Below are positions 1 to 27,029 of a stretch of 27,029 nt of DNA, one piece after another. Within the stretch, counting starts at the first letter, position 1. Each line of letters starts with the position of its first letter. Position numbers and translations under genes: made by a program. Origin of the DNA: a virus; IMG/VR virus record IMGVR_UViG_3300023174_000559, positions 1 through 27,029 of that record; one strand, written 5' to 3'. The notes under the pieces are model-generated. The model did not search any database, had not been told where the DNA came from, and saw only the letters and a list, made by a program, of their open reading frames with translations.

Positions 1-39
1 TCTGGTAGTTTGGATGATGTTTGGGGTAAGGCTGCTTAA
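1..39 (+). CDS. C-terminal end of an unidentified gene (partial)
   Basis: Frame 1 is open from the window edge and ends with SGSLDDVWGKAA and a TAA whose last base is the A of the next gene's ATG (TAATG). Such an overlap is typical of translationally coupled phage genes. Only 12 residues are visible, so no function can be given. Confidence 0.55.
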   Translation, partial: SGSLDDVWGKAA

Positions 40-746
40 TGGCATTCTTATATCTACTGGTGATGACTCACATCACCATAGTTTGTGTTACTTTGTTTTT
101 ACATAGAGGACAAACTCACAGAGGTATTGAATTTCATCCAGGGCTATCCCACTTTATGAGGTTTTGGTTGTGGCTTACCACTGGTATGGTCACAAAAGAG
201 TGGGTAGCCATACATCGCAAACATCATCAGAATTCTGATAAAGAGGGAGATCCGCATTCTCCCCACATATTCGGTATTTGGTATATTTTATTTGCTGGGG
301 TTTTCTGTTATATTGAATCATCGAAAGATAAAGAGATGGTTCAAAAATATGGAGTTGGAACACCAGATGATTGGGTAGAGAAAAATGTCTACTCAAAATT
401 TCCATATGCTGGGATTGTGCTAATGTTGTTTATTGATTTATTGTTGTTTGGTTGGTGGGGATTTTGGGTCTGGGGAGTTCAAATGATTTGGATTCCATTC
501 TGGGCAGCAGGTGTTATAAATGGTATGGGACACTATTATGGTTATAGAAATTATGATAGTAAGGACAAATCTACAAATATAACCCCATGGGGAATTATAA
601 TCGGTGGAGAAGAACTCCATAATAATCATCATGGAGATCCAGCAAACCCTAAATTGAGTAGAAAACCATTGGAATTTGATATAGGCTGGATGTGGTATAA
701 AATTTTTAATACATTAGGATTAGCAAGGGTCAAAAATGTCGACTAA
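39..746 (+). CDS. Fatty acid (acyl-CoA/acyl-lipid) desaturase
   Basis: Di-iron membrane desaturase of the Delta9 type, which inserts a cis double bond into acyl chains using O2 and an electron donor. All three histidine boxes are visible: HRGQTHR near residue 22, HRKHH near 60 and HNNHH near 195. Hydrophobic membrane stretches lie at the N-terminus and around residues 120-165. At 235 aa it is shorter than usual bacterial enzymes, mainly because little precedes the first His box. An in-frame stop lies just upstream (27-29), so the start cannot be moved far. Phrases such as THITIV, GMVTKEWVAIHRKHH, IPFWAAGVINGMGH and GGEELHNNHH strongly resemble proteobacterial desaturases, which suggests acquisition from a host. 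It likely alters host membrane fluidity during infection. Confidence 0.93.
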   Translation: MAFLYLLVMTHITIVCVTLFLHRGQTHRGIEFHPGLSHFMRFWLWLTTGMVTKEWVAIHRKHHQNSDKEGDPHSPHIFGIWYILFAGVFCYIESSKDKEMVQKYGVGTPDDWVEKNVYSKFPYAGIVLMLFIDLLLFGWWGFWVWGVQMIWIPFWAAGVINGMGHYYGYRNYDSKDKSTNITPWGIIIGGEELHNNHHGDPANPKLSRKPLEFDIGWMWYKIFNTLGLARVKNVD

Positions 747-885
747 ATATTTTGAATGTGAATCATGTGGAGCACGAGGAAAGATCGTTCTCAAAGGAGA
801 TGACCATTCAACAGAAGATGTGGTATATTGCCCAGTTTGTTCTGCTGACATCTATGAAGAGGAAGATCTAGACGATGAAGAATAA
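736..885 (+). CDS. Small zinc-ribbon protein
   Basis: A 49-aa protein with two Cys pairs, CESC near residue 8 and CPVC near residue 32, separated by a short linker (a classical zinc-ribbon layout), followed by a very acidic tail (EEEDLDDEE). It overlaps the 3' end of the desaturase by 11 nt, and its TAA shares a base with the next ATG (TAATG). Mini zinc ribbons of this type are common in T4-like phages and have no assigned role. Nucleic-acid or protein binding is inference. Confidence 0.7.
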   Translation: MSTKYFECESCGARGKIVLKGDDHSTEDVVYCPVCSADIYEEEDLDDEE

Positions 886-1310
886 TGTGGTATTATCAAA
901 ACAAAGTAGTAGAATTATTACCTGAGGATTGTGTTGGGTTCGTTTATTTGATTACAAATAAAACCAACGATAGAAAATACGTAGGTAAAAAGTTAGCCAA
1001 GTTCTCAAAGACAACTTACAAAACAGTTAAGTTGAAAAACGGAACAAAAAAGAAAAAGAAGATTCGTGGAAAGATCGAATCTGACTGGCTAACATACTAT
1101 GGGTCTAGCATTGAATTAAACAAAGATGTTGAGAGATTAGGTGAGGAGTCATTCACACGAGAAATTCTGCATTTTTGTAAATCGAAAGCAGAGTGCTCAT
1201 ACATTGAAGCAAGGGAGCAGTTTTCAAGAAAAGTTTTGGAAACAGAAGAATATTACAATGGACAAATCTCAGTGAGAGTCCATAAATCACACATACTAAA
1301 CAGACTATGA
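885..1310 (+). CDS. GIY-YIG-like endonuclease domain protein
   Basis: 141 aa. The N-terminal part (about residues 17-36) reads GFVYLITNKTNDRKYVGKK, which matches the GIY...YIG strand pair of GIY-YIG nucleases in a diverged form (GFVYLI / KYVGKK). A Lys-rich stretch follows near residues 45-62, then WLTYYGSS, and a glutamate-containing helix (CSYIEAREQF) that may carry the metal-binding Glu. Stand-alone proteins of this kind in T4-like phages are often described as Seg-like homing endonucleases. Whether it acts as a homing nuclease or in host DNA degradation cannot be decided. It starts at the TAATG overlap and its stop overlaps the next start (ATGA). Confidence 0.68.
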   Translation: MWYYQNKVVELLPEDCVGFVYLITNKTNDRKYVGKKLAKFSKTTYKTVKLKNGTKKKKKIRGKIESDWLTYYGSSIELNKDVERLGEESFTREILHFCKSKAECSYIEAREQFSRKVLETEEYYNGQISVRVHKSHILNRL

Positions 1311-2446
1311 AATATCTATTATTCATAACAGCGTTATCTCTATCAGCAGTTGCTGCTTACTACTCAATCATGGGATTAGTAGCAATCTTCGCTGCAGCTG
1401 CAATTCCAATTTTCATTATGGGTTCTTTGCTTGAAGCATCGAAACTCGTGGTAGCATCATGGCTTTATCGAACATGGAAAGAAATTCCAATATTGATGAA
1501 GTCCTACTTTACATTCGCTTTAGTAGTATTGATGCTTTTAACTTCTATGGGAATTTTTGGATACCTAAGTAAAGCACACTTAGATCAAGCAATACCCACA
1601 GGTGACGTGCAAGCAAAACTTGCGCTAATAGATGAAAAAATTAAAACCGAAAAGGAGAACATAAATGCAAGCCGTAAAGAACTTTCTCAACTCGATTCTC
1701 AAGTTGATCAAACCATCGCAAGAACCACAGACGCAGGTGGTGCAGAGCGAGCCATTACCATCCGCAGAAACCAGCAAAAAGACCGAAACCGAATCCTCAG
1801 TGAAATCGGTACAGCGCAAGCCAAGATCGCCAAGCTCAACGAAGAGCGTGCGCCAATCGCCAGCGAAGTCAGGAAAGTCGAAGCCGAAGTCGGTCCGATA
1901 AAATACATAGCAGCACTACTTTACGGTGATAACCCAGAAACGGATCTGCTTGAGAAAGCAGTTCGTTGGGTTATTATCATGATTGTTATTGTATTTGATC
2001 CACTCGCTGTTTTAATGCTAGTCGCTGCTAACTGGCAGATGAGAAAAGATGACGAACAAAAACCAGCAATAACAATAAAGACTGATTCTGAAGGTAATCA
2101 ACAGATTGAATCTATTATTTTAAAAGATAATGATGAATTAGAAGAACCCAATAAACCTAAGTGGTCTGATATGTTCTTTAAAAAGAGTCCATTACCATTG
2201 GAATCTAAGAAGATTATTGAGGATTTCTTTGGTAAGAAAAAACCTGAAGAATTAGAGCCAGAACAAATGGCTGAAATGAATAAAGAAGTAGACGTAGTTA
2301 TTCCAGAAACTAATCCACAAATAGAAGAATATGGAACATTTGGACAACGTGAAAAGCGTATAACACTTGAGTCCAATGTTGAAGCTGTGGATAATATCTC
2401 TATACAACTTCCACCTGAAAAACCACCAAGAATGCCACTAAGGTAA
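1307..2446 (+). CDS. Membrane protein with central coiled coil
   Basis: 379 aa. Hydrophobic segments lie at about residues 2-20, 22-50 and 65-88. A long charged heptad-like region (about 105-195) resembles a coiled coil, and another TM segment (VIIMIVIVFDPLAVLMLVAA) lies near 218-242. The rest is a hydrophilic, acidic and proline-rich tail, probably cytoplasmic. The architecture suggests an inner-membrane protein with a large soluble loop. Similar proteins occur in marine T4-like phages but have no known role. The coiled-coil part is clearly GC-richer than its flanks. ATGA overlap with the upstream nuclease gene. Confidence 0.75.
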   Translation: MKYLLFITALSLSAVAAYYSIMGLVAIFAAAAIPIFIMGSLLEASKLVVASWLYRTWKEIPILMKSYFTFALVVLMLLTSMGIFGYLSKAHLDQAIPTGDVQAKLALIDEKIKTEKENINASRKELSQLDSQVDQTIARTTDAGGAERAITIRRNQQKDRNRILSEIGTAQAKIAKLNEERAPIASEVRKVEAEVGPIKYIAALLYGDNPETDLLEKAVRWVIIMIVIVFDPLAVLMLVAANWQMRKDDEQKPAITIKTDSEGNQQIESIILKDNDELEEPNKPKWSDMFFKKSPLPLESKKIIEDFFGKKKPEELEPEQMAEMNKEVDVVIPETNPQIEEYGTFGQREKRITLESNVEAVDNISIQLPPEKPPRMPLR

Positions 2447-2474
2447 TTTCTTATTGCGAAAAGCAACAAAAAGC

Positions 2475-2484
2475 CTAAATAATA
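2475..2484 (+). promoter_or_regulatory. Possible T4-type late promoter
   Basis: CTAAATAATA in a 93-nt intergenic gap, resembling the TATAAATA/CTAAATA late -10 element of T4-like phages. It lies about 60 nt before the ATG at 2540, leaving a plausible leader. Evidence is one short motif only. Confidence 0.35.
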
Positions 2485-2539
2485 CTGTTACCATGAGTAG
2501 TTGTTGATATTACAAAAACAATTAAAATAAAGGTTTAAA

Positions 2540-3013
2540 ATGACTAAAAAGATCGCTTCTGCGGTGCTTTTTGTCATGGTTTTGTCCCCTGCGATGGCAC
2601 AGCCTATCGTAACTGATTCGACTAGTAGATCTACTACAGACTCTACTTCAAATAGCACAACAACAGTAAAATCCCCACCTCCAACAGCAGTGGCTCCAGC
2701 AGTCACAGTTATTAACTCAGACGTTTGCGCAGTAGGTGTATCTGGCGCAGCACAAACTCAAATTCTTGGTATTTCATTCGGTGCTACTATGACCGACAAG
2801 AATTGCGAAAGATTAAAATTAGCTCGTTCCATGTATGATATGGGTATGAAAGTAGCAGCAGTTGCTACACTCTGTCAAGATGAACGTGTGTTTACTGCCA
2901 TGATGAATGCAGGAACTCCATGTCCAGTTGATGGAAAAATTGGTGAGCAAGCCAAAACAATCTGGGAAAATAATCCAGAAAGAATCCCACAAAAAGTCAA
3001 GAGTAAAGACTAA
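2540..3013 (+). CDS. Exported protein of unknown function
   Basis: 157 aa. The N-terminus (MTKKIASAVLFVMVLSPAMA, then Q) is a clear signal peptide with an AMA cleavage site. A Ser/Thr-rich low-complexity linker follows (residues 22-45), then a Pro/Ala/Val stretch, and a C-terminal domain with four cysteines (DVC near 57, KNCERLK near 85, TLCQDE near 112, GTPCPVD near 127) that could form disulfides. The RBS AAAGG lies 6 nt before the ATG. It is immediately followed by another signal-peptide protein. I do not recognise the family. Periplasmic or surface location is inferred from the signal peptide. Confidence 0.72.
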   Translation: MTKKIASAVLFVMVLSPAMAQPIVTDSTSRSTTDSTSNSTTTVKSPPPTAVAPAVTVINSDVCAVGVSGAAQTQILGISFGATMTDKNCERLKLARSMYDMGMKVAAVATLCQDERVFTAMMNAGTPCPVDGKIGEQAKTIWENNPERIPQKVKSKD

Positions 3014-5107
3014 ATGAGATTCTGGCTTTTAGTGATTTTAGTTTTTGTATTGGCGTTATTTACTGCGCCAAGAGCTAAAGCACAAATACAAATTCCAGGA
3101 ACAGATTTCACACTGACACCAGTTAATGGTGGAACAGGTGGTTTAGTATCAGTACCAATTCCAGGTGGTGCTGGTTTGTCAGTTACAGTTGGTACTGGAT
3201 CCGCTGCAATTCCATTACAGGACATTCGTAGTAATCCAAATGCTGTGAACATTTCAACATGGGATGACTGGTATAATGAAGTTCCATTGGGATTTACATT
3301 CCCATTCTATGGGCGAAACTTTACTACATCATGGGCAATGACTAATGGTCTGGTTACATTTCAAAACCCAGCAACATCTGGATTGGGTGGTGCTTGCTGT
3401 GAAGGTGTAGATTTACGCACCACAACAAATTCAAGATACAATTATACCATCTATGGTCTGCATACTGATTTGTATTCTTGGAATAATAATCAATATTATC
3501 TTCGTGGTACAAATGAAATGACTTATGGGTGGTATAACTCAAGTCAGTGTTGTTCATCAAATGGTGGAAATAGTTTTGAAATTAAAATTAACTCATCTGG
3601 TTTAGTAGACACTAGAATTGCTGGTGCTATGATAAGCTGGAATAGAGTTACATCTGGTATGGCAGGTGACTTATCCAAAGGCGAATATTTCCAAGCATAT
3701 CATGGTCGAGGTATAAACATTACTCCTGGAAGTTCAAGCATTTTTAGTTGGCAAGCATTGAATGGTACTGGTGCTGTAGATTTATGCTTATCCAATCCAT
3801 TATCATCACCAACATGTCCTGGATATCAAACAGCATATTTCACTCAACAATGTTCTATAAGCGCATTGTATAACCCATCGTGTCCTGGATATGCAGAAGC
3901 GTATTTCACTCAGCAATGTACTGCTAATCCATTATACAATGTGAACTGTCCTGGATATGCATCGGCATATTTAAGTTATCAGTGTTCTTTAAACTCTCTA
4001 TACTCAACAACTTGTCCTGGATATGAACAAGCATACCTAACACAACAATGTAATATTAGTCCATTATATTCAACACAATGCTCTGGCTATCAACAAGCAA
4101 CAACACAATGCTCTGCTAATCCATTGTATGCATCTTACTGCCCAAGTTATCAAACAGCAACGACACAGTGTTCAATCAATTCCCTATACGCATCTTACTG
4201 TCCTGGATACGCATCGGCACAACTAACATGCTCAACAAATCCATTGAGTAATACTTTATGTTCTGGTTATCAGACAGCAACAAATGTTTGTTCTTCAAAT
4301 CAATTAACATATTCATATTGCCCAAGCTATACTACCACTTTGGCAAGTTGCGCAGCTAACCCACAATCGAATATTTTGTGCCCTGGATACAACCCAAACC
4401 CTCAGACGAGTACTGCATCTAGATCTTCTACAACTACTGTCTCCACAGAACAACCAACTACTACTATTAGTAGCACAGGACAAGTATCGACAGGTGTTGC
4501 TGTAGTTAGTGATTCTAATGTAAACCAAGTTGTAACTAGACAATCAACTAGCACTGATGCAGCAGCAAGTGCTGCACCTGTTAATGTGGTGAGACAAGAA
4601 CCACAAGCACAACAAACTGCTCCAGCAGCACCAACTGCTGTCGCTGCAAGACAAGAACAGAAACAAGAACAAAAAACAGAACAGAAACAAGAACAAAAAG
4701 CTGAAGACAAACCATCAGGTGGTGGTTCCACTCAAACAGCACAATCTTCGCAAAGTAGTGGAGATTCCAAACCAGCACCACAAACTGCTCGTCAAGCAAT
4801 TCAAGAAAGAAGAGAAGCAGCAGCAAGAGCCAAAGCAGTTGAAGATGGTAAAAACTTAGCAGGTAATATGGGTAAAGCTGCTGACATGGAACAACAAAAA
4901 CAAATTCAAAACGTAGTTATTGCAGCTATGGGATTTACTCCTGGATTTGATGCGTATGGTAAAACAATTGTTCCAGATGCAGCTGGTTATAAACCATTCA
5001 CAGTTTACAACAATCAAAGAACTATCGATAATAGAAGTGCGTTGAGAATGTTCGGTGGTTCAGATAGATTACACAATGAAATGGTGGAGAGTCAATACGG
5101 AAGATAG
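3014..5107 (+). CDS. Large exported Cys-repeat protein
   Basis: 697 aa, starting directly after the upstream stop. It has a signal peptide (hydrophobic residues 3-17, then APRAKA before Q24). Residues about 75-255 form a beta-rich domain with the phrase PLGFTFPFYGRNFTTSWAMTNGLVTF, reminiscent of nidogen-like (NIDO) extracellular domains. Residues 258-465 hold ten tandem repeats of about 20-22 aa with the pattern C-x9-C-[PS]-[GS]-Y. A long low-complexity Ser/Thr, Ala/Gln and Glu/Gln/Lys-rich linker follows (about 468-615), then a C-terminal segment (about 620-697) that looks like a folded domain. A phage protein carrying a Sec signal is unusual. It may be displayed on or anchored to the host envelope, or be virion-associated. 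No function is assigned. Confidence 0.75.
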   Translation: MRFWLLVILVFVLALFTAPRAKAQIQIPGTDFTLTPVNGGTGGLVSVPIPGGAGLSVTVGTGSAAIPLQDIRSNPNAVNISTWDDWYNEVPLGFTFPFYGRNFTTSWAMTNGLVTFQNPATSGLGGACCEGVDLRTTTNSRYNYTIYGLHTDLYSWNNNQYYLRGTNEMTYGWYNSSQCCSSNGGNSFEIKINSSGLVDTRIAGAMISWNRVTSGMAGDLSKGEYFQAYHGRGINITPGSSSIFSWQALNGTGAVDLCLSNPLSSPTCPGYQTAYFTQQCSISALYNPSCPGYAEAYFTQQCTANPLYNVNCPGYASAYLSYQCSLNSLYSTTCPGYEQAYLTQQCNISPLYSTQCSGYQQATTQCSANPLYASYCPSYQTATTQCSINSLYASYCPGYASAQLTCSTNPLSNTLCSGYQTATNVCSSNQLTYSYCPSYTTTLASCAANPQSNILCPGYNPNPQTSTASRSSTTTVSTEQPTTTISSTGQVSTGVAVVSDSNVNQVVTRQSTSTDAAASAAPVNVVRQEPQAQQTAPAAPTAVAARQEQKQEQKTEQKQEQKAEDKPSGGGSTQTAQSSQSSGDSKPAPQTARQAIQERREAAARAKAVEDGKNLAGNMGKAADMEQQKQIQNVVIAAMGFTPGFDAYGKTIVPDAAGYKPFTVYNNQRTIDNRSALRMFGGSDRLHNEMVESQYGR
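3785..4408 (+). repeat. Ten tandem C-x9-C-[PS]-[GS]-Y coding repeats
   Basis: Within the 697-aa protein, ten units each carry two Cys exactly nine residues apart followed by PGY, SGY or PSY, for example CTANPLYNVNCPGY and CSINSLYASYCPGY. The first four units are 22 aa (ending in YFTQQ, YLSYQ or similar); the later ones are 20 aa (ending in ATTQ or similar). The unit lengths fall into two classes, which suggests two rounds of expansion. Regular Cys pairs suggest one disulfide per unit in an exported rod. Confidence 0.9.
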
Positions 5108-5153
5108 TTAATAATATCAACTCGGAACCTACGGAAAGTAAAAGGATATTAAA

Positions 5154-5750
5154 ATGGCAGAAGAAATTAAAGATGTCAATAAAAAGATTGACGAAGCAGA
5201 AGCAGCAGTTAAAAAATATGCAAGTAAAGATACTGTTATCAGTATTGGTGGCTATGAATTCACACCTGCCAAATTGATGGTAGGTTTTACATTAGTTTCT
5301 TCATTACTCGGTGGTCTTTATGGTACTTTTGAAGTATACAAAGATTACATGAGTATGAAAAAGAAAATTGCTGAGTATGTTACACCTGACTTAACTGAAC
5401 TCTATAAGAAGATTGAAGTGTCAGATGCAAATAGCAGCAAGATGACTGAATATACAAATAATATTAAAAACGATTTGAAGAACGATGTTCGTAGAGTTGA
5501 GGGTGTTGTTGAAAACTTAGAAAGATCTACAAAGTCTAGTCTAAGAGATACAGATATTGCTATTAAAGAAATTAAGAAAGACTCTGATTCTACATTAAAA
5601 GAAGTCCGTAGATATAGCGATCAGAGCGTGAAAGAAGTTTCACAAGAATTAGTTAGAAATCAAAAAGAAACAACAGCGGAAATTCGTGCGTTGAGAAGCG
5701 AAGTTGATATGAAGATTAAGAAAGCATTGGATAATCCTCTGTCCAATTAA
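5154..5750 (+). CDS. Membrane/coiled-coil protein, paralogue A
   Basis: 198 aa. A charged N-terminal helix precedes the signature KKYASKDTVISIGGYEFTPAKLMV, a single TM-like segment (about residues 40-62, VGFTLVSSLLGGLYGTFEVY) and a long charged heptad-like helix (about 70-190) ending in KKALDNPLSN. It is clearly homologous to the next gene, with near-identical N-terminal 75 residues and C-terminal tail. The middle coiled coil is about 40 aa longer here. RBS AAAGGA precedes the ATG. Function unknown; a membrane-anchored coiled coil is likely. Confidence 0.72.
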   Translation: MAEEIKDVNKKIDEAEAAVKKYASKDTVISIGGYEFTPAKLMVGFTLVSSLLGGLYGTFEVYKDYMSMKKKIAEYVTPDLTELYKKIEVSDANSSKMTEYTNNIKNDLKNDVRRVEGVVENLERSTKSSLRDTDIAIKEIKKDSDSTLKEVRRYSDQSVKEVSQELVRNQKETTAEIRALRSEVDMKIKKALDNPLSN

Positions 5751-5761
5751 GGAAGAAGGAA

Positions 5762-6235
5762 ATGACAGAAAAAGTAGACCTAAATAAGAAAGTAGACGAC
5801 CTAGAAGCTGCGACTAAAAAGTATGCTAGTAAAGATACAGTAATTTCTATTGGTGGCTATGAATTCACGCCAGCTAAACTAATGGTTGCGTTTACAATTG
5901 TATCATCTACGCTAGGTGGTCTTTATGGAGCATTTGAAGTCTATAAAGATTATCAGGGTATGAAGAAAAAGATTGCAGAATATGTTTCTCCAGATTTATC
6001 TGAGATAAATAAAAAGCTGGAAGTCACTATGCAAAATAGTGAGAAATCTGTTCAATATACTCAAGACATTAAGAACGATCTAAAACAAGATATCCGTAAA
6101 CTTGAAAAAGTGGTCGAGCAGGTAGAGCGTGATGGCAAGCAACTTAATCGTGAAGTCGATCAAGATATGCGTCAAATTCGCAAAGAAATAGATAGTAAGA
6201 TTCAGAAAGCATTGGATAATCCACTATCAAAATAA
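5762..6235 (+). CDS. Membrane/coiled-coil protein, paralogue B
   Basis: 157 aa. Tandem duplicate of the preceding gene with the same order: charged helix, KKYASKDTVISIGGYEFTPAKLMV, TM-like segment (VAFTIVSSTLGGLYGAFEVY), acidic/basic coiled coil and the tail QKALDNPLSK. It differs mainly by a shorter coiled coil. RBS AAGAAGGA lies just before the ATG, only 11 nt after the upstream stop. The two products may form hetero-oligomers, which is inference from paralogy. Confidence 0.72.
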   Translation: MTEKVDLNKKVDDLEAATKKYASKDTVISIGGYEFTPAKLMVAFTIVSSTLGGLYGAFEVYKDYQGMKKKIAEYVSPDLSEINKKLEVTMQNSEKSVQYTQDIKNDLKQDIRKLEKVVEQVERDGKQLNREVDQDMRQIRKEIDSKIQKALDNPLSK

Positions 6236-6256
6236 TAACTATAAGAGAGTACTGAT

Positions 6257-6529
6257 ATGAATGATAAACATCTACTATGGCTGATAGGAGTTTTGCTACT
6301 AATCCCTATTGCGTTTGCGATAGTAAGTAAAGAATCATTCCGTTACCCATGTCAAGACCCTGCTAACTGGGATAAGGATATCTGCAAGTTGCCATTGTGT
6401 GATGTGAACAGAACTTGCCCAGAACATATTTTTAAAGGACAAAGAGATCCACGTCTTGGTCCACCAAAAGATGGTGAAGTTGCTAGACCAGCAGCTGCGC
6501 CAGCGTCAACTACAGGAGCATGCAAATGA
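6257..6529 (+). CDS. Small single-TM protein with Cys-rich exported part
   Basis: 90 aa. The N-terminal hydrophobic segment (LLWLIGVLLLIPIAFAIV, residues 6-23) serves as a signal anchor. It is followed by a hydrophilic part with five Cys (YPCQDP, DICKLPLCDVNRTCPEH, TGACK), which suggests disulfides outside the cytoplasm, and a Pro/Ala-rich tail. The last Cys lies next to the C-terminus. ATGA overlap with the next gene. Family not recognised. Confidence 0.6.
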   Translation: MNDKHLLWLIGVLLLIPIAFAIVSKESFRYPCQDPANWDKDICKLPLCDVNRTCPEHIFKGQRDPRLGPPKDGEVARPAAAPASTTGACK

Positions 6530-6981
6530 GCGAACCAGTTATGTATACAGAAGAGCAATTAATGGCTCGTCTGAAATTCTTCATCGGTATCTGTTTATCT
6601 TTTACCCTTGTTGGAATTGTTTTCGTAGTTCTTTATTCTATTATCTTCGTCACTCAACCATTGAATGCTATCAGTCCTATCGACCAGAAGTTCTTTGAGT
6701 TGATTATTCCTATTGCTACATTCTTGACAGGTACTCTATCAGGTATTATGTTAGCAGGCGGAGATAAAGATGCGCAGAAAGAAGCACTAAAAGCAGCAAC
6801 TTCTGGTTGGACAAATAGACCAGCAACTCCACCAGCACCAATGGGTGGATTGCCACCAACTCCAGGTATGCCACCAAGACCAATGAGTATGGGTGGAATG
6901 CCAAGTATGCCTTCAATGCCATCGACATATGGTCTTGAGCCAGGAGATCCAGTAAATCGCAACACAAGAAATGATGGATAA
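6526..6981 (+). CDS. Two-TM membrane protein with Pro/Met/Gly-rich tail
   Basis: 151 aa from ATG 6526. AGGAG at 6514-6518 lies 7 nt before this ATG but only 1 nt before an alternative ATG at 6520, so 6526 is favoured. Two TM segments lie at about residues 17-43 and 60-77. A cytoplasmic or exposed tail follows, rich in Pro, Met and Gly (GGLPPTPGMPPRPMSMGG and related). Size, topology and position beside a holin-like gene allow a role in lysis, but no family signature is visible. Confidence 0.62.
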   Translation: MSEPVMYTEEQLMARLKFFIGICLSFTLVGIVFVVLYSIIFVTQPLNAISPIDQKFFELIIPIATFLTGTLSGIMLAGGDKDAQKEALKAATSGWTNRPATPPAPMGGLPPTPGMPPRPMSMGGMPSMPSMPSTYGLEPGDPVNRNTRNDG

Positions 6982-6983
6982 TC

Positions 6984-7199
6984 ATGAGTTGGTTTAGCAG
7001 CATGTTATCTGATGGAATCAATGGTTCTGTATCAAGCAAACGAGTTATAACTTTTTTGGCATTTTTAGTTTGCGCATTCGCAATGATCGCAGATATCTTC
7101 GGCTATAAAGTTACACCTGCTTTGTTTGAGTCTATGATATACATTGTTGTAGCTGGCTTAGGTTTCACTGCATCTGAAAAGTTTGCCAAAAAAGAATGA
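6984..7199 (+). CDS. Holin-like small membrane protein
   Basis: 71 aa with a short polar N-terminus (GINGSVSSKR), two TM helices (about residues 21-40 and 47-64, the second GLGFTASEKF) and a short basic tail AKKE. Similar two-TM proteins with the VSSKR...GLGFTA pattern occur in phages and are commonly listed as holins. No endolysin gene is seen in this window, so the lysis role is tentative. Confidence 0.5.
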   Translation: MSWFSSMLSDGINGSVSSKRVITFLAFLVCAFAMIADIFGYKVTPALFESMIYIVVAGLGFTASEKFAKKE

Positions 7200-7312
7200 C
7201 ACATCCAGTAGATCTCTGGGTGTGGTGTTTTCTACAATTATGGTATCTTCCGTATCGCCTAGCAGGTAGCGTTGATACAGTCTGTAAAACCCCAAATTTA
7301 GTCTTAAAATAA
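7196..7312 (+). CDS. Possible 38-aa aromatic-rich peptide
   Basis: An ATG overlaps the stop of the holin-like gene (ATGA) and opens a 38-codon frame rich in Trp, Leu and Tyr (VDLWVWCFLQLWYLPYRL), ending at a TAA just before the terminator hairpins. The translational coupling and amphipathic hydrophobic character make a tiny membrane peptide plausible. The size means it could be chance. Confidence 0.35.
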   Translation: MTHPVDLWVWCFLQLWYLPYRLAGSVDTVCKTPNLVLK

Positions 7313-7363
7313 CCCTACAAACTGTAGGGTCTTTCTAACCCCTCTCCAGTAGAGGGGTTTTTT
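7313..7363 (+). terminator. Double rho-independent terminator
   Basis: Two hairpins in tandem. The first is CCCTACA (7313-7319) with TGTAGGG (7323-7329) followed by TCTTTC. The second is CCCCTCT (7339-7345) with AGAGGGG (7351-7357), a 5-nt loop and six T. The second is a textbook intrinsic terminator. It ends the 1307-7312 membrane-protein run just ahead of a new promoter. Confidence 0.88.
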
Positions 7364-7388
7364 CGTTGTAAATTTGCAAAACTGGGGG

Positions 7389-7417
7389 TTTACAATAATT
7401 CAGATCTGCTGTATAAT
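7389..7417 (+). promoter_or_regulatory. Strong sigma70-type promoter
   Basis: TTTACA (7389-7394), 17-nt spacer, TATAAT (7412-7417). The spacer begins with the same bases (AATAATTCA after TTTACA... as in the promoter at 12173) and follows a terminator. Expected start of transcription is about 7424. It probably drives the small-gene run 7448-9949 early in infection using host RNA polymerase. Confidence 0.85.
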
Positions 7418-7447
7418 AGTCTTATGATGATTGAAAAAGGAAACAAA

Positions 7448-7717
7448 ATGATTGACTTGAAAATTGGTGATGTGATCCGTGCTTATGACTTCAAACCTAT
7501 GGTTGGTCGTGAAGACTGTTTTGTTGAAGGTGTCGTTGAGCAAGTTAAGAACACTGAGCAAGGTTACTTTGCTTACAAAATCACTGCTACCAAAGATGTG
7601 TTCGGTGGCGAGATTCAAAAGAAAGGTAAGCACTCTCGTGTTGGCAAAATTGTTTTCGTACCCCATGAAGTTTCTTTCATGGAATATGCTGGTCGTGTAA
7701 TCAACTTGTCGAGGTAA
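7448..7717 (+). CDS. Conserved small phage protein, unknown function
   Basis: 89 aa from ATG 7448. An ATG at 7424 is in frame but would sit at the transcription start without an RBS, whereas AAAAAGG (ending at 7440) lies 7 nt before 7448. The protein starts MIDLKIGDVIRAYDF and looks like a small beta-barrel (EGVVEQVKNTEQGYFAYKI, RVGKIVFVPHEV) with no TM segment. The role is unknown; it is the first gene after the promoter. Confidence 0.65.
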   Translation: MIDLKIGDVIRAYDFKPMVGREDCFVEGVVEQVKNTEQGYFAYKITATKDVFGGEIQKKGKHSRVGKIVFVPHEVSFMEYAGRVINLSR

Positions 7718-7719
7718 TT

Positions 7720-7881
7720 ATGAAAGGTTCGATTCGTTTGGCTGTTGGGTTTATTGTAGTGTTTGGTGCTGTCGGTGGACTTGATTATGGAAGTAATATG
7801 GATTGCGTCATTCTTACCATTGTAGCTATGATGGGATTGGGATTGATGTATAGTGGAATTCGTGCTTCGGAGAAACTATGA
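7720..7881 (+). CDS. Small two-TM protein
   Basis: 53 aa. RBS GAGG is at 7711-7714. Hydrophobic segments at residues 6-20 (LAVGFIVVFGAVGGL) and 29-45 (CVILTIVAMMGLGLMYSG) are joined by a short polar turn (DYGSNMD), with a charged end ASEKL. It starts 3 nt after the previous stop and its stop overlaps the next start (ATGATG). Unrecognised. Confidence 0.55.
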   Translation: MKGSIRLAVGFIVVFGAVGGLDYGSNMDCVILTIVAMMGLGLMYSGIRASEKL

Positions 7882-8015
7882 TGGATCTAAATACACTCAC
7901 CCAAGAAGAAATTGAAGAGTTGGAAAATTTGGAGCTGCAAAAGCAATACGAGTTTATGTCTTATGCAGATGAATCCGCAAATGATGATGCGCAATATTAT
8001 GGAGAACAAGAATGA
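7878..8015 (+). CDS. Tiny acidic protein
   Basis: 45 aa (a second ATG at 7881 could also be used). Strongly acidic and helical, with TQEEIEELENLELQKQYEF and an Asp/Glu/Tyr-rich tail. Overlapped ATGA junctions on both sides support translation. Function unknown. Confidence 0.5.
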   Translation: MMDLNTLTQEEIEELENLELQKQYEFMSYADESANDDAQYYGEQE

Positions 8016-8248
8016 ATAGTAAAATTGAATATCGTGGTCAAACTTTTGATCGTAGTCATGGCAGTCCCTTTGATCGTGGTGCTGCTGATAGTTGGTATAG
8101 TCGTCCGCAAGATCCACATTGGTATCCAGAGGGATCTTATCGTGGTAAGCGTATTGAATCCAAAGATATGAGTATTGCTGAGATGCGTGCTTACTTCATG
8201 GGTTATGAATATAATGAACAATTTGGTGGAAAGAAAGATTATGAATAA
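8012..8248 (+). CDS. Conserved phage protein with GSPFDRGAADSWY motif
   Basis: 78 aa. The central motif SHGSPFDRGAADSWYSRP...PHWYPEGSY followed by a helical end (SIAEMRAYFMGYEYNEQF) is one I associate with small proteins shared among T4-like and other aquatic phages, and sometimes bacteria. No function is known. No TM segment; mixed charge. Starts by ATGA overlap with the upstream tiny gene. Confidence 0.68.
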   Translation: MNSKIEYRGQTFDRSHGSPFDRGAADSWYSRPQDPHWYPEGSYRGKRIESKDMSIAEMRAYFMGYEYNEQFGGKKDYE

Positions 8249-8348
8249 TGATATTTCTGCACTGATAACATTTATTTTACTGAAGGGAATTCAGTATGGT
8301 AGTTTGCTGCTGGCAGTAGTGGTTTTCACTAGTGGTTTTTTTAGATAA
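8241..8348 (+). CDS. Possible 35-aa membrane peptide
   Basis: The ATG at 8241 overlaps the end of the upstream gene and opens a 35-codon frame with one hydrophobic helix (residues 8-30, with YGSLLLAVVVFTSGFF). AAAGAAAG before it is a weak RBS. The short length lowers confidence, but overlaps with neighbours match the local style. Confidence 0.42.
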   Translation: MNNDISALITFILLKGIQYGSLLLAVVVFTSGFFR

Positions 8349-8364
8349 ACAATCAGGAGTTGTT

Positions 8365-8574
8365 ATGTTAGCGTATTGCGATTATATTGCTAAGGTGATT
8401 AGCGAAGCGATGAAGAAAGATGCTGATAAGTATAGTTCTTACATTGACAACGTAGGTAAAACTCGTTGGGATTTAGATGCATCTACTGGTGCGTTTCTCT
8501 CTACTCGCAAAACAATTTCAGTGATTGACAAAAATGGTAAAGCGTATCGTGTGACGATAGAGGAAGTTAAATGA
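8365..8574 (+). CDS. Small soluble protein, unknown function
   Basis: 69 aa. The start at 8365 is chosen because AGGAG (8355-8359) lies 5 nt before it; an in-frame ATG at 8332 has no RBS and overlaps the upstream peptide. The sequence has an N-terminal helix (AYCDYIAKVISEAMKKDADKY) and a C-terminal strand pair (RKTISVIDKNGKAYRVTIEEV). Its stop overlaps the next start (ATGA). Family not recognised. Confidence 0.6.
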   Translation: MLAYCDYIAKVISEAMKKDADKYSSYIDNVGKTRWDLDASTGAFLSTRKTISVIDKNGKAYRVTIEEVK

Positions 8575-8786
8575 CAGAAATTTTGAAATGGGTTGGAACT
8601 GCACTGACTATTGCTGGTGCAGTTGCAACATCTTTGGCTTTAGATCCATTGAACGTATATCTGTTTAATGCAGGTGCATTGACGTGGCTAGCTGCTGCAA
8701 TAAGAATGAAAGAGAAAAGTCTTATTGTAGTCAATGCAGGTTTGTTGGCAGTTTACATCTTTGGAGTTATCTACAGACTGCAATAA
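8571..8786 (+). CDS. Small conserved three-TM protein
   Basis: 71 aa, almost entirely membrane-embedded. Three hydrophobic helices lie at about residues 5-22, 28-45 and 50-68, with the pattern WVGTALTIAGAVATSLALDP, LNVYLFNAGALTWLAA and VNAGLLAVYIFGVIY. This pattern recurs in small membrane proteins of aquatic phages and bacteria and loosely recalls half-transporter (SemiSWEET/PnuC-like) helices, but I would not assign transport. ATGA overlap with the upstream gene. Confidence 0.6.
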   Translation: MTEILKWVGTALTIAGAVATSLALDPLNVYLFNAGALTWLAAAIRMKEKSLIVVNAGLLAVYIFGVIYRLQ

Positions 8787-8795
8787 TAAAATAAG

Positions 8796-8824
8796 TTGAC
8801 ATTAAAATGAAAGTAGTGTATAAT
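8796..8824 (+). promoter_or_regulatory. Strong sigma70-type promoter
   Basis: TTGACA (8796-8801), 17-nt spacer, TATAAT (8819-8824). It carries the TGTATAATTC core also seen at 26211-26221. It lies inside the start of the 8807 reading frame, so its transcript would begin near 8831 and would serve the genes from 8940 onward. Confidence 0.75.
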
Positions 8825-8950
8825 TCAATTAAACCTAGAAATCCTGTTGCTAAGGATTTACGCACTCCTAAGTATCGTATGAGAAAGGTGGAGTCTAAGG
8901 TTCAGTACACTCGTCAACCTAAGCACAAGAAAGGTAGCTATGAATATTGA
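8807..8950 (+). CDS. Small basic protein, tentative ArfA-like
   Basis: 47 aa, very basic. The core NPVAKDLRTPKYRMRKVESKV and the end YTRQPKHKKGSY resemble the pattern DPLFRQRVEKNKK...SYMRKGKH of the ribosome-rescue factor ArfA, and similar short basic proteins are common in phages. ArfA recruits RF2 to stalled ribosomes lacking a stop codon. The match is short and basic-biased, so this is tentative. A promoter lies across its first codons; transcripts from that promoter would lack the ATG, so the gene must be read from upstream. No strong RBS is seen. Confidence 0.5.
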   Translation: MKVVYNSIKPRNPVAKDLRTPKYRMRKVESKVQYTRQPKHKKGSYEY

Positions 8951-9185
8951 TATTGAAATCTGTCGACCAGATCTTTATCGTACAATTAAAGTTAAGTCCC
9001 ACGACTATGACCTAGTCGAGTTTACAATCAGACAAGTTTCCTACGACAACAGTGGGAAAGAACTTACCAACAGTGGGCACACTACATTTTATTCTTCAAA
9101 AGAATTTAAAGATTTTTTCCAACCATTAATTAATGAATTAAAAGTGAGATTTGATAATGACAATGCAGACAATATTCAAGAATGA
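8940..9185 (+). CDS. Small soluble protein, unknown function
   Basis: 81 aa. Starts with RBS AAAGGTAG just upstream and an 11-nt overlap with the preceding small basic gene. The sequence suggests alternating beta strands (IDIEICRPDLYRTIKVKSHD, EFTIRQVSYDN) and a C-terminal helix (FKDFFQPLINELKVRF). It overlaps the next gene by about 29 nt. Family not recognised. Confidence 0.58.
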   Translation: MNIDIEICRPDLYRTIKVKSHDYDLVEFTIRQVSYDNSGKELTNSGHTTFYSSKEFKDFFQPLINELKVRFDNDNADNIQE

Positions 9186-9465
9186 AAAAGAGTTCGAACA
9201 ATTTAAAGAATGGACATATGGAGTTCTCCACGATGACAACATCAAAGATCTGTGCATTACTTTCACCAAGAAAGATGGCACCGAACGAAAAATGTTTTGC
9301 ACTCTCTGCGAGGGAAGAATACCTGCAGTCAAATTACCTACACAAGAAAATCAAACCACAACTAGCCAGACTTCTGGATCCGCAGTTCGGGTTTTCGACA
9401 CAGAAAAACAAGAATGGAGATCCTTCCGCTGGGACTCAGTGATTAAAGTGGAGTATTCATTATGA
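9157..9465 (+). CDS. SH3-like phage protein (DUF2693-type)
   Basis: 102 aa from ATG 9157; a TTG at 9151 is also in frame, but GTGAG at 9144-9148 gives normal spacing to 9157. Features are the central KKDGTERKMFCTL strand pair, IPAVKLP, and the C-terminal VRVFDTEKQEWRSFRWDSVIKVEY. These are hallmarks of the small SH3-barrel-like proteins (DUF2693 family as I know it) found in many T4-like phages. Role unknown; possibly a nucleic-acid or protein-binding adaptor. Its stop overlaps the next start. Confidence 0.7.
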   Translation: MTMQTIFKNEKEFEQFKEWTYGVLHDDNIKDLCITFTKKDGTERKMFCTLCEGRIPAVKLPTQENQTTTSQTSGSAVRVFDTEKQEWRSFRWDSVIKVEYSL

Positions 9466-9671
9466 GTAATATTTTGACAGTATTTGGCGTTGGCGTAGGT
9501 ATTATAATTATTATTGCTATCGCAGTACTTCTACCGATTCTATACATTTGGGCACTCAATACTTTATTCCCTGTGCTCGCAATCCCATATACATTAGAAA
9601 CTTGGTCTGCAGCAGTTTTGCTCGGCATATTTTTCTCTAAAGCAATTGAAGTTAAAAAGGATAAAGAATGA
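9462..9671 (+). CDS. Small two-TM protein
   Basis: 69 aa. A very hydrophobic first helix (residues 6-31, including GVGIIIIIAIAVLLPILYIWAL) is followed by the phrase NTLFPVLAIPYTLETWSAAVLL, a second helix and a charged end KKDKE. The IPYTLETW phrase recurs in small membrane proteins of aquatic T4-like phages. ATGA overlaps at both ends tie it to the neighbours. Function unknown. Confidence 0.6.
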   Translation: MSNILTVFGVGVGIIIIIAIAVLLPILYIWALNTLFPVLAIPYTLETWSAAVLLGIFFSKAIEVKKDKE

Positions 9672-9949
9672 ATTACGTATTGACACCTGAACAGAAAACA
9701 GATCTACAAAAAGCCATTCGTGAAATTAGCAACTCCATGGTAAGAACTGAAGCAGAACGTGATCTGATTAAAGAAATTGTCAAGGAACAATCTGACCAGT
9801 TGCAAATCCCAAAGAAAATCATTAACAAGATTGCTAAAACTTTTCATAAGCAAAGTTTGCACCAAGAAGTTGCAGACCACGAAGACTTCGTTGAATTGTA
9901 TGAGAAAGTGACCAGTGCTAATACACAGAAAAACACCACCCAACCATAA
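9668..9949 (+). CDS. dsbA: DsbA-like dsDNA-binding late transcription protein
   Basis: 93 aa. The order and spacing of KEQSDQLQIPKKIINKIAKTFHKQ and DFVELYEKV match T4 DsbA (KDELGVDGKMFNRLLALYHK ... EEVVELYDTV), a small helical protein that binds DNA near late promoters. In T4 dsbA sits beside rnh. Here rnh lies 3.4 kb downstream, separated by a metabolic cassette and one conserved gene. Assignment rests on remembered motif similarity. Confidence 0.72.
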   Translation: MNYVLTPEQKTDLQKAIREISNSMVRTEAERDLIKEIVKEQSDQLQIPKKIINKIAKTFHKQSLHQEVADHEDFVELYEKVTSANTQKNTTQP

Positions 9950-10556
9950 GCACAGTCTTTTGTATTTGATGGGTGTCACATGGAAATATGACACCATGTT
10001 CAACTCAGTATTCACAGAACATAATCTACAAGATTTGTTTTATAATGCTGGCGTAGAAACTATTGCTGTTGATTATGAATCCAGCGACACATATGAATCA
10101 TTGGTTGAGGATGTGAACAAAATATCTTCAGAAGTTGACTTTATCATGGGGTATAGTTTTGGTTGTCTTCTAGCAGTGGCTACTGCGCAAACAAATACAA
10201 AGGCTATAATTTTATTGGATGCCAATTCTTTGGGTGGTAATGGTGGTAAAAACTACATTGAAGATAAAGAAACTGCTAACCAATATTTTGAAAAAGATCT
10301 AGCAGTTGTTAACAAAAAATTAAAAGACATCCCCGAAAAATTGATTATCAATCCATACAAACCAAAAACATTTTTAATTTTTAGTGACTATGGAAACAAA
10401 AATAATAATCTATGCACGCATGGTATGTATCTTGGAGCGTTAGGTAAAGTTAATAAAACAGTCATAAAAAATTCTTCTCATTATATTATGATAGAACCTA
10501 CCCGATTCGAACTTGCCAAACAAATATTAGGGATTATGAATGAACTCAATAGATAA
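9915..10556 (+). CDS. Alpha/beta hydrolase (esterase/lipase-like) 1
   Basis: 213 aa. The nucleophile elbow GYSFGC places the serine at residue 81, a likely acid is in IFSDYG (D158), and the histidine is in NSSHY (H189). The order Ser-Asp-His fits the alpha/beta hydrolase fold. There is no signal peptide. The given start is a GTG inside the end of dsbA. TTG 9960 or ATG 9969 are alternatives; the first beta strand (HSLLYLMGV) argues for a start at or before 9960. It overlaps the next gene by 17 nt. Substrate unknown; thioesterase, esterase or amide hydrolase are all possible. Confidence 0.78.
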   Translation: MLIHRKTPPNHKHSLLYLMGVTWKYDTMFNSVFTEHNLQDLFYNAGVETIAVDYESSDTYESLVEDVNKISSEVDFIMGYSFGCLLAVATAQTNTKAIILLDANSLGGNGGKNYIEDKETANQYFEKDLAVVNKKLKDIPEKLIINPYKPKTFLIFSDYGNKNNNLCTHGMYLGALGKVNKTVIKNSSHYIMIEPTRFELAKQILGIMNELNR

Positions 10557-11367
10557 TTACCCAGCTTGGAAAAATGGTAAGTATTGTAAAGTTAAAGATC
10601 TGACAGTTTCTGTTTTAGATCTTGGTTTAATTCATTGTGACGCAACGTATGATGTGCTAGCTGTGCGCAATGGCGAGATTGAAAATCTCGATGCACATCT
10701 ACGCAGGTTCATTCGTAGTTCTATAGGATGGCGCATTCCAGTTGAGTGGTCTGATAATGATATTGAAATTGTTATTCAAACACTAGCTGCCATGGCACCG
10801 ACTGACGATCTATTAGTTTGGATCGGTGTAACACGTGGTATACCAACATCTGGTAACCCAAGAGATCTAGCCAACTGTAAACCAAATCTTTTTATCTATA
10901 CTAAACCTTACTATGGGTTTAATAAAGAAAACACAGCCACAGTCTGCTTAGCCAAGCAGAAGAGAAACACTTCTATTGACCAAACGATGAAGAACTTTGC
11001 TTGGAACGATTTGAACCTAGCACAGTGGGAAGCAATTGATCGTGGTTATGATACTGCTGTATTATTGGACCATGAAGGTCTTATTACTGAAGGACCAGGA
11101 TTTAATGTTGGTTTTATTCGAGGTGGCAAAGTATATGCACCGAAGAATAATTGCCTTAAAGGTACTGTGATGGAATTGGTTAAATCCTTATGCGAAAGAA
11201 ATGGTATTTGGTTTGAGTATGGTAACATACTACCATGGTTTGCTGAAACTTCTGATGCAATGTTTTTAACATCAACAGCTGGTAATGTTATTACAGTGAA
11301 GTGTTTTGAAAATAAGTATTTTAATGAAAATGAGACTTTAACATGGTTACAACAGAAGTTAGCCTAG
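10540..11367 (+). CDS. Class IV PLP-dependent aminotransferase/lyase
   Basis: 275 aa. Fold-type IV PLP enzyme (branched-chain aminotransferase, D-amino-acid transaminase or aminodeoxychorismate lyase family). Visible are VLDLGLIHCDATYDVLAVRNGEI, LDAHLRRF (phosphate-binding Arg near 55), the PLP lysine in TMKNFAWNDLNLAQWEA (K151), the conserved Glu in GLITEGPGFNV (E184), and STAGNVI near 265. The length is close to the 270-300 usual for the family. Motifs do not separate the subfamilies clearly; CLKGTVMELV replaces the commoner LxGITR loop. It overlaps both flanking hydrolase genes (17 and 25 nt), so the three are probably one translational unit. Confidence 0.88.
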   Translation: MNSIDNYPAWKNGKYCKVKDLTVSVLDLGLIHCDATYDVLAVRNGEIENLDAHLRRFIRSSIGWRIPVEWSDNDIEIVIQTLAAMAPTDDLLVWIGVTRGIPTSGNPRDLANCKPNLFIYTKPYYGFNKENTATVCLAKQKRNTSIDQTMKNFAWNDLNLAQWEAIDRGYDTAVLLDHEGLITEGPGFNVGFIRGGKVYAPKNNCLKGTVMELVKSLCERNGIWFEYGNILPWFAETSDAMFLTSTAGNVITVKCFENKYFNENETLTWLQQKLA

Positions 11368-12140
11368 AACAAAATAAACATCTATTATTCCTACTACCTG
11401 GACAAAGTTTATCACCACGTGCTTTCTGGGATTTTAAACTACCAGATGGACACACGCACATAGATTATTTTCTTGGAGCAGGGATAGATGTAATTTTATT
11501 TGACCCATGTGGTTACGGAGAAAGTTCTGATTACTATCAGTATGATAGAATTGGATATGCAGACCAGATTGAATCTGCAATTAAAGAACTTAAGAAAGAA
11601 TATGTTTCTAAAACTGTTTTCGGTTTCTCTACGTCAACTGCACCTGCATTGATTGCTGGCGAAAGAGGTTTATTCGATAAGATTATTATTCATAGCCCAT
11701 CAGTTCGTATGGATAAAAGATATTATGTTGAGTTTGACACTGAATACTTTGAGACTGGTATCGAGAAACTTAAAAAAGAAAGACTTGAAAAGATTAGTGA
11801 TAAGTTGATTGGTGTGCCAAATAGAATTGATGGATGGGAACAAAAGATTCTTGATGTTGTTGGTAGCACTACATGGAAAGTTCCATCGCAACCTGTTTAT
11901 GATATTAACAATTATTGGGTTGATACAGGACAACTAGGTTTCGATCCTGCAAAGGTTCCACCGATCCTAAGCATTGTCGGTGAGTACGACTACGAGTCTA
12001 CTACAGGTGGCTATGATACCTTTAAGGGATTGTTTCCAGACTCCAAGGAGGTAATTATTCCACAGTCTACCCATTTCTCTATGTGGGAGAACTCATCGGC
12101 TCTAACTCGCTTAGAAATGATCCAATGGGTCTTGCAATAA
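11343..12140 (+). CDS. Alpha/beta hydrolase 2
   Basis: 265 aa. FLLPGQSLSPRAFWD resembles the oxyanion-hole strand, FDPCGYGESS the following loop, VFGFSTSTAPA the nucleophile elbow (S96, with Ser instead of the usual second Gly), VGEYD the acid strand (D216) and PQSTHFSMWE the catalytic His (H244). It is therefore a complete alpha/beta hydrolase with an atypical G-x-S-x-S elbow. It shares 25 nt with the aminotransferase. Substrate is not evident. Confidence 0.8.
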   Translation: MVTTEVSLEQNKHLLFLLPGQSLSPRAFWDFKLPDGHTHIDYFLGAGIDVILFDPCGYGESSDYYQYDRIGYADQIESAIKELKKEYVSKTVFGFSTSTAPALIAGERGLFDKIIIHSPSVRMDKRYYVEFDTEYFETGIEKLKKERLEKISDKLIGVPNRIDGWEQKILDVVGSTTWKVPSQPVYDINNYWVDTGQLGFDPAKVPPILSIVGEYDYESTTGGYDTFKGLFPDSKEVIIPQSTHFSMWENSSALTRLEMIQWVLQ

Positions 12141-12158
12141 CCCTGCAACTTGTAGGGG
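12136..12158 (+). promoter_or_regulatory. AATAACCCTGCAA hairpin before a promoter
   Basis: AATAA then CCCTGCAA (12141-12148) opposite TTGTAGGG (12150-12157), forming a tight hairpin that overlaps the stop codon of hydrolase 2. There is no T tract, so it is at best a weak terminator. The same bases occur ahead of two other early-type promoters (7308 and 26153). Confidence 0.5.
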
Positions 12159-12172
12159 AATGAAAATAGTTC

Positions 12173-12201
12173 TTTACAATAATTCAAAAATAGGGTATAA
12201 T
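12173..12201 (+). promoter_or_regulatory. Strong sigma70-type promoter
   Basis: TTTACA (12173-12178), 17-nt spacer, TATAAT (12196-12201). The first 14 bases TTTACAATAATTCA are identical to the promoter at 7389. It drives the conserved 366-aa gene and probably rnh and the genes after it. Confidence 0.86.
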
Positions 12202-12229
12202 TATATTATAAACTTGGAGGTGTGAACCT

Positions 12230-13330
12230 ATGGCTATGAATACAGCGAAACGCAAAGAACTTATTGCAAAAGTGAATGGTAGTGAACCTGAATTAAACTC
12301 GTCAAAATATAATGGCAGTTTTCTTGAGTTACTCAACTACTACAACTATAATAACGATGACAAAGATAAGAAGAAATGGCTTATCAGTCATGTCGCAAAG
12401 ACAAACAAAAAACTAGCAGCACAACTTTTAAAGATTGACGAAAAGCATTTTCGTTATGCTGGCATCCTTGCACGCATCACCGATCGTGGTGGTCAACTAG
12501 AAGAAAAACACCAACTATTCCTTGAGAATCGCATCAAAGAATTGACTGAGATGAAAGAAGTCAAGAAAGAGGTTGTCGTCAAGAAAGAAGAAACTCCCAC
12601 CAATGTAATTTCTATTCAAGATAGAATGGATGAGAAAGCACACGATCTCGCTGGTGAGATCGAGGGTGCCATCGATGACTTTGTGTTGGGTGGTTGTAAG
12701 TCTGACTTCTCAGCTAAAAATTATCTACTGGCACAACAAGTAGCAGCACCGATTGCTAAACGTATCGGTGAGTTGTTTGTTCCTTTGGCTGATGAACTGC
12801 GTGCCACTATTGCTGGTGATGATGAACAACTTGTAGAGGGTTATTCAAACTTCACTAAACGTGAACTAAAGAAATTCTTGGAGTTCGTGGATAACATCGT
12901 TGCTGACTGTAACCAAATGGTTCAGACTGCTAAAGCGAATCGTGCTCCACGTAAACGTAAGGAAGTCCCTGCAACTAAACAAGTTGCCAAGATGAAATAT
13001 CTCAAAGAGTTTGCAGAGCTAAACCTAAAGTCTGTGAACCCCACAAGTATCATTGGCTCAACAGAGGTATGGTACTATAACACCAAATACAAACATGTTG
13101 GTGTGTATAAAGGTGAGAATGGTGGAACACTATCTGTTAAAGGAACTACCATCATCGGTTTCGATATTAAAGAATCAAAGCGTATGACTCTACGCAAACC
13201 TGAAGAATTCTTCAAAGGGTTGTCGTTGGGTAAACGTGCATTGAACAGTGCAATCAAAACACTAAAGACTAAACCTGCAGTACCGAATGGTCGATTCAAT
13301 GAAGACTGCATTTTACTTGGAGCATTTTAA
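12230..13330 (+). CDS. Conserved phage protein upstream of RNase H
   Basis: 366 aa. RBS GGAGG (12216-12220) lies 9 nt before the ATG. The N-terminal half is helical (LELLNYYNYNNDDKDKKKWLISHV, KKLAAQLLKID). A Lys/Glu linker (KEVKKEVVVKKEE) follows near 107-120. The middle contains AAPIAKRIGELFVPLADELRA and a basic stretch (APRKRKEVPATK). The C-terminal part has beta character (STEVWYYNTKYKHVGVYKGE, GTTIIGFDIKESKRMTLRKPEEFF). No enzymatic motif is visible. I associate similar proteins with the rnh neighbourhood of T4-like aquatic phages, so a role in DNA replication or nucleotide use is possible. Confidence 0.7.
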   Translation: MAMNTAKRKELIAKVNGSEPELNSSKYNGSFLELLNYYNYNNDDKDKKKWLISHVAKTNKKLAAQLLKIDEKHFRYAGILARITDRGGQLEEKHQLFLENRIKELTEMKEVKKEVVVKKEETPTNVISIQDRMDEKAHDLAGEIEGAIDDFVLGGCKSDFSAKNYLLAQQVAAPIAKRIGELFVPLADELRATIAGDDEQLVEGYSNFTKRELKKFLEFVDNIVADCNQMVQTAKANRAPRKRKEVPATKQVAKMKYLKEFAELNLKSVNPTSIIGSTEVWYYNTKYKHVGVYKGENGGTLSVKGTTIIGFDIKESKRMTLRKPEEFFKGLSLGKRALNSAIKTLKTKPAVPNGRFNEDCILLGAF

Positions 13331-14220
13331 TGATTTTAGTTGATTATTCTCAGGTGGCTCTGAGTAACATTCTATCTTTTCAGCGTGAGTTGAAAGGTAG
13401 CGAGTCCGAAGTTAAGAACCTGATTCGTCATGTGACATTGTCTACACTCAAGTCATACAAGAAGAAGTATGGCAAAGAGTATGGCGAGTTGGTTATCTGC
13501 TGCGATGGTCGTAAGTATTGGCGTAGAGAGTTCTTCCCAAACTACAAGGCTAATCGTAAGAAAGCACGTGATAATAGCGATCTGGATTGGACTCTTATCT
13601 TTGATACGCTGTCGCAAATCCGTGATGAGATTAAAGAGAACTTCCCCTACAAAGTTTTGCATCTTGAACGTGCAGAAGCTGACGACATCGTTGCAGTTCT
13701 GGCTAAATGGTGCCAGACAAATGCATTGGTTCAGCAAGGACTAGTTGAAGAGCCACAAAAGATTTTAGTTGTATCATCTGATGGCGACTTTATTCAGTTG
13801 CAAAAATATGATAACATAACACAGTGGTCACCGATTCAGAAGAAGTATGTGAAAGCAACTAAGAAAGAGTTGCATGAGAAAACTATTACGCACATCGTTA
13901 AAGCAGGTGATGATGGTATTCCAAACATTCTGAGTAATGATGATGTGTTTATCAAGGGAGAACGACAGAAACCTGTTTCTGCTAAACGACTACAAGAATT
14001 TATCGAGAATGGATTTATTGCTTGTAAGAATGATGAGGAACGTCGTAACTGGCATCGCAATCAAACATTGGTTGACTTTGAGTTTATTCCTGAAGATGTA
14101 TCAAAGGAAATTATAGATACATATTCGAATTATAAAACAACAGCCGACAAGATGACAATTATGAATTATTTGATTGCCAACAAGTGTCGTTTACTATTGG
14201 ATGAATTGGAGGACTTTTAA
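13330..14220 (+). CDS. rnh: T4-type RNase H (FEN/PIN 5' exonuclease)
   Basis: 296 aa. Flap-endonuclease-like 5'-3' exonuclease that removes RNA primers and flaps on the lagging strand. Metal-binding acids occur in the expected order: D4 (ILVDYS), CCDGRKYWRREFFPNYKANR, ERAEADDIVAVLA, VVSSDGDFIQLQ and KAGDDGIPNI. The bridge region after CCDG carries the usual basic residues. T4 RNase H is about 305 aa, so this is full-length. TAATG overlap upstream, with GGAG 7 nt before the ATG. Confidence 0.92.
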   Translation: MILVDYSQVALSNILSFQRELKGSESEVKNLIRHVTLSTLKSYKKKYGKEYGELVICCDGRKYWRREFFPNYKANRKKARDNSDLDWTLIFDTLSQIRDEIKENFPYKVLHLERAEADDIVAVLAKWCQTNALVQQGLVEEPQKILVVSSDGDFIQLQKYDNITQWSPIQKKYVKATKKELHEKTITHIVKAGDDGIPNILSNDDVFIKGERQKPVSAKRLQEFIENGFIACKNDEERRNWHRNQTLVDFEFIPEDVSKEIIDTYSNYKTTADKMTIMNYLIANKCRLLLDELEDF

Positions 14221-14684
14221 TGGCTACAAAATTAGTTACTGAAATGCTGGCTGAGATTAATGATAACCCAGCAACTATTACAAAATATAAAGATAATGGT
14301 GCATTGCGTTTGATTTTTGAACATGCATTTGATCCTGAGAAGAAATTCTTTTTGCCTGAGGGAGATCCTCCATTCAAGGAAGATGCTGCACCGATTGGTA
14401 TGAGTCCTGCAAACTTACACATGGAAGCTAAGAAGTTGTATGTGTTTTGTCGTACGGATTTGAATAAACTCCGCAGAGAATCTTTGTTCATTCAACTACT
14501 AGAAGGTTTGCATCCTTTTGAGTCTAAGTTGATTCTTGCAATCAAAGACCAGAAACTAACGAAGATGTATCCAAAGATTACACAGAAGTTAGTATCAGAA
14601 ACTTTCCCAACTGTACCTGCTCCAGCTGTAAAGGAAAAGAAAGCAAAAAACTCTCAGGCTCCAGCAACTGGAGCCACAGCTTAA
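14220..14684 (+). CDS. DUF6433-like conserved phage protein
   Basis: 154 aa. ATKLVTEMLAEINDNP, KDNGALRLIFEHAFDPEKKFFLPEG, PIGMSPANLHMEAKKLYVF and LFIQLLEGLHPFESKLILAIKDQKLTKMYPKIT are strongly conserved blocks of a T4-like phage family I know as DUF6433. No biochemical role is established. The Ala/Pro/Lys tail is low-complexity. It starts at the TAATG overlap after rnh with RBS GGAGGAC. An 8-bp perfect hairpin lies in its last codons. Confidence 0.8.
   Translation: MATKLVTEMLAEINDNPATITKYKDNGALRLIFEHAFDPEKKFFLPEGDPPFKEDAAPIGMSPANLHMEAKKLYVFCRTDLNKLRRESLFIQLLEGLHPFESKLILAIKDQKLTKMYPKITQKLVSETFPTVPAPAVKEKKAKNSQAPATGATA
14657..14675 (+). promoter_or_regulatory. GC-rich hairpin at end of DUF6433-like gene
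   Basis: GGCTCCAG (14657-14664) pairs perfectly with CTGGAGCC (14668-14675) across a 3-nt loop, inside the codons for APATGA. No T tract follows. It may stabilise or attenuate the transcript before the 69-nt gap, or be a codon-level accident. Confidence 0.35.
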
Positions 14685-14753
14685 TCGCAAGGTTTGCTAA
14701 AAAGAAAAAGACGCTACTGTTTTATATTATGAATTTTTTGAAAGGAAAAACAA

Positions 14754-15503
14754 ATGCCTAATTGGTGTGATAATGCTGCAACTCTTACTGCAAGTAAAGA
14801 GAAAATTGATGCTCTCGTTGCTGTTCTAGAAAATAAAGACGACCAGCAAGTTTTCCAACACTTACGCCCACGTCCAGAATCTGAAGAAGAAAACTGGTAT
14901 GAGTGGAATGTTAATTTCTGGGGAACTAAGTGGGATATCTCTCTGATTGACTACGATCGATATGATGATGAAACTATCTGGATCTCATTCGAAACTGCAT
15001 GGGCACCACCTATTGCACTATATCAATTTTTGTATGAGAATGACTGGCATGTAGATGCTGTATACCACGAGAGTGGTATGGGATTCTGCGGTAAGTGGGA
15101 AGATGGTGAAGATGATTATTATGATTATGATTTAAATGATCGAATTTCTCTGGAAGATCTACCACAAGAAATTCTAGACTTTACTGGTCTGCTTGATTAT
15201 TATGACCAGCGTCAAGAAGAACTTGCCATGGAAGCGGAGAACGAAGCATATGAGGAAACTGTTACAGAGTGGTATCCAGTTGAAGTTAATCCTGAACGTG
15301 TTGGGTATTATGAAACTAAAGAAAGCAACAATTGGCCATTCTATAAATTTGCCAAGTGGAATGGTAAGAAGTGGACTATCGATAATAAGAAACCAAAAGA
15401 CCCGATTGCTTTCTGGAGAGGTTTAAAAGAACCTGCAGAACTTAGTCTTATAGAATCAGAGTTGAGTAAATTGAAAGTATTTAATGAAGCAAAAGTGGAT
15501 TGA
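14754..15503 (+). CDS. Api92/DUF1281-like (ferredoxin-like fold) protein
   Basis: 249 aa. The MPNWCDNAATLTASKEKIDAL start and the later FETAWAPPIALYQFL...YHESGMGFCGKWEDG are hallmarks of the Api92/YubB-like (DUF1281) family found in phages and plasmids. A very acidic segment (DGEDDYYDYDLND) and a C-terminal extension with GYYETKESNNWPFYKFAKWNGKKWT follow. Role unknown. RBS AAAGGA is 8-10 nt before the ATG. It overlaps the start of dCMP deaminase by 20 nt. Confidence 0.8.
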   Translation: MPNWCDNAATLTASKEKIDALVAVLENKDDQQVFQHLRPRPESEEENWYEWNVNFWGTKWDISLIDYDRYDDETIWISFETAWAPPIALYQFLYENDWHVDAVYHESGMGFCGKWEDGEDDYYDYDLNDRISLEDLPQEILDFTGLLDYYDQRQEELAMEAENEAYEETVTEWYPVEVNPERVGYYETKESNNWPFYKFAKWNGKKWTIDNKKPKDPIAFWRGLKEPAELSLIESELSKLKVFNEAKVD

Positions 15504-15945
15504 TGCATTTATGGATACAGCTGAGAGATTTGCTCAGCTGTCTTCTGCTAAGAGGTTGCAAGTTGGTGCGGTTGTCGTCAAGGACAATCGCATCATTTCC
15601 ATTGGATACAATGGTATGCCAGCTGGATGGACTAATGAGTGTGAGAAAAGAGTTTATACTCTTACACAACCAGCAGAGTTTTTAGATGAAGATGGATCTT
15701 CATATAATGTAGTTACCAAAGATGAAGTTATTCATGCTGAAGCAAATGCTATTCTTAAATTGGCACGTGATGGCGAGAGCGGATATGGCAGTAGTCTATT
15801 CTGTACTCATGCTCCTTGTATCCATTGTGCTAAGTTAGTTCATGGCGCAGGAATCAACAAAGTCTACTACAGACATTCTTACAGAGATACAATTGGTTTG
15901 GACTTTTTAGAAAAGTGCAACATTGAAGTAGAAAAAATATCGTGA
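15484..15945 (+). CDS. cd: dCMP deaminase
   Basis: 153 aa. Converts dCMP to dUMP for dTMP synthesis. The zinc site is visible as HAEANAI (His and catalytic Glu) and PCIHCAKLV (two Cys). The N-terminus has SSAKRLQVGAVVVKDNRIISIGYNGMPAGWTNECE as in T4 Cd and ComEB. The length fits the short forms of the family (T4 Cd is about 193 aa). A perfect 9-bp hairpin lies 33 nt inside its start. It starts within the end of the upstream gene. Confidence 0.92.
   Translation: MKQKWIDAFMDTAERFAQLSSAKRLQVGAVVVKDNRIISIGYNGMPAGWTNECEKRVYTLTQPAEFLDEDGSSYNVVTKDEVIHAEANAILKLARDGESGYGSSLFCTHAPCIHCAKLVHGAGINKVYYRHSYRDTIGLDFLEKCNIEVEKIS
15517..15541 (+). promoter_or_regulatory. Perfect hairpin early in dCMP deaminase gene
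   Basis: ACAGCTGAG (15517-15525) and CTCAGCTGT (15533-15541) with a 7-nt loop, inside codons 12-20. It could modulate translation or RNA stability, or be due to protein coding. Confidence 0.3.
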
Positions 15946-15952
15946 TCGGTTT

Positions 15953-16015
15953 TATAAATTATCGTCATTGAAAAAAATTATGAGAAAAGTAGTAGTAATT
16001 TATTATTTCAATGAC
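15953..16015 (+). promoter_or_regulatory. Late-like promoter element and inverted repeat before ahpC
   Basis: The 116-nt gap after dCMP deaminase contains TATAAATT (15953-15960), one base from the T4 late -10 TATAAATA. It is followed by a perfect 10-bp inverted repeat, GTCATTGAAA (15964-15973) with TTTCAATGAC (16006-16015), separated by 32 A/T-rich nt. The leader would fold near its 5' end. RBS AGGAG is at 16052-16056. Activity is inferred only. Confidence 0.45.
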
Positions 16016-16061
16016 TAAGTAATAGTGTAATTTTTATTTTTTTAACATAACAGGAGTTTTT

Positions 16062-16658
16062 ATGAAGACAGTTGGAGAAAAATTAGAACCATTCGTTATC
16101 ACTGGTGTTAAGCCAGGACAACCAGAAGATGCATTCTTTGCAATTGATGAGAAGTCATTCGCTGGAAAGTGGAAAGTTATTGTATACTATCCAAAGGATT
16201 TTACATTCGTGTGTCCTACTGAGATTGTAGCATATGATAAGTTGTTCCAAGATTTTGAAGATCGTGATGCAGTTCTATTGACTGGTTCTACAGACAATGA
16301 GTTCTGCAAAGTGGCTTGGCAAAAAGCACACCCAGATCTACAAAAGATTAAGCATATTCAATTTGCTGATACAGTTCGTGGTGGATATCAAACAGGCGAT
16401 GTTCCTGATACACTTGGTATTGAAACTAACTATCGTTGGAATAGAGGTTTGATTGACCAGCTTGGTGTATTCTATGAACCTGCTGGTGCTGCATTGCGTG
16501 CAACATTTATTGTTGACCCAGACAATGTTATTCAACATGTTACAGTAAACAACTTGAATGTTGGTCGTTCACCTGAAGAAACTTTGCGTATCCTTGACGC
16601 ACTTCAGACTGGCGAATTATGTGCATGTAACCGCACTGTTGGTGGAGAAACACTATAA
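16062..16658 (+). CDS. ahpC: AhpC-type 2-Cys peroxiredoxin
   Basis: 198 aa. Reduces peroxides using a peroxidatic Cys (C51 in FTFVCPTEIV). Near the C-terminus GELCACNR carries C187 and C189, matching the unusual three-cysteine arrangement of mycobacterial-type AhpC (ELCPCN), which works with AhpD rather than AhpF. Other marks are YPKDFTFVCPTE, DNEFCKVAW, GVFYEPAGAALRATFIVDP and NNLNVGRSPEETLRILDALQTGELC. It is full length for the AhpC/Prx family. The start has RBS AGGAG five nt upstream. TAATG overlap with a TerC gene, and ahpD follows. Confidence 0.95.
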   Translation: MKTVGEKLEPFVITGVKPGQPEDAFFAIDEKSFAGKWKVIVYYPKDFTFVCPTEIVAYDKLFQDFEDRDAVLLTGSTDNEFCKVAWQKAHPDLQKIKHIQFADTVRGGYQTGDVPDTLGIETNYRWNRGLIDQLGVFYEPAGAALRATFIVDPDNVIQHVTVNNLNVGRSPEETLRILDALQTGELCACNRTVGGETL

Positions 16659-17311
16659 TGATTGAGATAATTTGGGCAGTCATTGCTATTATATTAATTG
16701 ATATCGTTCTCGCAGGAGACAATGCATTAGTTATCGGTATGGCTGCAAACCGACTGCCTGAACATCTTAGGAAAAAAGCAATTCTATGGGGAACCTTTGG
16801 CGCAGTGGCGATTCGTTTCGTCAGCGTTGCGTTGTTAACATATCTGTTATTGATTCCAGGATTAAAACTTATCGGTGGCTTGGCACTGATTTACATTGGT
16901 TGGAAATTAGCATTCCAAGGTAAAGACCACAGTGTTACAGCCAAAGATACTTTCTGGGGAGCAATCGGTACTATCGTTCTAGCTGATGCAGTAATGGGTA
17001 TTGATAATGCCTTAGGTATTGCTGCAGCAGCTGGTGGTAATATTTGGTTAGTTGTGCTTGGTCTATTAATCAGTGTTCCTATTATTCTATTTGGTAGCAC
17101 TATCATCGCAAAACTATTACAGAAATATCCAGATAGCGTATTCATCGGTAGCTTTGTATTGTTCGTTGTAGCATTCAAGATGATTCTTGGAGAACCATTC
17201 TTGGATACACACTTGGACCCACTGCATGACTTTTATGAAAATGTTCTCCCATGGCTTGCTGCTATAATTATTACTGCTAAACAATATTACAGATCAAGAA
17301 TAAGGGATTAA
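16658..17311 (+). CDS. TerC-family integral membrane protein
   Basis: 217 aa with about seven hydrophobic segments. The family signatures are IDIVLAGDNALVIGMAA (residues about 12-28) and IVLADAVMGIDNALGIAAAA (about 106-125), whose acidic and Asn residues form the metal site. The closest bacterial type is YjbE-like TerC, several members of which export Mn(II) or help metallate secreted proteins. It sits between ahpC and ahpD with a TAATG junction upstream and 1 nt before the next gene. That placement points to metal and redox homeostasis. The ion specificity cannot be read from the sequence. Confidence 0.9.
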   Translation: MIEIIWAVIAIILIDIVLAGDNALVIGMAANRLPEHLRKKAILWGTFGAVAIRFVSVALLTYLLLIPGLKLIGGLALIYIGWKLAFQGKDHSVTAKDTFWGAIGTIVLADAVMGIDNALGIAAAAGGNIWLVVLGLLISVPIILFGSTIIAKLLQKYPDSVFIGSFVLFVVAFKMILGEPFLDTHLDPLHDFYENVLPWLAAIIITAKQYYRSRIRD

Positions 17312-17312
17312 A

Positions 17313-17819
17313 ATGGTATTTATAGAAACTGTTAAAGAAGCGTTGCCAGATTACGCAAAGGACACCAAGTTAAATCTTGACGCTGTGCTTTTGCGTAGTT
17401 CTCTACCTGTTGATGAAGCGATGGGATGTGCTGTCGCTGCATTAGCTGCAACTGGCAATGGTAAACTACTCGGTGTTCTACTAGCAGATGCACCAGCTGA
17501 CGCAAACGCTGCAATGACTGCTGCTAGTTTGATGGCACAGAACAATGTATGGTACCCATATGTTGAGATGGCTGATGATGAGCAACTCAAAGGACTACCT
17601 GCACAATTACGCATGAATGCGATTGCTACACATGGCGGAACTACAAAAGAGAGATTTGAATCTTACTCATTAGCTGCATCTATCGTTGGTAAGTGCCACT
17701 TCTGTGTCAAAGCACACTATGATGGATTAAAGAAGATGGGTTATACTGTCGAACAACTTCGTGATATCGGTCGCATTGCAGCAGTAATGAATGCATGCGC
17801 AAAAGTTTTAAATAGTTGA
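17313..17819 (+). CDS. ahpD: AhpD-like alkylhydroperoxidase/reductase partner
   Basis: 168 aa. The carboxymuconolactone-decarboxylase-like AhpD fold is supported by EALPDYAKDTKLNLDAVL, LRMNAIATHGGTTKERFESYSLAASIVGKCHFCVKAH and the length (AhpD about 175 aa). The active-site residues match mycobacterial AhpD by spacing: E116, C128, C131 and H135. The His between the two Cys (position 130) is Phe here, with His at 129. AhpD passes electrons from lipoylated proteins to AhpC. RBS AAGGGA. TGATG overlap with the next gene. Confidence 0.9.
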   Translation: MVFIETVKEALPDYAKDTKLNLDAVLLRSSLPVDEAMGCAVAALAATGNGKLLGVLLADAPADANAAMTAASLMAQNNVWYPYVEMADDEQLKGLPAQLRMNAIATHGGTTKERFESYSLAASIVGKCHFCVKAHYDGLKKMGYTVEQLRDIGRIAAVMNACAKVLNS

Positions 17820-18379
17820 TGTCAACAATTAAACATGAATGGTGGTCAACCCCAGTCTGGGAAGTAGAGACTGGGTTTGACGATCAATTTAATAATAAGT
17901 TGTTACAAGAAATTGCCAATATACAGGTAAGTGGGTCGCCATATAATTTTAATATCTGGAATACAAAGACTCAGAATATTTCTATATTGAGACAAAAGAT
18001 TCTTACAGTTGTGCAGGAATCAACTGCTGGTATATTCAATCCATATTTTAAATTCAATCCACAGCTAACAAGAGGTTGGGTCAATCGTCAGAAACAACAT
18101 GAACATATACCACTACACGATCATGGAAATACAGTAATGGCAGTTGTATATTACATATACACTCCAGAAAATTGTGGAGATCTACTTTTAGTTGATCCAA
18201 GAAATGCACCCCTGTGGGATAGAATTTCTGAAGGTAAAGTTGATGGGATTAAATACCAACGTATAAAACCAAAAAGTGGCAAACTAATATTATTCCCTGG
18301 ATACGTTAGTCATATGGTAGAACCGAACAAGTCTGACGATACAAGGATTAGTTTAGCGACAAATATTATAACATGGTGA
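17819..18379 (+). CDS. 2OG-Fe(II) oxygenase
   Basis: 186 aa from ATG 17819, which overlaps the ahpD stop (TGATG). The jelly-roll signature is visible: IPLHDHGNTVMAVVYYIYTP carries the first metal ligands (H100/D101/H102), DLLLVDPRNAP follows, and LILFPGYVSHMVEPNKSDDTRISLATNI carries the distal His (H165) and the 2-oxoglutarate-binding Arg (R176). It belongs with putative 2OG-Fe(II) oxygenases common in T4-like phages. Substrate unknown; a protein, nucleic acid or small molecule is possible. Its stop overlaps the next gene by 7 nt. Confidence 0.85.
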   Translation: MSTIKHEWWSTPVWEVETGFDDQFNNKLLQEIANIQVSGSPYNFNIWNTKTQNISILRQKILTVVQESTAGIFNPYFKFNPQLTRGWVNRQKQHEHIPLHDHGNTVMAVVYYIYTPENCGDLLLVDPRNAPLWDRISEGKVDGIKYQRIKPKSGKLILFPGYVSHMVEPNKSDDTRISLATNIITW

Positions 18380-19587
18380 GAGAAATGATATTTGAAGACT
18401 CAAAAGCTCCAGCTTGGATGATCAGAAAAAATGGTTATTATAAAGTTGGTAGTAAAAACTTTGTTCATAAAACTCTGGCTTTAACTGAAGCCAGTAGAAG
18501 TAAAATTTATCCTAAATGGGATTTTTGTGAAAACGTGTTTTCCAAATGTGATTGGAAAACACCAGTACAAACCAGCTTGTTAGAATTATACAAAATACGT
18601 GCGCAACAATTAAGAGATAAGTATGAATATGTTATGCTAGCGTATAGCGGTGGAGCAGATTCAGATAGTGTTCTTCATAGTTTTATTGATAATAATATCA
18701 AATTAGATGAGATAGTTATACATTGGCCAGAATCTATCTCCAAAGGTTGGAAAATTTCTCGTGATAAAAACGCAGCAAACATTTTAAGTGAATGGGAGTT
18801 AACTGCTAAACCCAAACTTGCTTGGGTTGAGAAACATTACCCAGAAATTAAAATTACATTTTTGGATATGAATACATTAACTACTGAGTATTCAGAAGAC
18901 ATGTTCACAATTGCTAATGATGCAATTGATTATATTCCAATTAAACGACAGCGACAAATTCATGCAGTATCTAGTAAATTATTAAATCAAGGTATCAATG
19001 CATGCATCATTTACGGAATTGATAAACCGACATTTAATATAATTAATAATGAGTTTTGTGTTTTGTTCATTGATAGAATGACGCAAGTTGTATCTGATAT
19101 CGCTGAAGGAAAAGAACGTAATATTGAATATTTTTATTGGGCAGAAGATTTACCAGAACTTTTGATCAAACAAGCACAAATATTCTATGCATATTTCAAA
19201 CAAAATCCACAATTACTTAGATTAGTTTTTCGCAGGGATAATAATGGTGTAGTTACATATAGACCACCAGAGGAAGATGCCGATATTTTAAGAGATTTGA
19301 CTGCTAAATTAATATATCCTACATGGGATACCAATCTATTCCAAGCAAGTAAAGCGAGGAATGTTATCACAGCAGAACATTTTGATTTTTTTAGATATGC
19401 AAATTTCGGAGATTCAAGATTTCGTGATTCTCATTTGAGTGCACTTACTACACAATTAAACTTAATTGATGATAAGTATTTTATTGGTGGTAGGAGACCA
19501 GCTAATCGTGGATGTAGCTATATTGCTTTTATTTCTGGAAAATATTCTCTGGGTCCTATCAACCCAATTATTATGAAAAATGATTAA
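18373..19587 (+). CDS. PP-loop ATP pyrophosphatase-type enzyme A
   Basis: 404 aa. The PP-loop AYSGGADSDSVLHSF (about residues 89-103) is the ATP-binding SGGxDS motif used by adenylate-forming enzymes (asparagine synthase, TilS/TtcA, PAPS reductase, QueC families). Upstream is a unique N-terminal region. Downstream are LDEIVIHWPES and several Trp/Tyr-rich blocks. No CxxC zinc or Fe-S motif of TtcA is seen and no glutaminase domain precedes it. An in-frame start at 18385 is possible. It is a diverged paralogue of the next gene. Reaction unknown: adenylation followed by amidation, thiolation or ligation is inferred. Confidence 0.8.
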   Translation: MVREMIFEDSKAPAWMIRKNGYYKVGSKNFVHKTLALTEASRSKIYPKWDFCENVFSKCDWKTPVQTSLLELYKIRAQQLRDKYEYVMLAYSGGADSDSVLHSFIDNNIKLDEIVIHWPESISKGWKISRDKNAANILSEWELTAKPKLAWVEKHYPEIKITFLDMNTLTTEYSEDMFTIANDAIDYIPIKRQRQIHAVSSKLLNQGINACIIYGIDKPTFNIINNEFCVLFIDRMTQVVSDIAEGKERNIEYFYWAEDLPELLIKQAQIFYAYFKQNPQLLRLVFRRDNNGVVTYRPPEEDADILRDLTAKLIYPTWDTNLFQASKARNVITAEHFDFFRYANFGDSRFRDSHLSALTTQLNLIDDKYFIGGRRPANRGCSYIAFISGKYSLGPINPIIMKND

Positions 19588-20737
19588 TAAAAACTTAGGT
19601 TATTATGTTTGCGATGGTATCGAGTTTTCATCGAAGGTAGATGCTTGTCTTTATGGTAAAACAGTAAACAAACCAGTTAACTGGATTTTTCATAACGATG
19701 AGTTTTCCAGATTCCCATGGAATATAGAACCACAACAAACTCTAGACGAATTATATGATAGAAGAGCCAGAGAACTAAGAGAGAAGTATGATTACATTAT
19801 CTTAAGTTTCTCTGGTGGTTCTGATACAAATAATATCCTTGAAAGTTTTATTCGTCAAGGATTGCATATTGACGAGGTTGTGACTAATCACATAACTTCA
19901 GCAACCAAATCAACAACAGTCCTCAATCCAAATATTAAAGATTCGTGGAACTTTGCTGCTGAGCATGACTTGCAAGCAGTTCCAAGATTAAAATACATTC
20001 AAGAAAAATGCCCAAGAACTAAAATAACAGTTCTGGATGTTAGTGAAGTCGTTTTAAATTCAATGAATGTATTTGATGATGTTGATTGGGTTCTTCATCG
20101 CAATGACCATCTTTCTATTGGGCAACTGTTCAGATATAACTATTTTCACTTCGGCGAGATGAAGAAACAGTTTGATAAGAATCTAAAAATTGGATTGATA
20201 GTTGGTCTTGATAAACCGAAACTGGTAATCAAAGGTGATAACAATTTCTATATCTATTTCCCAGATTCAGTTGTAAATATCACCACTATCAATGACTTCA
20301 ATCAGGACTACACCAATCTAACTACAGAACTATTTTACTGGGGTAAAGAAACTTTACCGATGCTCGCCAAACAAGCACACACAGTGAAGAGATGGCTAGA
20401 AACAAACCCACATTTCCAACAATATTGGAAGTCTAGCACGTTCGCCACTGTTAGAACGCACCAAGAACAACTACTAAGAAATTTAATATATACTACTTGG
20501 AACGATAATTGGTTTCAGGTAAATAAATCAACAAGTTGGTTCAATACTGAATTTGATACATGGTTTAAAAATAATCCAAATATGAAACGAGAATTGGCTA
20601 TGTGGCAGCGAGGTATTGATTACCTATCCAAACAGTTACCTGAATATATTAGCTATAATGAACAGGGTAGACCTGACGCTATGAAACAATTTAAGCATGA
20701 ATATAAAATTGGTATGATGAAAAGAAAGTTTGTATGA
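19580..20737 (+). CDS. PP-loop ATP pyrophosphatase-type enzyme B
   Basis: 385 aa. The PP-loop ILSFSGGSDTNNILESF (about residues 72-88) follows the same N-terminal layout as enzyme A (TLDELYDRRARELREKYDYI against SLLELYKIRAQQLRDKYEYV). Shared blocks include YGIDKP/VGLDKP, FYWAEDLPELLIKQA/FYWGKETLPMLAKQA and YPTWDTNLFQ/YTTWNDNWFQ. The pair thus arose by duplication and divergence. The overlap with A is 8 nt and with the next gene 4 nt. Possibly a heterodimer or two steps in one pathway. Confidence 0.8.
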   Translation: MINKNLGYYVCDGIEFSSKVDACLYGKTVNKPVNWIFHNDEFSRFPWNIEPQQTLDELYDRRARELREKYDYIILSFSGGSDTNNILESFIRQGLHIDEVVTNHITSATKSTTVLNPNIKDSWNFAAEHDLQAVPRLKYIQEKCPRTKITVLDVSEVVLNSMNVFDDVDWVLHRNDHLSIGQLFRYNYFHFGEMKKQFDKNLKIGLIVGLDKPKLVIKGDNNFYIYFPDSVVNITTINDFNQDYTNLTTELFYWGKETLPMLAKQAHTVKRWLETNPHFQQYWKSSTFATVRTHQEQLLRNLIYTTWNDNWFQVNKSTSWFNTEFDTWFKNNPNMKRELAMWQRGIDYLSKQLPEYISYNEQGRPDAMKQFKHEYKIGMMKRKFV

Positions 20738-21882
20738 ATATTGCTCTACTGTCAAAATCTTCAAGTTATCAACATCTTGCTAAAAAATTTATAGATCAAG
20801 GACATACTGTTGAAATGTTCTATGACATGTCAATTAAACTAAGTACTAAACCAAAGTTTTTTATGGCATCGGGAATTCCTGTATGTAGAAATAGCTATAT
20901 GCACAGTTTACTTAGCAATAACAAAATTCCATATTTTTTCGTCAATAATAAATCCACCGAGTATGAGAATGATAAGTTTTTAACTAAGAAAATGTTAAGA
21001 GAACTTAACATACCAACTCCGAATGGTATTTTGGTTACAGGTGCTGAATTAAAAACCAATTTTAATACATACGCTATACCATTTGTAATTAAAATAAATT
21101 ATGCTTATTTTTATGGTAGACAAACTATTGTTGTCACGGAAGAAAATAAGGAAGAGGTATACAAATTTCTATTCAATAAAAGCATTTATCATATAAAAGA
21201 CGACGCAAGTATTGTTATTGAAGACTACGTTGAAATCGATAGAGAATATTCATATCACGCACTATTCAACTATAACTGCTGGAGATTCTTCGGAGCAGCC
21301 AGAGATTACAAAAAGATTGAAGATGGTGATGAGGGATATAACTCTGTTAGTTGCGGAGCATACTCAACACAAGAAGTTGATGAAATTGTTCACACCTATG
21401 CTGACAAAATATACAAGTACTTTAAGAAGATTAACCTTATGTATCGTGGGTTTATTTTCTTGGGGATTGCTGTAAGAAAAGATGGGACTCCGATGGTTCT
21501 TGAAATCAATACAAGAAGTGGCGATCCAGAGTTACAGGTTATGGTAGAATGTATAGAAAATGATTTAGCCAGTTTATTCTTAAATGCAAGCTGTGATTAT
21601 GTTTTACCACAAATTAAATTTAATAGAAAACAAGCAGTAACAGTTTCTTTGTTAAACCAACATTATGATTGGACAATCCCAGCATATGATTTGCCAGATT
21701 TAAAAGATATACCACCCAATATAATTTACAGTAAAGACCAATTTCCTGATGGTTTGAAACATGGGGTTTTGACTGCAGTTTCAGATACAAAAGAAAAAGC
21801 AAGTAAAATTATCTACGATTATTTGAACACCCAATATATTGGGCAGTATAGATATCGTAATGATATAGGTATACTAAAATGA
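20734..21882 (+). CDS. ATP-grasp ligase (PurD-like C-terminal half)
   Basis: 382 aa. ATP-grasp fold. The C-terminal catalytic block LEINTRSGDPELQVM (E257, N259, R261, D264, E266) closely recalls GARS/PurD (EFNVRFGDPE). FVIKINYAYFYGRQTIVV is the ATP-binding lysine region and IVIEDYVEIDREYSYHAL the ATP-lid strands. It is shorter than PurD and its N-terminus differs, so it may ligate another amino acid or carboxylate. ATGA overlap with PP-loop enzyme B. The family joins a carboxylate to an amine with ATP; the substrates here are unknown. Confidence 0.83.
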   Translation: MNIALLSKSSSYQHLAKKFIDQGHTVEMFYDMSIKLSTKPKFFMASGIPVCRNSYMHSLLSNNKIPYFFVNNKSTEYENDKFLTKKMLRELNIPTPNGILVTGAELKTNFNTYAIPFVIKINYAYFYGRQTIVVTEENKEEVYKFLFNKSIYHIKDDASIVIEDYVEIDREYSYHALFNYNCWRFFGAARDYKKIEDGDEGYNSVSCGAYSTQEVDEIVHTYADKIYKYFKKINLMYRGFIFLGIAVRKDGTPMVLEINTRSGDPELQVMVECIENDLASLFLNASCDYVLPQIKFNRKQAVTVSLLNQHYDWTIPAYDLPDLKDIPPNIIYSKDQFPDGLKHGVLTAVSDTKEKASKIIYDYLNTQYIGQYRYRNDIGILK

Positions 21883-21897
21883 AAAGAAACCTTTTAT

Positions 21898-21907
21898 CTA
21901 AATAATA
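21898..21907 (+). promoter_or_regulatory. CTAAATAATA motif before iscU (possible late promoter)
   Basis: Same ten bases as at 2475, in the 27-nt gap before iscU. If used as a late -10, transcription would start at about the iscU ATG (21910), giving a leaderless mRNA. I therefore doubt that it is the promoter of iscU alone. Confidence 0.25.
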
Positions 21908-21909
21908 GT

Positions 21910-22296
21910 ATGGCATATTCAGACAAAGTTATCGACCATTACGAAAACCCAAGAAATGTTGGATCGTTATCAAAGGACGACCCAAGTGTTGGCACAGGTA
22001 TGGTTGGTGCTCCTGCTTGCGGTGACGTAATGAAACTGCAAATTAAGGTTAATGATGATGGTATCATTACCGATGCCAAGTTTAAAACATATGGTTGCGG
22101 AAGTGCAATTGCTTCGTCTTCACTGGTAACAGAGATGGTAAAGGGAATGTCTATCAAAGATGCAGCCCAAATTAGAAACAGCCAGATCGCTGAGGAGCTT
22201 GCACTACCACCTGTTAAAATTCACTGCTCGATTTTAGCAGAAGATGCCATTAAAGCAGCAGTTAAAGACTACGAACTAAAGTGTTCTTGCAAATGA
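21910..22296 (+). CDS. iscU: IscU-type Fe-S cluster scaffold
   Basis: 128 aa, same length and numbering as E. coli IscU. The cluster ligands are all present: C37 and D39 (VGAPACGD), C63 (YGCGSAIA), H105 and C106 (VKIHCSIL). The LPPVK chaperone (HscA) recognition motif is at residues 99-103. The tail ends in two extra Cys (KCSCK). It probably builds 2Fe-2S clusters in the infected cell from host IscS sulphur. No RBS is visible before the ATG. The ATGA junction with iscA implies co-translation. Confidence 0.95.
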   Translation: MAYSDKVIDHYENPRNVGSLSKDDPSVGTGMVGAPACGDVMKLQIKVNDDGIITDAKFKTYGCGSAIASSSLVTEMVKGMSIKDAAQIRNSQIAEELALPPVKIHCSILAEDAIKAAVKDYELKCSCK

Positions 22297-22598
22297 TTAC
22301 AGTTACAGAATCAGCAACATCTAAGATTGCAGATCTACTCGCAGAAAACCAAGAGCCATACCTTCGCATATCTGTAAAGGGTGGTGGCTGTTCTGGTTTC
22401 TCCTATGCATTTGACTTTGAATCCCAGAAACAAGAAGATGATTTTGAGATTGACAAAATCGTAGTTGATTGTATGAGCATGCAATATCTCCAAGGTGCAA
22501 CTGTTGACTTCGAACAGAAGATGTTTGAGTCAGCATTCAAAATCTCCAATCCCAACGCAAAACAAACTTGCGGTTGCGGTTCTTCCTTCGCTGCCTAA
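22293..22598 (+). CDS. iscA: A-type Fe-S cluster carrier (IscA/ErpA-like)
   Basis: 101 aa from ATG 22293, chosen because it overlaps the iscU stop (ATGA); a codon at 22281 is in frame but lies inside iscU. The three conserved cysteines are C33 (GGGCSGFSY) and C93/C95 (QTCGCGSSF). Length and motif order match IscA/ErpA, which carry Fe-S clusters to targets. Together with iscU it forms a minimal assembly module. No IscS or ferredoxin gene is seen here. Confidence 0.94.
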   Translation: MITVTESATSKIADLLAENQEPYLRISVKGGGCSGFSYAFDFESQKQEDDFEIDKIVVDCMSMQYLQGATVDFEQKMFESAFKISNPNAKQTCGCGSSFAA

Positions 22599-22600
22599 AA

Positions 22601-22620
22601 ATAGTGAGTCGTCACTATTA
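22601..22620 (+). terminator. Hairpin after iscA (weak terminator)
   Basis: AATAGTGA (22601-22608) pairs with TCACTATT (22613-22620) across a GTCG loop, directly after the iscA stop. Only a short AT-rich stretch follows, so termination would be weak. Confidence 0.45.
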
Positions 22621-22653
22621 ATTTCCAAAAAGTAAAACTTTAGACTTCCTTTT

Positions 22654-22741
22654 TATAAGTATTAATTAGAGCGAGGATCGCTACCTCGCTATTGATTGAC
22701 GTCAACTACAGCATGTCAATGGGTGGTATCCTCTACCACCT
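22654..22741 (+). promoter_or_regulatory. Late-like promoter with structured 5' leader
   Basis: TATAAGTA (22654-22661) differs by one base from the T4 late -10. About 9 nt later lies a hairpin, AGCGAGG (22670-22676) with CCTCGCT (22684-22690). A palindrome TTGACGTCAA (22696-22705) follows, then a second hairpin GGTGGTA (22723-22729) with TACCACC (22735-22741). The leader runs to RBS AAGGAAG (22765-22771). A 5'-terminal hairpin may protect an abundant late mRNA. Confidence 0.5.
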
Positions 22742-22776
22742 TAGTACAATCTCAAAAAGTTTTAAAGGAAGTAAAA

Positions 22777-23541
22777 ATGGCAGAAGTATTATCTCCAACA
22801 GGTATGTTGATGGGTGGACGAGACGATGGTCTTTTCGGAGGTGGTGGTGGTTTAATCGGTGGTTTAATCCTCGGTTCTCTACTGCGCAACAACGGAAATC
22901 TCTTCGGCAACGATGGCGCAGGTGCTGCAGCAGCACTACGTAGCCCTCCAGAGCAAGCACAAGCAAACATGAGCCTCATGAATGCTATTGGTGAAGTAGG
23001 AAAGCAAGTTGCACTCGGAACAGCTACAGTTGAAACTTCTAACGCAACACAAACTGGTCAACTAACCAATGCTATCAGCAGCTCAACAAGCGCAAACCTT
23101 ATTGCTATCCAAGGCATTAAAGATAATGTTAGTGCTTCAACAGCAGCTCTTACTGCTCAAATCAATGGTGTTCAGCAACAAGTAATGGAAAATCGCTATG
23201 AGTTATCTAAAGATATCACTAACGATGGCGAGAAAACTCGTGCGTTGCTAGTATCACAATACGAAGCTACATTGAATCGTCAATTGTCTGATGCTAACGC
23301 AGCAGTAATTGCTTTACAAGCAAAACTCGACACAGCAGCAACTGCACGTGGAGTTGAAGTAACAACTACTAACAACATCAACCAGATGCAACAACAGCAA
23401 CAGCAACAGCAACAGTATGGCCACCTATACAACGCTATCTGGGCTCTTGCACAAAACATTCGTTCCAACAATGAAGCAATCAATGTCGGTTCTGGTACAC
23501 TAACTGCTAACCCAGTTAATACCAATACTAACATTAGATAA
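22777..23541 (+). CDS. Gly/Gln-rich likely structural phage protein
   Basis: 254 aa from ATG 22777 with RBS AAGGAAG 5 nt upstream. The N-terminus has a Gly-rich hydrophobic stretch (FGGGGGLIGGLILGSLL). The middle is long Ala/Thr/Gln helices with coiled-coil character (residues 60-200, e.g. TNAISSSTSANLIAIQGIKDN). A nine-Gln run (MQQQ...) precedes a conserved-looking end with NAIWALAQNIRSNNEAINVGSG. Structured leader and independent terminator suggest high late expression. I do not recognise a named family; a virion or scaffold-type coiled coil is likely. Confidence 0.65.
   Translation: MAEVLSPTGMLMGGRDDGLFGGGGGLIGGLILGSLLRNNGNLFGNDGAGAAAALRSPPEQAQANMSLMNAIGEVGKQVALGTATVETSNATQTGQLTNAISSSTSANLIAIQGIKDNVSASTAALTAQINGVQQQVMENRYELSKDITNDGEKTRALLVSQYEATLNRQLSDANAAVIALQAKLDTAATARGVEVTTTNNINQMQQQQQQQQQYGHLYNAIWALAQNIRSNNEAINVGSGTLTANPVNTNTNIR
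23389..23415 (+). repeat. CAA/CAG poly-Gln microsatellite
   Basis: Nine Gln codons in a row, mostly alternating CAA and CAG, forming an 8-9 unit hexanucleotide-type repeat inside the 22777 gene. Slippage could change the length. Confidence 0.85.
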
Positions 23542-23548
23542 TCTAACA

Positions 23549-23573
23549 AACACCCACTTCGGTGGGTGTTCTT
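23549..23573 (+). terminator. UUCG-loop terminator
   Basis: AACACCCAC (23549-23557) pairs with GTGGGTGTT (23562-23570) across a TTCG tetraloop, followed by CTT. It is a very stable 9-bp hairpin just after the 22777 gene and overlaps the 5' region of the next gene. Confidence 0.85.
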
Positions 23574-23582
23574 GGAGTACAC

Positions 23583-24002
23583 ATGGAACAGAATCAGTAT
23601 CAGGGAATTAATCCATTGATTTATTTTCCACCATTCCCACCATTTCCAGTAGTTACAACACCACCACAAATTTGTGGTAACGATAATGATGTTATCAATG
23701 TTGTGAATTATGCGAAGCCAAGTCCAGTTCCTGTAACTGAAGTTACAACACCAGAATACACTGCTACATCAGCTGATTATTTCTTGTGTGTAACACATGC
23801 AGGACAAGTAGTGATTACGCTACCAACTGGAATTTTGGGAACTGTGTATATTATTAAAGATTGTGATGGTAACGCATCACCAACGACACCAATTATAGTT
23901 CAAGGAACAGGTCAGAATGTTGACATTGGCACAGCCACTATCAACACATCGTTTGGTAGCATTACTGTTATTTTCAATGGTGAAGCATGGAGTATTGTGT
24001 GA
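23583..24002 (+). CDS. Fibre/decoration-like protein with beta domain, 1
   Basis: 139 aa from ATG 23583 (TTGGAG RBS at 23573-23578; an upstream in-frame GTG lies in the terminator stem). Pro/Phe-rich N-terminus (FPPFPPFPVVTTPP) and a beta domain (about residues 58-139): YTATSADYFLCVTHAGQVVITLP, GTVYIIKDCDGNASPTTPI and TINTSFGSITVIFNGEAWSIV. This domain recurs in 24852-25250 and 25252-25749. Such domains occur in head-fibre or tail-fibre proteins. Function inferred from composition and context. Confidence 0.62.
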   Translation: MEQNQYQGINPLIYFPPFPPFPVVTTPPQICGNDNDVINVVNYAKPSPVPVTEVTTPEYTATSADYFLCVTHAGQVVITLPTGILGTVYIIKDCDGNASPTTPIIVQGTGQNVDIGTATINTSFGSITVIFNGEAWSIV

Positions 24003-24265
24003 TGTTAATATTCACCAAGACTAAAGTTGAATCGCCAGAGAGTATAGAGGGTGAAAACCTTGCTGCTCATGTAATTCTCTGTCGTCAGAGAGACGCATCC
24101 ACGAAAACACGTATGGATGAAATCGAAGATAGACAGATTAAACTTGAAAGTAGAGAGATTGATTTACGTTCGTATATCCTCAAAACTATAACTACAGCAG
24201 CATTTGCTCTACTGTCTTCAGCAGTATCTCTTGGCATGTTAATTTCGGACTTTGTTAAAAGATGA
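24002..24265 (+). CDS. Coiled-coil protein with C-terminal TM segment
   Basis: 87 aa from ATG 24002, which overlaps the previous stop (TGATG). Charged N-terminal part with a helix DEIEDRQIKLESREIDLRSY, then one TM segment (ITTAAFALLSSAVSLGMLI) ending ISDFVKR. The topology resembles small phage anchors and also some holin- or antiholin-type proteins, but no signature decides. ATGA overlap with the next fibre-like gene. Confidence 0.55.
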   Translation: MLIFTKTKVESPESIEGENLAAHVILCRQRDASTKTRMDEIEDRQIKLESREIDLRSYILKTITTAAFALLSSAVSLGMLISDFVKR

Positions 24266-24825
24266 CTTATAAAACGCCATTCGCATCAACAACAGACTGG
24301 GGTACAATGAGAGTTGGATCTGGTTTGACTGTAACTAATGGTATCGTTGATGCAGTAGGAGTGCCAGCAAATTCATTCTATGGCAAATTCTACAGCTCTA
24401 CTACACAAACCAATCCTGGTGTGAATACAGCAGTCCCTATATCGTTCCCAAATACAACACTAAGCAATGGTATAACAACAACTGGAATAGTAATTACATT
24501 TGCGAACGCAGGTGTGTATACTGTAACATATGAAGTGCAAGCTGAGGTTACAAGTGGTGGAGGAGGAGACATCGACATATGGGCAGTTGTGGGTGGAGTA
24601 CCATTAGCCAATAGTAATAGTATAACTTCTATTGCAGGTGGTGGTAACAGAACTATCATTAACAGATCGTTTCTGGTTAGCCTAACAGCTGGACAGACGA
24701 TGGGTATAAGTTGGTCATCTCCAGTGGCAAACATGCAATTAACAGCATTGGGTACTCAAGTTGGACCAACTCGTCCAGCGACAGACAGTGCAAACTTTTT
24801 GGCTACTTTAGTCAAAGCGTTATAA
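24262..24825 (+). CDS. Fibre-like jelly-roll protein
   Basis: 187 aa. The N-terminus GTMRVGSGLTVTNGIVDA is the short phage-fibre anchoring phrase (also close to IGNGISVTADGLISV in the 25252 gene). The rest is beta-rich with many Thr/Asn/Gly and the pattern GVYTVTYEVQAEV...GGVPLANSNSITS...NRSFLVSLTAGQTMGISW, which resembles C1q/TNF-like jelly-roll domains used in phage receptor-binding proteins. No TM segment. Host-binding or decoration role inferred. Confidence 0.68.
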   Translation: MTYKTPFASTTDWGTMRVGSGLTVTNGIVDAVGVPANSFYGKFYSSTTQTNPGVNTAVPISFPNTTLSNGITTTGIVITFANAGVYTVTYEVQAEVTSGGGGDIDIWAVVGGVPLANSNSITSIAGGGNRTIINRSFLVSLTAGQTMGISWSSPVANMQLTALGTQVGPTRPATDSANFLATLVKAL

Positions 24826-24851
24826 CTTCAAGATATCATTAAGGAAACAAA

Positions 24852-25250
24852 ATGTCTTATTCAAATAACCCCACCTCGATCCTTGCAGGAACAGGTATTT
24901 CTATTTCTCCAACTTCTGGTACTGGTGCGAACACTATCACTATCTCAGCAACTGGTGTGCAAACACTTGCAGTTCGTGTAGCTGTTGCGACTCCAGTCGC
25001 AGTGGTCAATACAGATGATGTAATTTCTGTTGAGGTTCCAGGTCCAGTGGCAGTTGCTGTGAATTTACCAGCAGGTGTTACAGGTCGTGTGTTCAACATT
25101 AAAGATGGTTTAGGTCTTGCTGCTCCAGCAACTCCAATTACCATTACACCAGCAGCAGGTACTATTGATGGTGCAGCTACTGCAACTATCAATGCACCTT
25201 ATGGCTCATTGACTTTGGTTTATAGTGGAACTGAATGGAAAGTGTTATAA
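24852..25250 (+). CDS. Fibre/decoration-like protein with beta domain, 2
   Basis: 132 aa. RBS AAGGAAA 4-5 nt before the ATG. The N-terminal stretch SILAGTGISISPTSGTGANTITISA is a fibre-type beta repeat. The C-terminal beta domain (VVNTDDVISVEVPGPVAVAVNLP, GRVFNIKDGLGLAAPATPI, ATINAPYGSLTLVYSGTEWKVL) is homologous to the end of the 23583 protein. Ala/Val/Thr-rich. Likely a virion surface protein; inference. Confidence 0.65.
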   Translation: MSYSNNPTSILAGTGISISPTSGTGANTITISATGVQTLAVRVAVATPVAVVNTDDVISVEVPGPVAVAVNLPAGVTGRVFNIKDGLGLAAPATPITITPAAGTIDGAATATINAPYGSLTLVYSGTEWKVL

Positions 25251-25251
25251 T

Positions 25252-25749
25252 ATGTCTTACAATCGTCAACCTAACGTAGTATTAGCTGGAAGAGCATTAA
25301 AACAAACTCCACCAGCAACAACAATTGCTCCAGCAGGAGTAGTGCCAGTTTCTTTGGATGCGGATATTGCATCGAAAACTCAACTGGGTGTTGTTAAAAT
25401 TGGAAATGGTATTAGTGTTACAGCTGATGGTCTTATATCAGTGAAGAGTGATGATTCCAAAAACTGTATTTTAAAAACTACAAGTGTCAGCGAATCATAC
25501 AATGTATCACCTGATGACTGTTATGTTGGCGTAGATGCAGAAAAAGCTACAACAATAACACTACCAAAGGATCCTCCTGCTGGTAAGTTGATTATTGTCA
25601 AAGCTGAAATGAAACCACCATTGGGTAATCGTAAAGTTACAATTACAACTGCCGATGGTACTCTTATAGATGGATATCAAAACTGCATCATACAAGTTTC
25701 AAACGAAACTGTAAGATTATTATTCAGAGATGGTTGGCGTATAATTTAA
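25252..25749 (+). CDS. Fibre/decoration-like protein with beta domain, 3
   Basis: 165 aa from ATG 25252, 1 nt after the previous stop; no good RBS is seen, so coupling is likely. It contains SKTQLGVVKIGNGISVTADGLISV (a phage-fibre anchor phrase) and then the third copy of the beta domain (VSPDDCYVGVDAEKATTITLP, KLIIVKAE, VTITTADGTLIDG, VRLLFRDGWRII). The TATAAT bases at 25246-25251 fall in the preceding stop and are not taken as a promoter. Confidence 0.66.
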   Translation: MSYNRQPNVVLAGRALKQTPPATTIAPAGVVPVSLDADIASKTQLGVVKIGNGISVTADGLISVKSDDSKNCILKTTSVSESYNVSPDDCYVGVDAEKATTITLPKDPPAGKLIIVKAEMKPPLGNRKVTITTADGTLIDGYQNCIIQVSNETVRLLFRDGWRII

Positions 25750-25763
25750 AAAAGGAGCTAAAA

Positions 25764-26012
25764 ATGAAAAAGATGGTAAAAACCATTGTAATAGAAAAAA
25801 TGGATGACGGAACAATTTGTATGGATCACAATTTGTTGCATCGTTTATTGTCTTGGTCTATGGCATATGCAAAAAGTGACGATGATATCGTTCACCTAGT
25901 TGATGCTGTGGTTCAAGAAAGTGATGAGGGTGACACTCTCACCATGAAACATTACACATACATCGCAGAAAGAATGGCAAAACACGCAGCAAAAGTAGTA
26001 GAAGCTGCTTAA
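25764..26012 (+). CDS. Small conserved-looking protein, unknown
   Basis: 82 aa from ATG 25764 with RBS AAGGAGC 6 nt upstream; an in-frame TTG at 25734 lies inside the previous gene. Basic N-terminus (KKMVKTIVIEK), then a helical body (NLLHRLLSWSMAYAKSDDDIVHLVDAVVQE) and an Ala/Lys-rich end. The first acidic turn MDDGTICMD suggests no clear motif. It is the last gene before a structured noncoding region and the tRNAs. Confidence 0.6.
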   Translation: MKKMVKTIVIEKMDDGTICMDHNLLHRLLSWSMAYAKSDDDIVHLVDAVVQESDEGDTLTMKHYTYIAERMAKHAAKVVEAA

Positions 26013-26031
26013 GTTTTGTCAACTAGGGTTT

Positions 26032-26083
26032 ACGCTATACCTCAAATAGCGTCGGTTTGTTAGTTGTCCGTGAACAACTAACA
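26032..26083 (+). promoter_or_regulatory. Two consecutive hairpins after the last protein gene
   Basis: ACGCTAT (26032-26038) with ATAGCGT (26046-26052), then TGTTAGTTGT (26058-26067) with ACAACTAACA (26074-26083), the second a perfect 10-bp stem. Neither has a T tract. They are likely an RNA processing or stability element, or weak terminators. Confidence 0.5.
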
Positions 26084-26094
26084 CTCACATTTAT

Positions 26095-26123
26095 TTTACT
26101 TTTTTTCAAAACAGCAGTATAAT
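26095..26123 (+). promoter_or_regulatory. Sigma70-type promoter upstream of the tRNA region
   Basis: TTTACT (26095-26100), 17-nt T/A-rich spacer, TATAAT (26118-26123). Same spacing as the other four promoters. A CTAAATA motif (26128-26134) lies at the expected start of transcription, so a late-promoter function could be overlaid. Confidence 0.65.
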
Positions 26124-26152
26124 TTGACTAAATAGATTAGTGCTGGAAAAAA

Positions 26153-26179
26153 AATAACCCTGCAAGAAGTAAGGTTATT
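26153..26179 (+). promoter_or_regulatory. AATAACCCTGCAA hairpin before promoter
   Basis: AATAACC (26153-26159) with GGTTATT (26173-26179). The AATAACCCTGCAA bases match those at 12136 and (AATAACCCTACAA) at 7308. It is followed 12 nt later by a promoter, as at the other two sites. Confidence 0.5.
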
Positions 26180-26190
26180 AAAATTAGTGC

Positions 26191-26219
26191 TTTACTTTAA
26201 TTCAATAAAGGTGTATAAT
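26191..26219 (+). promoter_or_regulatory. Strong sigma70-type promoter
   Basis: TTTACT (26191-26196), 17-nt spacer with TTAATTCA, TATAAT (26214-26219). It shares the TTTAC-N-N-TAATTCA shape with the promoters at 7389 and 12173, and GTGTATAATTC with the one at 8796. It would start a transcript near 26226. Confidence 0.8.
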
Positions 26220-26225
26220 TCTTAC

Positions 26226-26394
26226 ATGAACTCGAAAATGATATCCTTAGGCAGAAAGCATCTACCACTTAATAGTGGTTGGACATGCTCACGCCCACAG
26301 TATACATTTGCGATCGAGTTAGATACTGGGGGTTTTGTAAAGTAAACTAATACCAAGTTTATTTTCCAAAACCCCTGCGATGAAAATCCAGGGG
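26226..26394 (+). ncRNA. Candidate small RNA (or leaderless 39-aa ORF)
   Basis: From the predicted start at about 26226 to the terminator ending at 26401, about 170 nt, is a closed transcription unit. It contains a hairpin ACCACT (26264-26269) with AGTGGT (26274-26279) and a 39-codon frame (26226-26345, MNSKMISLGRKHLPL...) whose ATG lies at the predicted start without an RBS. Either a phage sRNA or a leaderless tiny gene. It stops just ahead of the tRNA array. Confidence 0.45.
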
Positions 26395-26400
26395 TTTTTT
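26368..26400 (+). terminator. Rho-independent terminator
   Basis: AAAACCCCTG (26368-26377) pairs with CAGGGGTTTT (26389-26398) across an 11-nt loop, and the T tract ends at 26400. Strong intrinsic terminator. Confidence 0.88.
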
Positions 26401-26422
26401 GTTTTTAGGGCATCGTCCCATC

Positions 26423-26435
26423 TGTTCTTTAAAAA
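26423..26435 (+). promoter_or_regulatory. BoxA-like antitermination site
   Basis: TGTTCTTTAAAAA resembles the bacterial rRNA leader boxA (TGCTCTTTAACA) and lies between the terminator and the first tRNA. In hosts boxA loads the NusB/S10 antitermination complex. Function in the phage is inferred. Confidence 0.4.
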
Positions 26436-26451
26436 TTTGCGTACCAAATGT

Positions 26452-26525
26452 TCCCGAATGGTGTAGTGGTAGCACAGCAGACTTTGACTCTGTTAGTATA
26501 AGTTCGATTCTTATTTCGGGTGCCA
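26452..26525 (+). tRNA. tRNA-Gln (TTG)
   Basis: Acceptor TCCCGAA/TTCGGGT with a 1:72 T-T mismatch, D arm GTG/CAC, anticodon stem GCAGA/TCTGT with loop CTTTGAC (anticodon TTG), T arm ATAAG/CTTAT with loop TTCGATT, and encoded CCA. Confidence 0.9.
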
Positions 26526-26529
26526 TATA

Positions 26530-26588
26530 GAAGCACACTTTGCACAGTGAAAGCCTGTCCCAATGAACTTGAGAGGGTAGTGTGTTTC
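26530..26588 (+). ncRNA. Unassigned hairpin RNA between tRNA genes
   Basis: GAAGCACACT (26530-26539) pairs along ten bases with AGTGTGTTTC (26579-26588), with one G-T pair. The 39-nt interior can form small stems (CAA/TTG, CCC/GGG). It does not match a standard tRNA cloverleaf: no T loop TTCRA or anticodon arm is seen. May be a tRNA-array RNA or a decayed tRNA. Confidence 0.4.
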
Positions 26589-26599
26589 AATATGGTTTT

Positions 26600-26673
26600 G
26601 GGTGTATAACTTAGTGGTAAAGTAACTGGCTTTTAACCAGTAAACCAGAGTTCGATTCTCTGTGCACCTACCA
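26600..26673 (+). tRNA. tRNA-Lys (TTT)
   Basis: Acceptor GGGTGTA/TGCACCT, anticodon stem ACTGG/CCAGT with loop CTTTTAA (anticodon TTT), T arm CAGAG/CTCTG with loop TTCGATT, discriminator A and encoded CCA. Confidence 0.92.
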
Positions 26674-26675
26674 AT

Positions 26676-26750
26676 GGTGTCTATGATGTAGTGGTAGCAT
26701 TAGGGATTGTGATTCCCTCCGTATGAGTTCGATCCTCATTAGACACCCCA
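26676..26750 (+). tRNA. tRNA-His (GTG)
   Basis: Acceptor GTGTCTA/TAGACAC with the His-specific extra G at -1 (26676) opposite C73 (26747). Anticodon stem AGGGA/TCCCT with loop TTGTGAT (anticodon GTG). T arm ATGAG/CTCAT with loop TTCGATC, and CCA encoded. Confidence 0.94.
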
Positions 26751-26751
26751 T

Positions 26752-26827
26752 GCAACTTTAGCTGATGTGGTCATAGCGGTGGTCTGAAGAACCATTGAAG
26801 TAGGTTCGATTCCTACAGGTTGCACCA
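26752..26827 (+). tRNA. tRNA-Phe (GAA)
   Basis: Acceptor GCAACTT/AGGTTGC, anticodon stem GTGGT/ACCAT with loop CTGAAGA (anticodon GAA), T arm GTAGG/CCTAC with loop TTCGATT, discriminator A and CCA. Confidence 0.93.
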
Positions 26828-26828
26828 T

Positions 26829-26903
26829 ACCCGATTAGCTCAGTGGTAGAGCAATCGCTTGATAAGCGATAGGTGAGTGGATCGTTACCACTATCGGGTA
26901 CCA
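26829..26903 (+). tRNA. tRNA-Ile (GAT), unusual T loop
   Basis: Acceptor ACCCGAT/ATCGGGT, anticodon stem ATCGC/GCGAT with loop TTGATAA (anticodon GAT), T stem AGTGG/CCACT and CCA. The T loop reads ATCGTTA instead of the usual TTCRANN, so position 54 is A and 58 is T. Confidence 0.88.
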
Positions 26904-26910
26904 AGTTTAT

Positions 26911-26985
26911 GCAGGATTAATTCAGTGGTAGAATGTTTCGTTGCCAACGAAAATGTCATCGGTTCGAACCCGATATCCTGCTCCA
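26911..26985 (+). tRNA. tRNA-Gly (GCC)
   Basis: Acceptor GCAGGAT/ATCCTGC, anticodon stem TTTCG/CGAAA with loop TTGCCAA (anticodon GCC), T arm ATCGG/CCGAT with loop TTCGAAC, discriminator T and encoded CCA. Confidence 0.94.
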
Positions 26986-26993
26986 AGTATTAT

Positions 26994-27029
26994 GGGTCGT
27001 TAACTCAGTTGGTAGAGTTCCTGCCTTAC
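26994..27029 (+). tRNA. tRNA-Val (TAC), cut by window end
   Basis: Starts GGGTCGT, D arm with AGTTGGTAGA, anticodon stem CCTGC and loop beginning CTTAC. This gives anticodon TAC (Val) by comparison with the usual valine tRNA layout. The 3' half lies beyond the window. Confidence 0.75.

Follow-up and report, generated by a model that had tools for sequence, protein, structure and literature searches.

Outer-membrane disruption at phage lysis is the job of spanins, among which the two-component systems, such as lambda Rz/Rz1 and T7 gp18.5/18.7, occupy a late position in the lysis region and combine a coiled-coil membrane protein with a lipoprotein partner (PMC6139136). The i-spanin is a type II membrane protein (N-in, C-out) with a periplasmic coiled coil. 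In T4-like phages, the lysis genes are not clustered (PMC6139136). Another envelope-directed system consists of the phage curli genes, CsgG and CsgF, which are known from HTVC008M and Melnitz; the functions proposed for them include lysis, aggregation and exclusion (PMC9004378, PMC9599517). Here we describe a set of genes, denoted A-B-C, from a 27 kb virus record (IMGVR_UViG_3300023174_000559; the entire stretch of 27,029 nucleotides is hereafter called the window), which very probably represents a late, exported module acting on the host envelope. The features of this locus are listed in Table 1.

Table 1. The A-B-C genes of the window, their upstream motif and the segments of protein B
Feature	Position in window	Strand	Basis
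CTAAATA in CCTAAATAA, a late-promoter-like motif 58 nt upstream of A	2475..2481	+	Motif statistics in relatives
Gene A, small exported protein, 157 aa	2540..3013	+	Adjoins B; family conservation
Gene B, modular exported repeat protein, 697 aa	3014..5107	+	Open reading frame; sequence and relatives
Gene B, signal peptide, residues 1-23, predicted cleavage AKA^Q	3014..3082	+	Sequence; core conserved in relatives
Gene B, N-terminal beta domain, residues 70-238, swappable module	3221..3727	+	AlphaFold2; comparison with L031
Gene B, residues 258-459, ten Cys-pair repeats predicted to form a helical array	3785..4390	+	AlphaFold2 and motif count
Gene B, disordered linker rich in Ser/Thr/Gln/Lys/Glu, residues 464-593	4403..4792	+	pLDDT mostly <45 (AlphaFold2)
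Gene B, conserved C-terminal segment, ending in FGGSDRLHNEMVESQYGR	4811..5104	+	Alignment of relatives; HTVC115P match
Gene C1, C-terminus ALDNPLSN, with a single membrane segment and a long coiled coil	5154..5750	+	Neighbour reading
Gene C2, paralogue of C1, C-terminus ALDNPLSK	5762..6235	+	Same cluster as C1

The first-pass annotation of the window described the product of gene B as an exported protein with a Sec signal, a NIDO-like beta domain, ten Cys-pair repeats and a long Gln/Lys/Glu linker, an architecture unusual for a phage. Most of this description is borne out. The protein begins with a classic Sec signal, MRFWLLVILVFVLALFTAPRAKA^Q, and rule-based calls find a hydrophobic core in the signal region of 88 of 90 distinct relatives of B and an N-terminal K/R in 88 of 90. 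The protein contains exactly 10 strict C-x9-C-[PS]-[GS]-Y units, which start at residues 258, 280, 302, 324, 346, 366, 386, 406, 426 and 446, that is, with a spacing of 22 residues four times and then 20 residues five times. Among 10,000 shuffled versions of the repeat region, each had at most 2 strict units, and the region holds 15 C-x9-C pairs compared to a shuffle mean of 1.7. In an AlphaFold2 model built on a 25-sequence alignment, the beta domain (about 70-238) is predicted confidently (pLDDT mostly 75-92), the repeats form a regular helical array (pLDDT mostly 80-91), residues 461-593 (the linker) appear disordered, and the C-terminus is of low confidence. The combination of export and disulfide repeats is supported across about 90 relatives.

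The NIDO assignment fared worse and amounts to a resemblance. It has no Pfam support: no family, NIDO included, was matched by 25 members of the B family at E≤0.01, and the protein from the window itself (P0001) had no match even at E≤1. A PHROGs search with B gave no match either, sequence and profile searches against solved structures returned low-complexity matches only, and comparison of the B and A models with the PDB (Foldseek, VIA-align) produced nothing above background, which does not show that either protein has a new fold. The nearest match to the beta domain is found in cyanophage S-SRM01, in a block of tail-fibre genes (Foldseek E 4e-5, profile E 1.5e-4). A literature search on pelagiphage spanins and on NIDO in phages turned up nothing that covers the B family.

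The B proteins are modular. Over the last 95 amino acids, B of the window and its relative in contig L031 are 97% identical, yet their N-terminal domains are of different types, and altogether 26 pairs of relatives share at least 75% of the C-terminus while differing in the type of the N-terminal domain. The number of repeats also varies among the relatives, with pairs identical in their flanks differing by 10 vs 11 and by 9 vs 11 repeats. Judging from these comparisons, B seems to consist of a constant base, a stalk whose length can be adjusted and a head that binds a ligand. Swapping of the N-terminal part on a near-identical C-terminus, along with variation of stalk length, resembles the evolution of adhesins and receptor-binding proteins, and this likeness, as well as that of the beta domain to one from a cyanophage tail-fibre block, suggests an alternative that we regard as credible though rather unlikely, namely, that B is a late surface factor. 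Such a factor would reside on or just inside the outer membrane, where its swappable domain would mask phage receptors, sparing the progeny from cell debris or excluding sister phages, or else it would glue infected cells together. The adhesin-like role put forward in the first-pass annotation is, accordingly, plausible. The operon, however, includes neither an outer-membrane pore nor a surface anchor, and a search of eight large relatives for another copy of the beta domain found none.

Relatives of B are abundant among viruses. An initial scan of viral contigs gave 48 relatives, and a scan with the family alignment raised the number of viral contigs carrying them to at least 597. In tblastn searches against cultured phages, B, its NIDO-like part and its repeat part detected no relative. 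Among 84,980 bacterial and archaeal species genomes, there were 2 matches, both in metagenome-assembled bins. A T4-type gp23 capsid gene is present in 7 of 8 long B-carrying contigs (162-184 kb), and the closest cultured relatives of these gp23 proteins, at about 63% identity, are from the Pelagibacter phages Mosig and HTVC008M and the Methylophilales phage Melnitz. The carriers of B are a large family of uncultured aquatic phages.

What the first-pass annotation missed is that B belongs to a three-gene late operon that, in some relatives, is found inside lysis cassettes. Clustering of all proteins from the fetched loci, combined with reading of the gene neighbourhoods, shows that A immediately precedes B in 87 of 99 loci and that, in most loci, a member of the C family is the next or next-but-one gene after B. 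The gaps within A-B-C are a few bases, that between A and B being usually 2 nt, and the neighbourhood beyond these genes differs between loci. Thus, A-B-C is a conserved three-gene operon with B in the middle. Protein A consists of a signal peptide, a Pro-rich segment and a domain with 4 invariant Cys; it has a partial match to phrog_20531 (function unknown), and its structure model is weak (mean pLDDT 60). The C proteins have one membrane segment followed by a long helical or coiled-coil tail, and NPL occurs within the final 9 residues in 77 of the 78 distinct members. The positive charge flanking the membrane segment is richer on the C-terminal side in 71 of 78, so that, by the charge rule, the coiled coil would lie on the cytoplasmic side (C-in).

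Several other genes of the window deserve mention. A membrane/coiled-coil protein with a weak DUF4407-like match (1307-2446) is encoded just upstream of A here and in many relatives, and its homologue in Mosig comes after a 'putative glucosaminidase' gene. After C2, there are three small membrane proteins (6257-7199); the first two, known as the 'YPCQDPANWD' protein and a membrane protein, have relatives in MW202675, again located after the C-type gene. Further upstream lies a SegE-type GIY-YIG protein (885-1310; Pfam 112 bits), for which the label of the best PHROG, 'NAD synthetase', is probably an error of the library. By sequence inspection, positions 16062-22598 are dense in metabolic cargo, including a peroxiredoxin, a TerC-like membrane protein and AhpD-like, 2OG-Fe oxygenase-like, ATP-grasp-like and IscU/IscA-like proteins. 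Two adjacent paralogous PP-loop-like proteins (18373-19587 and 19580-20737) may, with the ATP-grasp protein, make up a small gene cluster for biosynthesis or modification. An aminotransferase class IV-like protein is flanked by two alpha/beta-hydrolase-like proteins (9915-12140), and six consecutive tRNA genes (Gln, Lys, His, Phe, Ile, Gly) are located at 26452-26985.

The operon can be traced to cultured phages through gene A. The A profile matches Mosig, HTVC115P, HTVC202P, CRP-810 and MW202481, in each case with an E-value of 1e-21 or better, and in most of the matching phages, a long B-type protein adjoins A together with a C-type protein ending in -NPL. The cultured podophages and Mosig keep the order of A homologue, B-type and C-type. 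The sets from cultured pelagiphages (HTVC115P gp54-53-49, HTVC033P gp46-45-44, HTVC202P gp24-25-26, Mosig 00202-00200) share with the window the gene order, a homologous A, a long exported B-type protein and a C-type protein with the -NPL end, but their B-type proteins lack the CPGY repeats and have a different beta domain (CBM_4_9-like in some) and an acidic linker. The weak CBM_4_9 likeness of the podoviral B N-termini is a further argument for the late surface factor. HTVC115P connects these sets directly to the family of the window: its C2 homologue is 40% identical (E 3e-26), and the gene after A has a C-terminal segment that matches the B family profile with E 4.7e-14; as this match is partly to the linker, synteny bears much of the weight for homology. 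The cultured proteins of these sets are annotated only as hypothetical or 'carbohydrate binding'. Among related entries, the label 'transport protein tonB' of UOF77515 from MW202481, a B-type protein, is likely wrong, and so is 'lysozyme' for CRP-207 gp73 (L137:3292-3873) and CRP-810 gp51 (L053:5165-5587), which are C-type coiled coils ending in -NPL; the latter labels were dropped as evidence of lysis.

The timing of expression was addressed through promoter-like motifs. The T4 late promoter consensus is TATAAATA. The gp23 regions of six relatives contain 23 sense and 0 antisense copies of ATAAATA, and 28 and 0 copies of CTAAATA (combined, 51 sense vs 0 antisense), compared to sense:antisense ratios of 10:15 and 15:10 for the control heptamers GTAAATA and TTAAATA. 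We therefore take [AC]TAAATA as the putative late promoter of these T4-like relatives. In 48 of 70 distinct loci, the motif occurs within 120 nt upstream of A (antisense, 6/70). In the same interval, it precedes C once among 77 cases, and it is absent from all 75 cases for B and all 42 for ribonucleotide reductase genes. Given that the motif stands upstream of A and almost never of B or C, A-B-C is most likely transcribed late, starting from A. The first-pass annotation also proposed an exclusion factor; an early factor of this kind was dropped on account of the late promoter upstream of A. Similarly, receptor exclusion would be expected early and A-B-C is late, which weighs against the late surface factor. 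Virion genes have this late promoter as well, and this, together with the likeness of the beta domain to one in a tail-fibre block, would fit a virion component, for instance, a fibre that joins the particle in the periplasm or once lysis has occurred; the first-pass annotation had suggested a virion part assembled in the periplasm. We consider a virion component very improbable: tailed virions assemble in the cytoplasm, signal peptides and paired Cys imply export away from that site, and the constant neighbours with which B travels are the exported A and the membrane protein C rather than tail genes.

A possible connection to lysis comes from the neighbours of A-B-C in a subset of loci. In L041, A-B-C is followed by a holin-like gene and then Phage_lysozyme (116.8 bits), and in L038, by a holin-like gene and then Peptidase_M15 (55.3 bits), with B containing CPGY repeats in both. 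Elsewhere, HTVC033P encodes Amidase_2 at a distance of about 1 kb upstream of A, M15 overlaps the end of C in HTVC023P, Phage_lysozyme lies a few genes downstream of B in MW202481, and in Mosig, GTA_holin_3TM (holin only) is found just upstream of A. In several T4-like loci, GH19-like proteins with a Pfam score just below the cut-off are encoded 4-6 genes from B. The late surface factor leaves such holin and endolysin neighbours unexplained. Endolysins are not generally enriched around B: a recognised endolysin is present within six genes of B in only 8 of the 80 loci with enough genes, with none in the window, and A-B-C is distant from the annotated endolysin of both HTVC202P and Baldr. The lack of a nearby endolysin in most T4-like loci, including the window, counts against a role in lysis, although this absence is weak evidence given that T4-like phages have no lysis clusters.

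The proximity of exported disulfide proteins to holin-like genes, the late operon and the variable, sensor-like domain of B are also compatible with a regulator of lysis timing, that is, a periplasmic sensor with a role like that of T4 RI, in which B would sense an external or envelope ligand via its exchangeable domain and signal to the holin. This is an improbable scenario inasmuch as a stalked protein of 700 aa is large for such a role, no sequence link to RI or to holin partners was found, and many loci have no adjacent holin.

All six frames were scanned for lipoboxes, with T7 gp18.7 recovered as the control. The complete genomes of HTVC202P and Baldr yielded no lipoprotein, and AP013540, HTVC033P (first 50 of 53 kb) and MW202481 yielded minus-strand ORFs only. 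With no convincing lipoprotein among them, the scanned A-B-C phages appear to lack a canonical o-spanin. Lipoboxes were found in 0 of 71 A and 3 of 90 B proteins. In HTVC202P and Baldr, C is located just before the terminase gene, the position of the spanin genes in T7.

Taken together, these observations lead us to favour, with the chances put at slightly less than even, a late envelope-spanning lysis module that disrupts the outer membrane or otherwise helps release. For this arrangement, we infer the contacts among A, B and C, the ligand of B, the orientation of C and the role at the outer membrane. Late in infection, A and B would be exported via Sec and acquire disulfides in the periplasm, with C placed in the inner membrane. 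B would serve as a length-adjustable tether, with its conserved C-terminus attached at the C/A side of the module, its linker and Cys-repeat stalk spanning the periplasm, and its exchangeable N-terminal domain bound to a host-specific envelope component, possibly, an outer-membrane glycan or protein, or peptidoglycan. Once the holin and endolysin have acted, the envelope-spanning complex would help break the outer membrane. Three observations speak against a lysis role: A has no lipobox, the charge pattern of C is unfavourable, and heads are swapped, domain swapping being commoner in surface-recognition proteins than in known spanins. In its most ambitious form, the proposal is that A-B-C takes the place of spanins in many aquatic phages and disrupts the outer membrane without a lipoprotein, by means of a host-matched, ligand-binding, length-tunable disulfide-repeat tether; this form is credible though rather unlikely.

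A-B-C is widespread, late and exported, it is found in the lysis cassettes of several compact phages, and a canonical lipoprotein spanin was not detected in the carriers scanned. If B is a surface factor rather than part of a lysis module, A-B-C would constitute a large family, so far unannotated, that exchanges its modules fast and reshapes the envelope of aquatic bacteria under infection.

Of the known systems, phage curli resemble A-B-C in being an exported envelope module in related T4-like phages, but no sequence relation between the two was found. A curli component was dropped from consideration in view of the absence of CsgG: PF03783 was not found in 8 large A-B-C contigs (possibly incomplete) or in Mosig, HTVC115P, HTVC202P, CRP-810 and MW202481, and this absence of genes with a proposed aggregation or exclusion role from the carriers checked is, again, consistent with a late surface factor. 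Conversely, gene A was not found in the two CsgG carriers checked (HTVC008M and Melnitz). In this small set of few related genomes, CsgG and gene A never occur in the same record, and they could be alternative envelope modules. The S-SRM01 protein QPX48297 has a predicted beta domain similar to that of B but differs in showing no signal peptide and no repeats and in its location in a virion gene block. The two-component spanins share with some A-B-C relatives the late position in the lysis region and, more generally, the combination of a coiled-coil membrane protein (C) with exported partners (A and B); the location of C before terminase in some podophages is a specific likeness to T7. We do not classify A-B-C as a spanin because a lipoprotein partner was sought and not found. 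A-B-C further departs from the spanins in having three components and in the very large exported subunit B with its repeats and swappable domain, and the topology of C may differ from the N-in, C-out arrangement of the i-spanin. A-B-C would thus open or alter the host cell at release by a route unlike those of the phage lysis proteins known so far.

Follow-up and report, generated by a model that had tools for sequence, protein, structure and literature searches.

A divergent PP-loop protein family of phages, its recurrent linkage to a PurD-like ATP-grasp gene and a possible role in amide-bond formation

The window, i.e. the whole stretch of DNA analysed, is a 27-kb record (27,029 nucleotides) from an uncultivated virus. 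It contains four consecutive, overlapping genes encoding a putative 2OG-Fe(II) oxygenase (OXY), two PP-loop proteins (PP1 and PP2) and an ATP-grasp ligase (GRASP); all four reading frames lie where the preliminary description had placed them (Table 1). OXY starts with the ATG at 17819, and a TTG at 17816 is also possible. Just 5' of OXY (16062–17819) are genes for a peroxiredoxin, a TerC-like membrane protein and an AhpD-like protein. Farther upstream are a class IV aminotransferase, an alpha/beta hydrolase, a T4 RNase H-like nuclease and a dCMP deaminase, and six tRNA genes (Gln, Lys, His, Phe, Ile and Gly; 26452–26985) lie at the window's end. The aminotransferase is kept upstream in the related loci L005, L009, L010 and L012 and is possibly part of the same pathway, the link being a weak one. 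The IscU-like gene has the same neighbourhood in L003, L005, L008, L010 and L064. In L005 (12925–13935) and L010 (11803–12792) two different IscA-like genes follow IscU, and the window has one. Two further window genes, at 23562–24002 and 24852–25250, are mutually related; relatives of one match the other at ~40% over part of their length.

Table 1. Window genes considered in the text, with the evidence for each assignment
Feature	Position	Strand	Basis
Class IV PLP aminotransferase	10540..11367	+	PF01063 E 2e-31
OXY, putative 2OG-Fe(II) oxygenase (PF13759 / phrog_81)	17819..18379	+	profile matches
PP1, divergent phage PP-loop family member, accessory slot	18373..19587	+	SGGADSDS, long isolated branch
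PP2, core-type phage PP-loop family member	19580..20737	+	SGGSDTNN, AlphaFold, Foldseek
GRASP, PurD-like ATP-grasp ligase without detectable GARS_N	20734..21882	+	GARS_A
IscU-like Fe-S scaffold, 27 nt downstream of GRASP	21910..22296	+	NifU_N E 5e-53
IscA/ErpA-like Fe-S carrier	22281..22598	+	PF01521 E 3e-17

The overlaps (7 nt for OXY/PP1, 8 nt for PP1/PP2 and 4 nt for PP2/GRASP) had been taken as a sign of one translational unit. They do not set these genes apart, since overlap is common to 21 of the 41 consecutive gene pairs in the window, and four more overlapping pairs form another run in it. The run extends upstream to the AhpD-like gene, so that by this measure the four genes do not stand apart as a unit, and gene overlap was rejected as evidence of one pathway. 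On a Cupriavidus plasmid, which gives the best plasmid match to the AhpD-like protein (54%), counterparts of the peroxiredoxin and AhpD-like genes lie next to each other and in the order seen here. Because of this shared order there is a hint of a Burkholderiales host, which serves as a lead only.

PP1 (motif SGGADSDS) and PP2 (SGGSDTNN) are true paralogues, since roughly 330 of their residues can be aligned, at ~29% identity and with an E-value near 1e-33. Neither has an above-threshold family in Pfam, PHROGs or NCBIfam. There is no match to QueC (PF06508) or to Asn_synthase (PF00733), the latter being unmatched also in the relatives G014 and G015, and the family has no significant match amongst PDB sequences. 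A tblastn search of 50,697 phage records with PP1, PP2, two distant members and an AsnB-like neighbour gave no match. A DNA search of the phage records matched iscU only, with two of the matches in records named 'Acinetobacter phage MD-2021a' whose content resembles bacterial chromosome. One record of that name, CAKLQF020000009.1 (L001), carries an isc operon and mfd. No description of the family, or of its link to TctC-like proteins, was found in the literature searched. The term 'undescribed-looking', applied earlier to the module, is therefore apt for the PP family.

PP1 as query found no relative in IMG/VR, and the relatives of PP2 there are 44–94% identical. A family search with an alignment of 14 members (A1) matched at least 393 confirmed IMG/VR stretches. 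Twenty long contigs carry one to five PP matches each, some of them weak and to shorter PP-loop genes. Two copies (G005:C1:192281-193405 and G012:C1:116386-117531) have one in-frame stop each and are either decayed or affected by assembly errors. A scan of 84,980 cellular genomes by conserved peptide patterns, which distant relatives could escape, found a single match, on a 12.7-kb contig of a Nitrososphaerales archaeal MAG (L090, JANWKP010000389.1). This contig is probably misbinned phage DNA, because its gene neighbours are those of the phage loci, and the family is apparently restricted to phages.

Over 122 members the SGGxD loop is retained almost without exception (G80 and D82 in all 122, S78 in 121 and G79 in 119), and S78, G80, D82, E128, D153, G209, K212, D229, K264, Q265, Y304 and K316 are kept in nearly all. 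The catalytic-type residues are present in both window copies. The family has no conserved cysteine motif of the zinc or Fe-S kind. PP2 falls within a well-supported clade of 54, apart from the isolated PP1, and several distinct PP-loop types stand within the same loci. A separate AsnB-like PP-loop family occurs in the same phages (L035, 14591–15883; L005, 10269–11357; G014, 84092–85204); the L035 and L005 genes have SGGIDS, and the G014 copy lies amongst long structural-looking genes.

Structure prediction and a Foldseek search, proposed as checks in the preliminary description, gave a good AlphaFold model of PP2 (pLDDT 82.7, pTM 0.86) that matches amide-forming PP-loop synthetases. Carbapenam synthetase ranks first in the PDB (E 8.5e-4), ahead of NAD, GMP, beta-lactam and asparagine synthetases, and TilS and TtuA are amongst the weaker matches. 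These matches to many PP-loop enzymes identify a HUP-like alpha/beta ATP-binding fold; they cover the ATP half, with marginal E-values, high probabilities and a TM of about 0.3, so the reaction class suggested for PP2 is one read from its ATP-binding half. In the model this half resembles that common to amide-forming PP-loop enzymes, and the C-terminal half is PP2's own. PP2 thus shares with carbapenam, beta-lactam and asparagine B synthetases the PP-loop ATP half, with SGGxD, and has in them its best structural matches. Unlike them, it lacks an N-terminal Ntn glutaminase-like domain, since only about 55 residues precede the ATP half, and its C-terminal half differs from theirs. In BFVD, six uncharacterised proteins (A0A6J5TD96 and others, 'uncultured Caudovirales phage') match PP2 over its full length with TM 0.69–0.83 and 22–27% identity; on their predicted folds, these are unannotated members of the PP family.

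GRASP matches GARS_A above the cut-off (E 2e-20). Like PurD (phosphoribosylamine-glycine ligase), it has the GARS_A region and an EINTRxGDPE motif, and its model, poor as it is (pLDDT 62), resembles the whole PurD fold. In contrast to PurD, GARS_N is absent at E<=1, the score against NCBIfam purD (TIGR00877) is 104 bits, far below the cut-off of 288, and the gene neighbours are PP-loop genes; PDB profile matches to GAR synthetases begin at residue 59. The earlier assignment as a PurD-like ATP-grasp ligase is thus borne out over GARS_A, but does not extend to GARS_N or to the purD family. Because the PurD catalytic region is kept with no detectable N-terminal domain, GRASP is probably not a purine enzyme, and a plain GAR synthetase was rejected on the absence of GARS_N and the purD score. 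The same two results make it very improbable that the genes serve auxiliary primary metabolism, with GRASP as a phage GAR synthetase and the PP proteins as nucleotide or NAD amidases boosting nucleotide supply. The alignment of GRASP with GAR synthetases over the catalytic domain and overall fold, and the NAD and GMP synthetases amongst the Foldseek matches of PP2, are in keeping with such a role, but neither PP protein matches a family of NAD, GMP or Asn synthetases.

For the analysis of gene neighbourhoods, loci were collapsed to 58 independent groups and a neighbour was defined as lying within two genes of a full PP gene. Expected counts were obtained by shuffling positions within the same loci, the background being these loci and not matched genomes. 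GRASP lies next to, or at most two genes from, PP genes in every ATP-grasp locus found, and all six GRASP genes count as neighbours by this definition (1.7 expected by position shuffling). The loci comprise the window lineage (L003/L009, L005, L010, L012 and L017), L096 (44% identity) and L069 (30% identity). L096, retrieved by the ATP-grasp query only, has the order DctP-GRASP-PP-PP-short PP-further PP-like gene, and L069 has PP-PP-TctC-GRASP-short PP-PP. Since PP and ATP-grasp genes adjoin in three separate lineages, at identities down to 30%, theirs is a true association.

The other members of the window cluster are less constant. L008 is without GRASP, though otherwise close to the window. 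In L008 and L012 the PP1 slot holds a PP gene of another clade, not orthologous to PP1, and in L005, L009, L010 and L017 it is empty. OXY matches PF13759 (E 4e-19; 69 bits, cut-off 27) and phrog_81 (E 5e-33), and its HxH...H...R pattern is kept in relatives; the related solved structures, 3bvc and 2rg4, are both uncharacterised. The gene is absent at L005 and L012 and displaced in L010. Its family is common in phages generally, and OXY shows no significant link to PP genes (p 0.34, position shuffling, 58 groups). Because the PP1 slot varies and OXY is found in some relatives only, the stable core is PP2 with GRASP, and PP1 and OXY are exchangeable accessories. The functional link originally proposed for four genes, for which a co-occurrence search had been suggested, therefore survives for the PP-loop and ATP-grasp genes, which recur together, but not for all four as a fixed module.

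In the wider neighbourhood, TctC-like solute-binding proteins are found near PP genes in 28 of the 58 groups (37 genes against about 11.8 expected, p about 2e-4). DctP-like binding proteins occur in 11 groups, NMO-like flavin enzymes in eight and fatty-acid hydroxylases in five, the last two being above expectation. Oxidising or redox enzymes (NMO, 2OG, fatty-acid hydroxylase/desaturase, Rieske and radical SAM) are common amongst the other neighbours; IscA, fatty-acid desaturase, Rieske and radical SAM are each not significant alone over the 58 groups. The TctC proteins have, by eye, a hydrophobic export-signal-like N terminus, which the DctP-like ones lack. Signal-bearing TctC genes lie beside PP genes in L013, L014, L020, L025, L030, L034, L064, L072, L073 and others, and no transporter membrane genes were recognised beside the TctC and DctP genes. 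At 162 kb, G014 is the nearest long relative; alongside PP2 and GRASP it encodes a shorter PP-loop protein, several OXY-like proteins, an AsnB-like protein and a TctC-like protein.

Such diversity amongst the PP-gene neighbours would be expected of an auxiliary-gene hotspot, where unrelated metabolic genes gather in one variable region of large phages with no joint pathway. A hotspot would fit OXY and PP1, which come and go, the overlap in half of the window's gene pairs, and the lack of a significant PP link for OXY, IscA, fatty-acid desaturase and radical SAM. As an account of the whole it is nevertheless unlikely, given the pairing of PP with ATP-grasp in three lineages, the excess of TctC genes and the NMO and fatty-acid hydroxylase counts.

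Two kinds of macromolecule modification were also considered. The ligases could attach or amidate groups on tRNA, ribosomal or host proteins, like TilS-like or R2K ATP-grasp enzymes. Modification of tRNA and protein is known for PP-loop and ATP-grasp enzymes, the window has its six tRNA genes, and TilS and TtuA are amongst the weaker structural matches of PP2; for the R2K ATP-grasp peptide ligases of jumbo phages, a role in modifying host proteins has been proposed (PMC7824862). The family's lack of a cysteine motif and the PurD-like nature of GRASP argue against this, and paralogue diversity and metabolic neighbours suit metabolites better, so that we rate it as somewhat more unlikely than a hotspot. 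Lower still, and less likely than the making of a small molecule, is hypermodification of phage DNA bases against host nucleases. Multiple exchangeable ligases and oxygenases would suit such an arms race, as would the dCMP deaminase in the window, but export-signal TctC proteins beside PP genes do not fit it, and genes of the thymidylate-synthase (hydroxymethylase) and QueC families are absent from G014 and G015 (162 and 102 kb, possibly incomplete).

The best explanation, to which we give about an even chance, is a modular phage amide-bond-forming cassette that makes or tailors a small molecule during infection. In the order of steps that we infer, the SGGxD loop of PP2 (and PP1) would probably bind the ATP used to adenylate a carboxylate, with pyrophosphate released. 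The adenylated carboxylate would then probably be joined to an amine or ammonia, as by carbapenam, asparagine and NAD synthetases. GRASP would probably form a second carboxylate-amine bond via an acyl phosphate, in the manner of PurD on a different substrate, and OXY would hydroxylate or desaturate an intermediate or the final product. Iron-sulfur clusters for phage or host enzymes may come from IscU and IscA. The outcome would most likely be a small molecule with an amide link, formed inside the infected cell and varied as accessory genes are swapped between phages. Genes for a carrier protein, for export or for self-resistance were not recognised.

In the clavam pathway of Streptomyces, ORF17 is an ATP-grasp enzyme. 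That pathway (BLS, clavaminate synthase and ORF17) brings together PP-loop amide closure, a 2OG oxygenase and an ATP-dependent glycyl ligase (PMC7830376), and resembles the cassette in reaction types, as an analogy only; in contrast, OXY is a PF13759 protein, and no further step of clavam synthesis was seen in the window. A predicted secondary-metabolite cluster of jumbo cyanophages such as S-SSM6a is likewise phage-borne and has 2OG oxygenases, but it is built on carbamoyltransferases and a halogenase, and its description names no PP-loop or ATP-grasp ligase (PMC7824862).

A broader proposal, possible but doubtful, is that a phage-specific system, present in several copies, is common to large uncultivated phages, and that its diversified amide-forming PP-loop ligases, its ATP-grasp ligase, oxygenases and transporter-less solute-binding proteins would yield an infection-specific small molecule, perhaps taken up or sensed, through a class of chemistry not described before. 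The stretches matched by the PP family, nameless in the family libraries searched, represent a sizeable blind spot in phage metabolism. The linked PP2 and ATP-grasp pair is small and expressible, which makes the question testable. If DNA, RNA or protein were modified instead, a new modification route would be indicated; if a metabolite is made, infecting phages would count as makers of specific small molecules.
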